A DNA stretch of 64,000 bases from Escallonia rubra (Eukaryota; Streptophyta; Magnoliopsida; Escalloniales; Escalloniaceae), in NCBI GenBank assembly GCA_033065855.1, contig JAVXUO010002980.1:62001-126000 (forward strand), written 5' to 3'. The stretch's first letter is position 1; every line of letters starts with the position of its first letter. Positions 1 to 64,000 of the stretch are shown one piece after another. A model generated the notes under the pieces. The model was not told the origin of the DNA. It worked only from the letters and a program-made list of their open reading frames with translations, and did not search any database. The translations under genes were made by a program, and so were the position numbers.

Positions 1-110
1 TCGCTAAATGTCATTTTTAACGACGGAATATTCCATCGTTAAAAGTTCAGAATTATGTATACTTTTTAGCGACGGAATTAATCCGTCGCTAAAAGTCAAA
101 TTTTTTTAAA
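1..110. repeat. Left subterminal repeats of CACTA-1
   Basis: Short palindromic motifs of the form agcgacggaat...attccgtcgct repeat here in both orientations, as they do at 24885-25195 and 60650-60990. In the CACTA family such subterminal repeats are the binding sites of the TNPA-type protein. Confidence 0.75.
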
Positions 111-177
111 ATAATTTATTTTTTATTTTTTTAATGCCCAAACCTGTAAACAAAAATTCAAGCCTTAAATGCACATT

Positions 178-229
178 AGGGTTAAATAATTGCTGATCGG
201 TCAGCAACGGTCAGCAATTATTTAACCCT
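178..229. repeat. Perfect 19-bp inverted repeat (hairpin)
   Basis: Arms 178-196 (agggttaaataattgctga) and 211-229 are exact reverse complements around a 14-nt loop. The hairpin is absent at the equivalent place in CACTA-5. It may be a small foldback insertion or a local hairpin. No function can be assigned. Confidence 0.7.
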
Positions 230-512
230 ACAACAGACATAAAATAACTATATATAACTTTAAAAAATGTTTACTATAACGAAAAATAAAATGTACAGGT
301 CGGGAACCGGATACAACCGGTTAGGGGAGGGGATAAGAGTACAAGCTGAGAGGGCACGAGAGGGGGCTCATCTGGGGTCGTCGAGTCCCGGAACTGGATC
401 CTGCTGCTCCGGAGCCGACTCGGCATGTCCAGCAGCAGTGCCCTGCTGATCCTGCTCCCTGCTGATCCTGCTCCCTGATCATCCTCAACACCACCGTAGC
501 AATGCGTTGGAT

Positions 513-2096
513 CTAATCCTCGTCCAACGGACGCTGCGCAGTCGGTGTCTGTGGAGGGGCAGCGGGGGGTGGGGACGCTTCTATCACGACACGTGCAGTC
601 GTGCTAGGCAGGCCACGTATGCGGCCTTTCTGTCGATTAACGACCTCCGGTGTATCCAGCCATCGCTTCAACGCCCTAGTACTCACACCCGTACTAGTGG
701 ACGTTGATGGCTGTCCGGACTGCTGCTCGGACCCCCTAAGCTGTTCATACGAGGCCTGCAAAAATAGTGATTTAAAGATAATATGTTAGGGCATTAACGC
801 AACAAACATTGAATAAAAAGACAAACAAATAACAAATTAAACAAATTGACTCGAACTTACATCGATCCGCCAGGCAATATCTGAAACATAGTCACCCGCC
901 CGATGCGCCTCGTCCTTGTCCTTCTACCGCACGTGCGTCTGACTATACGTCAGAGCTACGACCTCATCCTCATCCAGGTCCGAGTGCTTGACCGAATATT
1001 TGTGTTGGAGGACGTCATGTGCCACCGACCCCCCGTGTGCATCAGATCTTTGTTCTGTCTGTTCTCGTGCCCCGCTTTTACTCTTGGAGTCCCAGCCTGG
1101 ATCCGTAACCCACCGATCAATCATCTGCCCCCATACAGTCGGAGATATCCAATGCGGGGGATATCTCTTCATCTCTGTCATTGGGGCACCCTCGGGCAGC
1201 ATCTTCTTCGCCCGGTCCCATGTGTCGTGCAGCCATCAACGATAATTCTCGCCGATGTATGCAAAAAAGGCCTATCGCCCCAGCGCCCGCTGATCAGGCG
1301 AGTCAAACGTGAACCCCTCCTACAAGGCATCCAATTACACAAATTAGTTTAAGTAATAAATTCTAATTAAACAAATACTATCGCAGAAAATATCGCGTTA
1401 ACAGTACCAGCCACTCCTCCTACAGGGACTCCCTCGTCCTGGCATCTCAGTCCTTCCAGTACAACCGTGGCTCGAAGAATCAGCCCTTCACAAGAACGCC
1501 GATCTTCGTCCTCGCCTGATTCTCCAGGATTCTGCCAAAGAAGTACATAAATACATTAATACAGTTCAAATATAAATTAAGACACCCATAAATATAAATA
1601 TAAGGCATGATGTGATTTTTTTTACTTACTGGCCCTCCTGGGTGAGCGTAACTCTTTGTTTACGTTGGGGGTTGATGCGTACCCTGTGTGTTGGGCCACG
1701 GCCTCGTCGAGATCCTACAAACAACCGACATTAATTAATACAGTTCAAATATAATTTAAATATAAGGCTAACAAAATTTTACTAAACCCCGTTATCAACT
1801 ATACTTGAGGTAGAACCCACAGAAGAAGGAGAATCAACGCACGTGTGGGAGGAATCGACATCAGGCTGGGGCGACGGCTGGGGCTGGGGCTGGGGTTGGA
1901 GCTGGGGTAGGGGCGACGGCTGGGACTGGGGTTGGGGTTGGAGCTGGGGCCCCGTCTGCTGTACGCGAGCACTCTGTCCCTCGTCATAAGTGGTCAATGA
2001 TGAAGTGGGACCAACAGGGGAGGAAGTAGCTCAAGGTCCACCCCGGCCACGTATAGGCCGTATTCTATCCGTAACTGATTTTGTATAGATAAATTG
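513..2096 (-). pseudogene. Decayed Transposase_24 (Ptta/En/Spm type) gene of CACTA-1
   Basis: This is the paralogue of the intact five-exon gene at 61229-62839, with exons in the same order on the minus strand. The first-exon segment encodes a Pro/Gln/Ser-rich tract (1782-2072). A middle exon (924-1202) encodes the family block with YPPHWIS and MIDRW, and the last exon (about 513-758) encodes ASYEQLRGSEQQSG. The start codon seen in CACTA-5 is ACG here (2072-2070). A TGA stop interrupts exon 1 soon after it, and exon 4 is frameshifted so that only part of it stays open. The gene is therefore dead. Its product in an active element would be the DNA-binding, TNPA-like partner of TNP2. Confidence 0.8.
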
Positions 2097-2239
2097 CAAG
2101 GAAATTAACACATTAAAAAGAATAATTTGACAGAAAAAATCATCAGCTTTATAGATATGAACCGAGTATATAAACACAATATATGAACCAAGTACTAAAA
2201 TGTTACAACATATTTTTTGAGGTGTTACAACAGTACAAG

Positions 2240-4308
2240 TCAAATATATTCAGTTTGGGAATCATCATCATCTTCATCGCTAGACTCGTCATACTCTTCT
2301 TCGTGGGACTCTTCAACCTCTTCATCTTGTAATTCATCCTCTTCATCAGTAGACTCAGTCACATCATCTTCAACACTTTCCACGTCTTCCGCGTCATCAT
2401 CTACGACTTCTTCTCCTACATGAAGTGTTGTTGGAAGAGGAAGATTGTCCTCCTCGTTGTTCACCTCAACAGGTAACAACACATAAGTTTGGTCGGCTTG
2501 AAAGGTGTCTACCTCACCGTCATATGTCACGGGCAATTTCTTGGACTTGATAATTGTATACCAATGAGATTTGGGATTTGCGATGTCCTCCGCATAAAAG
2601 ACTTGTGCAGCTTGACTAGCAAATACAAACGACTCGTCTGATGCAAGTCTCGACTTGACATTGACATCTACAATCCCTTGAGAGTTAACATGGATTCCTC
2701 CACTGCATGTGACATTGAACCATGTACACTTGAACACTACAAGTCGATTTTTGGAACCCAAATATGCTAGCTCAACAATCTCATCTAGCTTTCCATAAAA
2801 GTCCATGCAATTCTCGTCATAACAGTCGCCGTTGACTAAGACTCCACAGTTTTGGGTTTGTTTTGTTCGGTCATCATCTTTTACGTTAAACCTAAACCCG
2901 TTGATGATATAGCTTCCATGACAGGATGCTTGTTTATTAAGGCCTTGAGCTAGTAATTTCAAGTAGGAGGCTACTGGTCTATCCGTTGACTGAACATATT
3001 GTAGATGATGGTAAAAATTAAGGATAAATCAGCATACTAATTGGCCACATAACTGTATATAACACATAATATAATTTCGTTAAAGACTTACACGTCTTTT
3101 GAACAACTATACAAATTGTGATTTTCGATGAGATTCAAGTCCAGCGGGATCAATGATTAAAGATTTCGCATCGAACTCAACGAATGCTGAAACTTCATCA
3201 CAGTTTAGAAGGGCATATATTGTTGCAGAACTGTGCTCTTCATCCGTTAGCCATCGAGTATAAGTTCGGCCGAACGGACTACCTGACTGCTTGAATATTA
3301 ACAATTGCCCTTTCAAATTTGTGCTTGATCCGGGCTCATTTCGGCCTAGTTGATTTAACCTTGTATCAACGTCAAGCCTAAAATATTGGCTACAAAAGTT
3401 TACAAGCTCTTCCATTACGTAAGCCTCCGCAATTGAGCCCTCAACCCGAGCTTTATTATGGACTTTTTTCTTCAATTGTAACATGAACCTAGAAGTTTAG
3501 CGAATCGAGTCAGGTGGATATTTCTATGATAACAGGTTTTGCATTTAGTGTAAACGAACAACTGTAACAATTTAAGGATTACCTCTCGAAGGGATACATC
3601 CACCGATATTGCACAGGTCCACCCATCTTAGCTTCATATGCCAAGTGCATAGGCAGATGCTCCATTGAATCAAAGAACGAAGGTGGGAAGATTTTCTCCG
3701 GTTTGCAAATCTACACCACAATGTTCTTCTCAAGCACCTCCATGTTACTCACCCGGATCGTAGAAGAACATATATTTAAAAAAAATGAGATAATTTAGTC
3801 AAAGTCTCGCATACTGCCCGTGGCAACAGTCCCCGAAAGACAATAGAAATGAATCTCTCCATGAATACGTGGTAGTCGTGACTCTTCATCCCTTCGAACT
3901 TGTATTCTGATACATTGCAACAACAAGATATGTTGGACATAAACCCATCCGGAAGCTTTAAATTCTTAACCCACTGACAAACCTTCTCAATTTTTTTTTC
4001 GTGTCTAGACAGTAAGGTGCTTCTGGAAGTATCGTCCTCTCGCTGACTGTCCTATGATGCAATTCACGGCGTACACCCAACTGTTGTAGATCCTTTACGG
4101 TGATCTTTCGATTTTCCCTTCACATTCATTACTGTGTTGAACACATTATCAAAAGCATTCTTCTCAATGTACCTCACATCCATGTTGTTTCGGCTAATGA
4201 GTGTCCTCCAGTAGGCTAACTCCCAGAAAATTCAATGTTTCCTCCAGTTATGCTCTTTCCCGTATCCTGGAATCTTTTGATCTAGCACACCATTGCCATA
4301 TGGTATGT
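2240..4308 (-). pseudogene. CACTA-1 TNP2 transposase, C-terminal part (DUF4218 and DUF4216)
   Basis: Reading leftwards from 4308, frame-broken segments give the core line with RNNMDVRYIEKN, a block resembling KLPDGFMSNIS and MKSHDYHVFMERF, then the DUF4218-like MYPFER region near 3590-3660. An open segment at 3107-3484 carries VEGSIAEAYVMEE. The 240-codon open segment at 2240-2962 is a DUF4216-type domain (YIINGFRFNV, VVFKCTWFNV, FVFASQAAQVFY) ending in a long acidic tail. It is the direct continuation of the segment at 7662-8362 once the LTR at 4309-7661 is removed. Stops and frameshifts across 3500-4300 make it a pseudogene, although the DUF4216 exon remains open. Confidence 0.85.
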
Positions 4309-7300
4309 AAGTAACATCCCAGAAATCCAGAGCTCCACCACCCCTGAACTCCCGGGTCGTTAGCCTATCAGATAGCATCAAACCTATCAAATCTGTTCAC
4401 TAACACATACTACAAAACATCAAATCCAACACCATCTTAAATTCTTCAAATACAAGCTTACAAGACTGGTTAAGCTCAAACTGTTAAAATGTAAGTTCTT
4501 TACAAACTCGAGTCCTTATGAATAAATCGACAGTACCGACCCGCACAGGGGCCACATTACCTAGTACTTATGGGCTCACCGGAACCTCACGCAGACTCTA
4601 ACCCATTCCCGAAACTGCTACAGCTTATCATCACCTGCATAAGGGAGCCAAACGGAGGGTGAGCTTTTGAGAGCTCCGTAAGGTCGCACAAGGACTTCAA
4701 AAGATTACAACACGATTTCTGAGAATCCAACCGACGATGATTTTCAAACACTTCGAACGATTAAAACTTAACAATTTCCAAAATTATCAAAATTCATCAT
4801 ATATAAAATGCCCAAAATAGACAAATACAAACACGAAGGATTCCAAAACAATCAATGAAAACAAAATCATTTCCAGAGTTTAACAAAGCTTTCTCGAGGT
4901 ATTCCAAACCAATTGAGTTAATCCTTTCTTATTCATTTCCACAAAATCATGGTACAACAGAGAAATCTTTTCTATAATAGGCACGAGACTTTCCAGAGAA
5001 GAGAAAATCAAAAATCAATGTTGATCCTGGGTGATTGCAATGCCATTCCGGCAAGCTAACATAGTGTACACATGCATGATAAACCAAAATACTAGTCCAC
5101 TTGGGTACTAGCCTGCTTTTCCTGCATGATTCAGACCAGCCTTATTACGCCCTCCCACAGAACGGAAACCCATGTGAACACAGAAAAATCAACAATGTCA
5201 ATGAGCTTTAACATAAGCTCAATCACCGAAATCAATTCGGATTCCAATAATAATAATCATACTGACATAAGTCAACATTCAGAATTCTCAGAAGAAATTG
5301 GAATTTTCAGAAGAAAAAAATCACACAAAAACGATTGCGAATAATTATCGAATTTAAGCACAGCAATCCGGAAGAACAGATACAAGAATTATTGAATTTG
5401 CTGAGCATGCAATAACATGCGAGCATTACAAGATTTCCAATAATCGATTCAGGTTTAATATTGGAGTTTTCTGGCAATAACATGCTGATATCGATACATA
5501 ATTCAGAATTTGACATTTGTCATAAATATATCAAAGGAATACTTATGAGTACAAGTTATCAAAATGAAGGTTCGGACGAAAGTCCTTACCCAGGGTTCAG
5601 ATAAAATCCCTTACCTGGATAAGAAGCTATGCTATCTAACCGAAAAATCTGTTGCTTTAACCTAACGGAATAATCGAATCATTAGAACACAGCCTACAGC
5701 ACAATATTATGACTCAATGTAGCTCACACATGCTCCTAAAATGAACCTCCCTCACCGCGTACGTAAAATTACCCAAAAGGCACATCTCGAGCCGATAAAT
5801 TACCAAAACACCCCCAGGGTTTCCGGCACTGGAAAAATTCCAAAAAATATCTTAAAAGACTATTTTAAGAATCTTGATATCATTTCTGACCTGAAAAGTA
5901 TTTTAAAGAATTCTCGTCCAAAAATCCCGAACTGGTGTCCGAACCGAGCGTTAAAAAGTCCCGTTTCGTGAAAAATACTTATCAGCTTCAGAATGGCACG
6001 AAATTTTAGATAATAAATCATATTAGTAAAATAATATTTTTATAAAATATTCAGATTAAAATAACTTGATTTACTATGCTAAATAATTTGATAAATTTCT
6101 TTAATCGGTACCTCTATTTAGCGCCCTTCGTGGATCCCAAAAATTCCAGAGCGTACATCTAATAAAAATATTGTGGGTTACAGTTTTTCACTTTGTCTAA
6201 TTTTGGCCATAACTATTTATGGAAATTCGTGAAACACTGCCTAAAGAAATTTCTAGCATTAGCGACAATTACGCTTACTATTCAAATTAACACACACTAC
6301 CACACCTAATTTTCACACAGCATCTTCTTCAACCTCCAGCCAAAGTACCCAGCCCCTCCAAACTCACACATACACCCACAGATGGGTCATTCATCCAATA
6401 AAACAACACCTACATAAGACTAACTTCCACAAACACATCCTTAACACCATTAGATTACACAATCACATCCAAAATCTTACCTAAACTCACACACTAACTC
6501 ACTGAACTTCATAAACCCATCTGCCTTCATACGGCCGAATCCATTAACCCACTAAATACCCTCAAAACACAACTATATATATAGACCTTCCCATGAAACA
6601 CTTCACAATTATACACTTAAGGTTTATACTTACATTCATACATCTGAAGAACACACACCCGCATTGACACACACTAAACACACTGCCCAGCTGACTTGTG
6701 CAAGAACACCCTCGAGGCACACACTGAAACACGGTCCTCCTTGCCTCACCTCATCTCACATGCACCCAAAACATTGACCAACTCACTCCCAACACATTCT
6801 ATACGCAATTTCACCTATAGACCCACACACCCGAACCTAAAGACACAAGCAGAACACACAGTAGACACACAGTTTATACCTCTACGCACACACACAAAAC
6901 CACATGTAGCCTCCTACATCCATGACAGTCCCCCCTCTTTCACTAGCTCACCCATGGCTGAGTTTCTTAGGCACCATGTACCCTGGTATCCCACTTATAC
7001 CTACACAGACCCATCTACCATATTCGCATGCTTATATATATATATACACGGCCAAAACCACCTGTTGTATATACACACTAATATGAAAGTCTTATACTAA
7101 GCTTGAAAAAGGAATTAAAACAATATAAGATAGGTGTTAACCTTGAAATCCCACCTTTCTTGTTCCCTGATTTTCCTTCCCCTTCACGATCCCTGTCCCC
7201 CCCCCCTTTTTTTCTTTTTCTGTTTCTTCTTCTTCTTGGTTTCTTGCTCTGTTTCCCACTTTGTTCTGCTTCTCTTTTCTTCTCCTTTCTTTCACCCGAG

Positions 7301-7661
7301 AATAGTTGTCGTACCCCTTTTTTTTATTGTTTAATTGGCTTAGTCACCATAAGCCCATAGGTGTCAACCTAATAACTAAGCCTCTAGATCACATTTTATA
7401 AAAATTGTATGATAGACCTCCATCTTTATCTATTTACAAAAGAACCCCCAAAGTTTTCCAAAATTACATAAATGCCCCCAAATTTTCAAAATTACGAAAA
7501 TGCCTTCGAACATTTCAAAAGTTACATTTTTGCCCCAAAATTATTTTAAGCTCCTACACGCTACCAATACCCGAGCATTCCTCAAAATTAACGCCCGCCT
7601 ATTTTTTTTTCGGAGCACCGATGGTTATTTTAATCCGCTCCCAAAGTTCGGGATATTATAG
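4309..7661 (-). mobile_element. Probable Ty3/gypsy solo LTR inserted in TNP2 of CACTA-1
   Basis: A 5-bp duplication TATGT lies at 4304-4308 and 7662-7666, and the TNP2 reading continues across the two sides. The ends are inverted and similar (gtaacatcccag on the left; the right end reversed reads ataatatcccgaac), as in plant gypsy LTRs that start TGTAATACCC. The stretch 4320-4800 is the reverse complement of an LTR fragment at 25196-25632. The stretch 5790-5950 resembles the reverse complement of 32060-32330 in the gypsy 5' LTR. I found no gag or pol. The outermost TG/CA bases are not preserved, so the class rests on homology and the duplication. At 3353 bp it is near the inferred original LTR length of the gypsy element at 26650. 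Confidence 0.7.
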
Positions 7662-8362
7662 TATGTCAGTATCAAGTGCCTCCAGGTGTGAGAGCACTTC
7701 TTCACCAGATGGGTAGTCCAGTGTGACAAACTCACGCTCGATTGTCCCGTCCAATTTATCCTTCTACCTACGAAACTGATGGCCCGGTGGCAACAGCTTC
7801 CGATAACATCCGAACCACGAGGGCTTTCTGCCGTTCTTTAACGTCGGACCGGGGTTCCCGCCCATAGAAGCAGGGCATGCTAGCTTCCCATGTGTGCTCC
7901 AGCCACACATCATTCCCAATGCTCGAAATCATGTATAGTCCACATCAAAGCAGCCCTCACCTGAAAATTCTATTTAAGAAATGCATCATATGTTTCAACT
8001 CAACGATCCCATATTTGTTTGAACTCATCAATCAACAGTCTTAAATACACATCTATGTCCTTGCTGGAACTTTTCGGCCCCGGAATAAGCAACGACAAAA
8101 ACATGTACAACTTCTTCATGCACGTGCCTCGTGGAAGGTTGTATGAGACAACAATAATAGGCCATGTGGAGTAAGGCGTGCTAGACTGTCCGAACGGGTT
8201 GAACCTATCGGTCGCCAAACCAAGTCTAACATTTCGAACTTCCTGAGCAAAGGTTGGATGCCTACGGTCAAACTCCTTCCACGCCTCTCCATCAGCTGGG
8301 TGTGTAAGCACATTGGCATTTTTGCTACGAGTCTCACAGTGAGCCCTCATACGTTCAGCCGT
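7662..8362 (-). pseudogene. CACTA-1 TNP2 transposase, middle part
   Basis: Read leftwards from 8362, the open segment 8000-8392 encodes the diagnostic Transposase_21/TNP2 block: HPTFAQEVRNVRLGLATDRF, then NPFG, STWPIIVVSYNLP and DIDVYLRLLIDEF. It lines up directly with the intact CACTA-2 protein (FNPFRSMNIAHSTWPVILIP, then YNLPPWN). Below 8000 the frame breaks, but AALMWTI-like sequence (the next family motif) is still visible. The segment is cut on the right by CACTA-2 at 8363 and on the left by the solo LTR. Confidence 0.85.
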
Positions 8363-8900
8363 CACTACTAAAAAAAGTGGTTTAGGCGACACTAGAAACG
8401 TGTCGCTAATGACAGTAAAAGTGTCGCAAAGTAATTTCCCGACACTTCATCAACGGTTTTATTAAGCGTCGCAAATTTGGGCGTCGGGAATTTCCCGACA
8501 CTTGTTACAAACGTCGCCGTTCCACTTACGACACGTTTGTGCGACACTTTCAAGTGCCACTTATGGGGTCAATAGTCAACTCAAGTATGCGACACTTTTG
8601 AAAGAAGTGCCGCTAAAATTAGCGACGCTTTCACTAAAATGCCATTTTTATTTGGCGGCATTATTTTTGAAATGTCGTTAAATTAGCGACACTTTCTTCA
8701 AGTGTCAGTTTTGTTTAGCGGCATTATTTAGCAACGCTTCTTTTCAAGTGTCAGTATTTATTTGGCAACACAGTCTTGGAAACATCGTTAATTTAGCGAC
8801 ACTTCCATCAATTGCCAGTTTTGCTTTTTGTGGCATTATATTAGAAATGTCATTTCTATTTACGGCACTTTTAAGCAATTGTCACTGATTTTTTACCTAG
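8363..8900. repeat. Left subterminal repeats of CACTA-2
   Basis: Degenerate 10-15-bp motifs such as gcgacacttt, agtgtcgc and tttagcggca recur at short intervals in both orientations, mirrored at 20160-20431. They are probable binding sites for the TNPA-like protein encoded at 10431-14205. This role is inferred from maize En/Spm. Confidence 0.75.
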
Positions 8901-10430
8901 CGTATTGTGGAATCTATTAAAAGTACATTGGTCTAATACAACATAAATAATGCACAACTAGTCGATCTATCGAGCTTCTAAATTCATCATTAAAAACAAG
9001 CTAATGTCATTCATCAAGCATATCATATCCAACATTCACATCCTAATTACATAATCATCCGAAAGTTATCAATTTCAAAACATACAAATATAATGTCATT
9101 GAACAATCAACCTAATTAAAGATATATACATCTCATCCAAAATGTCATCACAATGCATATAGCTTCTTTTAAGTCCAATAAAAGCATTGATGTCTTCTAG
9201 TCATATGAACCTGAAAATTAAAAAAGTCAAGAAAGAAGGTTATAAACTTAACCGGTATAACATAAGTCAAATTAAACCGAAAAACTAGTCAATAAACAGA
9301 ATGCATTAAGAAAGATAAGCACTCGTCTACGTACCCTTTCATTCTTGCATCCTATTTTGCAAATTTTTCAAAGTGACGAAATTCTTCTTTACTTTTTTAT
9401 GTTGAGAAACCTGAACAATTAGATAATACGTAATCATTAGTTACACAAAGGAAGAGACACAATCATATGAAAAACAACCATGCACTTATGTAAACATTTA
9501 TAAACCAAAAAAACAAAAGCATTAGTTTGTAACGAAAATCCACATCATAGGCAACGAATACGGACTTCACGCGACAAATAACAACATTTATGGTTTCTGC
9601 AACAACAGGGTTCTAAAAAGACGGGTGGCATGGTGTCAAGTTTCCTCGCTAACTATGTGGTTTAAACCAGCATGCCTATATTGATTGATGTTAGCTTCCC
9701 AACCTGAATTTCAGTTCAGCATGCCTATATTGAATGATGTGGTTTAAACCAGCATGCCTATATTGAATGGTGTCAAGTTTCCTCGCTAAGTAAGAGCCTT
9801 GAATCTACTAGATGGCACAGTGCTCTTGGATGGGAGCTTCCATTTCTTCCGTTTCTGGATTGAACTCTTAACAGATAGTTTCCAGCAAAATTATCATTGC
9901 AAGCTGGATGATGCCTACGTACTGAGCTATATCAACACCATCACCACTGCAATCCGAACACAAACTCGCTGCCAAAAATCTGAAGTTCTATATATAAATA
10001 TGTGATTTGTATTTATATTTCAAAGCTTCCTTAACCTCTGAAGTTCTATATATAAATCTGTGATTTGCATCATCAAATTAAAGGAGTCACCAAAAGCTCT
10101 CCGAGAGCTTCTTTACTCTCTCCATTAAACAACTACCAAAGTAGCTTCTGAAATTTACCATTACTGTCTAATGTCTCTTCTTGATGCACTTTTGAAGCCT
10201 AGACAAATTATTTTCCAACCTAAACACTGTCTCCTGCCATTCCACCTAAATATGCAATCTTGACATGCACAATACAATCATTCATCCATACTGAACATAT
10301 GACAGAGAGAATATCCAGCTAATAGTAAACACTTGAAAGTCGAAACATCATGATCGACACACCTCTTTCATTTCAGAATCTCTACAGCCTTTTGGTGACA
10401 TACTTAAAACTTCTTAAAGCTGAAATAGTT
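8901..10430. other. Untranslated 3' part of CACTA-2; no gene seen
   Basis: AT-rich sequence between the subterminal repeats and the last exon of the TNPA-like gene. A short phrase, agcatgcctatattga, occurs three times in 9668-9770, and tggtgtcaagtttcctcgct occurs twice, showing small local duplications. A phrase, tgaagttctatatataaat, is also doubled near 9980-10060. No convincing coding region. Confidence 0.6.
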
Positions 10431-13400
10431 TTAACACACCTCTTTCTGTGGAGTAGAGCGTTTTCTTGGTGAAGCCCGTAGCATGTGCATCACGTTCCCT
10501 TGATCTTGAGGCATTTGCTTCTGTGGAATTGGCTGCTGCACATTAAAGTGTTTTCTTGGTGAAACTCGTGGCACGTGCTGCATATTCCCTGGACGTACTG
10601 TACGAGATAATGATACCACTCGACGACTGCTTGATTCATCAGGAACCTGATACCATTAACATGGGGTATAATGTGTAATAATTAGATAAAAGAACTTCAA
10701 ATTCTCACAAAGGAAATAGTGAAACTTAACTTGTCCAGTTCCGGAAGAAACGTCCTGGGAAGACTGCATCGACAACATCACAGTCCGTATATGGGACATC
10801 ATGTTCTCTTGCATTTTAGCCTCCAACTGTGCCTTTATGGTTGATACTTGAGTTGATACTTGGACTGCTACCTGAGTTTGCATCTCTTGTTCCATTTCAG
10901 CTCGCATTTCATCTTTCATTGTAGCCTCCAATTGTGTTTTGATAGTTGATACTTGACTTGACACTTGGGCTGCTATTTGAGTTTGCATTTCTTGTTCCAT
11001 TTCAGCACGCATTTTATCTATCTCTTCTTGCCTAATGTCTCTTGTCTCTACTCGACCAACTCTATATGATGAACCAAAGGCACTACTCGGACAAACGCCT
11101 AACCCAAGCCCACGAACACGTCCATTTTTATCATTGCCCATGACTTTGGAGAATGTATCGTCGAAACCATAAGCTGGCTCTTGAACGGAATCTGGAAGTT
11201 CTGATGCAAACGTGTCCATTTTATCCTGCGTAAACAAGAGAGTAAAAAGGCCACTATTATCCAACTTATTATTGCTAATGTTTATAGTAAAAAAAAAAAA
11301 AAAAGACGGGAAAAAAAGACATACAACAGCATCAGCCACTTCTCCAGTTGTATATTGCCCTTGCTTCTCCCCAGTCTTATACTTGTGTGTTCCTTTAAAA
11401 AACTCACGACGGGATGGATCTCTACCGATAGAATTCCTTAGCTGCATACCCATTAAGAATTACATTAGTAGGTCACTAGTCATCTACACTAACTATAATT
11501 ACATTAGTAGGTATATGAGAGTTTACCTCCACTCTTACTTGTGCACTACTCTTCCGACCATTTGTATGAGGGAACTTCATTTTCTCCCTGTTTTTTTTGT
11601 TTTTTTCACTCCTTGCCTTGCATTTGAAAGAAAACAGAGAAGCATGATTAGGTATTAAAATAGTTTATAAGTACATGCTACTAAAAAGTCAGTCCAAGCC
11701 ATTTGAAACATACCTTCACGTTTTTGCCACCCCAATAGTGGACAAGAATAGGCCATTGATTCTCTTCCACCCTATTCGGGCGATTTGCCAAGCGCTCAAC
11801 ATCGTTATCATACGGATCATAACCCTTGGCCTTCACAGAATGCTTCCACTCCTTCCATTTCTTCCCAACAGACATCATGAGAACTCTTCTCATCTCCGTT
11901 GTTGCATTTGTGTTCTCCTATATATATATGGTGATGACATACAAAGAAATGCTACTATTAGACGTGGGAATTAATACTTACCATTCATTCAAATTTCAGC
12001 AGGAAAACAACTATTTTGCACCCACCTTCGCCTTCCCTTTTTCCACTTCTATACCCACATAAACACAATCAACAATCACACAACATGGCTGCAACAGCAG
12101 TCATTCCCACAAAAACCAATGTACATGCCCACCCACGACACAGCACCATGCATGGCTGCCCACCATGGCAGCCACCTTCTCCTTCCCTTTTCCACTTCTA
12201 CACCCACCTAAACACCCTATAAACCCACCCACGACACAGCACCATGGCTGCCCACCATGGCACCCACCTTCGCCTTCCCTTTTTCACTTCTACACCCACC
12301 TAAACACCCTATAAACCCACCCACGACACAGCACCATGGCTGCCCACCATGGCACCCACCTTCGCCTTCCCTTTTTCACTTCTACACCCACCTAAACACC
12401 CTATAAACCCACCCACGACACAGCACCATGGCTGCCCACCATGGCACCCACCTTCGCCTTCCCTTTTTCACTTCTACACCCACCTAAACACCCTATAAAC
12501 CCACCCACGACACAGCACCATGGCTGCCCACCATGGCACCCACCTTCGCCTTCCCTTTTTCACTTCTACACCCACCTAAACACCCTATAAACCCACCCAC
12601 GACACAGCACCATGGCTGCCCACCATGGCACCCACCTTCGCCTTCCCTTTTTCACTTCTACACCCACCTAAACACCCTATAAACCCACCCACGACGACAC
12701 AGCACCATGGCTGCCCACCATGGCACCCACCTTCGCCTTCCCTTTTTCACTTCTACACCCACCTAAACACCCTATAAACCCACCCACGACACAGCACCAT
12801 GGCTGCCCACCATGGCACCCACCTTCGCCTTCCCTTTTTCACTTCTACACCCACCTAAACACCCTATAAACCCACCCACGACACAGCACCATGGCTGCCC
12901 ACCATGGCACCCACCTTCGCCTTCCCTTTTTCCACTTCTATACCCACATAAACACAATCAACAATCACACAACATGGCTGCAACAGCAGTCATTCCCACA
13001 AAAACCAATGTACATGCCCACCCACGACACAGCACCTTGCATGGCTGCCCACCATGGCAGCCACCTTCTCCTTCCCGTTTCCACTTCTACACCCACCTAA
13101 ACACCCTATAAACCCACCCACGACACAGCACCATGGCACCCACCTTCGCCTTCCCTTTTTCCACTTCTATACCCACATAAACACAATCAACAATCACACA
13201 ACATGGCTGCAACAGCAGTCATTCCCACAAAAACCAATGTACATGCCCTCCATCATGGCTGCTCCTACACAGCTGTTATTGCAGTGGTTATTCCCTGCTT
13301 CCATATCCTCCATATATTAAGATAAATACCAAGAACATATATTAAGTTTTGGAGACAAATGACTTCAGCTATTACACACATTATATAACTTTATACCTTA

Positions 13401-14205
13401 ATGTGGTTCCATATAGCATCCTTGTTAAGCTTTGGTACCTTCCTCCACTCGATATAATTCAGTGGTGCCAAAATCCCGTTGCGTGCAAGAACTCCCAAAT
13501 GTGATGCAAGTTTAGTCCCTGATTCCAGAATTGGTTGGCCAAGCTCATTAGTGGGAATTTCCAAAATGCTTCCATTTTCACCCCACCCACCATGCATCAT
13601 TGTTGGGCCTCGAGTATTTGTCTGATCAGGCTGCTCCACGCTTATATCTGTTCATCAAATTCAGGTTACTGCTACAAGACATTCCATTTCTATCGCTCAA
13701 TCACTATATATCAGATGCATAGATCTCATGCTTGAGAGTATGTAAATGTTCTGTGCTTTAATGAAATAAGGGACATCTTACCCAAAAAAATGCACCAGCA
13801 AAAACAAAAATGAAAATTGTAGCCCTTTGGGTGTTTATATATTGACATATACTGGACTTTTCTTAACAGAAAGAACACATGGAAACTTGACATATACTGA
13901 CATATACATGAAAACAGTCCAGTATATTGACATATATTGGACTGTTTCCAGCATAGTAATTGAAATGAAATAGGCCAAAATTGTACACGTCTTATTATTG
14001 TACCTGCCACATGCTCATAATCTTCTTGATGGTTGTTTGTTGGTTCACTGTTTGTTGGCGAGGTGCCACCTGCAGTAGTGGCTGCCCAACTTCGTGGTGG
14101 CTCAGGCATGGTGGCATTGACCTCTTGATGCTCATTTTGACGCTCCTCATCAGGGTTTGGCATAGCTCCTGCATTTCTTTGTGCCCCATGTCTACTAATT
14201 GCCAT
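10431..14205 (-). CDS. TNPA-like / Transposase_24 protein of CACTA-2, seven exons, intact
   Basis: Inferred exons: 14205-14004, 13647-13397, 11917-11714, 11616-11527, 11441-11325, 11225-10731 and 10646-10431. Every border has GT and AG, and the phases join to 1575 nt (524 residues plus stop). Exon 2 has the family block RGPTMMHGGWGENGS followed by ASHLGVLARNG and YIEWRKVP. Exon 3 has SVGKKWKEWKH and ENQWPILVHYW. Exon 6 holds a coiled-coil-like region of two near-identical units of about 34 residues beginning RAEMEQEMQTQ. Exon 7 is basic with repeated SPRK. In the family this second protein binds the subterminal repeats and assists TNP2. Intron 2 is about 1.5 kb and carries the minisatellite. 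The ATG at 14205 is the first in frame. Confidence 0.85.
12030..13250. repeat. 92-bp minisatellite with a higher-order variant, in intron 2 of the TNPA-like gene
   Basis: The phrase acgacacagcaccatggctg recurs every 92 bp (12231, 12323, 12415, and onward). About eight nearly identical copies run to 12900, one with a 3-bp insertion near 12691. Longer variant units containing aacacaatcaacaatcacac and caacagcagtcattcccaca occur at about 12060, 12950 and 13180. Both strands are open over stretches because 92-bp units seldom include stops, but the array lies between two clear exons and is best read as intronic. Confidence 0.9.
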
Positions 14206-14518
14206 TATGCCTATGTAGTATTACAATCAAAGGTATATTTCACCGGTTAACAGGCAACAAAATAGAATATACAGAGAAAGACTACTTTGTTTCACATCGT
14301 AAACATGGTATAAGAAAGTAGCATAGAAACTAAAGAAGATGAAAGCAAATCTTTAAACTTCACATGAGGTTACATTGCAAACACGGTATAAGAAAGTAGC
14401 ATAGCAAGTAAAAAAGATGAAAGCAAATAACCAAAATCATTAACAGAGTATCCAAAAAAAGAAAAAGAAATCTACTCGAAATTCTAAGGCCGTTCAACAT
14501 TTATCAACTGAGCATCCA

Positions 14519-17500
14519 TTATCGTACTTTTCTCCTCTTTCTCCTTTGCCTAGGATCATTGGTGAGTGTGGGGTCAACTTCAGTTCCAACTAAACCTTGC
14601 CTTACCCAGGTAACATCCTCATCACATATGAACGTTGAGTCATCCAAAGATTGCTCATTCCAAAAATTAGTATGATACTGACTATGAGCTTCGTCTGGAG
14701 ATTCTTCTTCAAGAAGATCAAAAAAGTCTCTAGGCTTTGCCTTGACAACGATGTGCCAGTCTTCTTCTACCGCATCTTGGACATAAAAAACTTGTTCAGC
14801 TTGAGATGCAAATATAAACGGTTCATCTGATATGCTATGTGAATGCGCCAAATGGTTGAAGTTTACAAGCGTAAAACCCAAGCCATCTCGGTCAACAAGT
14901 CCAGTACCATTATCTACCCAGTCACACTTGAATAGCACAAACCTATATTTTTTAGAATAATGTAGAACTATGATGTCTGTCAAGACTCCATAGTAGTTTA
15001 CATCTCCCGCTATAGGATTCATGTCTCTTGCACTTGCATAACTATCTGTATTTGCCTTAACCATGACCCCACTATGCTGAGTTATTCTATTACTCTCGCG
15101 AGCCTTCGTGTGATACTTAAATCCATTTATAACATATCCTGTATATCTCTCTGCCTTCTTTAAAGGACCCATTGCCAATGATATAATTTCTTCAGATAAT
15201 GCCTCGTCACCTTCCTCGTATAGCTTTTGGACCTATTTTCAAATGGTGGAAAAAGTTTCAGGTTAAAGATTGCACCCACATTAGAATTAACTTGAAGTGA
15301 AGCAATAGATACTACACTCATTTTACTTACATGATTTCTAAACCATATGTGAAAAGTCTCATTATGAACTTTATTGACATCATGCGGTCGAAGTCGGCGA
15401 TTACTCCTTCTAATGGATGCATGATGTTCACTGCATAAATTATATACTGAGTTACAAAACCACGCGAACATAGGAAAAAAACCATATTCATGTCAGATTC
15501 TCACCGTCGATATTGAGTTATTGCATCAGAGTTGACAAGAACATATCGGTGTGCTTGTGCATATGAAACGTCATCAAGTACAAATCCCTCTGATGCCCCT
15601 AAAGGGCGACCTCCTACCGAATTCCTAGTACTGTCTCCGCCATCATCAAGCCTAAACGGTCGATTCAACTTTGTCTCAACATCGTTATTTAGATACCTTG
15701 AGCAAAATGTGACGCACTCCTCTAACCAGTATCCTTCTGCAATTGATCCCTCTGGACGGCTTCGAGTCCTTACATAGCCCTTAAGAGTAAAAAGGTATCT
15801 AAAATGCCAAATAAAAAATAAAAGCTCAATAAGAAAGTTATCACACGTGGGCCATAACTAACAAATAACATCAAACTAAATTTAGAAGCAATAACACACC
15901 TCTCAATAGGGTACATCCAACGATACTGTGGTGGTCCACCTATCAAAGCTTCTTCGGCTAAATGAATAACCAAATGCTCCATGATATCAAAAAATGATGG
16001 CGGAAATATCCTCTCAAGGTGGCAAAGTGTAAGCGCAATACGTGATTGAATATGACTCAGTTCTTCAACATGCATGACTTTTGAGCAAATTTGCCTAAAA
16101 AAGTTGCTCAGCTCAATCAAAGGTTTCACTACGTTCTCCGGCAACACGCTTCGCAGAGAGATAGGAAGTAGCTGTTGAATAAGGATATGGTTATCATGAC
16201 TTTTGAGTCCCGAAATACTTCGTTTTTGAAGATTGACACGTCGTGATATATTCGAAGCATAACCATCTGGGACTTTAACCCGCTTCAAGACTTTCAGCAC
16301 ATCATATTTGTTCTTATTATCCAGAGAGAAAGATGATGGTGGCAAATAAAATTTGTTACCCGCCCGTTGTTGAGGATGCAGTGCCTTTCGAATACCCATT
16401 TCCTTTAGATCATTGCGAGCATTTAAATTGTCCTTTCCTCTACCATCTATATTCAACAACGTCCACAGTATGTTGTCACATACATTTTTCTCAATATGCA
16501 TCACGTCAAGATTGTGACGTAGCAAATTGTCCTTCCAATAAGAGAGCTCAAAGAATATACTTAGCTTTTTCCAATTATGTGCCTCACTATCATCCTCATT
16601 GTTGTCTCTTTTCCTCTTCTTACTTTCTTGAGCTTTACCCTTACCAAACTCATTCTTTATGTCCTTAACTTGCTCATAGACTTCAGCTCCAGATAATGGA
16701 ATGGGCTTTGGATCTAATTCAACTTCACCATCAAAAGAAACTTTATCTCTTCGAAACTTATGCCCCTGATCCAACCATCTACGATGTGTCGGATAGCACT
16801 CCTTCTTTCCATGACGCAGACGACGAGACTTTGTGTACCTGTGACACAAAGGACACGCCAGCTTCCCTTTCGTGCTATATCCCGACAACATTGCATATCC
16901 TGGAAAATCACTTATCGTCCACATTAGTGAAGCGCGCATCTTAAACATTTGATTGCTAGCTGCATCATAAGTGTCTACACCAATCCATAGTTCCTTGAGC
17001 TCGTCAACCAAAGGACGCAAGTACACATCTATGTCATTACCTGGTCCCTGAGGACCATCTATTAGAAGAGACATCATCATGTATTGTTGTTTCATGCAGT
17101 TCCAGGGAGGCAAGTTATATGGAATCAAAATTACTGGCCATGTGCTGTGAGCTATATTCATACTCCTAAACGGGTTAAATCCATCCGAAGATAATCCAAG
17201 TCTTACATTACGTGGATCACTTGCAAAATCTGGATGAAGTTCATCAAAATGTTTCCAAGCACGAGAATCAGCAGGATGCCTTAGAACCCCATCATCAGTA
17301 CGCTCATCTGCATGATACCTCATAAGAGATGCTGTCTTTGGTGACATGAAGAACCTCTGAAGTCTTGGTATCAAAGGGAAGTACCTCACTACCTTGGTGG
17401 GTATCTTCATTTCCCTAACTTCATCATCATTTGGTATAGCCTTTGACTGTTTGTATCTAGGGGTATGACAATGTAAACACTTGCGCTCATAAGCTGTCTC

Positions 17501-18166
17501 TTTCCAGTATATCATACAGTCATTGGAGCATGCATGTATCTTCTTATAATCAAGCCCTAAATTCCCAATTATCTTTCGAGCTTCGTAGAATGACTTTGGT
17601 AATGTTTCGCCTCTAGGGAATGCATCTTTCAATAACTTAAGCAGCATTGTAAATACCTTGTCACTCATTGCACTCAGACACTTTATATTCAACAGCAAAA
17701 TAAGGAACGAGAGTGTCGAATACTTCTCACAACCAGGATACAACTCTTTTTCAGCTTCCTTTACGAGATTGAAGAACTTCTTAGTTGCATCGTCGAGGTC
17801 ATCACTACTTTCATTTCCTTCCCCACTATACCTCTCATCTAGCTGATTAAACAGAGGGACACCAAAAGCATCACGTATCATTTCTTGTGTTCTATCACCC
17901 ACGACTGGTTCAGGAACAGAACTTGAAGTCAATGATGATTCGCCATGGAAAATCCAATGTGTATAGCTACTTAGAAAACCATCAACCACAATATGTTCTG
18001 CCACATCTACTTTCTTCACGAATTTCATGTTACGACACTTCGTGCATGGGCATAGTATCTCTGTAGCATTAGGTCTATCCTTGGAGGCAAACTCAACAAA
18101 CTCATCAGCACCTTTCTCATACAAAGGATCCAATCTATTTCGTATATTAATCCAACTCTTATCCAT
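14519..18166 (-). CDS. TNP2 transposase of CACTA-2, four exons, intact (1124 residues)
   Basis: This is the catalytic transposase of the CACTA element. Inferred exons: 18166-15900, 15798-15505, 15430-15331 and 15232-14519. All junctions are GT-AG with matching phase, and they total 3375 nt. The N-terminus (MDKSWINIRNRL) with Cys-rich CPCTKCRN is the Transpos_assoc domain. The middle holds the Transposase_21/TNP2 core (LGLSSDGFNPF, STWPVILIPYNLPPW, DIDVYLRPLVDELKELW, LDVMHIEKNVCDN). MYPIER marks DUF4218, and exon 4 is DUF4216 (YVINGFKYHT, FVLFKCDWVD, FIFASQAEQVFYV) with a basic tail, RRKRRKVR. A longer open frame begins at 18193, but 18166 matches the family start. The same gene in CACTA-1 is fragmented. 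Length is typical for a plant TNP2. Confidence 0.93.
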
Positions 18167-20160
18167 ATTGATTTTGAGCCTGAGAGTGTACAAATGAACA
18201 AAATAATTATATCCTTAAATCACATAAAGAATATTGTCCTAGATAGTTGAGAAGCCAAATTCTTGATTACATTAAAGAAAAACCAATAATCTGGCCTACA
18301 CATATTTGCTACTATTCAATATCTGGGAAATGCTAATTCACTGCCACAAGAAGCAGGCCACTGTTATCACCACTGGTATTCTTACACTGCCCATATACCC
18401 ATGAAAAGGAAACTCCAAAAGCGCTTCCCGCAACTTCTTCGTACTAATTTAAATGGTAATGCAGGAACTTATAGGGTAAGCTGGAGACAAATTTCATGCG
18501 TTTATAAGAACGCCGCGCACACACAGAACACACTTGTGTAGGTAAACATGCACATATTTATATGTTCAGTATACTGTGATATAGTACTTCTCAAGATAGA
18601 AGGAAAAGGAAAAAGAAAAATGATCCATTCTTGCATTCAGCACACATTCGTTGAGAATATATTCTTAACTTTGAAACAACATAATACCTTGATCACAAAA
18701 GAAAATGGAGCAACAAAGTTAGAATTCGCAATGTCGTTTTTTCGTGTTCTGCACTTCTCTAATCTTTTGAAACTTTAACTAGCTTTTATGAAATCATAGC
18801 AGTGAATCCTAGACCAATTCAACAAAAGAAAGATCTAGACATACATAAGGCACGAATTAAGGAACGCAAAAAATCACATCAAATACGATTAGTTGCACAC
18901 GTAACCACATGTTGGCAAGAGATTAAGCGCAATGAACATTGTTCAAAAGTGTATAGAACTGTTGGACATTCAGGACTTAAACTATCCCAAGGGCTCCAAA
19001 AACCTCTCCGAAGAGCTTGTGCATTCTTTTTCTTTCCACAAAGCCTAGTACATCATGTTAGAAAACAGGATTTACCAACATCCATGAACACAATTCCTAG
19101 CATTCTACAACTCAAGCATCTTGTGTCTACAGTATGTTAGATAGTCAATTCCTAACAAGCTGTTGTGTCTACAGTCTGTTAGATAGTTACACACACCCTT
19201 GAGATAGTTTAAGTCCTGAATGTCCAACAGTCCTGAATGTCCACCATAATCATTTCACACAAAATGGAACAAAAGTTATGAAAAACATGCTACAGATTAC
19301 AAACATTGGGCAATCCTGTTTCTGTTTCTAAGTCTTTAATAGTCTCTGTTTTCCTCAAAAGATAGCAGAGAATATGGTATATATGCAACTCCATCAAGTT
19401 TGGGGCAAAGGTTCATTATAACATTGAGCTTTGCATATAATAATCTTCCAGCAATGTCAATAAACATGTCACAGGTTTTTACCTGGAACTAATGCAGGAT
19501 TAAGCGCCCAGCAGCCTCTCAGACGGCCTTCTTTTTCCGTCGTGAGCTGAAAAGCAAGAATTCAACGTCAAAATTTAACGAACATTAAGAGATGGTGATG
19601 AATCTTAACATACCATACCTTGCTGAAAATGAATCGGAATTGCACACGTCACTGTGCAATAATTTACAGCGAATTGATTGCGAGAGAGACCATGAGAGCA
19701 GCAAGAGAGCGTAATTAAGGAAGAAGATGGGATTTGGGCGACGGCGGTCTTGAAAGTGGAGGCTGAATCGGTTCAAGTTTCCAACGGCTGAACCGACCGC
19801 TGAATCGACACGAGCAACAGCGATTTGGGGAGAGTGCGAGGGAGGCTGATTGTCGGATGTTCGGAGAAGATGAACAACAGCGATTAAACACGAGCAACAG
19901 CGATTTGGTTCCCGATCGCGATGTATGTAGCGGGACTGTAGAAGACGAGTACTGTAGCACGCCTGTAGCGTCGGATGATTTGAGAAGATGAACTGTTTAG
20001 GAGAAGGAGTACTGTAGCACGCCCCTATTTGGCCGAAAATTTTGGCGCCACGATTTCCCATTGTTTCTTTTTGCTCCGACGTTTATTCACTTTTTGGGTC
20101 AAACCGACGTTTATTCACTTAGACGAGTAAAGATAAAAAACGAAATAAAAGACCAAAACG
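18167..20160. other. Upstream region of CACTA-2 TNP2; no gene, several local repeats
   Basis: No convincing coding sequence. A 27-bp perfect inverted repeat joins about 18960-18988 (tgttggacattcaggactta onward) and about 19204-19231. The phrase ttgtgtctacagt, followed by tgttagatagt, is doubled near 19120-19190. At 19800-19920 the phrase acgagcaacagcgatttgg is doubled, and gtactgtagcacgcc is doubled at about 19950 and 20010. The GC-richer block 19500-20060 may be the transcribed 5' leader and promoter of TNP2 (inference). Confidence 0.55.
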
Positions 20161-20431
20161 ACGTCGTTTAGAATCCAAGAGCTATGGCATTTACTGTAAG
20201 TGTCGCTATTAAACGACATGTCAGTAAATGACGCTTAATTAGTGACGCCAAAAGTAAACCGACGCTTAAACAATGGCACTTAATAAACCGTCGGAAACTT
20301 TGTGACACATTAATATATGTGTCGTAAATTTTCCGACATTGTGATGGAAATGCCACAAAATATAATTAATTTATGGCACTTTTGTAAGCGTCAGAAATTA
20401 AGCGTCGCCTAAACCACTTTTTTTAGTAGTG
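20160..20431. repeat. Right subterminal repeats and TIR of CACTA-2
   Basis: Motifs such as gtgtcgctat, cgacgcttaa and agtgtcg variants repeat in both orientations and lead to the terminal inverted repeat ending ttttagtagtg at 20431. Confidence 0.8.
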
Positions 20432-21240
20432 CGTATTGGAGGAGTAGTACATTCTCTGAAGCCGTGGTGTGACCGAAAAATATCACAATATCTTCCATGC
20501 AATATTTTTCTTCTTCCCTTTGTCCGGTTATTACCTCGAATGATTGCATACTGGACACCGTGACAACTCCTTATTCTCTTTCACGCATCTATCCGCTCAT
20601 AACTCAACCTAAGTTTTCTCATCATCTTCTTCGCGTCATAGTACAACGGCGGTAGCTTTTCATTTTCGGGCAAAATTTCTTTGATTAAGGTAACAAACTC
20701 GTTAAATTCTTTCTCACTCAGCCCGTGGTCTGATTTTAACTGTAATACCCTACTAACAGCAGACTGTCGTGTGTGTTTCTGAATTCCATCCCACAATGGC
20801 TCTTCCGCATCTCTTAACAAATCATAAAAATGATTAGCCCCCTTGTTCGGCTGCTGGGGACTGTCATCACCGCCGTCATTACCCCAGTCAACATTAGCAT
20901 GCCCAGCATCCATAATAATATCTCGGTAATCATACTGTGCCTTCTCCCTAACTTCAGTTTGACTAGCCGGGTTGGACGTCAATACTATCGTTTCCCCGTG
21001 CTGCGTCCACCTTGTGTATCCACCCATAAAACCGTACCGACGAAGATGCCGTTTTACTTCAAATCTTTTTCTCTAATACAACAACTCACATCTACCGCAC
21101 GAACACCTTATCTTATCAAAGTCAACACGTGCAAGATGCGCATAAGCGAAGTCAAGAAATTCGTTAACGCGATCCTCAAAATCATCAGCATTCTTCCTTT
21201 TTATCCAACTTCGATCGACCGACATGACGACTGAGATAAC
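20432..21240 (-). pseudogene. CACTA-1 TNP2 transposase, N-terminal part
   Basis: The open segment 21073-21270 carries the start of the protein (MSVDRSWIKRKN) and the Cys motif IRCSCGRCE of the Transpos_assoc domain. The segment 20581-21027 gives YTRWTQHGE, NHFYDLLRDAEEPLWDG and LPPLYYDAKKMMRKLRLSYE, parallel to THWIFHGES and LPKSFYEARKIIGNLGLDYK in the CACTA-2 protein. A frameshift lies between the two segments near 21030-21080. CACTA-2 cuts it at 20432, and the protein continues at 8362 and below. Confidence 0.85.
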
Positions 21241-21372
21241 GTACTGTATACCACCTTCAATTATGACCAATCATTAGACATGGTCGATGTAAATATGAAT
21301 GCATGAATGTGACAACATGTCTATATATATCCCCTCCGTTCTTTAATAGGTAGTGGTCTTATCCTATTCAGA

Positions 21373-21645
21373 AAAGTACATGTTTATAAAACAGTGAAGA
21401 ATTCATGCTTAGTCCTATGTCTACGGAAAAGTTGGCAGCACCTCCCCGCATTTTTCCAAGTACACGACATCGATTAAGTGTTCTAATATTCATCTAATCT
21501 TGCCTTGCAAGGTTTGATGGATGTTAGAACACCAGATCTGTATGCACCCGGAGAAACACATGAGAACGTGTACCAAATATCCATGACATAGAACAGATAG
21601 CATGAGTCGAAACATTGTTTTATAAACACGTAGCTTTTCCAAATT
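21373..21645. repeat. Imperfect inverted repeat, about 135-bp arms, centre near 21505
   Basis: The left arm starts with acatgtttataaaacagtg. The right arm ends with cattgttttataaacacgta. The centre folds at gtgttctaatattcatc against gatggatgttagaacac. Arms match only partly by eye, best at both ends. It could be an old foldback MITE in the promoter region of CACTA-1 TNP2. No coding potential. Confidence 0.5.
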
Positions 21646-21959
21646 GTCCAAACTGGACATCCAAAGGCTTATTACAAAGCATTACTTTGTAATGAGTACC
21701 TTTGAACAAGAACTTAGGGTTTTTATGCATGCATGCGTTTAGAATTTGGTAACATATGGAAGCATCTTTCTGAAATATCAAAATTGCAGAAAAATTGTTG
21801 CATATGTTACCAATTCGACTTTAAATAGAATTCGTTGGCAACGAGTTGAACCATCTCGTTGTCAATGGACTTCACAAAATAATAATGAATATTCGTAATG
21901 CAGGTTTTATAAACAACAAGTAATTGAGCCATCTCTGTGGATTATGGATTAATTATGGG

Positions 21960-22778
21960 CTGTACAATGGCTTACTAGGATAAAGTAGGGATGTACTAGG
22001 GTTAAGTAGGTAATTAGCATTGGTAGGTTAAAATATGATAAATAGGGTAATTAGGGTTGGTAAGGTTAATAAGGGTTAACTATGGTTAATTAGGGTTTAG
22101 CGTTTAAGGTTTAATTAATCTAATTAGGGTTTAATAAGATATGTTAGGGCTAATTAGTGTTAGTTAGGAGTACTTTGGGCTAATTATAGCTAATTAGGGT
22201 TGATTAGTACTAATAAGGGCTAATTAGGGTTTAATTGTGCGGATTAGTATTGATTAGTCCTAATTAGGGTTAACTAGGTTATTAGGGTTAATTACGATTA
22301 ATAGGGTTTATAAGATATGTTAGGGCTAATTAGTGTTAATTAGGAATACTTTGGGCTAATTATAGCTAATTAGGGTTGATTAGGACTAATCAGGGTTATT
22401 TAGAGCTAATTAGGGTTTAATTGTGCGGATTAGTGTTGATTAGTCCTAATTAGGCTTAATTGGGTTGTTAGGGTTAATTACGACTAATTAGGCTACCTAT
22501 AATCAACTAGGGTTAATTGGGTTCATTAGAGCTAATCAGGTTTAGTTAGGTTTTAGGGTTTAGGGTTTAATTAATCTAATTAGGGTTTAATAAGATATGA
22601 GTAATTAGGGCTAATTAGGGTTTAATTTGGGATGATTAGTGTTAATTATGACTAATTTGGGGTAATTACATCTAATTAGGGTTCATTGGCATGGGTTCTT
22701 AGGGTTAATAAAAACACTAATTAGAGCTAATTAGGGTTAATTGGGTCCATTAGGGTTAATCATGACTAATTATAACCA
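21960..22778 (+). repeat. Satellite-like array of degenerate TAATTAGGG-type units
   Basis: Nearly every 10-20 bp repeats taattagggtt or gctaattaggg. Longer units recur: aagatatgttagggctaatt appears near 22136 and 22311, and ttaattgtgcggattagt appears twice. The same family forms the arrays at 59563-60632 (mainly reverse orientation) and 62952-64000. Two adjoining copies of the plant telomere heptamer TTTAGGG occur near 22552-22570, but the array is not telomeric. Confidence 0.85.
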
Positions 22779-23000
22779 GTGGAGGAGCCACGATGAGATT
22801 CCAGAGGGTGCTAAAAATATCGTGTTAACCTAATTAACCTAAATTCAACAACTAACAATTCAACTAAATCACAGATATCTCAATCCAATTGGGTCCCATC
22901 CCTCAATTCTCAAATTCTCAATGCATAGTCAACAATCTCAATTCTCAAATGCTCAATGCACAATTAACAAAATTATATAAAGAATGAAAAGCGCCATAAA
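22779..23000. mobile_element. Possible hAT-like transposon terminus next to satellite
   Basis: The sequence begins abruptly at the satellite edge with cagtggaggagccac, resembling hAT-type plant termini starting CAGTGGCGGAGCC. The following 200 bp are the reverse complement of 59340-59562, which ends ggttcctccactg, again directly at a satellite edge. Both copies share tctcaatccaattgggtccc (or its complement). I could not find a matching second end or an 8-bp duplication, so the class is tentative. Confidence 0.4.
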
Positions 23001-23040
23001 GAAGTCTAACAATAACAACTAAATCACTCATCCCCTAGAA

Positions 23041-23150
23041 AGCACCGACACCTCATATAGGGTGTCGGTATGGTGTCCGACACCTACCAACACCTCCGGA
23101 CACGTGTCCGATGCCTCCGAACACGTGTCCGATGCCTCCGGACACGTGTA
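23041..23150. repeat. Short repeats of ccggacacgtgtccgatgcc
   Basis: Three copies of cacgtgtccgatgcct-like phrases, each with a CACGTG palindrome, follow tggtgtccgacacctacc. A homologous block is at 59688-59815 inside satellite. This is a dispersed repeat in this locus. The G-box-like cores could be fortuitous. Confidence 0.6.
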
Positions 23151-24884
23151 AAGCGTGTGGTACCATATTATGTGAAGGATAATAGTAAGGCTTGGCAGAG
23201 CCTTTGCCAGATTCCGATAGTCCTATGTAGCCTGTCACACCTGGCTAATGGGCCTAACTATGAGTTTGGCTTGTGACAAGTAGTTTAATAAAAAATTTCA
23301 ATTATGTTCATGAATCATATCGGTCGTTGCGCTCGGCATACTAGCTCCACTGGCTAGGGTCCATAATTACACCTTGCTATATTCATCAATATGGTGTAAG
23401 GGTAACCACAGGCACCAGCGCTATGCATTATTTAGCCCCATTGGCAAGAGCCCGTAATCTATTTTTTTTCCTGTTAGATGTGAAGCAAAGAAAGCCAATA
23501 AAAAATGCATTCCTTGCACTTTCTATATACTTTATTCCATATAGTGAGATTCCATCGGTGAATTCCACCATCAAAAAAGTGTTGAAAAAAACCTATGCAA
23601 TGAAACCGAATTCTCTTATGACCTTCACTATAACATACCCTCGGAAAAACCAATCACCACTGACAGAGGGCACGGAAACACCATGCACCATTCTCAAACT
23701 CGTCACATCACCCCAACCCTGTGCCATCCACCCACGTCACCACCACACAACCACTCATAGCAAGCAGCACCACCACATCACATGACCACCCACCTAATAC
23801 CAATAAAGGAGGTTGCTTTACCCAATCATGCCGCCACACGAGACAGTGGAAACTCACCGCCACCACCAAACAAACTCAAACACACTAACACATGCACTAA
23901 GTTGGCGGATGCGGGATGTGGGATGAAAAAATACTAGCCTAAAATTACACCCGCTCCTAAAAACTAAACCAAACTCATACAACAAACTAAACCAAAAAGG
24001 ACACTGAGCTAGGGGGAGGGGGAGGACTAAACCCTAGCCTTAAAATTAACCCTTTTTGCACGGCCTCACTAGGAACCCAAACATACATCCCACACCCCCC
24101 TATAGTTGCCTATGTAGCAAACACACCTGCCAAAGCTCATGCCAGCTGGGCATAATCACATCCACCAGTGTGACTTTATAGTCGTTTGCAAGCAAAAGTT
24201 AGTGCCCAAGCAAACTAGTTAGAACCGAAATATATTTAGTAACCCTAACGTCGCTTTGATTCATTCGGACAACCTAAAAGTAAGATTTACATAAGCAAAG
24301 CTTCTAGCCACTATCAAGTATATAGCCAATAATTGATGGAATCAAGTCTAAAATGGACTATTTCCTCTTAAGGTGAACAGGATTATGACATGTAAACCAT
24401 ATTAGCATACCTAAGTTTAGACAAAAGTAAACAACTTTGGGAAAAAGGGTTCATCGGGAATCTGATTCACATTGCAATTTCAACTTCACAGAAAAAAGCT
24501 TCACAAAATAAGACTAAACAAGCATAAACAAGCACAAAATTCACATTGCGAGACAAACTTCACATAAACCTAAAATTGTTGCATAAGGTAAATTTTAAAA
24601 CTCTTGGACATACCAATGGTGTAGCTAACGGCGGCAGGAATCCGCGGTGGTGGCGGTTGCAGGTTTAATTCTGTCGGGGGGTGGGTTGCCGTGGATGACA
24701 GAGACAGAGGTGGCGCGGAGGTGGCTGTTTGGCGGAGGTGGCGCGGCGTCGGGGGGTGGGTTGCCGTAGATGTGAAGGTCGCCGGAGTAAATATCGCCGG
24801 TGAGAGATAATTAAGAGAGAGAGAGAGAGAAAAAACCGGAGAAAGAAAAGAAAAAGGGGATCTAAAATTTTAGATAAGAATTTT
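23151..24884. other. Internal region of CACTA-1 upstream of TNP2; no gene seen
   Basis: No ORF with recognisable content. 24630-24830 is GC-rich with cgccggtgagagat-like sequence and a (GA)n run at 24810-24828, and resembles the leader regions next to the ends of the other CACTA elements here. Confidence 0.5.
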
Positions 24885-25195
24885 AGCGACGGGAGTAGGT
24901 CGTCGGTAAATCCCTGCTTTCGCCTACGGAATTTTTACCGACGGAATAATTCCTTCGCTTATATGTTTTTTAAAAAATCATCGAAAATTATAAAATTCTA
25001 TAAAATATTTAGCAGCGGTACTATCTGTCGGTAAAAGTTCGTCTGTAATAATCCGTTGGCAGATACTTTGACCGACGAAATATTCCGTCGTTAAATTTTT
25101 CTACCAACGGTGTTTTATCGACGGGAAAATCCGTCGCTGAAAGATGTTTTAGCGACAGACTATCTTCCGTCGCTAAATTTATCTTTTCTTGTAAT
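24885..25195. repeat. Right subterminal repeats and terminus of CACTA-1
   Basis: Inverted motifs of the form accgacgg and ccgtcggta, plus tagcgacag/ccgtcgctaaa, run up to ttttcttgtaatg. They belong to the same family as the left end of the window and CACTA-5. Confidence 0.8.
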
Positions 25196-25632
25196 GTTTG
25201 AAATATTTTGGAAATTATCGTCGGTTGGATTCTTTGGAATCGTTATGTAATTCAATTTGGTAGTCCTTGTACGACCTTACTGAGCTCTCAAAAGCTCACC
25301 CTTCGCTTGAGTCCCTTCTGCAGGTGATGATCAGCTTTAGCATGTTCAGGAATGGGTTAGAGTTGTGTGAGATTCCGGTGAGCCCACCACTAGTGTGTAG
25401 TAAGACCACTGTGTGGGTCGGTGCTGTCAACTCGTACTATAAATGTTCAAGGTTTTAAAGAACCTATGTTTAATAGTTCAAGCAGTTTTGTAATATTGTA
25501 TTTGAGGAATTTGAGTTTATATCGGATTAAATGTTTTGAAGTATGTGTTAGTGAACATGATTGACAGGTTCGACGTGATCCATTAGGTTAACGTTTTGGG
25601 AGTTCGGGGCGACGGAGCTCTGGAATTTTCCT
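25196..25632 (+). mobile_element. Gypsy LTR fragment (3' part)
   Basis: The sequence is homologous, in the opposite orientation, to 4320-4800 of the solo LTR. Shared phrases include ggagctctcaaaagctcaccc and its variant, atgggttagagt and tagtatgtgttagtgaaca. It ends near gagctctgg, next to the F-box pseudogene. Because CACTA-1 ends exactly where this begins, CACTA-1 probably inserted into this LTR. Confidence 0.65.
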
Positions 25633-26644
25633 TCAAACTTTCTTGAGCTCCATACACTTGAAATTCCTTTAGTTTCTGGGATTTGAGGCGGCATGATACT
25701 AACTGACCATTGGCTTTGTCCAGAAGTAGCTCATGCTTCCAAATAATAAAGGCTGCTCGACTTGCACAAGTGGTCCAATAGTAAATGTTTTGTCCACGAC
25801 GCAACAATAACATATTCAGTCATTAACCATATGTCAAAACATGTCTACGTTGAGAAATAGAACATAACTAATGCAATGGATTCATTTTTCTTAAAACTAG
25901 AAAAGCCTCCTCGTTTTCGTCAGGAAATGCACAAACATCAGGCAACTGTATCAGCTGAAAAACCTCTGTGCTGATGTGGAAAGAAAGCATTGACTTACCA
26001 CAATAATCTTCATCATTTGCCCGCCAATGGAAAGCTCTTTCAAATAAAAGCTCAGAACAGGGGAAGTACTAAGAGTAGGGCACAACTGCGTCTATTTCTC
26101 TTTAAGAGTCGATACTCCAGTCTTAAATTTCAACTTTGACTAAATAAAACCCGTAGCCCCAGTTTCGTCATCTTTGTGGAGTTTTGCAATTCTGATAACC
26201 TTGTATTCACTGGAGTGTGGATCAAATCCAAATCCAACACCCTAGGTCGAGAAAACAAACTATTGGGATAGTTAAATGAAGGAGAAGGAAGGACCTTGTA
26301 GTCCCTGATTAAAGGGTTACATAAGATAATATCATGGTGACCCGTAAGACATACTATGCCATTGCAAGGACCCAGCATCTGTAGAAATTGATTGGAGTGC
26401 GGTATGTTGATCTCTGTTGGTGGGACATGATCATCACTGCTAATTTCTTCGTTAAGGACGGACAAGACACTTTTGTTACTTTCTTGTAGAAAACGCTTAA
26501 GTAGAATACAATAGTTTCTTTTAAGAGCAGCATTGCAATCAAGGTGTGCAGTTATGAAACTAGGCTTTGTTTTCAAAGTATGCCAACTCTTACAAACAGA
26601 CTTGCATCTCAACAAGGATTTCCCAGGAAGCATCAGGAGAAATT
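25583..26644 (-). pseudogene. F-box protein gene (F-box plus F-box-associated domain), main part, split by a gypsy insertion
   Basis: An F-box protein would recruit substrates to an SCF ubiquitin ligase. Next to the break at 26644 the frame gives LLMLPGKSLLRCKSVCKSW, the second half of an F-box. This is followed by an F-box-associated region (LGPCNGIVCL, LCNPLIRDYKVLPSP). Near 26220 the reading shifts: after RPRVLD the better continuation (GFDPHSSEYKVIRIAK) is in another frame. The C-terminal region at 25640-25813 (KHELLLDKANGQLVS, KLKEFQVYGAQES) matches the second F-box copy at 48943-49140, whose stop is lost here. The first codons are at 39229-39260. The gene is dead through both the insertion and the frameshift. 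Confidence 0.85.
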
Positions 26645-27372
26645 CTTCATGTGATACCCTGAAAATACCAAAAATTAATCTAGCCTTGAATTAGACTAAT
26701 TAAAGGGGGCTAATTTTATAAGTGCATTATGTGGGTGATAACTAAGTGTTAAGGAGCTAATTAATGGGTTAGTGTGGGCCTTGTGGGTTTAAATGTAATT
26801 TTAGAAAGTTAAGGGACAAAAATGTAATTTTGAAAAATATGGTGCACGAGATGTATATGTTTATTAAGTAGTATCATTTCAATGATAATGAGGTGTTAGG
26901 GGGGGCTACATGGAGGGTTAGGGTGAATTTGGGGTCAAATTGTAATTTTCCAAAGTCGAGGGGTCAAAATATAATTTTGGAAACTTTGGGGCTAAAGTGC
27001 AATTTTGTAAGGTTGAACTTAGGTGTCAAAGTTTGCAAGAAAGTGGCCATGATGTGGCCACCTCCAGCTAGAGTCTCGGATGACTCATGAAACCTAAAGA
27101 TTAGTGAAAGGAGTGAATAAAATTGAAACAAAAAGAAAATGAAAGAAGGTGTTGGGGGAAAAATGAAAATACAAGAAAGTTGTGAACATGAATAGTGCGT
27201 GAACAGTACCCGTGAAGAACACAGCCAGCATAGGAGAAAAAAATGGAGAAGAAAGAGAAGGAAAAGAGGAAAAAAAAGAAGAAGAAGAAGGAAATGAAGG
27301 AAAGAAAGTGCAATCTAAATCCTAACGGGATATGATTTTGAACCAAATTCGTGGAAATAGAATGACTTTATT

Positions 27373-27376
<4 letters not shown>

Positions 27377-27419
<43 letters not shown>
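27377..27419. repeat. (TA)n microsatellite
   Basis: Uninterrupted TA repeats immediately left of the transposon at 27420. TA arrays of similar length continue at 29743-29776 and 29913-29953, so the elements sit inside one TA array. Confidence 0.95.
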
Positions 27420-27421
<2 letters not shown>

Positions 27422-27529
27422 GAGCTGATCCGTTGAGAGCGGGGGCAAAATTGATTAAGTTGCTAGCGCGATCTGGTCGTCCATCATGAAAGATGGAAGG
27501 CTCAGATCTTTTTTTTTGCATTTTTTTAA

Positions 27530-27850
27530 GTACGTCCGCTACATTATGTAGCGGACAATTTTTTGACAAAAATACCCTCCAGCTCTATCCGCTACATTAT
27601 GTAGCGGACAGAGGCAATACATTTTTTCTAACTCTTTCTCTCTCCTTTGTCTGATTAATTTTCTGACATGTTTGACGTTCGCTACATCCGCTACATTATG
27701 TAGCGGACAGAGGCAGTACATTTTTTCTGACTCTTTCTCTCTCTTTTGTCTGATTAATTTTCTGACATGTTTGACGTCCGCTACATAATATAGCGGACGA
27801 ATTTTTGACAAAAATACCATTCAGCTCCATCCGCTACATTATGTAGCGGA
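27530..27850. repeat. Cluster of a 23-bp palindrome, left side
   Basis: Copies of cgctacattatgtagcg lie near 27536, 27587, 27686 and 27829, and a variant with ataatatag lies near 27778. Right-side copies lie near 29461, 29546 and 29606. Between copies, aggca(a/g)tacattttttct and tctgattaattttctgacat are also duplicated, so part of the cluster arose by duplication of about 100 bp. Confidence 0.85.
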
Positions 27851-28095
27851 CGAGTAGCGACACTATTTTTTTTTTCTCTTTCTCTGTCATTTCTCTCATT
27901 ATCCTTCTGACATCTCTCTCTCGTTTCTTTCACTGTCCTCTCTATCGTTTCTCTCACTGTCCTCATTTTCCTATTCTTCCTCAACCACATCAACAGAGGA
28001 TGAAGAAGAAATGGAGGGTTCAGTTTCTTTCTCTGCTTTGACAGAGAGACCGAAAATAATTTGCTTCAGAAAGAGAGAGCTTGTACGTATAGTCG

Positions 28096-28446
28096 ATGGC
28101 GGCCTCGAAGAGCTACTTCGCCCGGGCGAACTACCGGTTCATCTCGACTGACCGGGACTGCCCGATCGGGCCAGACTCGGGCTTCGAGCTCGACGAATCG
28201 GACGTGTGGAGCTCGGTCGGCGGCGGCGTCGTCTCGCCGGACTACAGGAAATCGGTGGTGAGTTCGAGGAAGAAGCTGCTGGCGGCGGCGAAGAGGGCTG
28301 AGGCGGTGGTCGGGGGGACGGCGTCGTCGCTGCCGGTGAACATACCGGACTGGGCGAAGATACTGAAGGAGGACTACAAGGACAACCGGCGCCGGGACAA
28401 CGACGATGATGTGGACGGTGAGGATCTCGACGCAGTTTTATTGGAA
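28096..28446 (+). pseudogene. Captured 5' fragment of an S40 / senescence-regulator (DUF584) gene
   Basis: The frame from ATG 28096 gives [20 protein letters not shown], then FELDESDVW and [19 protein letters not shown]. These are signature segments of the plant S40-like senescence regulator family (PF04520). The similarity stops after an acidic DDDVDGED. The conserved C-terminal half of the family (around SFSVHEG and the basic GRDL-type tail) is missing, and the frame runs into unrelated sequence to a stop near 28516. GC content is much higher than in the surrounding transposon, as expected for a captured exon. Whether it is transcribed is unknown. Intact family members are small nuclear proteins linked to senescence. 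Confidence 0.8.
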
Positions 28447-28621
28447 TTTTGGGAATTGGTTTGGTCAATGATTGGGCCAAATGAGTGCTTGTGGAGAGGA
28501 GGAGGCGTCGTGCAGTGACTCTTGTTGTGAACCCATGAAGATATGGAGTATGAAGAAGTGAAAATGGTGGCCATGCCCATGGAAAGGGAAGTGAAAATGA
28601 ACAAATTGAAAGTAGCATGAG

Positions 28622-28742
28622 TTAAGCTTCTGAAATTTCTTCATCAAAACTACCACTTGGGTTTTCACCTATTTGCTTAGGTAGCTGAAATTCATACCCA
28701 CAAGAGGAAGGAGGCAACTCTGTTGGCTTTGGCCCCAGTGCA
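28622..28742 (-). pseudogene. Second captured coding-like fragment, unidentified
   Basis: On the minus strand a frame reads GPKPTELPPSSCGYEFQLPK, then QIGENPSGSFDEEISEA, and a TAA stop at 28624-28622. The composition looks like a genuine protein C-terminus of about 38 residues, and it is flanked by low-complexity GA-rich DNA. I do not recognise the family. It lies in the same element as the S40 fragment but in the opposite orientation. Confidence 0.45.
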
Positions 28743-29740
28743 GTGGAAAGGACCAAGAGAAATAGAGAGAAGGGAAAAAAAAACAGGAAGAAGAGAGAGG
28801 GGGAAACTCGGTAGAAGAAACAGGGAAGAGAGAAATTGGAGGAAGCTTAGGGATTTCCTCAAGGTAATCTTTTCCTTTGAATTTCAGTATGTGAAAATGG
28901 GGTGTGGGTTGAAAAAGGAAACCTTAGCCGTGCGTGCGTGTGCTACTGGACAGTGGAAGTGTGTCTGCTGTAGCTGTGCGTGCGTAGGAGGATGAAGGAG
29001 GTGGGAAGAGTAGCTAGGGGGGCTGCCAAAAAGGGGTGGCAGTGTGTGAGGTGCCTTGTGTGCGCATGAAAGGGGTGAGGGGAAGGCGGCGGCAGCAGCA
29101 ACAGGGGTGGTGCTGATGCTGTGTTATTGCGTCTGGTGTGTGTTTATACTGTGGAAATTCAGTGGGTGAGCTTGTTCCAAACAGGATGACGTGAGAGAGA
29201 GATGCAAATACAACCTACATACTAAAAATGCTGAGCTTGTTCCAAACAGGATGGGAGAGGACAAAAAAGATCTGAGAAAAAAGAAGAGAGAGAAAAAGAG
29301 AAAGGACAAGAGAAAGTGAGAAAGAGAGAAAGAGAGAAAGAGAGAAAGAAAGAAAGGACAAGAGAAAGTGAGAAATTGACGTGAGAGAGAGAGAGAGAGA
29401 TGTGTCAGAAAATTAATGAGAAAGGAGAGAGAATGAGAGAAAAATGTAGTGTCTACTTGTCCGCTACATTATGTAGCGGACATAACGGACTCTGTCATTA
29501 ATGACAGAAAATGACAGAAAGGGAAAAAAGGTCTGAAAACTTGTCCGCTACATTATGTAGCGGACGGACTCGGAGGGTATTATTGTCAAAAAAATGCAAA
29601 AAATTGTCCGCTACATAATGTAGCGGACGTACTTAAAAAAACGCAAAAAAAAATATCTGGGCCGTCCATCTTTCGGGATGGACGGCCAGATCGCGCTAGC
29701 AACTTAATCAATTTTGCCCGCGCTCTCAACGGATCAGCTC

Positions 29741-29742
<2 letters not shown>

Positions 29743-29776
<34 letters not shown>
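29743..29776. repeat. (TA)n microsatellite between two elements
   Basis: Pure TA repeat separating the 2.3-kb element from the 136-bp MITE. Confidence 0.95.
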
Positions 29777-29778
<2 letters not shown>

Positions 29779-29908
29779 GAGCTGATCCGTTGCTAGCGCT
29801 AGCACCGTCCGCTATATACTGTAGTGGACGGTGAATTATCGTTCGCTATATTATATAGCGGACTGCAAAACAGCGCTAGCAACATGCTAGCGCTAGCAAT
29901 GGATCACG

Positions 29909-29912
<4 letters not shown>
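29777..29912. mobile_element. 136-bp MITE in (TA)n
   Basis: The left end is gggagctgatccgttgctag. The reversed right end is gggtcgtgatccattgctag, followed by cgctagca on both sides. Inside are two relatives of the palindrome (ccgctatatactgtag and cgctatattatatagcg). The first 15 bp equal those of the 2.3-kb neighbour, so it is probably a deletion derivative or a related MITE mobilised by the same transposase. Confidence 0.8.

Positions 29913-29953
<41 letters not shown>
29913..29953. repeat. (TA)n microsatellite
   Basis: TA repeat on the right side of the MITE. LTR sequence resumes after it. Confidence 0.95.
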
Positions 29954-29956
<3 letters not shown>

Positions 29957-30433
29957 ATGTACATATATTTCCATATTCAGTTGAATAATCTGATTGGGAT
30001 GAAGGAATGATGATGAAATCTTGTTGAAATCGTGGTTATAATACCTAAAACAACAAAGAAAGGGGAAAAATGAATTAGGGTTTGAATTGGGTTGATTTCA
30101 GTGGCGTGGGTGTGTGTTTTAATGTGTGTTCTTCATCCTTGGAGACTTAATTCAAATTGTTGGAGCTTAATTGGATGTAATTACATAAACCGAATTGATT
30201 TGGACCTTGAAAGTATGGAAGGCAAGGGAATTAGGAGATGTAAATGTGAGAAAAATGGAAATCCATGCGAAAATTAAGGAAGAGAAAACCCAGGTACACG
30301 GCTGGTTCAAGGAAGAAGAAGGTTTGCGTGTCCCTTCAAGTTGTAATAGTGTGTGTTTGAATCTGAATAGTGACTTGTAATTGTCGCTAAAGATGAAATC
30401 TTAATAACCAGGTTTAATTCAAAATTTTAAAAA

Positions 30434-31794
30434 GATTAATTACTCACGGCACCCCTGAGGTTTACCCTAAATTACACACGGACCCCCCTATATTTTGAAA
30501 ATTACACTCTGCTCCGCATTTCACGGAGCCTCACAAAATTGACGGGGACCCTAACTCCGTCTAAAGATTCTCTGACACCTTACTTTTTGGATTTTTCATC
30601 CACAAACTACCCTCCCTTTCTTGAATAAAACCCCACTTACCTTTTAAGATTTTTCTTCTTCTTCTTCATTATCTTTCCCCTTTGCAGACCCATTGGGGTT
30701 TACAATTGATTCAATTTCTGCAAAACACATGGCTAACTCGCCATCATTTTACCAAGTATAGTCTAGGAAGGGGGACATTCTTTACACTTTACAGGTGTGA
30801 TTTTTGTTATGCAGGATTGGTTGCTATGTTTGGGTGGCGTTTGTTGGACGGTGATGGTCCATGAGACGGCGGCAGGGATGAGATTAGGATTGGCCGGCGT
30901 TGGTGCGGTGTTGGTTGCGGCGTTTGGGTGGCTATTTTCCGGCCGATATTGGTGGACGGCGTGTGGGGTTGGTTGCGGCTGCGATAGGGGAAATCGAGAT
31001 CGGTAAAGGAAAAAGAAACGCTCTCCTCGACGGCAGAGAAGAGGGAGGGGTGAAGGCGAAGATGGTCTGCAGCGTTCGTTCCATCCCTGCTACAGAGAAG
31101 AAGGTGTGGCAGTGGGTGATAGAACTTGACAGTGTGGATGTTGGCTGCCTCGACATCGCCAAAATTTCATTGGTTGGGCATCCCGTAGCCGGAATTTCTG
31201 CCGGCAGTCGTCAATGGTTCTTCTTGTCGTTTGCTTGCTAGTGGCACCGGCCGGAATCGGCCATCGAAGACCGGATACAATGCCGGCAGCAACGATTGCA
31301 TGCGACTTGGAGGTGGCGATGGGCGGTGCTCTGGTCACGGCACGGTGGTCGTGGATGTGCGGCGCGATGCTGCTCGGTGAAAGGTGCAGCTGGATTTGGC
31401 TGCCGGTGACGGCGTGTGGTCGGCGGGGTGAAGGTGCGGAGTTTCGATGGTCGTAGCAGCGAAAAGGACGGTGGCAGCGCTGCGCCGCTGGTAGTAGCAG
31501 GGCATTCGTTGCGGCACGGTGGTCGCGGAGGTGTAGCGCGATGGAGTTCAGTGAAGGAACGGTCGGAGATGTCGTCGGTGGCTGGGTGTAACCCAAGAGC
31601 TAGACGTCTTGATTTCCCTCAAAAACCCAAGAGACATTGTGTACTTATATACGAGGGCAAAAATGTCTTTTTATGACCAGTCGTTAACCCCGTCAAAGAT
31701 ATCTAAATTTTTGGAGCGGAGTGTAATTTTCAAAGATAGGGGGGCCGTGTGTAATTTAGGGTAAACCTCAAGGGTGCCGTGAGTAATTAACCCT
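30434..31794. mobile_element. Mutator-like element with GC-rich internal sequence
   Basis: Terminal inverted repeats of about 85 bp share ttaattactcacggcaccc and gtttaccctaaattacacac. The flanks carry a 9-bp duplication TTTTAAAAA (30425-30433 and 31795-31803), the Mutator size. Length is 1361 bp. The interior (30830-31600) is GC-rich with open frames on both strands but no family I recognise. It may be captured host DNA (Pack-MULE) or intrinsic sequence. No transposase. Confidence 0.85.
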
Positions 31795-34297
31795 TTTTAA
31801 AAATACTTAGGGGCCGATTTAGCCAAAGTACAAAAAATAGACCCCAGTTATTTTTAGGAGACCGACATCGTGCAAACATTTCAGATTTTTTCGAACGCTG
31901 GAAAGGGGTTACTGATATAGGAACTTTGAAATTTTGTAGTGAAAATTAAAATATCAAACGAGCGTGGTTTCGGGTAAAATTTTTATCAGAACTCTAGGAT
32001 GTTGGAAAGTTTCATTTTCCAAGATTTCGGGTCATTCTGAAGTTGTTAGCTATTTTTGGCTGAACAGGCTTTTAAAAGCTCGGTCCGGACACTAGTTCGA
32101 GATTTTTGAACAAAAATTTTCTAAAATGTTTTTTAACTCAAGAATGAATTCAAGACGCTTAAAATAGCATTCTAAAGTACTTTTGAGATTTTTTCTAATG
32201 CCGGGGACCCTCAGGGGGGCATTTTGGTAAGTTGCTACCCTGAGAGGGGTAGTTTGGTAATTTTGCCGATAAAGTTTTCCCAAGGAATTTTTAGTCCGAA
32301 AAGGGTTGTAAAACACCTGAAAGGTTGTTTTGAAGCTGATTTGGGGTGTTGAGGTGGTGTAGCGGCCATCAGGGGGTATTTTGGTAATTTACCATGTTGA
32401 CGCCGAATTTTAGGGAACGCTTTGTAATTCAGCGTTCAAAATGTTGTTAATACGTTGAATTAATGAGATATTGGCTATTTCTAATGCGTTGGTAAGGCTA
32501 GGTTAAGGATCCGGTTATCGGATCGGATTAACTAGCTATTATAAGACGCTATCAACGGTTAAGTGGGAAGGGGTAGAATAAGGAGTGCGTATATGTGAAA
32601 TGATTTCTAACGAGCAGAGTATTATTTTTCTAGGTGATGCAACTCATTGCGATCAGAGATTGCGAGTTGCTTCGGCTATAAGCCAATCGGTAAGGTCAAT
32701 GACGTGCTGATATGCTAATTCATTGTTTCGATTAGCATGACATGTTGATGATGTGTTGTTGAATTCTCGTTGTTATGATTTGACACTGGTAATTATTGTG
32801 ACCGGTATTTGTTGATTTGGAATTGTGTTGTTGAGGACATAGGATAGAATAAATTCCCTTAGTCCTCCTTTTTTATGGAATTTAGCAAGGATAATGTGTG
32901 TCATAGTATGTTATGATTTGATTCGATTAGCATACCTGAAGTTGATGATAATGTTGCGTAAGGGTTATTGCGTGGTTGTTGTGATATGTCGGCAGTCACT
33001 GATAGCCGATATCTCTTCTCTCTGAGAACAGTATTGAGGACTTGTGACAAACTTCTCCCAAGTCCGCCCTGTCATTGATGATGATGTTGTTGAGGTCGTT
33101 GCGTGTGGTTGTGAAATGTCGGCACTTATTGGTAGTCGACATTTCTATTATGTAAGAGCGTTGTTGAGAGCTTGCGGTAATCTTCTCCCAAGTCCGCCCT
33201 GTTGATGATGTTATGTTGAACTCTTGTTGTTAAGTCTAAACACCGGTTGATCTTCTGATCCGGTATTCCTTGTTGAGCTGTGTTGTTGAGGACATAAGGT
33301 GGAATAAATTTTTCCTTAGTCCGCCCCGTTGATGAAGTCTTGCTGCTTGGCTGTAACGTGGTTAGGGAAAGCACTCTAAATGAGTTCCTTGCTTATTGAC
33401 ATTGTCCCTTCTATTTACTTGAGACTAAGATGAACATCCCGTAAAATAGGCCATCAATATGAGGAGGATGGCCTATGAATTATGATCACTGGCCAAAGAG
33501 GATGAATGTCGCTCGAGCAGAGTCTGTCGTGTCTGGTCGAGTCCTGTCCGTCGTGTCCATGTGCATTGCATTTGATTTTCTTTTGATGTTGATGATTTTA
33601 ATGATTTGTATTTCAATGAGGTTTATCTTTACAACCTTCGATTTTGGGTTCACTTGCATAGTCAGTCAGTCCTGTCCATGAGGAGGTGGCAGTAATGTTG
33701 TTCTGTGAGGCCTTAAAGCCGCTCAGTTTAACGAAAGAAAAATTATCGTTTGACAATTATGCCGATGTCGAAATTTTATTGGAACTCTTGATTCATTTAT
33801 ATCGTTGAGATGATTATTATTCCTCCGAGTCTCTTGAATCATTTGTACACGATACTCTTCGTGTTGTCTTTACTGGGCGATTTGCGCTCATTCCTTATGT
33901 TGTATTGTGCAGGCTATAAGGTTGATCAAGGAGAACCTTCTAGAAAGGAAAAAGAAACAAGCTAGAAAAGTTGAGCAAGGGGATCAGTTGTGTGAGGTAA
34001 GACCAGCTAGTAATGGTGGAATAAAGATTGAGTTGCGAGATAGGTTGATAAGAGTCCTACGACTATAGTCGTATATTAGGTTGTAAACATTCATGTTATT
34101 TAAAGACTTGAAAGTCTTCCGCTGCAATATGACGTATCTTTGTAAGAATTTTTTTTGTAAGGATGCATTTTGAAGCGTCTATTAATTATGTATGAGTATA
34201 AGGATGTAGTTGATCAGTATTCAGCACAGGGTTTTGAATGTGATTATGATCGATAACTCAACCTCGTGATGTCACCAGGGTTGAGGGTGTAACAAGT

Positions 34298-34309
34298 TGG
34301 TATCAGAGC
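34298..34309 (+). other. Primer binding site, tRNA-iMet
   Basis: TGGTATCAGAGC, three bases after the 5' LTR end, is the standard complement to the 3' end of plant initiator Met tRNA. Confidence 0.9.
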
Positions 34310-37300
34310 TTAGGCAAATGAGTCTGTAGACTTTCGAAGTGTCTGGTGGAAGGCCTAAGTTGTCGATGAGAGAAGTAGAAGAAGAATCTTGATGATTTGG
34401 CTGAATTAGGAGGATGGTTAAGATATGTGGGTTGAGGTTGGCTAAGGCATATATATTATGACCTCAGCATTCTGGCTATTGATGTTAGGAATAGAAGAAA
34501 GAGTTGGTTGACCTAGTTTTAGAAGAGTGATTTGATGATGATAAGACTGCGGTCTCGGATCTAAAAAAAAAGGATCCTGATGAGGACGTGTATGAGATAC
34601 AATTAGAGTGAAGGAACCGGATAAAGTTCCAGTAGGAATTGAAATAAGAGGACATGTTAAAGAGATGGATAAGGTTGTACACTTTTATTGTGTAAAACTG
34701 GAATGAAGAAATGAGGAGCCGAGAGTGAGAATGAGTAGAGTTTTGGTGGAATTTTGGAGGAGAAAATACTTCCAAGTGATGAGGAAAAGGGGACTGATCG
34801 ACAAGTCAGTTCGAGTCCCAAACAAACGGTATTAATTAGACGGTAAAGAGAGTGGAAGTTAAAAGAAAGGATAAGAAGTAAGTATCGAATTAGATACGAA
34901 TGGAAACGATGGACACCTGTATACGAATTGTCCAAAATGTATGGCAAATTGTTTATGACTGCCCACCTGATAAGACTTTATATGAGGATGTGTAACAAGG
35001 GATTCTAAGTGAGAGTCATTGAAGTCTAAAATTGTTAAAGGAACGTTATGGCTTCTCCGAGGTTGATGGTGTACGAGTAGGGGTGGAGTCCACTTTTGCA
35101 ATTGGACCTAAAGTTGTTATTGAGAAGGAGAAGGGTGATGGGGGACTAGTATCATTTACATACTATTGTAGAAATAGGTTGGTTTAATGATGAAAATCAT
35201 TAGCCATTTGAGTGTGAAGGTTAATATTATGGTGCACAATTTTAATTATTGTGCTACTCCTTCCTCGGAAAGATAAAGAGGGTTCCCAATCGAGAGGGGC
35301 CCTCAATAGAAGTGATTATGGTGAATGTCAAGGGTGTAGGTGGAAGGAATAAGCAAGGAGTTGTATTAGGTGATGAAGACCTTAAGAAAGAGCTAGTGAG
35401 ACTTCTACAAAAAGATGGTGGGAGTTCCAACGGTACAACTGGTGGCTGCCATTATGATAGCCCCAGTAAAAGGAAGAAAAGAATGTAGATCTCGAGATTG
35501 TCAGGATGCCCCCTGGGTGAAATCCTATGGGAGGGAAACGGGTGTAATGTAGACAACTACGTGAATTTGAGAGATGGAGAAGATAGTTGAGGTAACAAGA
35601 TGTGGGAAAACGTCACAAAGGTGATTTTTTTCTAGTCATATGTACAAGAGGAGTTCCAAGTTGTTGAGAATGGGAAAAACAAGTTGCGGAGAGTAGCTTA
35701 CTTGGCCTGTGATACCCAGAATAAGTGCAAGTAACATGTTGATGATAGATATTTTTGCTGAAATTACAGAGTAAGTTGGAGACAGGTTTCTCGTGCTAAG
35801 TGGAAAGATAGAAAGGTGAAAAAGCATATTAGGGCAATTGGTGAGTTGGCCTATTATTATCCCTTACCAAGTGATGATAGAAAAGTTTTAAAGGCGGAAC
35901 AAGTTGTGAAGGGTTCAAAAATAATTTTCCAAAAGCTGGTAAGGAGGCTCTAATGGAGAATTGCAACTGAATTAGTAGAGACACCATGTGATTGAGGCAG
36001 ATAATAAAGAGGTTTGGGAAGAAGGAAGGAAGGAAGGACGGAAATGAGGTAGAATCCAGGAACGAAACTAGAAAGGTGAAAAGAAAGGTAAGAAGAGGGT
36101 AGATGAAGAACAGTCCGGACAAAGTTCAGAACCAATAGGAGGAGATAGAAAATGTAGATGATGCGGATTGAGGCACGAGGGTGTGAACTATGCTAAGGCA
36201 AGTAAAGCATGTCTTAAGTATGAGAGCAAGTCACTGAACTAATGTTTGAGATGAAGCAAAATAGGCTGTTTCAAATGTCAACAGCCAGACTGTATTGACC
36301 GGACAAAGGTGCTCTAAAGGAGGGTGATGGTCATTGAAGTAAGAAGAAATGAGGGTTTTATGAGACTATGTATTGGCTATCAGAAGCTGATTAAGATGAC
36401 AGTCAGGAATAATTACTGATTGCCTGACCTAGCTGATATGTCGATCAATTGTTGGGTGCTAAGTGTTTTCTTTCTAAGACTGACCTTAGAATAAGTCATC
36501 ACTAGTTAAGGAATGAGGAATGATGAAGGTGTTAAGATTGTCACTAGGAACAGAGACGGGCATTATAGATTTTTGGTGGTGCCAGGTGGATTAATTAAGG
36601 CCCATGTGGCAGTTATAAATTTGAGGAATCAAGTCTTTTGAAAGTACTTAATCATTGTGTCGTCGCCTTATTGGTGACCTTATGAATGATATTAAGGGCA
36701 AAGAGAAACTTGCGCAATGGCAAGTTCGACAAATCTTAAGAAAGCTAAGTTGTATGTTAAATTCGAGGAATGTGAATTTTGACTAGGAAATATGGATGTA
36801 TGGGGTTAATGCGGAAGTAGATTAAGAGATATAGGAAAACTTGAAAAGGTGACGAATGGAGAACGTCGTAAAAAAAATTGGCGTTGAGATCAGTAGTTTC
36901 TTAAGATCAATCGGAGGCTAGCAGAGAGTAATTGACAATCTCTCTAAGATGCCCTGTTCGAGAAAACGAACTGCGATAATTACTAAGCCAAATAAGTTAG
37001 GATGTGAACAACTCAAAATCAAAGTTCGAGTAAGGAAAAAAAGAAAGTAATAGTTTGTTTCACATGGAAATACAACCAGCGCATCTTAATTAAATCAAGG
37101 AAGCTTAAGGTCAAAATGAAAGGATGTTGAGATCCAGCGGGAATTTGAAATGAATAAAAAGAAATTTTGATTGTGATGAGGATGGTAGTACAATGTGAAG
37201 GTCGGACATATGTTCTGCCTAATGATGAATTGAGGAAAGGAATTTAGTAGGGTACTCATAGTTTTAAGTGCCGATTCACTTAGGGGAGACGAAAATGTAC

Positions 37301-38530
37301 CCTAAGTTACGACCAAAAAATTTGGTGGCCTAGCATGAAGAGTGATACATAAAAGTTTGTATCCCGATGTTTGACCTGCTAACAGGTAAAAGTGGATTAT
37401 AAGAAGATCGCCATTTAGTGGAAACCACTCCTTGCACGTGAGTGGAAGTGGGAATACATTATGATGAATGTTGTGTTAAGGTTGCCACAAACGACTAAGA
37501 GATATACATCTATCTAGGTTGTAGTGGATAGATTGGCTAAGATGTCCCGATTTATTTTGTCCGGGAAGAATATTTTTCTGAACGACTTGCCCAAACTTAT
37601 GTTAAACGAATGGTTGGTCGTTATGGAGTTTAAATAACTGTTGTGTCTGACAGAGACTCAAAGTTTATCTTTAGAGTTTGGAAAAGTTTTCAAGAAGAAA
37701 TGAAAGCAAAGTTGATCATAAGGACGGCCGTTTACCTCAGACAGGTGGCCAATTAAGAGGTATGATATGAATACTAGGAGAGTGTTGAGAGCCGGCATTA
37801 ATTATTTTGGCAGAGCATGGGGTAAATAGTTGCCCTTAGTCGAGTTCTCCTATAAAAATGGTTATCGGTCGAGCAAAGAAAAATAGTTCTTTATGAAGTG
37901 TTGTATGGCCGAAGATATCACACAACTATTTGTAGGATGTAGTTAGAGCAACTAAGACTATTTCGCACAAAACTATGCAAAGAAACTAAAAACAAGGTGA
38001 GGTTTATTCAAGAAAGAGTTCGTGTTGCGCAAAAAAAGTTATGTTGACAAGAAGCATAGGATGTTGAAGTTAAAAGTACATGACCTAGTAATATTTATAA
38101 GTGTCACTATGAAAAGGAATCATGTGACTTAGAGAGTAGAGAATGTTAAGTCTGAAGTTCATCGGACCGTTTTAAATATGTCAGGGATTGAGAAGATAGC
38201 GTACTTGTTTGACCTATGTCTAGGATCGAGTTGATTACATAACGTGCATCGCATGTAAACGTTGAGGATGTATGATCTCGACTCTACACATGAGATCCAA
38301 GAGAAATAAGTTGAAATTCGAGATAATATCTCATATCAGGAGGCACCGATAGAGGTGATGGATAAAGAAGAACAAGTATCATGCTGGAAAATAACACGGT
38401 TGGTGAAAGTGTCCGAAAAACACATGCAGTAGAGGAAGTCACATAGGAACCTGAAGCGTTGATGTGGTAGAGATATCCGCATTTGTTTGTAGGATGAGGT
38501 TTATCCCAATTTCGAGGACGAAGTTTATTT
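34310..38530 (+). pseudogene. Decayed gag-pol of the gypsy element
   Basis: Only traces remain. A reverse-transcriptase stretch near 36370-36430 reads like YQKLIKMTVRNNY followed by LPDL. An integrase stretch near 37480-37760 gives LPQTTKR, then VVVDRLAKMS, VSDRDSKF and a PQT-like motif. Before the 3' LTR a chromodomain-like end (VKVSEKH, then a RYPHLF-like RDIRICL) is followed by sequence encoding SQFRGRS. Many stops and frameshifts lie between these. The zinc-knuckle area near 36150-36290 is only suggestive. The order RT, integrase, chromodomain is that of Ty3/gypsy. The element could not move by itself. Confidence 0.75.
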
Positions 38531-38542
38531 AAGGGGGGATGG
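38531..38542 (+). other. Polypurine tract
   Basis: aaggggggatgg directly precedes the 3' LTR start at 38543. Confidence 0.8.
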
Positions 38543-39223
38543 TGTGATACCCCAGAAAATATCGAAAATTAATCTAACCGTGAGTTTGATCAATTAAGGG
38601 GTGCTATTTTTATTAAGTAGCAATATGTTGGTGATGATTAAGTATTAGAGAGCTAAATAAGGGGTTAGTGTGGGCCTTGTGGGTTAAAATGTAATTTTAG
38701 AAAGTTAAGGGACAAAAATGTAATTTGAAAATTATGGTGAACAAGACGCATATTTTTATTAATTAGCGTCATTTCGATGATAACGAGGTGTTAGGGGGAT
38801 AAAGGAGGGGTTAGGGTGATTTTGGGGTTAAAAGTATAATTTCCCAAAGTCGATGGGTCAAAATGCAATTTTGGAAACTTTGGGACTAAAGTGCAATTTT
38901 GTAAAGTTGAACTTAGGTGTCAAAGTTTGGAAGAAAGTGGTCATGATGTGGCCACCTCCCGCTAGAGTCTCGGATGACTCATGAAACCTAAAGATTAGTG
39001 AAAGGAGTGGATAAAATTGAAACAAAAAGACACTGAAATAATGTGTTAGGGGAAAAATGAAAATACAAGAAAGTTGGAAACATGAATAGTGCGTGAACAG
39101 TACCCATCTATTAATGATGTATGAGTATGAGGATGTAGTTGCTCTGTATTCAGGACAGGGTTTTGAATGTGATTATGATCGATAACTCAGCCCGGTGATG
39201 TCACATGGGGTGAGGGTGTCACA
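38543..39223 (+). repeat. 3' LTR, internally deleted (681 bp)
   Basis: It matches 26650-27210 and then, after cagtaccc near 39105, jumps to sequence equal to 34178-34294 (tattaatgatgtatgagtat). The deletion removed roughly 3 kb of original LTR. Confidence 0.9.
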
Positions 39224-39260
39224 CTTCAACCACTTTTTTTTTCAAATTCCTATTGACCAT
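39224..39260 (-). pseudogene. First exon start of the split F-box gene
   Basis: Reading leftwards from ATG at 39260 gives MVNRNLKKKVVEE. With the duplicated CTTCA counted once, it joins the other part at 26644 to read EEFLLMLPGKSLLRCKSVCK. This shows both the insertion site and the original start codon of the F-box gene. Confidence 0.85.
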
Positions 39261-39509
39261 TTGATCTCTGCAAATTGTCCGGTAAATGTCAAGAATTACT
39301 ACATACCAACGCACGGTCTATGACCAATGATTTTAGAACTTAGATTGCAAGTTATAAATGCAATTTATTTGGAAAGAAGATTCAAATCACGGAAATCTTA
39401 TTCGTGTTGGAGGAGAAAATTGAAAGTTAATAGACTTTTGGAGATTTATATCCTCAACTTAGCTTACCTTGGGAAGAAACTACGATTAGTAACTTCTCAT
39501 GTGATGGAG
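39261..39509. other. Former 5' flank of the F-box gene; no gene seen
   Basis: AT-rich sequence without recognised coding content. It presumably held the promoter of the F-box gene. Confidence 0.4.
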
Positions 39510-40038
39510 GCGGCGTATATATCGTGACAGTGGTGTGTGAGTTAAGTCGCAGTGTAAGTGGTGGCATAGTAGCACTAATGGTGGAAGTGGTGAGGGTGGT
39601 GGTGGGAGCGTGGAATCAATTACAGGTAGGGAGTGGTCTAGTGATGGCAGCGATGGTGTTGGTCGTCTTGGCATTAAGGTGTCACCAATGGTACCATTGG
39701 TGGTAGCAGAAGCAGCGATGATGGTGGTGGTGGTGGTGGCAATGACAACCATGTTGATCATGTCAATGGCGATACAATAATACTAGTGGCAATGGTAGTG
39801 ACAATGACTATGGTGGTGGCATAGACGATAGTTGTTGTAATGTTGATGATAGTGGTGTGATGGCGTCGGGTCTAATGGTGGTGGTAGTAATTGCAATGTT
39901 AGTAGTAGTGGTGATATAACTGGGTGGTAGCAATGGTAACTTTAATTGTGGTGGCGGCAACGGTGTGGCAATAACAGTAGTGTTGCAATCTAGGGGCTGT
40001 GGCAGTGATGTTAAAGCTGGTGGAGGTGGTAGTGATAA
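39510..40038. repeat. GTG/ATG/GCA-rich degenerate trinucleotide tract
   Basis: The tract is dominated by gtggtggtgg, aatggtagtg and gatgatgg units and continues at 42843-42940 after CACTA-3. It resembles the tract at 51000-51660 in longer phrases too (catgt then aatggcga; gtaagtggtggcatagtagc versus gtataagtggtggtgtagcg). This suggests a segmental duplication rather than independent microsatellites. Confidence 0.8.
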
Positions 40039-40726
40039 CACTACAAGAAAATAGGTTTTTAGTGACGGAAATTTCCGTCACTAAAGAGGCAATTTCCGTC
40101 ACAAAAAATTTTAGTGACGAAAAATTCCATCACACGATTTCGTAGCACAAAATCTCGTCACTAAAAAGTTAGTGACGGAAATTAATGATTCCGTCACGCA
40201 AATGGACGACGGAATGGAGACTTTTAGTGACGGCATTTTCCGTCACTAAAGGTATTTTATATTTAAAAATATATAAATTATTTTTTTTAATTTTTTATAT
40301 AAAATAATTGGTGACGAAAAATTCCGTCACATGAAAGGTAACTATTCCGTCAGTAATTCGTTTTACAACAAATTTCGCCACTACTTTTGGTTTGCAAATT
40401 TTATCAATGTTTTATGCATTTAGCGACAAATAAGAATCGTCGCTAAAATTAGAAAACAAAATTAGTATAGTTCTGCCTCTTTTTTTCAAATCCCATTTTT
40501 TCTCAAACTTGTATACAACAAATCCATCAACCCACCAAGCACACAAAATCCATTACCACATCGAGCTCCACAAATTCCATCAACATAAACTCCACAAATC
40601 CACAAACACATAAAATACCATGTCAAACATAAATCCTAAACTATCATCCTTGAACATGAAAGTAAGTTGATGTTTGAACATATCAAATTAAAGAGAGGGA
40701 ATTAGTTGGTCACTCAATTTCCGTCA

Positions 40727-40800
40727 TCATCAAGGTCATACTCCTCGTTGGCATCCAAACCACCATTGACATCATCATCCTCAGCATTTCTGGATGGCTG
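40727..40800 (-). pseudogene. Acidic C-terminal exon remnant in CACTA-3
   Basis: The minus frame gives QPSRNAEDDDVNGGLDANEE, then YDLDDDGN and a stop. Acidic tails like this end several CACTA-encoded proteins. This may be the last exon of the lost Transposase_24 gene. Short and weakly supported. Confidence 0.4.
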
Positions 40801-41436
40801 CACAATCACATAAAAATATATATTTAACTAACAATTACTAAAAATTCATATCATAAATAATACGGGCGGGTAGTAAGCCAAATTAAGATATTCAAAGAGG
40901 CATTGACTTGATGGTGCCTTGTAAAGACTCCACATTATGTTCCCAGTTAATAAGAAAAGAAACACACTCCTAAGTTCCCTTGAACCTAGACTTAAATGCA
41001 TGGGTGACTTTGGGAGCCAAATTTAGAATCAGCACTCAAGAGAGAAGAATAGCATTACTATTGGAACAATGGGATCAGATGAGTATAATTCTTTTCATGT
41101 TTGACCTTTGAGAAAATTTATGCGCGTCCCAATTTTTGTTTTTGTGGAGTTAAATGTCCATTCTACGATTCCCTAAAATGAACAAGTTCAGGATTTGTAT
41201 AATTCATGTATTTATATCAATATCAACATGTTGAAATGATTTTTAACCAGAATGAGAAAGAACCAATATGGGGCATAATCAAATAAGCCTTTTACCAGGT
41301 ACCCCAAATTGTGAAATTTGCATTCATACCCAGATCCATAAAGTTTGTGCTAACCCAGTAAAAGACAGTACAATAAACACAATATGCCAGATAAATTTAA
41401 GGGGAAGAGAACAGAAGCAGTAAAGAGGTACTATAC

Positions 41437-41549
41437 CCTTGTTGTGTGGTTGACTGTGACCAGAAAATTGCATAGCTCCACCTGATACTCCTAACAGCAA
41501 TAGCAAGTTGTTTCCTCATATTTTCTGGCACCCCCTCCTGGTTAGCCAT
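41437..41549 (-). pseudogene. Captured first exon of a MYC/bHLH anthocyanin-trichome type regulator
   Basis: From ATG 41549 the minus strand reads MANQE, then [20 protein letters not shown], then [12 protein letters not shown]. It ends at AAGG|GTATAG, a good splice donor. This is the start of the bHLH-MYC_N domain of GL3/EGL3/TT8/AN1-type factors (family pattern EGVPENLRKQLAVAVRSIQW). The sequence after the donor looks like intron, so capture was at the DNA level. Only about 38 residues are present and no bHLH domain follows. The exon is open. It could give antisense or chimeric transcripts that overlap the donor gene, but that is inference. Confidence 0.88.
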
Positions 41550-42842
41550 TGCCTAACACATACCCAAATAATAACTCAAGAAGTAGAGAACCTCCAAATC
41601 GATCAATCAAAAGAAGCATAAAAACCCCATTTTTTAGAAGGGGGGGCTACCAGATGGGCAATGTAAGCACAACCTTAACCTAACCCATTTTGGTTTCTTG
41701 CTTTTATAGGATAAAGGAAGAGACAAAATTACTTTTCGTCAACATTTGAGGGTTACAAGTAGCAAAAACACTAGGAATGAACTTCGTTAGTTATCTTTGA
41801 ACAGGGTTTAGGATATCAACTTTGGAAACAAAATGGATAGATCATACAACTAGACAAGAACGGAATAAGTGTGTGCCGCATTTCCTCTAATTTATCCAGT
41901 TGGGTCACAAATTAAGAAACCCTGTTATGATCTTATTACCCATTTAAGCAGGCTTTGAGGGACTGGCGTTTAATATTTTTATCAGCATTGTAATAAATTC
42001 TTTTGTTTGAAAACTCTTAAAAGCAAACTTCTGGGGATTGATTTTGTAGCGTTCCATTCTCAACAAACAACCTGAGATATGGTAGAACACCGCTGGTTTT
42101 AATTTACATATCAATAATAAATTACAACTCTATTTATCAAAATAGGGTGTGAGAATATTAAATTGTAAAGATCATTCTTACAATTTAATGTCAATAATCA
42201 AAATCTTGTTCTGATCTACTTGTCAATAATCAATATCACAAAAAACTGTCTAGATCAAGAACACATGAAACAAAAATTGACCAAAAATCAAATGATGTAT
42301 AGATTAAGCTAAGATTTAACATACACCTATAATCACCTCGATCGACCAAGAGTTGCGAAATAGAGGGCGCGGGCAGGGAGGTAGCGACAACATCAAGCAG
42401 CCGCGGCCGCAAGAAGGAGTTACCGGCGGCAGCCGATCGAACAGTAACCAGTCGGCGAGAGATGAGCAGCAACGGCAGCCATGGAACGCAGGGAGTCTCG
42501 ATTTCCAGTGAAGGCGACGCTGGCCGTGATCGAAGGCGCCGGCGGTGAAAGATGCCGGGGGAAGGAGCCGGCAGTGAGGGGGCGGCGGTGAGGGCTCAGA
42601 TCGAAAAGGAGAGTGAAAGAAAAAAAAAAGACCTAAGATTATTTAGTGTTAAATTCCCTCTCTAAAACTCAAAACAATTTCTTAAAAAAAAATTTAGAAA
42701 TTTCGTCGCTAAAAGTTCTAGCGACAGACTATTTGGTCGCTAAACTTAACTTTATTTTTACAGCTTAACATTGGTTAGTTGGGCGACGGAATTTATGTGA
42801 CGAAGCCAGATTCCGTCACTAAAAACAAATTTTCTTGTAGTG

Positions 42843-43615
42843 TAATATAGTTGTAACGGTGGCTGTGTGAAGGTGTTGTGGTGCAACGCGATGAAGAGGA
42901 TTGTGATGGTGCTGATTTGTTTATCGGCATGTTTAATGGGCTACTCGGCTAGACCCCTTGAACATATGACAGCTTTACGAATTAACATCCGAAAAATGGC
43001 ATCTTCCATCCTCAATATATAGCAGGAGTTTGGAGGGTAACCGTGGTCAATTATTATGTTAAGTAAAAATGCATTTTGGCAAGTCTTCTAATTCCAGGTT
43101 ATAGTAATGCAATAGAAATGTTACTAGAGCAATTTGCAGAATAATAGTACATACGTCAATAACAAAAAAAATTAAATCCACTTAACTTAATCCATTACTC
43201 ATAGGCACATATTCCCATATCTGTACTATAGGTATTTATATTTATTGGCGTCTTCTTTGCCCTCCAAACTTCAAATCTTTCTTTTCAAGGCTTTTTTTTA
43301 TTTCCTAAATACAACTAAATAGGTGTTTGCACATAAGTTCCAGAAAGTTATCCTTTCTACTTTTAAAATACTACTGAAAAGGTGGCAGGATATAATTGGC
43401 CAAAGTATAACCATCCCACCCGATGATCACCCATCCCCTCGATTTAACAACTACTTTTAAAAACTACCATATGGAGTTTTACCTTAATTCTATTAGCTTT
43501 GACATAGCCAGTAAATGTGAAGAAAAGCAGAGAACTTCCGCTGCAAGTAAGTGTCTGAAACATTTCTTTCTAATTCAAACATAAAATGTGCATTTCACGA
43601 CTGTTCCTGTATTTA
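42843..43615. other. End of GTG-rich tract, then AT-rich DNA; no gene seen
   Basis: 42843-42940 continues the trinucleotide tract split by CACTA-3. The remainder shows no recognised coding sequence or RNA gene. Confidence 0.5.
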
Positions 43616-44354
43616 TATATGTGTGTGTGTGTGTCATGTCTTGGTTTTGGTGTGCTTGTTCGTGGGTGTGTGTGTGCAGTAGTGGGGTGGCAAAGGTGAA
43701 GGTGGGAGGGAGACCCATCTGTGGGTGGGTAGGTGGTGGTTAGGGATAGGGTTATGCGGTGGTTGAAGTGTTTAGGTAGAACGAGGTGGGGGAGAGGGGT
43801 TGTATTTGTCTGTTCGCCTCTGTGGGTGTGGTTTGAGGGTGTACGTGTTATGTGGTGTGGATGCCTAGGTAGGTGGTAGGGGTGGGGGTTGTTACGTGCG
43901 ACAGTGTTCTGTGGGTTGAGGGTTATTCGGTGGTGTAAAGGGTGGTAAGGTGTGGGGGATGGAGGGAGAAGGGGGGGGGGGGGGGGAGGCATTTGGGGTG
44001 AGAAGGGGTGGGGGCTATTTAATTTGTGTGTGTACATCTGTGTGGGTGTAGGTGGGTGTCCCAAGGTGGAAGGGGTGCAAGGTGGGGGGCGGGGGTGGTA
44101 GAAAGGGGTTGCCCAAAAAAATGTCTCGTGTTGAGTAGGAGGTGGGATTGTATGTGTGTGTATCCATGTCGTGTGTGTCTATGTCTGCGGTTTGTGTGTG
44201 TGGGATTGTGCGGTGGCTGAAGTGTTATGGGAAAAACAAGGTGGGTGACTGTTTGTGTGCGTGTAGCGTCTGTGTGGGTGTGGTCCGTAGGGTGTAGGGT
44301 GGTTATCCGGTGGTGAAAGGGGTGTATGTGTGTGGGGTTGTTGGTGTTAGTGTG
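43616..44354. repeat. GT/G-rich low-complexity tract
   Basis: (GT)n at 43619-43635, a G run near 43972-43987, and many ggtggg and gtgtgtg units. The long open frame on the minus strand (43570-44064) encodes only Pro/His/Thr-rich sequence and is an effect of composition. The tract resumes at 46048-46210 after the solo LTR. Confidence 0.85.
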
Positions 44355-46047
44355 TGTAGTATATCACCTCGGAAAAATCCCCGGAAGGATTTTAGGAGTC
44401 GCCAACTTATTTAATTAAATATAGGATCATTAGAAAAACTAAAAAAATTGACTCCAAAATGTCCAAAGGACTACTAATCTATTGAAAACAGAGAAACGGG
44501 TTCGTGGACTAAGTTATGGAGCGAGAAGACGTTAAGCACCCGCCAAACCCTTTCAGCCTCTACTTCATTTCTGTTATTTTTTTGGCTTTTCAACATATAA
44601 CACATAAAATACATAAAAGGAACCAAAGCTTATTTCTATTTTATTGGCTTGAATTTAACATCGGGAGTCGAATAACAACGTATCCGGTCGGACAAACCGT
44701 GATCAAAACAATCGTAGTTCGACTCGATCTGATCTAATGGGAGGCGACCTACACTTTGGTTTTCGACTCAAACTATCAATTGAAATGAAAAGACTCTTTT
44801 TGAGTTTTTAAAGAATGGAAATGCGATTACTGTTTAGCGAATTGCTCTAGACTACCATATTATAAACTAGCCTAGAAAGTAATAAATGTACCTCTCAAGA
44901 ATATGCCAGCCTAAAAGACTCAGGAATGCTTTGTGATGGATCCACGATGCAAGTGACTTAAGACTATTTAGAAATGAATATGAAGTGCTAAATTTCCCTT
45001 GGAGATTATCTGTCACTTCTAAGAAAAATGGTATAAAAACTCCATGGAAAAAAAACTTGTCCTTGAAAATGTTGCCCAAAGACCCTATTTTTAGAGGTCC
45101 GGGCTACAAAAATTATAAGGATGTCTATCCCAATTTGTGTTATGGTGATAGAGATGAATATTTGATGAAAATTTAAAACTTGAAGAGAAGTCAACGAACT
45201 AGCCGATTCACCTAAGAAGTTTTTCCCCGAATTTCGAGACTACCATAATATTCTAAACTAGCCTAGAAAGCAATAAATATACATCTCGAATGTGCCTGCC
45301 TAGAGGGCTCAGAAATGCTTTGTGATAGATCCACGATACAAGTGACTTAAGACAGTTTAGAAATGAACATGAAGTGTTAAATTCCCCTCGGAGATGATCT
45401 ATCACTTCTAAGAGAAATGGTATAAAAACTCTATGGAGAAAAAGCTTGTCCTTGAAAATGTAGCCCAAAGACCTTATTTATAGAAGTTTGGGCGACAAAA
45501 ATGATAAGGATGACTATCCCAATTTGTGTTATGGTGATAGAGATAAATATTTGATGAAAATTTAAAACTTGAAGAGAAGTCAACGAACTAGCCGATTCAC
45601 CTAAGAAGTTTTTCCCCGAATTTCAAGACATTATTTGCCCCCTAATTCGGTAATTATCTTTGAAAATACATTTGGGATGATCTAGATTTGGGAATTATCA
45701 CTAGATTTCATATAAATCAAGGATTAATCACATACGTCAAGGATAAATCACGAGATAATCTTAAATTATCTAACAAATCACAACATCTTAATTGGACCTG
45801 AGTTAAACTTAACTAACTGAACTGGTTTAATTAACTGGACTAGACTCGAATTGGACTGGATTGGACTCAACCAATTGGCCTGGACTGGATTGGGCGAAAT
45901 AACTAGACTGGATTAACTATTGGACATAATTTAATAAATTAAGTTTGATATACTATAAGGCCTACACCTATAATAATAAATCTCAATTATGAATAAAGCC
46001 AATAATCATAAATAAATAAAAATGACTACAAAAATGGGGTGCCTACA
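44355..46047. mobile_element. Solo LTR, 1693 bp, with internal tandem duplication
   Basis: It starts TGTAGTATATC and ends GGTGCCTACA, with TGTAG and CTACA mirrored. It is flanked by a perfect 5-bp duplication GTGTG (44350-44354 and 46048-46052). No gag, pol or primer site. The insertion splits the GT-rich tract. The phrase ggagtcgccaact near its start is common in plant LTR ends. Superfamily not determined. Confidence 0.85.
44850..45625. repeat. Two tandem copies of a 388-bp unit inside the solo LTR
   Basis: Copy 1 is 44850-45237 and copy 2 is 45238-45625. Both begin gactaccat and end with cgattcacctaagaagtttt followed by tccccgaattt. They differ at many single sites, so the duplication is old. 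Confidence 0.9.
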
Positions 46048-46210
46048 GTGTGGTCTATCCGTTGGTGTTTGTGTGTGTGTCGTGTCTATGGGGGTGTGGG
46101 TGGTTGTGCAGTTGTGAAATGGGTGTAAGGTGGGGGGGTGTGTGGGTGGTAGGAGGTCTGCATTGTGGCGTGCGCAATTTGTCCGTGGGTGTTTCAGCGT
46201 GGTTATTGCA
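46048..46210. repeat. GT-rich tract, right part
   Basis: Continuation of 43616-44354 interrupted by the solo LTR: gtgtgtgtgtcgtgtctatg and ggtggggggg phrases. Confidence 0.8.
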
Positions 46211-46439
46211 AGTGTGGGCCAATCTTCATTTTAAGAATTGCAATTCTTTGATTATTCGGCTTATTTTAATAATAATACTAAAAAAATTACTTGATTCATT
46301 CTATTAATTTTGTTTCTTTTGAATATTTTGAAAGCTTCTAAGATAAGCTGTAGGGTTGCTTTTCGTGGCCTACGGTTACGGCAATAAGCCCACAAACTTG
46401 CCACAAGAACTTTGAATCTGTGAATCACTGACTCCACAT

Positions 46440-46609
46440 CTGCCAACAGTATACCTTGTACGCTCTAAAGGCAAAGAATATCAACTCGCCATTAACATAC
46501 GTACGTGAAGTACTGGTTCCTAAAAATGTGCAAGCCCTGCAAATATGTCAAAGAATATTGTCAGGCGCTTCTAAAGCCTTCAACACTTTAACAACTTGAT
46601 TAACAAAAA
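46440..46609 (+). other. Left copy of an inverted duplication flanking a Pack-MULE
   Basis: It is similar to the reverse complement of 48115-48400, sharing cctaaaaatg, gcaagcc, gcaaatat and gaatattgtcaggc. In the right copy the minus strand is open (48151-48411) with a Ser/Ile-rich 86-residue frame. The left copy, read in the matching orientation, has stops. It may be two halves of a diverged gene or an older inverted transposon end. No family recognised. Confidence 0.5.
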
Positions 46610-47049
46610 GAGTTAATTACGTGGTTGACCACTGTACTATAACCCAAATTTCACTTTGACCACTGAACTTCGATTTGTGTCAAAGTGACCATTGGACTCT
46701 TTAATTGATCTCAATTGGGTTATTCTGTCAATTTTGGCCCGTTAACTGCCCATGTGCGAGGCACGTGGAGCTTAAATTAGGGGCAAAATCGTCAAAACAT
46801 AGAGAATATTGGTTTTCTTTTACTTTTCTAATTTTCTTTCTCTTCATCTCTTCTTTCTCCTCCGATCCCCACTACCCACCAAAACTACCCAACCTCTAGC
46901 AGCCATCACCGTCTAGCAGTCCCCCCTCCCCCGCCGCCGGCAGCCTCCCTCGCCTCCACCACGCCGGCAGCCACTTCCAAAACCACCCCACAATACCAGT
47001 AAGTCCGTCGCCCACACACACCGCCCAAAATCTCTTCACAAACCCCGCC

Positions 47050-47660
47050 CTAACGTTTCTCGGGATCACTCACGCCCGAGTCGAGCAGTATCTTGCCGTA
47101 CTCATCCGAGAATGCGGTAAAGTCAGAATCGAAGGACCAGAAGAAAGGAGGCGGGGCCAGCCGCCCCCGCGTGAGTGTTTGCTGGTCGCGGACCTCCAGG
47201 CGGGGGTCAGATTCGCTCATGCAGTGGCCGCATATGACGTAGAGTTTGCCGCCGATGACCGATGCATACGGAGAGAGCCGGGGGTGGTTCATCGGCGGAC
47301 AGGCGACCCAGTCGCGATCCGGCCGGTGGGTGTCGAAGGCGTGCACGTCGGGCAACACTACGCTACACTGGTCGCCCTTTCCACTGCCGCCGAGGGAGAC
47401 GATGGTGGGCCCAACCGCGACGGCGGTGCTGAGCAAATCGGTGGTGAAGGTGCCGGAGAAGGGGCTGAGATGGGTGTCCGGAGGGGGGTTCTTGCTCCGG
47501 CGGCGGCAGCGGTCGGAGGAGGGGTCGACGGAAAACCAGTCAATCTGTCGCCCTCGTTGGTGCCCAGTTGGGCAAGAAGACGGGAAGGACCCAGCAGCTC
47601 TAGGCCCAAACGAAGGCCACGAAGAAGAAGATGAAGAGCAGCCGACGACCAAAACGACGA
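47050..47660 (-). pseudogene. Captured kelch-repeat protein fragment
   Basis: The 225-codon open frame 47050-47727 continues from the PIN piece. After a Ser-rich stretch it gives [24 protein letters not shown], then a kelch-like unit [10 protein letters not shown] and [19 protein letters not shown]. These match F-box/kelch or kelch-only plant proteins (Gly-Gly and spaced aromatic signatures). It contains only about one and a half blades. The C-terminal part after LEVRDQQ is not recognised. The open frame across two captured genes could in principle give a chimeric protein. Confidence 0.65.
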
Positions 47661-47880
47661 CCTGGATAATGAATCTGAAATTCATCGCGTACGGGTTATT
47701 GGTGGAAATGAAGTGGAACGACAGCATCGGGATGGCAAAGATTGCGACAAAGCGGTTGATGCCGGAGCACTGGTCCGGCGAGAATATTTACCACCACCGG
47801 ACGGAGCCGTAGGCAAGGATCATAGCCACGTAGAGGGTATCCCTGTGGCATGGAGATTGCTACCACTGCGGTGATGATGC
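47661..47880 (-). pseudogene. Captured N-terminal fragment of a PIN auxin efflux carrier
   Basis: The minus strand encodes LYVAMILAYGSVRWW, then a stop in place of the usual Lys, then [31 protein letters not shown] and PYAMNFRFI. This is the conserved first and second transmembrane region of PIN proteins, where the family reads RWWKIF(S/T)[12 protein letters not shown]. Upstream, ITAVV matches the residues before VPLYVAM but is separated by roughly 20 bp of unrelated sequence and a frame change. After FRFI the PIN match ends and the reading passes into the kelch piece. Intact PIN proteins exceed 350 residues, and only about 60 are here. Confidence 0.88.
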
Positions 47881-48114
47881 GATGAGCATGGAAGCTCAGA
47901 AGAATGCCACCCTCTTTTTCAGCATTATGAAATGACATATTTACCCTTGGATAAAGTCACTTAACGGACTTAGGGCTAACGGAGCCTAACAGAGTGGCTT
48001 GATTGAACTAATTAACAAATTCAGTGGTCACTTTGACACAAATCTAAGTTTAGTGGTCAAAGTGAAATTTGCCTAATAGTTCGATGGTCAACCGCGTAAT
48101 TAACTCTATCAAAT

Positions 48115-48411
48115 ATGTTAATCCTCGGTGGATATCCAAGAGACTTGTTCTTATGTTAGGGCCAATTCGGTTATGAAATTAGAAGGTATTAGAGCTGAAT
48201 TGTTGGAAAAGTGTGCAGGTGAGGTGCATCCTATGAGGTTGTTGAAAACTTGAAGGCATTGAAAAATGCCTGACAATATTCCTTGAAATATTTGCAAGGC
48301 TTGCGCATTTTTAGGAGGCAATACTTCACTATTTGTTATTGGCGCGTTGATAATTTTTTGTCTTAAGGGCATATATGGTTTATTGGAAGAGCATTTTGAT
48401 GACATCATCAC
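48115..48411 (-). other. Right copy of the inverted duplication, with an 86-codon open frame
   Basis: The minus frame 48151-48411 (MMMSSKCSSNKPYMPL; QALQIFQGILSGIFQCLQVF) is the better preserved counterpart of 46440-46609. No recognised family. Could be part of an old gene split by the MULE. Confidence 0.4.
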
Positions 48412-48942
48412 TGTTTTAATGGCAAAGTAATGTTAGGGGGGTTATTTGTTAGTGAAATTTAAAATAGGGGAGTACGATATAATTTTCAAAGCTAGAAGGG
48501 ATCCACGTGTAACAAACCAAAACCTCAGTGGAGGTCAACGTAGTTTTCTCTTGACAAATCTAAGCTAAAGAACATTACAGTGTACGTACACTGGCCCTCT
48601 CTATCCATGGGCTGCCCAAAAAATGACCCAAATGTACATCGGTGATGCCAAAATAAGAACTTTATTAAAGGGTTCTTGAGTATGCCTTAGATACAATAAC
48701 AGGGTACAAAGATAGACTCTGTCAACAAACTCAAAGGAAAAATCAACATACGGATTTTAAAAGTACACAAGTATTATGAAACATAAAAAGAATTTCTCAT
48801 CTTGATATATAGATCGAAATTTCATGTCTAGAACAGTGAGGAAAAGAAGGGCGGGTGTTAAAGCGATCAGACTACCGTCATCTCATTTCATATCGCTTCC
48901 TCGTTTGATTGAAACTAAGCTCTCACTATAAGCAACAACCCT
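48412..48942. other. Intergenic; no gene seen
   Basis: AT-rich sequence. No ORF, RNA gene or element end that I can support. Confidence 0.4.
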
Positions 48943-49518
48943 TTAACTTTCTTGAGCTCTGTACACTTGAAATTCCTTTAATCTTTGGGATTTGAGGTCG
49001 TACGATACCGATTGGCCATTGGATTTTTCCAGAAGAAGCAACTCATACTTCCAAAACAAGAAAGGTTGTTTGACTTGCACAAGTGGTCCAATAGTAAATT
49101 GCTTTGTCCACGACTTAGCAATACCATGTTCAGTCATCAACTATATGTCGAATGACGTCTGCTCTAGGGGATTGAAATGGGTGATAAGTCGGTCAGAAAC
49201 CAGCTTGATGGTTTCCGGGGTTTGCAATTTGAGCGAGAGAATGAGAGAATAAATAGGGTGGTGTGGAGAGTGTTCAAATATTGGGTAAGCCACTTATGAT
49301 TTCGTAGACCGGCACAAAATCATCATTTTGAATTGACAAGCTACCCTTTAGTCGGAGATGTCCCCCGAAGAGAATCGTTTGTTGAGAAATTGAGACAACT
49401 TTGCGTTGATGATCAGAAAATTCGGAGTGATTACTAGAGGAATGAAGCGACGGGAAAGGCCTTGAACTCTCTGATCAAAGAATTACAGAGACAATATCAC
49501 GGCATCCATGGTACCATA
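48943..49518 (-). pseudogene. Second F-box gene copy, C-terminal part only
   Basis: The open segment 48943-49140 encodes KSWTKQFTIGPLVQVKQPFL, WKYELLLLEKSNGQSVS and LKSQRLKEFQVYRAQES, then a stop. It closely parallels 25640-25813. Upstream (49150-49518) the reading is broken but still recognisable. The stretch cggg-aaggccttgaactctctgat...caatatcacgg matches 26281-26340 of the first copy. The F-box itself is absent and a Mutator-like element starts at 49528. A dead duplicate, probably from the same ancestral tandem or segmental duplication. Confidence 0.8.
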
Positions 49519-49527
49519 TAGATTCTT

Positions 49528-50743
49528 GGGCTAATTACACTTATGTCCCTGAGATTAAGGAGTAATTACAGGTAATGACAATAGTTTGGACAAATTACAC
49601 TTATATCCGTTGACCAAACGAAATCTTAAAAATCCTAACAGTTTTAATGAAAAGACCTTATTGCCCCTAAGTTTGAACTTTATTTTTTTTCTAATGCCAT
49701 TACTGCATCTTATCTTTAAAAAAAAAGACCTTACTGTTTACTCCCCCCCCCCCCCCAACCCCATTTATGTTCTCTCAAAATCCCCCCCAACCGCCGCACC
49801 CCTTCGCCGCCCTCCAGCCTCCTCCCTTCCCCGTCACCTGCGTCATCCGTTTTGGACAAAGAGGGGCCAAACTGTATCCATGGTGGCAGGGGGAGATTTT
49901 TCAGTTTGTTGTCTCCCAAATCCCGATGGCCCAAAAAACCCCATTTCTTGAGAAAACCTCCATTTTTCCGCCGATAAGATTCCAAACCCTAGAATCTTTG
50001 CCAACTTCCTCCGCAATCAACCACCGCTGCCATCGAATCTCTCTCTGTACACGCCACCAGTTCATTTCTAGAGAGAATCACAGGCAGCAAACCGATCGAT
50101 TGCACGACGCTCTGTTGGCTTTGTTTTCGATCATTTGGATGTCGTTTTTTGGCCAATTTTAAATGACGATCACTTATCTGAGCCTAATTTTTTATGCATG
50201 CGTGCATCGCGAACGAAAGGGACTGCCGGCATGGGGCGAGGGGAAGGGGCTGCCAGCGTGGGGGGAAAGAGAAGGCTACCGGCGCGTGGGAACGATTTCA
50301 GTGAGAAAAATTGCACGTTGAGAATTAGGGTTTCAAAACTCTAATTTGCAATTAGGGTTTTGACGATGGCTCAGAATACTTCATAAAGATGAAATTGAGA
50401 AACGAGGAACATGGCCTCGGAATAATTTTGATGAAATAGACTGCAAATTGAGAAAAAAATTAAATAGGGAACAAATCAATTTAGGGCTTTAAAACCCAAT
50501 CTTTAAATTAAGGCTGAAATGAAAGATTAAAAATATTTAGTACAGTACAAGGGGTAGTATCGTCATTTTAAAAATACGTACCGATGACATCATTAAAAAA
50601 ATACATTTTTTGGACGGAACCCTGACGGATGGACACGGCTAATACATTTTAAAAGTGTTTGGTCACGGTATGTTACGTTTTAAAACTTAATGTCCTTGAC
50701 TGTAATTATACTCTAACCTTAGGGATATATGTGTAATTAGCTC
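49528..50743. mobile_element. Mutator-like element with a perfect 9-bp duplication
   Basis: The ends begin gggctaattacac and (reversed) gagctaattacac, with about 40-bp inverted repeats containing ctaattacac(t/a)tat(g/a)tccct. They are flanked by TAGATTCTT (49519-49527 and 50744-50752). Length is 1216 bp. The interior has a C run at 49742-49755 and a GC-rich block with open frames on both strands (such as 49767-50162 on plus) that I do not recognise. No transposase. Possibly a Pack-MULE. Confidence 0.88.
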
Positions 50744-50752
50744 TAGATTCTT

Positions 50753-50999
50753 CTATCCTTTAACACTCTGTTTTAATTTTGAACCACTTGTTCAGGATTT
50801 CGATTTTAAATTGGAAATTGAAATTGGAATACAATTCATTTTCTCTTGTTTGGAACAAAAGGGAATTCAAAACACAGAATTCCTATTTTGTGCTTGGAAA
50901 ACAATGGAAATAGAAAAATAATAATTTTTTAGACAATTGTATCCTTATCTTATGATGAAGAATAAATTATGATAAGTGGTTTCACGTGTACTAGTTACA
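50753..50999. other. AT-rich spacer; no gene seen
   Basis: Contains tggaaattgaaattggaata-like simple sequence. Nothing codes. Confidence 0.4.
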
Positions 51000-51660
51000 A
51001 CACATGGTAGTGGTGGTGTGCGAATAACTGCGGTATAAGTGGTGGTGTAGCGGCACTGACAATGGAAGTGGTGGGGTGGTCAATCGTAATGATTGTAGTG
51101 GTGGGGTGGTGGTGGTGATGGCGCAGTAGTGGTGTTGTCCAATGGCATCAGCATCGGCGTACAACGGTAGCAGTGGAGGTAGTAGGTCTAATGATGGTAC
51201 CAACAAAAGTGGTGCTAGTGGTAGCATGACCGCACTAATGGTAATGTTGGTGATAGAAGTTATGGTGACGACAACATCGATAATGTTAGTGACATAAGTT
51301 ATGGTGATGACAACATCGACGATGATGGTGGTGGTGTTGTGTCATTGGCAGTTGTGGTGGTGTGACATCAATGGTGGTGGTATGTGGGGCAATCTAGTGA
51401 TCATAACAATGGTAGTGGTGGTGGTGGTATCTAGGCAACAATAGTGGTATGTTGGTGATAGCAATCATGCATGGTAGTGGCAACAGAGACGGTAGTGGTG
51501 GCGACAGCGACGATGATGACAATCATGTTAATGGCGACACAGTTAATACAATGGCACCAATGTTAATAGTAATGACAATGACCTGGGTGGCAACATTAAT
51601 GGTGGTGGTGGTGGTGGTGGTAGTAGTGGTGGCGTGGAGGCAGCAGTTATGATGACTATC
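51000..51660. repeat. Second GTG/ATG-rich degenerate trinucleotide tract
   Basis: ggtggtggtggtggtggtag near 51600 and gatggtggtggtgg units throughout. A phrase gtgacataagttatggtgat-like repeats at 51250-51310 (two 50-bp units). It is related to 39510-40038, where the neighbour is also an F-box gene. Confidence 0.8.
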
Positions 51661-52598
51661 TATTGATGGTAATGATTGCTTTAGCAAAAGTCTGTACGCT
51701 AAGTCAACATAAACCATTTGTTATAATAGTTTGGTGCAAGCAGTATACCTTTGAAACCTAAATTCAGTATTAAAAAAATTTCGAAAATAGTAAACACATC
51801 ATAAGTTACTCCCTTAATTTTATTGAAAATTCCCTCTTCGGTTTCTTACAAAGTTATGGCTTAATTTACTTTAATATTTGATTTTATCCTGCCTTAACTT
51901 GTCAAATGATATTAATTAAATGAGATTTGCTATTTGAGTAGACTTTAATGATTGCATGCACCAATTTGTTATGAGATTTTGCAAAAAGTAAAAAAAAAAA
52001 TACCATAATACTCTCATTACTATATTCTTTGTCTTCATTGCCTTACAATTAGAACTCATAATCTTTGTCTATTCATTCAATAAGAGCTGAAAAATAAAAT
52101 ATATTGACCATCATGGAATTTATAACTCAAGAAAAGGTAAAAATACTGATCGATGATCGTGGACTTGTTAGCTTATCTCCCCGTAGTCATAATATTGATC
52201 GCACTATTCTTCTTCTTCTTTTTCAATCAGTATAGCTACAAACTGCATTTCGACACATGCATCATGTAGGTCTCCCCATAGTGATAATATTGATCGCAAT
52301 ATTTTGTAGCAATAGCTGGATAAGTGGTTCTTTGTTGGTCTGTCCTTATGTATTCATGTAGCTTTCATTCTTGAGAGGAGCAAGGCAATGTTGGTTTTCT
52401 AAACTTGTGAGAGTCCCTTGTAATGAATTTCATTGGAATGAAAAGGTTTAAAGTTTATTGGAGTACTCTTGCATATGTTTAGCTTTGTTGAACTCAAATG
52501 TCGAGAAATGAATATGTGGATTGCATTGCATTTGAAAGGAAAAATGATGGAAGCTACAAGTTGTAAGTGGAAATAGGCTGCAATGGTGTGCATTCCTG
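51661..52598. other. Intergenic; no gene seen
   Basis: AT-rich. The phrase cataatattgatcgca occurs twice (52170 and 52270). No coding sequence supported. Confidence 0.4.
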
Positions 52599-52874
52599 CT
52601 AACCGGAACATTGCGAATTCTGTATATCATAAGCAAGATCTCCAATGACATTATTTATTTTTTTGTTGTTTGGTTTCCACATGTAGCTTGGCACCAGCCT
52701 CTTTCCATGTAGTATTGTACGCATTTCATGAATGTTTAATCCAATTGGTGTTTTAGTGCAACCAGTACAAGCGAGAATCTTCTTTGCCACGTGCAACAGT
52801 TTTCTTCCTTGACAAAGTTCAAGAAAGCCTGAACATAAAAAGAACAACGCAGAAAGAAAAAGCACCATTGTCAT
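52599..52874 (-). CDS. Hypothetical small secreted peptide precursor
   Basis: The open frame can start at 52919 or, more plausibly, at 52874 (MTMVLFLSALFFLCSG). That second start puts a hydrophobic signal-peptide-like segment at the N-terminus, with possible cleavage after LCQG. The mature part of about 67 residues has three cysteines (CTGC, QC) and the segment HGKRLVPSYMWKPNNKK. RLVPS resembles the beginning of the CLE peptide motif, but the GPNPLHN-like remainder is absent, so this is not a clear CLE gene. I recognise no family with confidence. It could be a single-exon gene or chance. It lies downstream of the FAR1-like pseudogene on the same strand. Confidence 0.3.
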   Translation of the reverse strand: MTMVLFLSALFFLCSGFLELCQGRKLLHVAKKILACTGCTKTPIGLNIHEMRTILHGKRLVPSYMWKPNNKKINNVIGDLAYDIQNSQCSG

Positions 52875-53380
52875 ACACCACTTGGAAACCACAATTTTGT
52901 TTGAAACATAAATAAGCATTCAAGCTTTACAAAACAAATTGTGAGCTTCTCAAACCATAATCCTAAAGCAAATTTAGAACATCCAGTGCAAAACCAGAAA
53001 CGTTGTCCACTTATTTCGAACCCCAAGAGAAGATATTAGATCTGACGAAGAAAAAGCAATTATAAATCTTCTAGGCTGTAGCATTTTGCCTCCTCCATGT
53101 TATGCTACCTCTTCCAGTCTCATTTCTACATCTCAAACCCTTCTACCTTGAGACACTTGGCTCTTGTTACTGAGAAAAATAAAATCCATGAAACAAATTC
53201 TATGTCAAGTAAATTTCTAATTTATTTGAAGCAACTCAAATCGACATAATGTATGGCCAATAAAGAAAGCGAGACATACTAAATTGCATTCCCTTTCATC
53301 TTCATCCTTCTGCAATTTATATAGAACTATAAATTAGTACGTGAAACTCAATGTAAGACTAAACAAAAATGGTATGTAAA

Positions 53381-55828
53381 TCAAGACTCGAGACAAATTA
53401 CCTTTCGCTTTTGACATCCAGTACGATTATGACCTTTCAAATGACAATACGTGCAAGTTCTCTGTTTTTTTCCTTTTGTAGCCAATTCTATAGAAGATTT
53501 TAACCTGTTTGGGACTTTTGGACGCCCCTTCATCTTAACAGGGGCAGCAAGGTCACGAACTAATATTTGATGCACACTTTCTACTTGGGAAGTACCTGCA
53601 CTTGAATCGACGTGAGTAACTATTTGACAACCACTAGTTTGATCTGATTTCTTTCTCAAAGCCTGCTTTTCTATGAAACTACGAAGCCAGCCCTCACGCT
53701 TCTCTACGTGGGAAGGGGAATCTCTTGCATCTTCAATTGCCTACGCAAATTTAGCTCATACAGACCATAAAGCTAACAAGGACACCCCATTTTTGTTAAA
53801 ATATTTACTCTCTCCCTCGAACCTACTACCAAATTCGCTACCTTATACCTAGCGGCAATTGTCCATCTAGGAAATATGTAGTGCTTAGGGAGGTCAATTA
53901 GCTTATTCTTCTTCATAATATAGAGGATATGCTTACACACCATACCTTCCGTCTCAAATTTAGCACATGAGCATGTAGCCCTGAAATCAACCGATGAATG
54001 GCAGAAACCTATTTTCCATTTCTCTTTCTCAAAAACTATATGTCCCACCCTGTATGTTGTGAGCTCGACATCCTTACTTAGCGTCTCGTGAGAGCAATCA
54101 ACACTAGCCATCCACTCTTTTTGAAAGATCTCAAACAATCTACGAGTGTAGCACTCCCCCGCCCTTGCTTCTATTGGATAACTAGACAATAGTACAGCTT
54201 TTGAGTTCATCGTATTAAAATCCTCATCTTCTTCTGCACGCCTTCGAGACTTTACTGCTTTATCATACTGCACAGCAAACTCATTCAACATTGTATTTGA
54301 ATTGACATCAGCATCAAATAAGGATTGTGTACTCTCAGTTCTTGCACTTGTGATCATACGCCTTCACCCACTTTTGACGTTTGGTATACATGTTCTGAAG
54401 CCAACTACTTTGTTTCAGTTCATACGTTTCATTTAAAGTTTTCCACCTTGACTCAAATTCCAAAATGGTCTGACTTTTCCCCCACTTAGTGTGTGCCTCG
54501 TGAAAGTTAGCATAACGAGATCGTAATGATTGTAGATGCTCCATGACGTGCTTCTTTATGTGCCATGCACAAAAATGATGCCGAGCATTTGGGAAGACTT
54601 TAGCAATTGCCTTGTTCATAGCATCATCTTAATCGGTAATGATTGCTACCGGGGGCCTGCAAAACATACATTGCAAAAAATGCTCAAACAACCATACAAA
54701 TGTTTCCTCGGTCTCATCCTCCAACAATGCAGCTCCAAATAATATAGATTGTCGATGGTGATTCACTCCAATAAAGGGAGAAAATGGCATCTTATATTTG
54801 TTTGTCTTATAAGTCATGTCAAACACAAGAACGTCATCAAATTGGGCATAGGAGGCCCTTGATCTTTCGCCAGCCCAAGAAACACTCCTTAAAGATCCGT
54901 CTTGAGCCAAATCCATTGCAAAGTAATGCTACCATCTGAAATGGCCTTTTCTCACAAATGCTTAATAATCCCGTAACATGCTCGTCCAACATTATTGTCC
55001 TTCCCCTGTTAATGATACTAGAGCACTGTTTCGCAGCGATATTTCACTCCTCGCCAGGTTTCATAGCATTCATAACCCTCGTAATTTGAGCAGGTTTTAA
55101 GCCTTTTTGGTTAAGAGTATATAAGCCGTTTGCATTCTACGAAACGATGATACTTGCTATGTGAGCGATGTTTGACTACTTTCGACGGGGTAGCACTCAG
55201 AGGATGATTATGAATATCTTCAAACTTGTCCATGACCCCCACGCCGAGCTTCTTCGTCAGTGTAATCTGCTTCATCACTCCACAACCTGTTCTTGTATCC
55301 CTGTGACGTTTTAATTGCTTCCGAAGCTGCCTTTTATCTTCTAACTTCTTGAAGCCTTGCTTATTGCACACAAATTGCCTCCTAAATATCTCATTCGTCA
55401 TCCTATTCTTATGTGAATAGGGGATGCGGGTACCGAAACCCTTCACCAATGCATATAGATTATAAAACTCATATGCGTCGTCTTGTCCGCCAAACACTAC
55501 ATTCCTCAAAGTCCTCACAACGTTCACCATCACGTGTTTTGCCCTCGTTATACTTAAATGGAACAACACCTAAATCCGCACATTCTTGACTTAAATCCCC
55601 ACATTCTTGACCACCCTGCATTTCACCATTGTCAATGATATGCATTTTATCACTGCCATTGCTATATGGATTAAGCCCTAAATCGCCTTCTTCATGATTT
55701 TCAACCCCTACTTCACTTTCGTCAGCAATATCAAATGGCTCGCAGTCAATCACTGGCTGAAAGCATGGCTGCGAAGATGCATCAATCATTTGAACATCAT
55801 CCCCCATGTAGTATTGTATGCAATACAC
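53381..55828 (-). pseudogene. FAR1/FRS-type (Mutator-derived) transcription factor gene, frameshifted
   Basis: Domain order is that of FAR1-related proteins. An acidic N-terminus (55828-55520) is followed by a FAR1 DNA-binding domain (DDAYEFYNLYALVKGFGTRI, HNHPL). Next is a MULE transposase core (FDDVLVFDMTYKTNKYKMPF; VAIITD; HFCAWHIKKHV), then a SWIM zinc finger (CSCAKFETEGMVCKHIL). A CCHC knuckle (CTYCHLKGHNRTGC) comes after GRPKVPNRLKSSIE. About 816 codons fit the family length. Damage includes a frameshift near 55510, several breaks at 54916-55130, a stop replacing the expected Gln after VAIITD (54631-54629), and a frameshift with missing residues near 54350. FRS proteins act in light signalling. 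This copy cannot make a full product. Confidence 0.88.
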
Positions 55829-56310
55829 ACAATTTTTGCAACCTTTAATTATAACATGGATTCACAAATAGGTGGTGGGCAATTTAAAAGGCGTGAATAA
55901 ACCTGTTCAAAAATTAAACAGGTGGTGGGCAATTTGCAATGCGAGGAGGCAAAATAAGAGAAGGAGAATTTGAAAAGGTTTTAGTGAGGGAGAAGGGAGG
56001 ACTCGGCGGCGGCGAGGAAGGAGAGGAGGCAGCAGCGAACGGTGCTTAGGCGGAATGGGATGGCGGAGTGGAACAGCAAGAGGCAGCGAGTGATTGCTCT
56101 CCCTTGTTCTGGTGGGAAGGAAGAGATGACCGGCAATTTGGTTGAGCCGTTGAGGCACGATGCAGCGTACAGAAGAGAGAAGCCCATGGAGGAGAAGAGA
56201 TTACCAGAAAACAAAAAGAAATAAGAGGTTTAATACCCATCATAGAACTGCGTCGTTTTGATAACATGCCATAGAAAACTTGTGTGTGGCATAGCAACAT
56301 AATTGATTTC

Positions 56311-56312
<2 letters not shown>
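55829..56312. other. 5' flank of the FAR1-like pseudogene; no gene
   Basis: A GC-rich block at 55990-56230 gives overlapping open frames on both strands without family signatures. It may be the leader or promoter of the pseudogene. Confidence 0.4.

Positions 56313-56352
<40 letters not shown>
56313..56352. repeat. (TA)n microsatellite
   Basis: Uninterrupted TA dinucleotides preceded by ttgatttccc. Confidence 0.95.
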
Positions 56353-56355
<3 letters not shown>

Positions 56356-56516
56356 GTCAGTTAGAAGTCAGCGAGTAACTTTTTCGAATGCAAAATTTGT
56401 TTAGAAAGAGTACATTTTAATCGTTGCGAGAGACTACACAGAATATTGTCAATTCTTCAGCAAGCACAAAGAATACAACTCTTTTGCACTTGGGGATGAA
56501 TGAAGTTTCTTTCCTC

Positions 56517-57140
56517 CACACACGACAAGAAACAGGGTCTTTAGCGACCGCCACAAAACGCGGTCGCTAAAGCATAATTTAGCGACCGCACCAGGGGCGG
56601 TCGCTAAATCTAGTCAAAATTGCTTTAGTGACCGCATTTAGCAACCGCTTTGTCGGTCGCTAAATTGATGACCTTTTTAGCGACAATTACAAAAGTCGCT
56701 AAATATAGCGACCCCATTTAGCGACCGTTATGACGGTCGCTAATATTAGCGACCGTTATGACGGTCGCTAAATGAGGTCGCTATATTTAGTGACCGCATT
56801 TAGCGACTGCTAAGCGGTCGCTAAATGCTAACTAATAAAGTCAGATCTTCTCTTTCTCTCTCTCTCTCTCTTGCTATGCATCCAAGCTGCGAAGTGAGTG
56901 CACTGCCGTGCATCCAACCTGCGCCGCCGTAAACCACCGTTACCCTCGCCGCTGAAGACGAACCTCTACAACCACGCCCACTTCGGCAGAGCCCACCTTG
57001 CCAAAAACCAGCTCACAACGCCGCGAAGTCACCTTGCCGCACTGTTGCCGGCCGTGCCACCGCCACGCACTACGCCACCGCCACGCACTACGCCACCGCC
57101 AAGCCCACGCCCTACGCAGCCTCCAGGTGTGTTACATCTA
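56517..57140. mobile_element. CACTA-4 remnant: end with agcgaccg subterminal repeats
   Basis: A degenerate terminus cacacgacaagaaacaggg leads into at least ten copies of agcgaccgc/gcggtcgcta motifs in both orientations (56540-56825). A (TC)n run and a GC-rich leader-like block (56880-57130) follow. The motif differs from agcgacggaat of CACTA-1/5 and agtgacggaa of CACTA-3, so this is another CACTA family. No second end or transposase was found. Confidence 0.65.
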
Positions 57141-58840
57141 TCCCATGATTAGCGTTTAGGTTTCAATTTTCCTAATTTAGGGTTTTCTATTTTTTTGTGA
57201 AAATTTTATTAATTTAAAAGAAATCTCGTAATGAAATCTCGATCATCCAATGGGTGGTCTAACCATTCCGTGCACAGAGGCTGCCTTCATCAATCTCACG
57301 GCTAGACTGATGATTTCATGAAAGAAGCTGAAAATTGAGCAACCCTCTACAATTTTGGCAAGAGGGTTTTAACATTCGCTGTTTGTTTCCATCCTGGATG
57401 AGACCTTTTTGTGGTATTAACCTAGATGAGAGTTGTATATCCATGTAAAAACTACTTCAGTAACTTGATGGGAGGCAGGAAATCCCTACATAAGGGCCAA
57501 ACAATAATCATGCACTTTTTTCAAATTGAACAAGTCAATTACAGCTTGTTTTTGAACTTTCTACTATTGATTGTCCTCTTCTAGTATATTCTGAAAGAGC
57601 ACACTAGTGACTCAACTTGTAAATTTTGCAATACTTTCATGATATACATCCAACGGAGCTGTTGGAACCATTAAAACTACGCTCTTCCAGTTTTGACTCA
57701 GGAGGAAGTCATATAATTGGTCACCAAAGCACTTTGCAGGTGGAACTAAATGTATACATGCAACGGAGCTGCCGTATAATTTTGCAATACTTTCATGACT
57801 CAACTTGTAAATTTGCTATACCTTCAGCCAAACTGGGACTAAATGCGTTAAAGTTTCTGGGAGACTAATGTGACATGCTCTTAGTATATGAGATCGTAGC
57901 TGAAAAGTTTTACTGTTCATACTATTTTTAATGTGTCATATACACGCAAACACACTTCTCTATCTTTGTATGTTTGTGTATATGCATAATGTTGTTGTCA
58001 CCTAGATCACCTTCTAAGTGTCAAATTTGAGGTGCATCAAAGTAGAATTCATAACATTCTCTAAGTGTGGAAGCTGTAATTTGTCTTAAGTCATTCTTAT
58101 TCTCTCGTGAAACCTAGATTTTGCATCTACTTTGTGTCACCCCCTTGAACTGTGTCACCCCCTTGAACTGTGTCACCCCCTTGAACTTCTTGGATTTTGA
58201 TACTTTGTTAAATTTGGTTGGACTAGTCTAATAGTAATCTAGCTGAAGATATATGGTCCTAGCTATTTTGGTGCACTGACCACCCACCCACTGGTTTTGG
58301 TTTCCCTCATGTTGAATCATGTGAGTGAACTCAAAAGTGGAATTCCTTCTTAAATCCTTATCTTGAGCAATGCCACTTTGTGACCCAGATCATATTGTAG
58401 GTTTTCAGTGTTGCTATGCTTTGAGAAAGTGTTACTATTTTACTCCATTTTTCAATTTCTCTTATCTGAGTCTTCGTATTGTTTGACTTGTCAAGCGATT
58501 GTTATTTTATCTTCAACTATTTTTTTTAGTTCAATCAACATTTAGGCGTTAAACTTCTATCCCAAGAACTTGTAAACTGTTAAAGGGAACAAAAATTATG
58601 TGATAAATAATAGGGAGTATATAGTATGTATCAACAATATCTTCTTTGCTCCAAGATTTCTTAGGGGATTGATGTTAGCATGAAATTAACTCGTATTTTT
58701 CCATGATGGTGGTTACAGGCAGTTTTAGTAGCGGATCAACTTTGTTGCCTTTTAAGAAGCAAGTCTAGAACCCGGAAAGGTTTGTATTTCATTTAATTTT
58801 TCTTTGTCTATGATTAATTGTCATACGCTTTCTGCCATTG
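57141..58840. other. No gene seen; local duplications
   Basis: Possibly the interior of CACTA-4. The phrase ttttgcaatactttcatga occurs twice at 57625 and 57780, and caacggagctg occurs twice. No recognisable coding sequence. Confidence 0.4.
58135..58188. repeat. Three tandem copies of tgtcacccccttgaactg
   Basis: Exact 18-bp unit repeated three times, the last one diverging at its final bases. Confidence 0.95.
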
Positions 58841-59562
58841 TCTTCCGAGAATTGAGATTGTTGATGGAGGATGGGACCCAATTGGATTGAGATTGTTGTT
58901 AGGCTTTACATTATCTGGATTATGTTTAGTAGTGTTGTCGCTCTTCACTTGATTATTTCATCTATTTACGCCATCTAGATCGGTAGTTGATCAATGCTTT
59001 TAGTAGCTATTTTATAGATCGGGCGTTGATCAATGCTTGTTATTAACTATTTTGTAGCTTATAACATCATTCACACAGTCGTTCCATTGTTTTTAGTTAT
59101 TTTGTTCCTTTTTTTTACTGAAATTCTGTTGATATTCAGTATCTTTTCCAAAATAATGAGCATTGTTGACTGAAATTCTGTGCATTTGAGAATTGTGAGG
59201 TTGTTAATTGATGATTTTAGGTCTTTTAATTGTGCATTGGGCATTTGAGAATTGAGATTGTTGATGGAGGATGAGATCCAATTGGATTGAAATATCGGAT
59301 ACGTGCATTTTGAACAATTTTTTTTTTCCATTTGAGCATTGATTATTAGATTGTTAATTTTAGGTTGTTAATTATGCATTGAGCATTTGAGAATTGAGAT
59401 TGTTGATGGAGGATGGGACCCAATTGTATTGAGATATTGGATATGTGATTTACTTGAATGGTGGGTTGAAATTAGGTTAATTAGGTTCATCTTCCATAGG
59501 TTATTTAGGTTAATAAGGTTCATCTTCCATGGGGTGAAATTCTGGTTCCTCCACTGATTAGC
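58841..59562. repeat. Dispersed copies of a 45-bp phrase and hAT-like terminus
   Basis: The phrase gaattgagattgttgatgga, followed by ggatg, occurs at about 58850, 59248 and 59392, and in reverse at 22870-22990. The block ends ggttcctccactg at 59562, exactly at the start of satellite, mirroring 22779. Another short duplication (gttgatcaatgctt) lies at 58986-59040. Confidence 0.6.
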
Positions 59563-60632
59563 CCTAATCAACACTGATTAATCCTGATTAATGCTAACAT
59601 ACACTAATTAGCACTGATCTACACTGATTAGGCTAATCAGCCCTAATTAACACCGATGGACACTGATTAGCCCTAAGTAGTACCCAGGAAGCACCGACAC
59701 TTCATATGAGTCGAGGTATGGTGTCCGACACCTACCGACACCTCCGGACACGTGTCCGACACCTCTCCGTGGTGTCCTGATCGGTGTTAGTGTCAGGCGC
59801 AGTGTCTGTGCCACCTAGATTAGCACTAATCTACACCGATTATGCTAATCAGCCCTAATTACCCCTAATTAGCACTAATCAAGACTAATTAAGCTAATCA
59901 ACCCCAATTAATAATGATTAGCCTTAATTAGCACTAATCAACACTCATTAGTGCTAATCTACACTGATTAGCACTGATCAACACTAAATAGGCTAATCAG
60001 CCCTAATTAACCCAAATCAGCCCTTATTAGCCCTAATTAGCACTAATAAGCCATAATTAACATTGATGGACACTAAATAGCCCCGATTAGCCCTTATTAG
60101 CAGTAATCAGCCCTAATTAACACCTGTGGACACTAAATAGCCCTAATTAGCTCTAAATAGCCCTGAGTAGTCCTAATTAGCACTAATCAGCCCTAATTAA
60201 AATGATGGACACTAAGTAGCCCTAATTAGCCAGAATTAGCACTAATTAGCCCTAATTAGTGCTAATTAGGGCTAAATAGTCCTAATCAACACTGATGAAC
60301 ACTAATTAGCCCTAATTAGCAATAATAAGCCGTAATTAGCACTAATCACCCCTAATTAACACTGATGGACATTAAATACCCTAATTAACATTGATTAGGC
60401 TAATTAGCTCTAATTAGCCAGAATTAACACTGATTTGCCCAAATTAGCACTAATCAACACTGATTAGTACTAATCTACACTGATTAGCACTAATCAACAA
60501 TGATTAGGCTAATCAGCCCTAATTATCTCTAATTAATACTGGTTAGCCCTATATTAGCCCTATTTAGCACTAATCAACACTGATTAGTACTAATCTACAC
60601 TGATTAGCACTAATCAACAATGATTAGGCTAA
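59563..60632 (-). repeat. Satellite-like array, reverse orientation
   Basis: Repeats of ccctaattagc, cactgattag and caacactgattag, the reverse complement of the 21960-22778 family. The phrase gcactaatcaacactgatta, followed by gtactaatctacactgatta, occurs twice near 60460 and 60570 (a spacing of about 110 bp). CACTA-5 is inserted at the right edge. Confidence 0.85.
59688..59815. repeat. CACGTG-containing block inside satellite
   Basis: aagcaccgacac, then tggtgtccgacacctaccga and ccggacacgtgtccgacacc. Homologous to 23041-23150. Confidence 0.65.
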
Positions 60633-62913
60633 CACTACAAGAACACAGTCTTTTAGCGACGGGATAATCCGTCCCTAAAAGAATTAGCGACGGATTAACC
60701 GTTGCTAAAAATCCCTCGTATAAAAGCCCGTCACTAATAGTTTAAATCCGTCGCTAAATATGTCATTTTTACCGACGGATTTATTTTTCATTAGCGACGG
60801 AATATCCGTCGATAATGATATTGTTAAAATTTTAATTTATTTTCTTTTTTGTCAAATTAGCGACGGATTAAATATTTAGCGATGGAATATTTCGTCGCTA
60901 AATAGCTTATTTAGCGACGGAATATTCCGTCGCTAAATATTTAATTGAAAGGAATATTTTAACGACGGAATAAATCCGTCGCCAAAAGTCAATTTTTTTT
61001 TATTTTTCAATTACCTAAACCTGTACAGAAATACAATTCTCAACAACAACGCGCAATAAGCGAAATACAGAAAAAAAAATATATAATCAATTATAAAAAA
61101 TATTTATTATAAAAGAAACTAATACATGTACAAGCCGGGAACCGGAGATAGCCGGTTAGGAGAGGGGAGAAGAGTACAACCCGGGCGCGGGGGGGGGGGG
61201 AAGCTAGAACGGGCACGGGAAGGGCTCATCAGGGGTTCCCGAGTCCCGGATCTGGATCCTGCTGAACCGGGGCCGGGGCGGCTGGTCCAGCAGTGCCCTG
61301 CTCCCTCATCATCCGGCACACCACTGTAGCAATGCGCTCGATATCCTCCTCGTGCAACTGAGGCCGAGGAGCCGGTGTCTGTGGAGGGGCAGCAGGTGGT
61401 GAGGACGCTCCTATCACGGCACGAGGAGTCGTGCTAGGCAGGCCGCGTATGCGGCCTTTCGGCCGATTCACGACCTCCGGCGTATCCAGCCATCGCTTCA
61501 ACCCCCCAGTACTCGCAGCCGTACTAGTGGACGCTGATGGCTGTCCGGACTGCTGCTCGGACCCCCTTAGCTGTTCATACGAGGCCTGCAAAAATAGTGG
61601 TTTAACGATATGTTATGGCATTAATTAACGAAACAGACATCGAGGATAGAAAGAAACAGATTAACTTAAATAAATTGACTCACATCGATCCGCCGGGCAA
61701 TATCTGAAATATAGTCGCCCGCCTGGTGCGTCTCGTCCTTGTCCTTCTTCCGCACGTGCGTCTGAGTATAGGTCAAAGCTATGACCTCATCCTCCTCTAG
61801 ATCCGGGTGCTCGACCGCGTTCATATGTCGGACGATGTCGTGTGGCACCGACCCCCCCGTGTGCGTCGGATCTCTGTTATGTCTGTTCTCAGCCCCGCTC
61901 TTACTCTTGGCGTCCCAACCTGGATCCGCAGCCCACCGATCTATCATCTCCCCCCATACACGGTGAGATATCCAATGTGGGGGATATTTCGTCATGTCCG
62001 TCATCGGGGCACCCGCGGGCAGCGCCCTCTTCGCCCGGTCCCGTGCATCGTGGAGCCATCGGCGGTAATTCTTGCCGATGTAGGCAAAGAAAGCCTGCTG
62101 CCCCAGTCCCTGCTGCTCAGGCGTATCAAACGTGAACCCCTCCTGTAATGCATTCAATAACACAAATTAACAACATAAAACAAACTGTAATTTAACATTT
62201 ACTAACGCTGAAAAAAATACTTCACCGTACCAGCCACTCCTCCCATAGGGCCTTCCTCGCAGCGGCATCCCATTCCTTCCAGTACAGGCGTGGCTCGAAG
62301 AATCGGCCCTTCACAAGAACGCCGATCTTCGTCCTCGCCATATTCTCCAGGATCCTGCCAAAGAAGTAATTAAATTAATTAATACAGTTCAAATATAAAT
62401 TAACACCCAAAATTTTTAAACATAAGGCATGAGGTGATATTTTTAGTACTTACAGGCCCTCATGCGTGAGCGTAACTCTCTGTTTACGCTGGGGGTCGAT
62501 GCGTACCCCGCGTGTCGGACCACGGCCTCGTCGAGATCCTACAAAACACAGACATTAATACAGTTCAAATATAAGGCTAGCGAAAATGTAGGAAACACCG
62601 TTATCAACTATACCTGAGGTAGAACCCACGGAAGATGGAGACGGCTGGGGCGACGGCGATGGTGGGGGCGACGGCGATGGCTGGGGCGACGGTGACGGCG
62701 ACAGCTGGGGCTGGGCCCTCGATGGCTGTCCGCGATCATTCTGTGCCTCGTCATCAGTAGGCAATGACAAGGTGGGACTAACCGGGGAGGAAGCAGCTCG
62801 GCGTCCAGCCCGGCCACGAATAGCCCGTATCCTATCCATATCTGACTTCATATAGATTATATACAAAGACATTAACACGTGAAAAACAATAATTTGGCAT
62901 AAATCATCATCGG

Positions 62914-62916
<3 letters not shown>
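60633..62916. mobile_element. CACTA-5: left part of a CACTA element, sister of CACTA-1
   Basis: A perfect CACTA start, cactacaagaacacag, is preceded by TAA. Subterminal repeats agcgacggaatattccgtcg run to about 60990. Then comes a Transposase_24 gene in the same place and orientation as in CACTA-1. Homology to CACTA-1 continues to about 62916 (equivalent to 2160), where CACTA-1 goes on to TNP2 but this copy runs into (TA)n and satellite. The right end is not in the window. Confidence 0.85.
61229..62839 (-). CDS. Transposase_24 (Ptta/En/Spm) protein of CACTA-5, five exons, intact
   Basis: Inferred exons: 62839-62614, 62538-62454, 62354-62231, 62142-61684 and 61585-61229. All junctions are GT-AG and the total is 1251 nt, giving 416 residues plus stop. 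Exon 1 has MDRIRAIRGRAGRR and a Pro/Ser-rich tract. Exons 1-2 join as GSRRGRGPTRGVRID, containing the family RGPTR motif. Exon 3 has ENMARTKIGVLVKGRFFEPR. Exon 4 has FFAYIGKNYRRWLHDAR, YPPHWIS, MIDRWAADPGW and ALTYTQTHVRKK, the core of the Transposase_24 domain. Exon 5 has LKRWLDTPEVVNRPKGRIRG. The CACTA-1 copy has lost the start and frame. The likely role is DNA binding to the subterminal repeats together with a TNP2 supplied elsewhere. Confidence 0.85.

Positions 62917-62951
<35 letters not shown>
62917..62951. repeat. (TA)n microsatellite at the CACTA-5/satellite junction
   Basis: Pure TA repeat between sequence homologous to CACTA-1 and the satellite array. Confidence 0.95.
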
Positions 62952-62954
<3 letters not shown>

Positions 62955-64000
62955 TAGGACTAATCAGGGTTATTTAGTCCTAATTAGGGTTTAATTGTGC
63001 CGAGTAGTGATGATTAGTCCTAATTAGGGCTAATTGGGCTTAATTGGGTTATGTTAGGGCTAATTAATGTTAATGAGGGATAGTTTCGGATGATTATAGC
63101 TGACTAGGGTTGATTAGGACTAATTAGAGTTATGTAGTCCTAATTAGGGTTTAATTGTGCCAAGTAGTATTGATTAGTCCTAATTAGGGCTAATTGGGCT
63201 TAATTGGGTTATGTTAGGGCTAATTAATGTTAATGAGGGATAGTTTCGGATGATTATAGCTGACTAGGGTTGATTAGGACTAATTAGAGTTATGTAGTCC
63301 TAATTAGGGTTTAATTGTGCCGAGTAGTGATGATTAGTCCTAATTAGGGCTAATTAGGCTTAATTGGGTTATGTTAGGGCTAATTAATGTTAATGAGGGC
63401 TAGTTTCGGATAATTATAGCTAATTAGGGTTGATTATGACTAATTAGAGTTTAATTGTGCCGAGTAGTGATGATTAGTCCTAATTAGGGCTAATTAGGCT
63501 TAATTGGGTTATGTTAGGGCTAATTAATGTTAATGAGGGCTAGTTTCGGATAATTATAGCTAATTAGGGTTGATTATGACTAATTAGGGTTTAATTGTGC
63601 CGAGTAGTGATGATTAGTCCTAATTAGGGCTAATTAGGCTTAATTGGGTTATGTTAGGGCTAATTAATGTTAATGAGGGCTAGTTTTGGATAATTATAGC
63701 TAATTAGGGTTGATTATGACTAATTAGGGTTTAATTGTGCCAAGTAGTGATGATTAGTCCTAATTAGGGCTAATTAGGCTTAATTGGGTTATGTTAGAGC
63801 TAATTAATGTTAGTGAGGGCTAGTTTCGAATAATTATAGCTAATTAGGGTTGATTAGGACTAATTAGGGTTATTTAGTCCTAATTAGGGTTTTGATGGTG
63901 CCGAGTAGTGTTGATTAGTCCTAACTAGCGCTAATTAGGCGTAATTGGGTTATGTTAGTGCAAATTATGACTAATTAGGCTAACTACAATCAATATGCGC
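62952..64000 (+). repeat. Satellite array with 140-bp and 160-bp units
   Basis: The marker ttaattgtgc, normally after taattagggt, starts units at 62981, 63141, 63301, 63441, 63581 and 63721, with a variant at 63881. This gives spacings of 160, 160, 140, 140, 140 and 160. The 20-bp difference is the presence or absence of a tatgtagtcctaatta-like segment. The array runs off the window. Same family as 21960-22778. Confidence 0.9.

Follow-up and report, generated by a model that had tools for sequence, protein, structure and literature searches.

In the 64,000-nt stretch of Escallonia rubra DNA analysed here (the window), a 1497-bp element at 46610-48106 is bounded by terminal inverted repeats (TIRs) of 97 bp and flanked by an imperfect 9-bp target-site duplication (TSD), and its GC-rich interior carries, in the same orientation, a fragment of a PIN auxin carrier and a fragment of a kelch-repeat protein. 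The features of the locus are listed below in ascending order.

46601..46609, no strand: left copy of the TSD, 9 bp, TAACAAAAA, directly adjoining the TIR
46610..46706, plus strand: left TIR, 97 bp, beginning GAGTTAATTACG; identical at 83/97 positions to the reverse-complemented right TIR
46707..47049, no strand: left interior, pyrimidine-rich on the plus strand
47727..47050, minus strand: 225-codon frame, running from an internal PIN methionine over the stretch between the pieces into the kelch piece; open from stop to stop over 47787-47050
47481..47164, minus strand: captured kelch-repeat fragment; ends taken from the Kelch_FKB95 match and approximate, so that the true extent may be wider
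47667..47482, minus strand: stretch between the PIN and kelch pieces, 62 codons within the 225-codon frame
47838..47668, minus strand: captured N-terminal fragment of a PIN auxin carrier, 57 codons, of which the one at 47790-47788 is an in-frame stop
47938..47696, minus strand: upstream frame of 80 codons in another reading frame, overlapping the start of the 225-codon frame
48010..48106, minus strand: right TIR, 97 bp
48107..48115, no strand: right copy of the TSD, 9 bp, TATCAAATA, directly adjoining the TIR

Judged by its content, the window appears to be a transposon-rich piece of a plant nuclear genome: it contains a tnp2 (CACTA-type) transposase as well as DUF4216, FAR1, F-box and senescence-regulator sequences. 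Scans of it for tRNA genes and Rfam families were negative. On the minus strand, a tnp2 transposase occupies an 814-codon open frame at 15770-18214, and a DUF4216 piece lies apart from it at 2240-3028. Self-comparison additionally revealed repeat arrays at 12018-13251, 22048-22772, 59814-60634 and 62951-63993, the last three of which (22, 60 and 63 kb) match one another; the 22-kb array contains two GGGTTAATTAC motifs resembling the MULE ends.

Limits of the element and target-site duplication

The limits of the element were obtained by cutting its inverted-repeat arms (46609-46706 and 48010-48107, 98 nt, 86% identity) back to the TSD, which leaves two TIRs differing at 14 of 97 positions. A preliminary description of this DNA, made from its letters, had proposed a unit of about 1.5 kb between inverted repeats of about 95 bp, and these dimensions proved accurate; the TSD is an addition of the present analysis. 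When lengths of 8, 9 and 10 were searched with each end moved by up to 3 bases, TAACAAAAA and TATCAAATA were the sole 9-mer pair with at most two mismatches (7/9 alike, 2/9 mismatched), three 8-mer pairs reached 6/8, and no 10-mer pair passed. As a background, among 87,300 9-mer pairs drawn from the two flanks, 0.25% agree at 7/9 positions or better. The TIR divergence (K2P 0.162) and the imperfect TSD together suggest an old insertion; we dropped an age in years, because it would presuppose a known rate and because the TIRs may have differed already at birth.

Within the window, to which the self-search was confined, the TIR has no second copy, and an exact 22-base TIR pattern gave 0 matches in the IMG/VR collection, where plants are not expected. 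A second inverted-repeat element lies at about 30434-31794, with a GC content of about 50%, ends that are 92% identical over 92 aligned columns including flanking A/T, and an end motif (GATTAATTAC / GGGTTAATTAC) similar to the ends of the element at 46610-48106. Its candidate TSD, TTTTAAAAA, is 9 bp long, agrees at 9/9 or 8/9 positions, according to which of two adjacent bases is taken as the boundary, and lies within a near-palindromic A/T run; no Pfam family was found in five frames tested. Possibly, it is another MULE. Furthermore, on the minus strand at 53773-55569, one frame encodes a FAR1 DNA-binding domain (E 1.1e-18) and a different one matches SWIM below the cut-off; this region is predicted to be a FAR1-like gene, or one resembling a Mutator transposase gene, that is either broken or interrupted by introns.

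According to the literature, which is cited throughout from excerpts of the papers, MULEs have TSDs of 9-11 bp and TIRs of typically 100-500 bp (PMC3310237). The element accordingly has a TSD of a typical length directly adjoining its TIRs, and TIRs slightly below the typical range; the two TSD mismatches and the somewhat short TIRs count against reading it as a Pack-MULE, as do the searches of the window, which found no second copy of the TIR, no parental gene and no matching transposase. A benchmark of packFinder on rice Pack-MULEs tolerates two TSD mismatches (PMC8903248). GC content is 0.56 in the interior of the element and 0.60 at 47050-47890 as opposed to 0.405 in the window, in agreement with the reported preference of Pack-MULEs for GC-rich gene parts (PMC3310237; PMC4858842).

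The fragments might have been joined by another route, as filler DNA or in a Helitron or another TIR superfamily, with inverted repeats that are unrelated to them. Besides the imperfect TSD, this could be argued from the position of the element between other inverted-repeat arms (46447-46595 and 48238-48385, about 150 bp, 79%, more diverged), which bracket it, so that it occupies the loop of this outer inverted repeat. Nevertheless, such an origin is very improbable, considering that 97-bp TIRs are exactly adjoined by a 9-bp TSD of a quality that few flank pairs attain, and that size and GC content are typical.

Two captured gene fragments

The PIN piece matches Pfam Mem_trans (E 1.2e-7, above the family cut-off) and the NCBIfam model 'auxin efflux carrier' (E 1.3e-11; 44 bits, below the whole-protein cut-off of 246). 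A query beginning at INRF and extending through the kelch piece matched the PDB entries 'Auxin efflux carrier component 3' (E 5.5e-12) and '1' (E 8.1e-10), which we take to be Arabidopsis PIN3 and PIN1. The piece represents the N-terminal region of PIN proteins; in the PIN1 chain it covers residues 16-31 and 42-73. The PIN segment of the preliminary description is confirmed, and its homology is not limited to a short stretch, since the sequence upstream of the in-frame stop, LYVAMILAYGSVRWW, still matches component 3 (E 4.6e-4) and component 1 (E 8e-4). The PIN string RFVAIFAIP... quoted in the preliminary description starts before the ATG of the 225-codon frame.

For the kelch piece, the match to Pfam Kelch_6 (E 1.6e-6) is above the family cut-off and that to Kelch_FKB95 (E 1e-6, spanning about 47481-47164) below it, further kelch models match more weakly, and the best PDB match is a kelch propeller labelled SAKe6AC-LB (E 1.3e-13), which bears out the earlier placement of a kelch piece after the PIN segment in the same minus-strand frame. 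A weak DUF1668 match, below its cut-off, extends from the kelch side to about 47523. Third-position GC in the homology frame is 0.78 both in the PIN codons (31/40; unequal positions, p 6e-5) and in 47571-47053 (135/173; p 4e-6), and such codon-phased GC is as expected of former coding DNA.

No homology above a cut-off was found in the stretch between the two pieces. A Pfam search of 47533-47667 in the three minus-strand frames returned no family in its own frame or in one other, and a VirB3 match in the third (E 0.054, below the cut-off) was taken as chance. Over the 32 codons of 47667-47572, third-position GC is 0.56 and the maximum falls on position 2 (0.69); although the GC phase differs, the inequality is not significant (p 0.13), and we do not take a frame shift of this stretch as demonstrated. 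The kelch-side part of 47482-47667 may derive from the kelch parent. In the left interior, no Pfam family was found in 46705-46899 (plus strand) or 46896-47069 (minus strand).

The 225-codon frame

A single open frame of 225 codons does cross both pieces on the minus strand at 47727-47050, as had been described, and each piece is read there in its native frame. Its start, an internal methionine, lies 20 codons past the in-frame stop of the PIN piece, and because of that stop the frame retains just 20 PIN residues. Reading from the right TIR within the element, five earlier ATGs precede it; those at 47938 and 47851 share one frame, which continues to 47696 and so overlaps the beginning of the 225-codon frame. 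An undisrupted frame through both pieces that is reached by the first ATG is hence not present, owing to the stop and the five upstream ATGs.

In 1000 dinucleotide-preserving shuffles, scanned in six frames for ATG-started frames of at least the observed length, a frame of 225 codons or more arose by chance in 5/1000 shuffles of the whole interior and in 24/1000 of the GC-rich core (46900-47899), so the length is uncommon by chance but not decisive. Captured coding DNA would moreover be open by descent. The opposite strand is open for 244 codons over much of the same GC-rich DNA, and we therefore rejected the long frame as proof of coding.

If the frame were a functional chimeric gene, a promoter in the TIR would drive a protein combining part of a PIN membrane segment with kelch motifs. 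The open 225 codons, the native frames of both pieces and the low frequency of such frames in the shuffles would fit this idea, yet the start is internal and preceded by five ATGs, two of them with the overlapping frame, the PIN piece is cut by a stop, and the kelch piece, with one Kelch_6 motif and partial others, would not be expected to form a closed propeller. Additionally, protein-coding Pack-MULEs are reported to be rare, although 40% are transcribed (PMC8277862), and for the majority of MULE-derived putative genes in Oryza neutral evolution was inferred (PMC4858842). Taken together, we consider a functional chimeric gene highly unlikely on the features of the DNA. Of the preliminary description, the statement that two unrelated genes were captured and joined stands, whereas the potential new chimeric reading frame exists in the letters and is otherwise weak, given the stop in the PIN piece, the upstream ATGs, the intervening stretch with no homology above a cut-off and the frequency of chance frames.

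Discussion

The TIRs, the size, the 9-bp TSD, the GC enrichment, the lack of a transposase family in the frames scanned (not every short frame) and the two unrelated protein families support a Pack-MULE with two captured fragments, PIN and kelch, both from host genes other than those of transposons. Overall, we are confident that the locus is a single, aged, non-autonomous Mutator-like transposon which most likely yields no protein at present. The parental genes and a matching transposase were not found within the window.

By analogy with its family, the element would have been moved in trans by a Mutator-type transposase. The two fragments would have been acquired from two host genes between the TIRs by gap filling or template switching, the published models of Pack-MULE origin being gap filling or fork stalling (PMC8277862), and the element would then have inserted at its present site. 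Transcription from the right TIR or its vicinity would place other start codons ahead of the 225-codon frame and, as the PIN part is already interrupted as well, the element most likely makes no protein now. If it is transcribed, a non-coding effect, through small RNA or none at all, would be the likeliest outcome.

Such an effect could take the form of a regulatory RNA source, in which transcripts or read-through would give rise to small RNAs that match the PIN and kelch genes of origin. This role has been reported or proposed for Pack-MULEs generally (PMC13317346, PMC8277862), and the captured DNA is flanked by inverted repeats that are themselves enclosed by the outer, more diverged pair. 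Targeting would require sufficient DNA similarity between the captured pieces and their parents, and we regard this as an unlikely role for the element. Still less likely is a lineage-specific protein or RNA made from the captured PIN and kelch sequence that would, for example, interfere with the expression of the parental auxin carrier.

The element is real and of a well-known kind, reflecting the collection of gene scraps by plant transposons. It is a further clear example of Mutator-like transposons shuffling gene fragments, here with a developmentally important family, PIN, as a parent. By itself it leaves the general view unchanged, and it would gain importance only through transcripts, small RNAs or selection that linked it to auxin-carrier regulation. 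A search of the open literature, subscription papers lying mostly outside it, found no report of a Pack-MULE or Mutator-like capture of an auxin efflux carrier or PIN1 and none of PIN and kelch as a pair of parents; papers on Pack-MULEs and kelch describe no such element in their titles and abstract openings.

With the Pack-MULEs of rice, maize, Arabidopsis and tomato, the element shares long TIRs, a 9-bp TSD, small size, GC-rich gene pieces and the absence of a detected transposase, and, as in a subset of them, it has several parent genes, here two; apart from its imperfect TSD, no structural difference was seen. Pack-MULEs may hold fragments of multiple genes that form new frames (PMC9168764). 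In most Oryza species studied, about 100-300 (5-10%) of MULE-derived putative genes have two or more parents, and japonica rice has 264 with at least two (PMC4858842). Like these, the present frame derives from two captured parents inside a MULE; however, the Oryza genes overlap annotated transcripts and some are expressed (PMC4858842). Host gene pieces are also carried by other transposons, such as the maize LTR element Bs1, which took them from three genes (PMC13317346), and the soybean CACTA element Tgm-Express (PMC1947982). Both belong to other transposon kinds, and Bs1, in contrast to the reading that we favour for the element described here, is reported to be transcribed and translated (PMC13317346).
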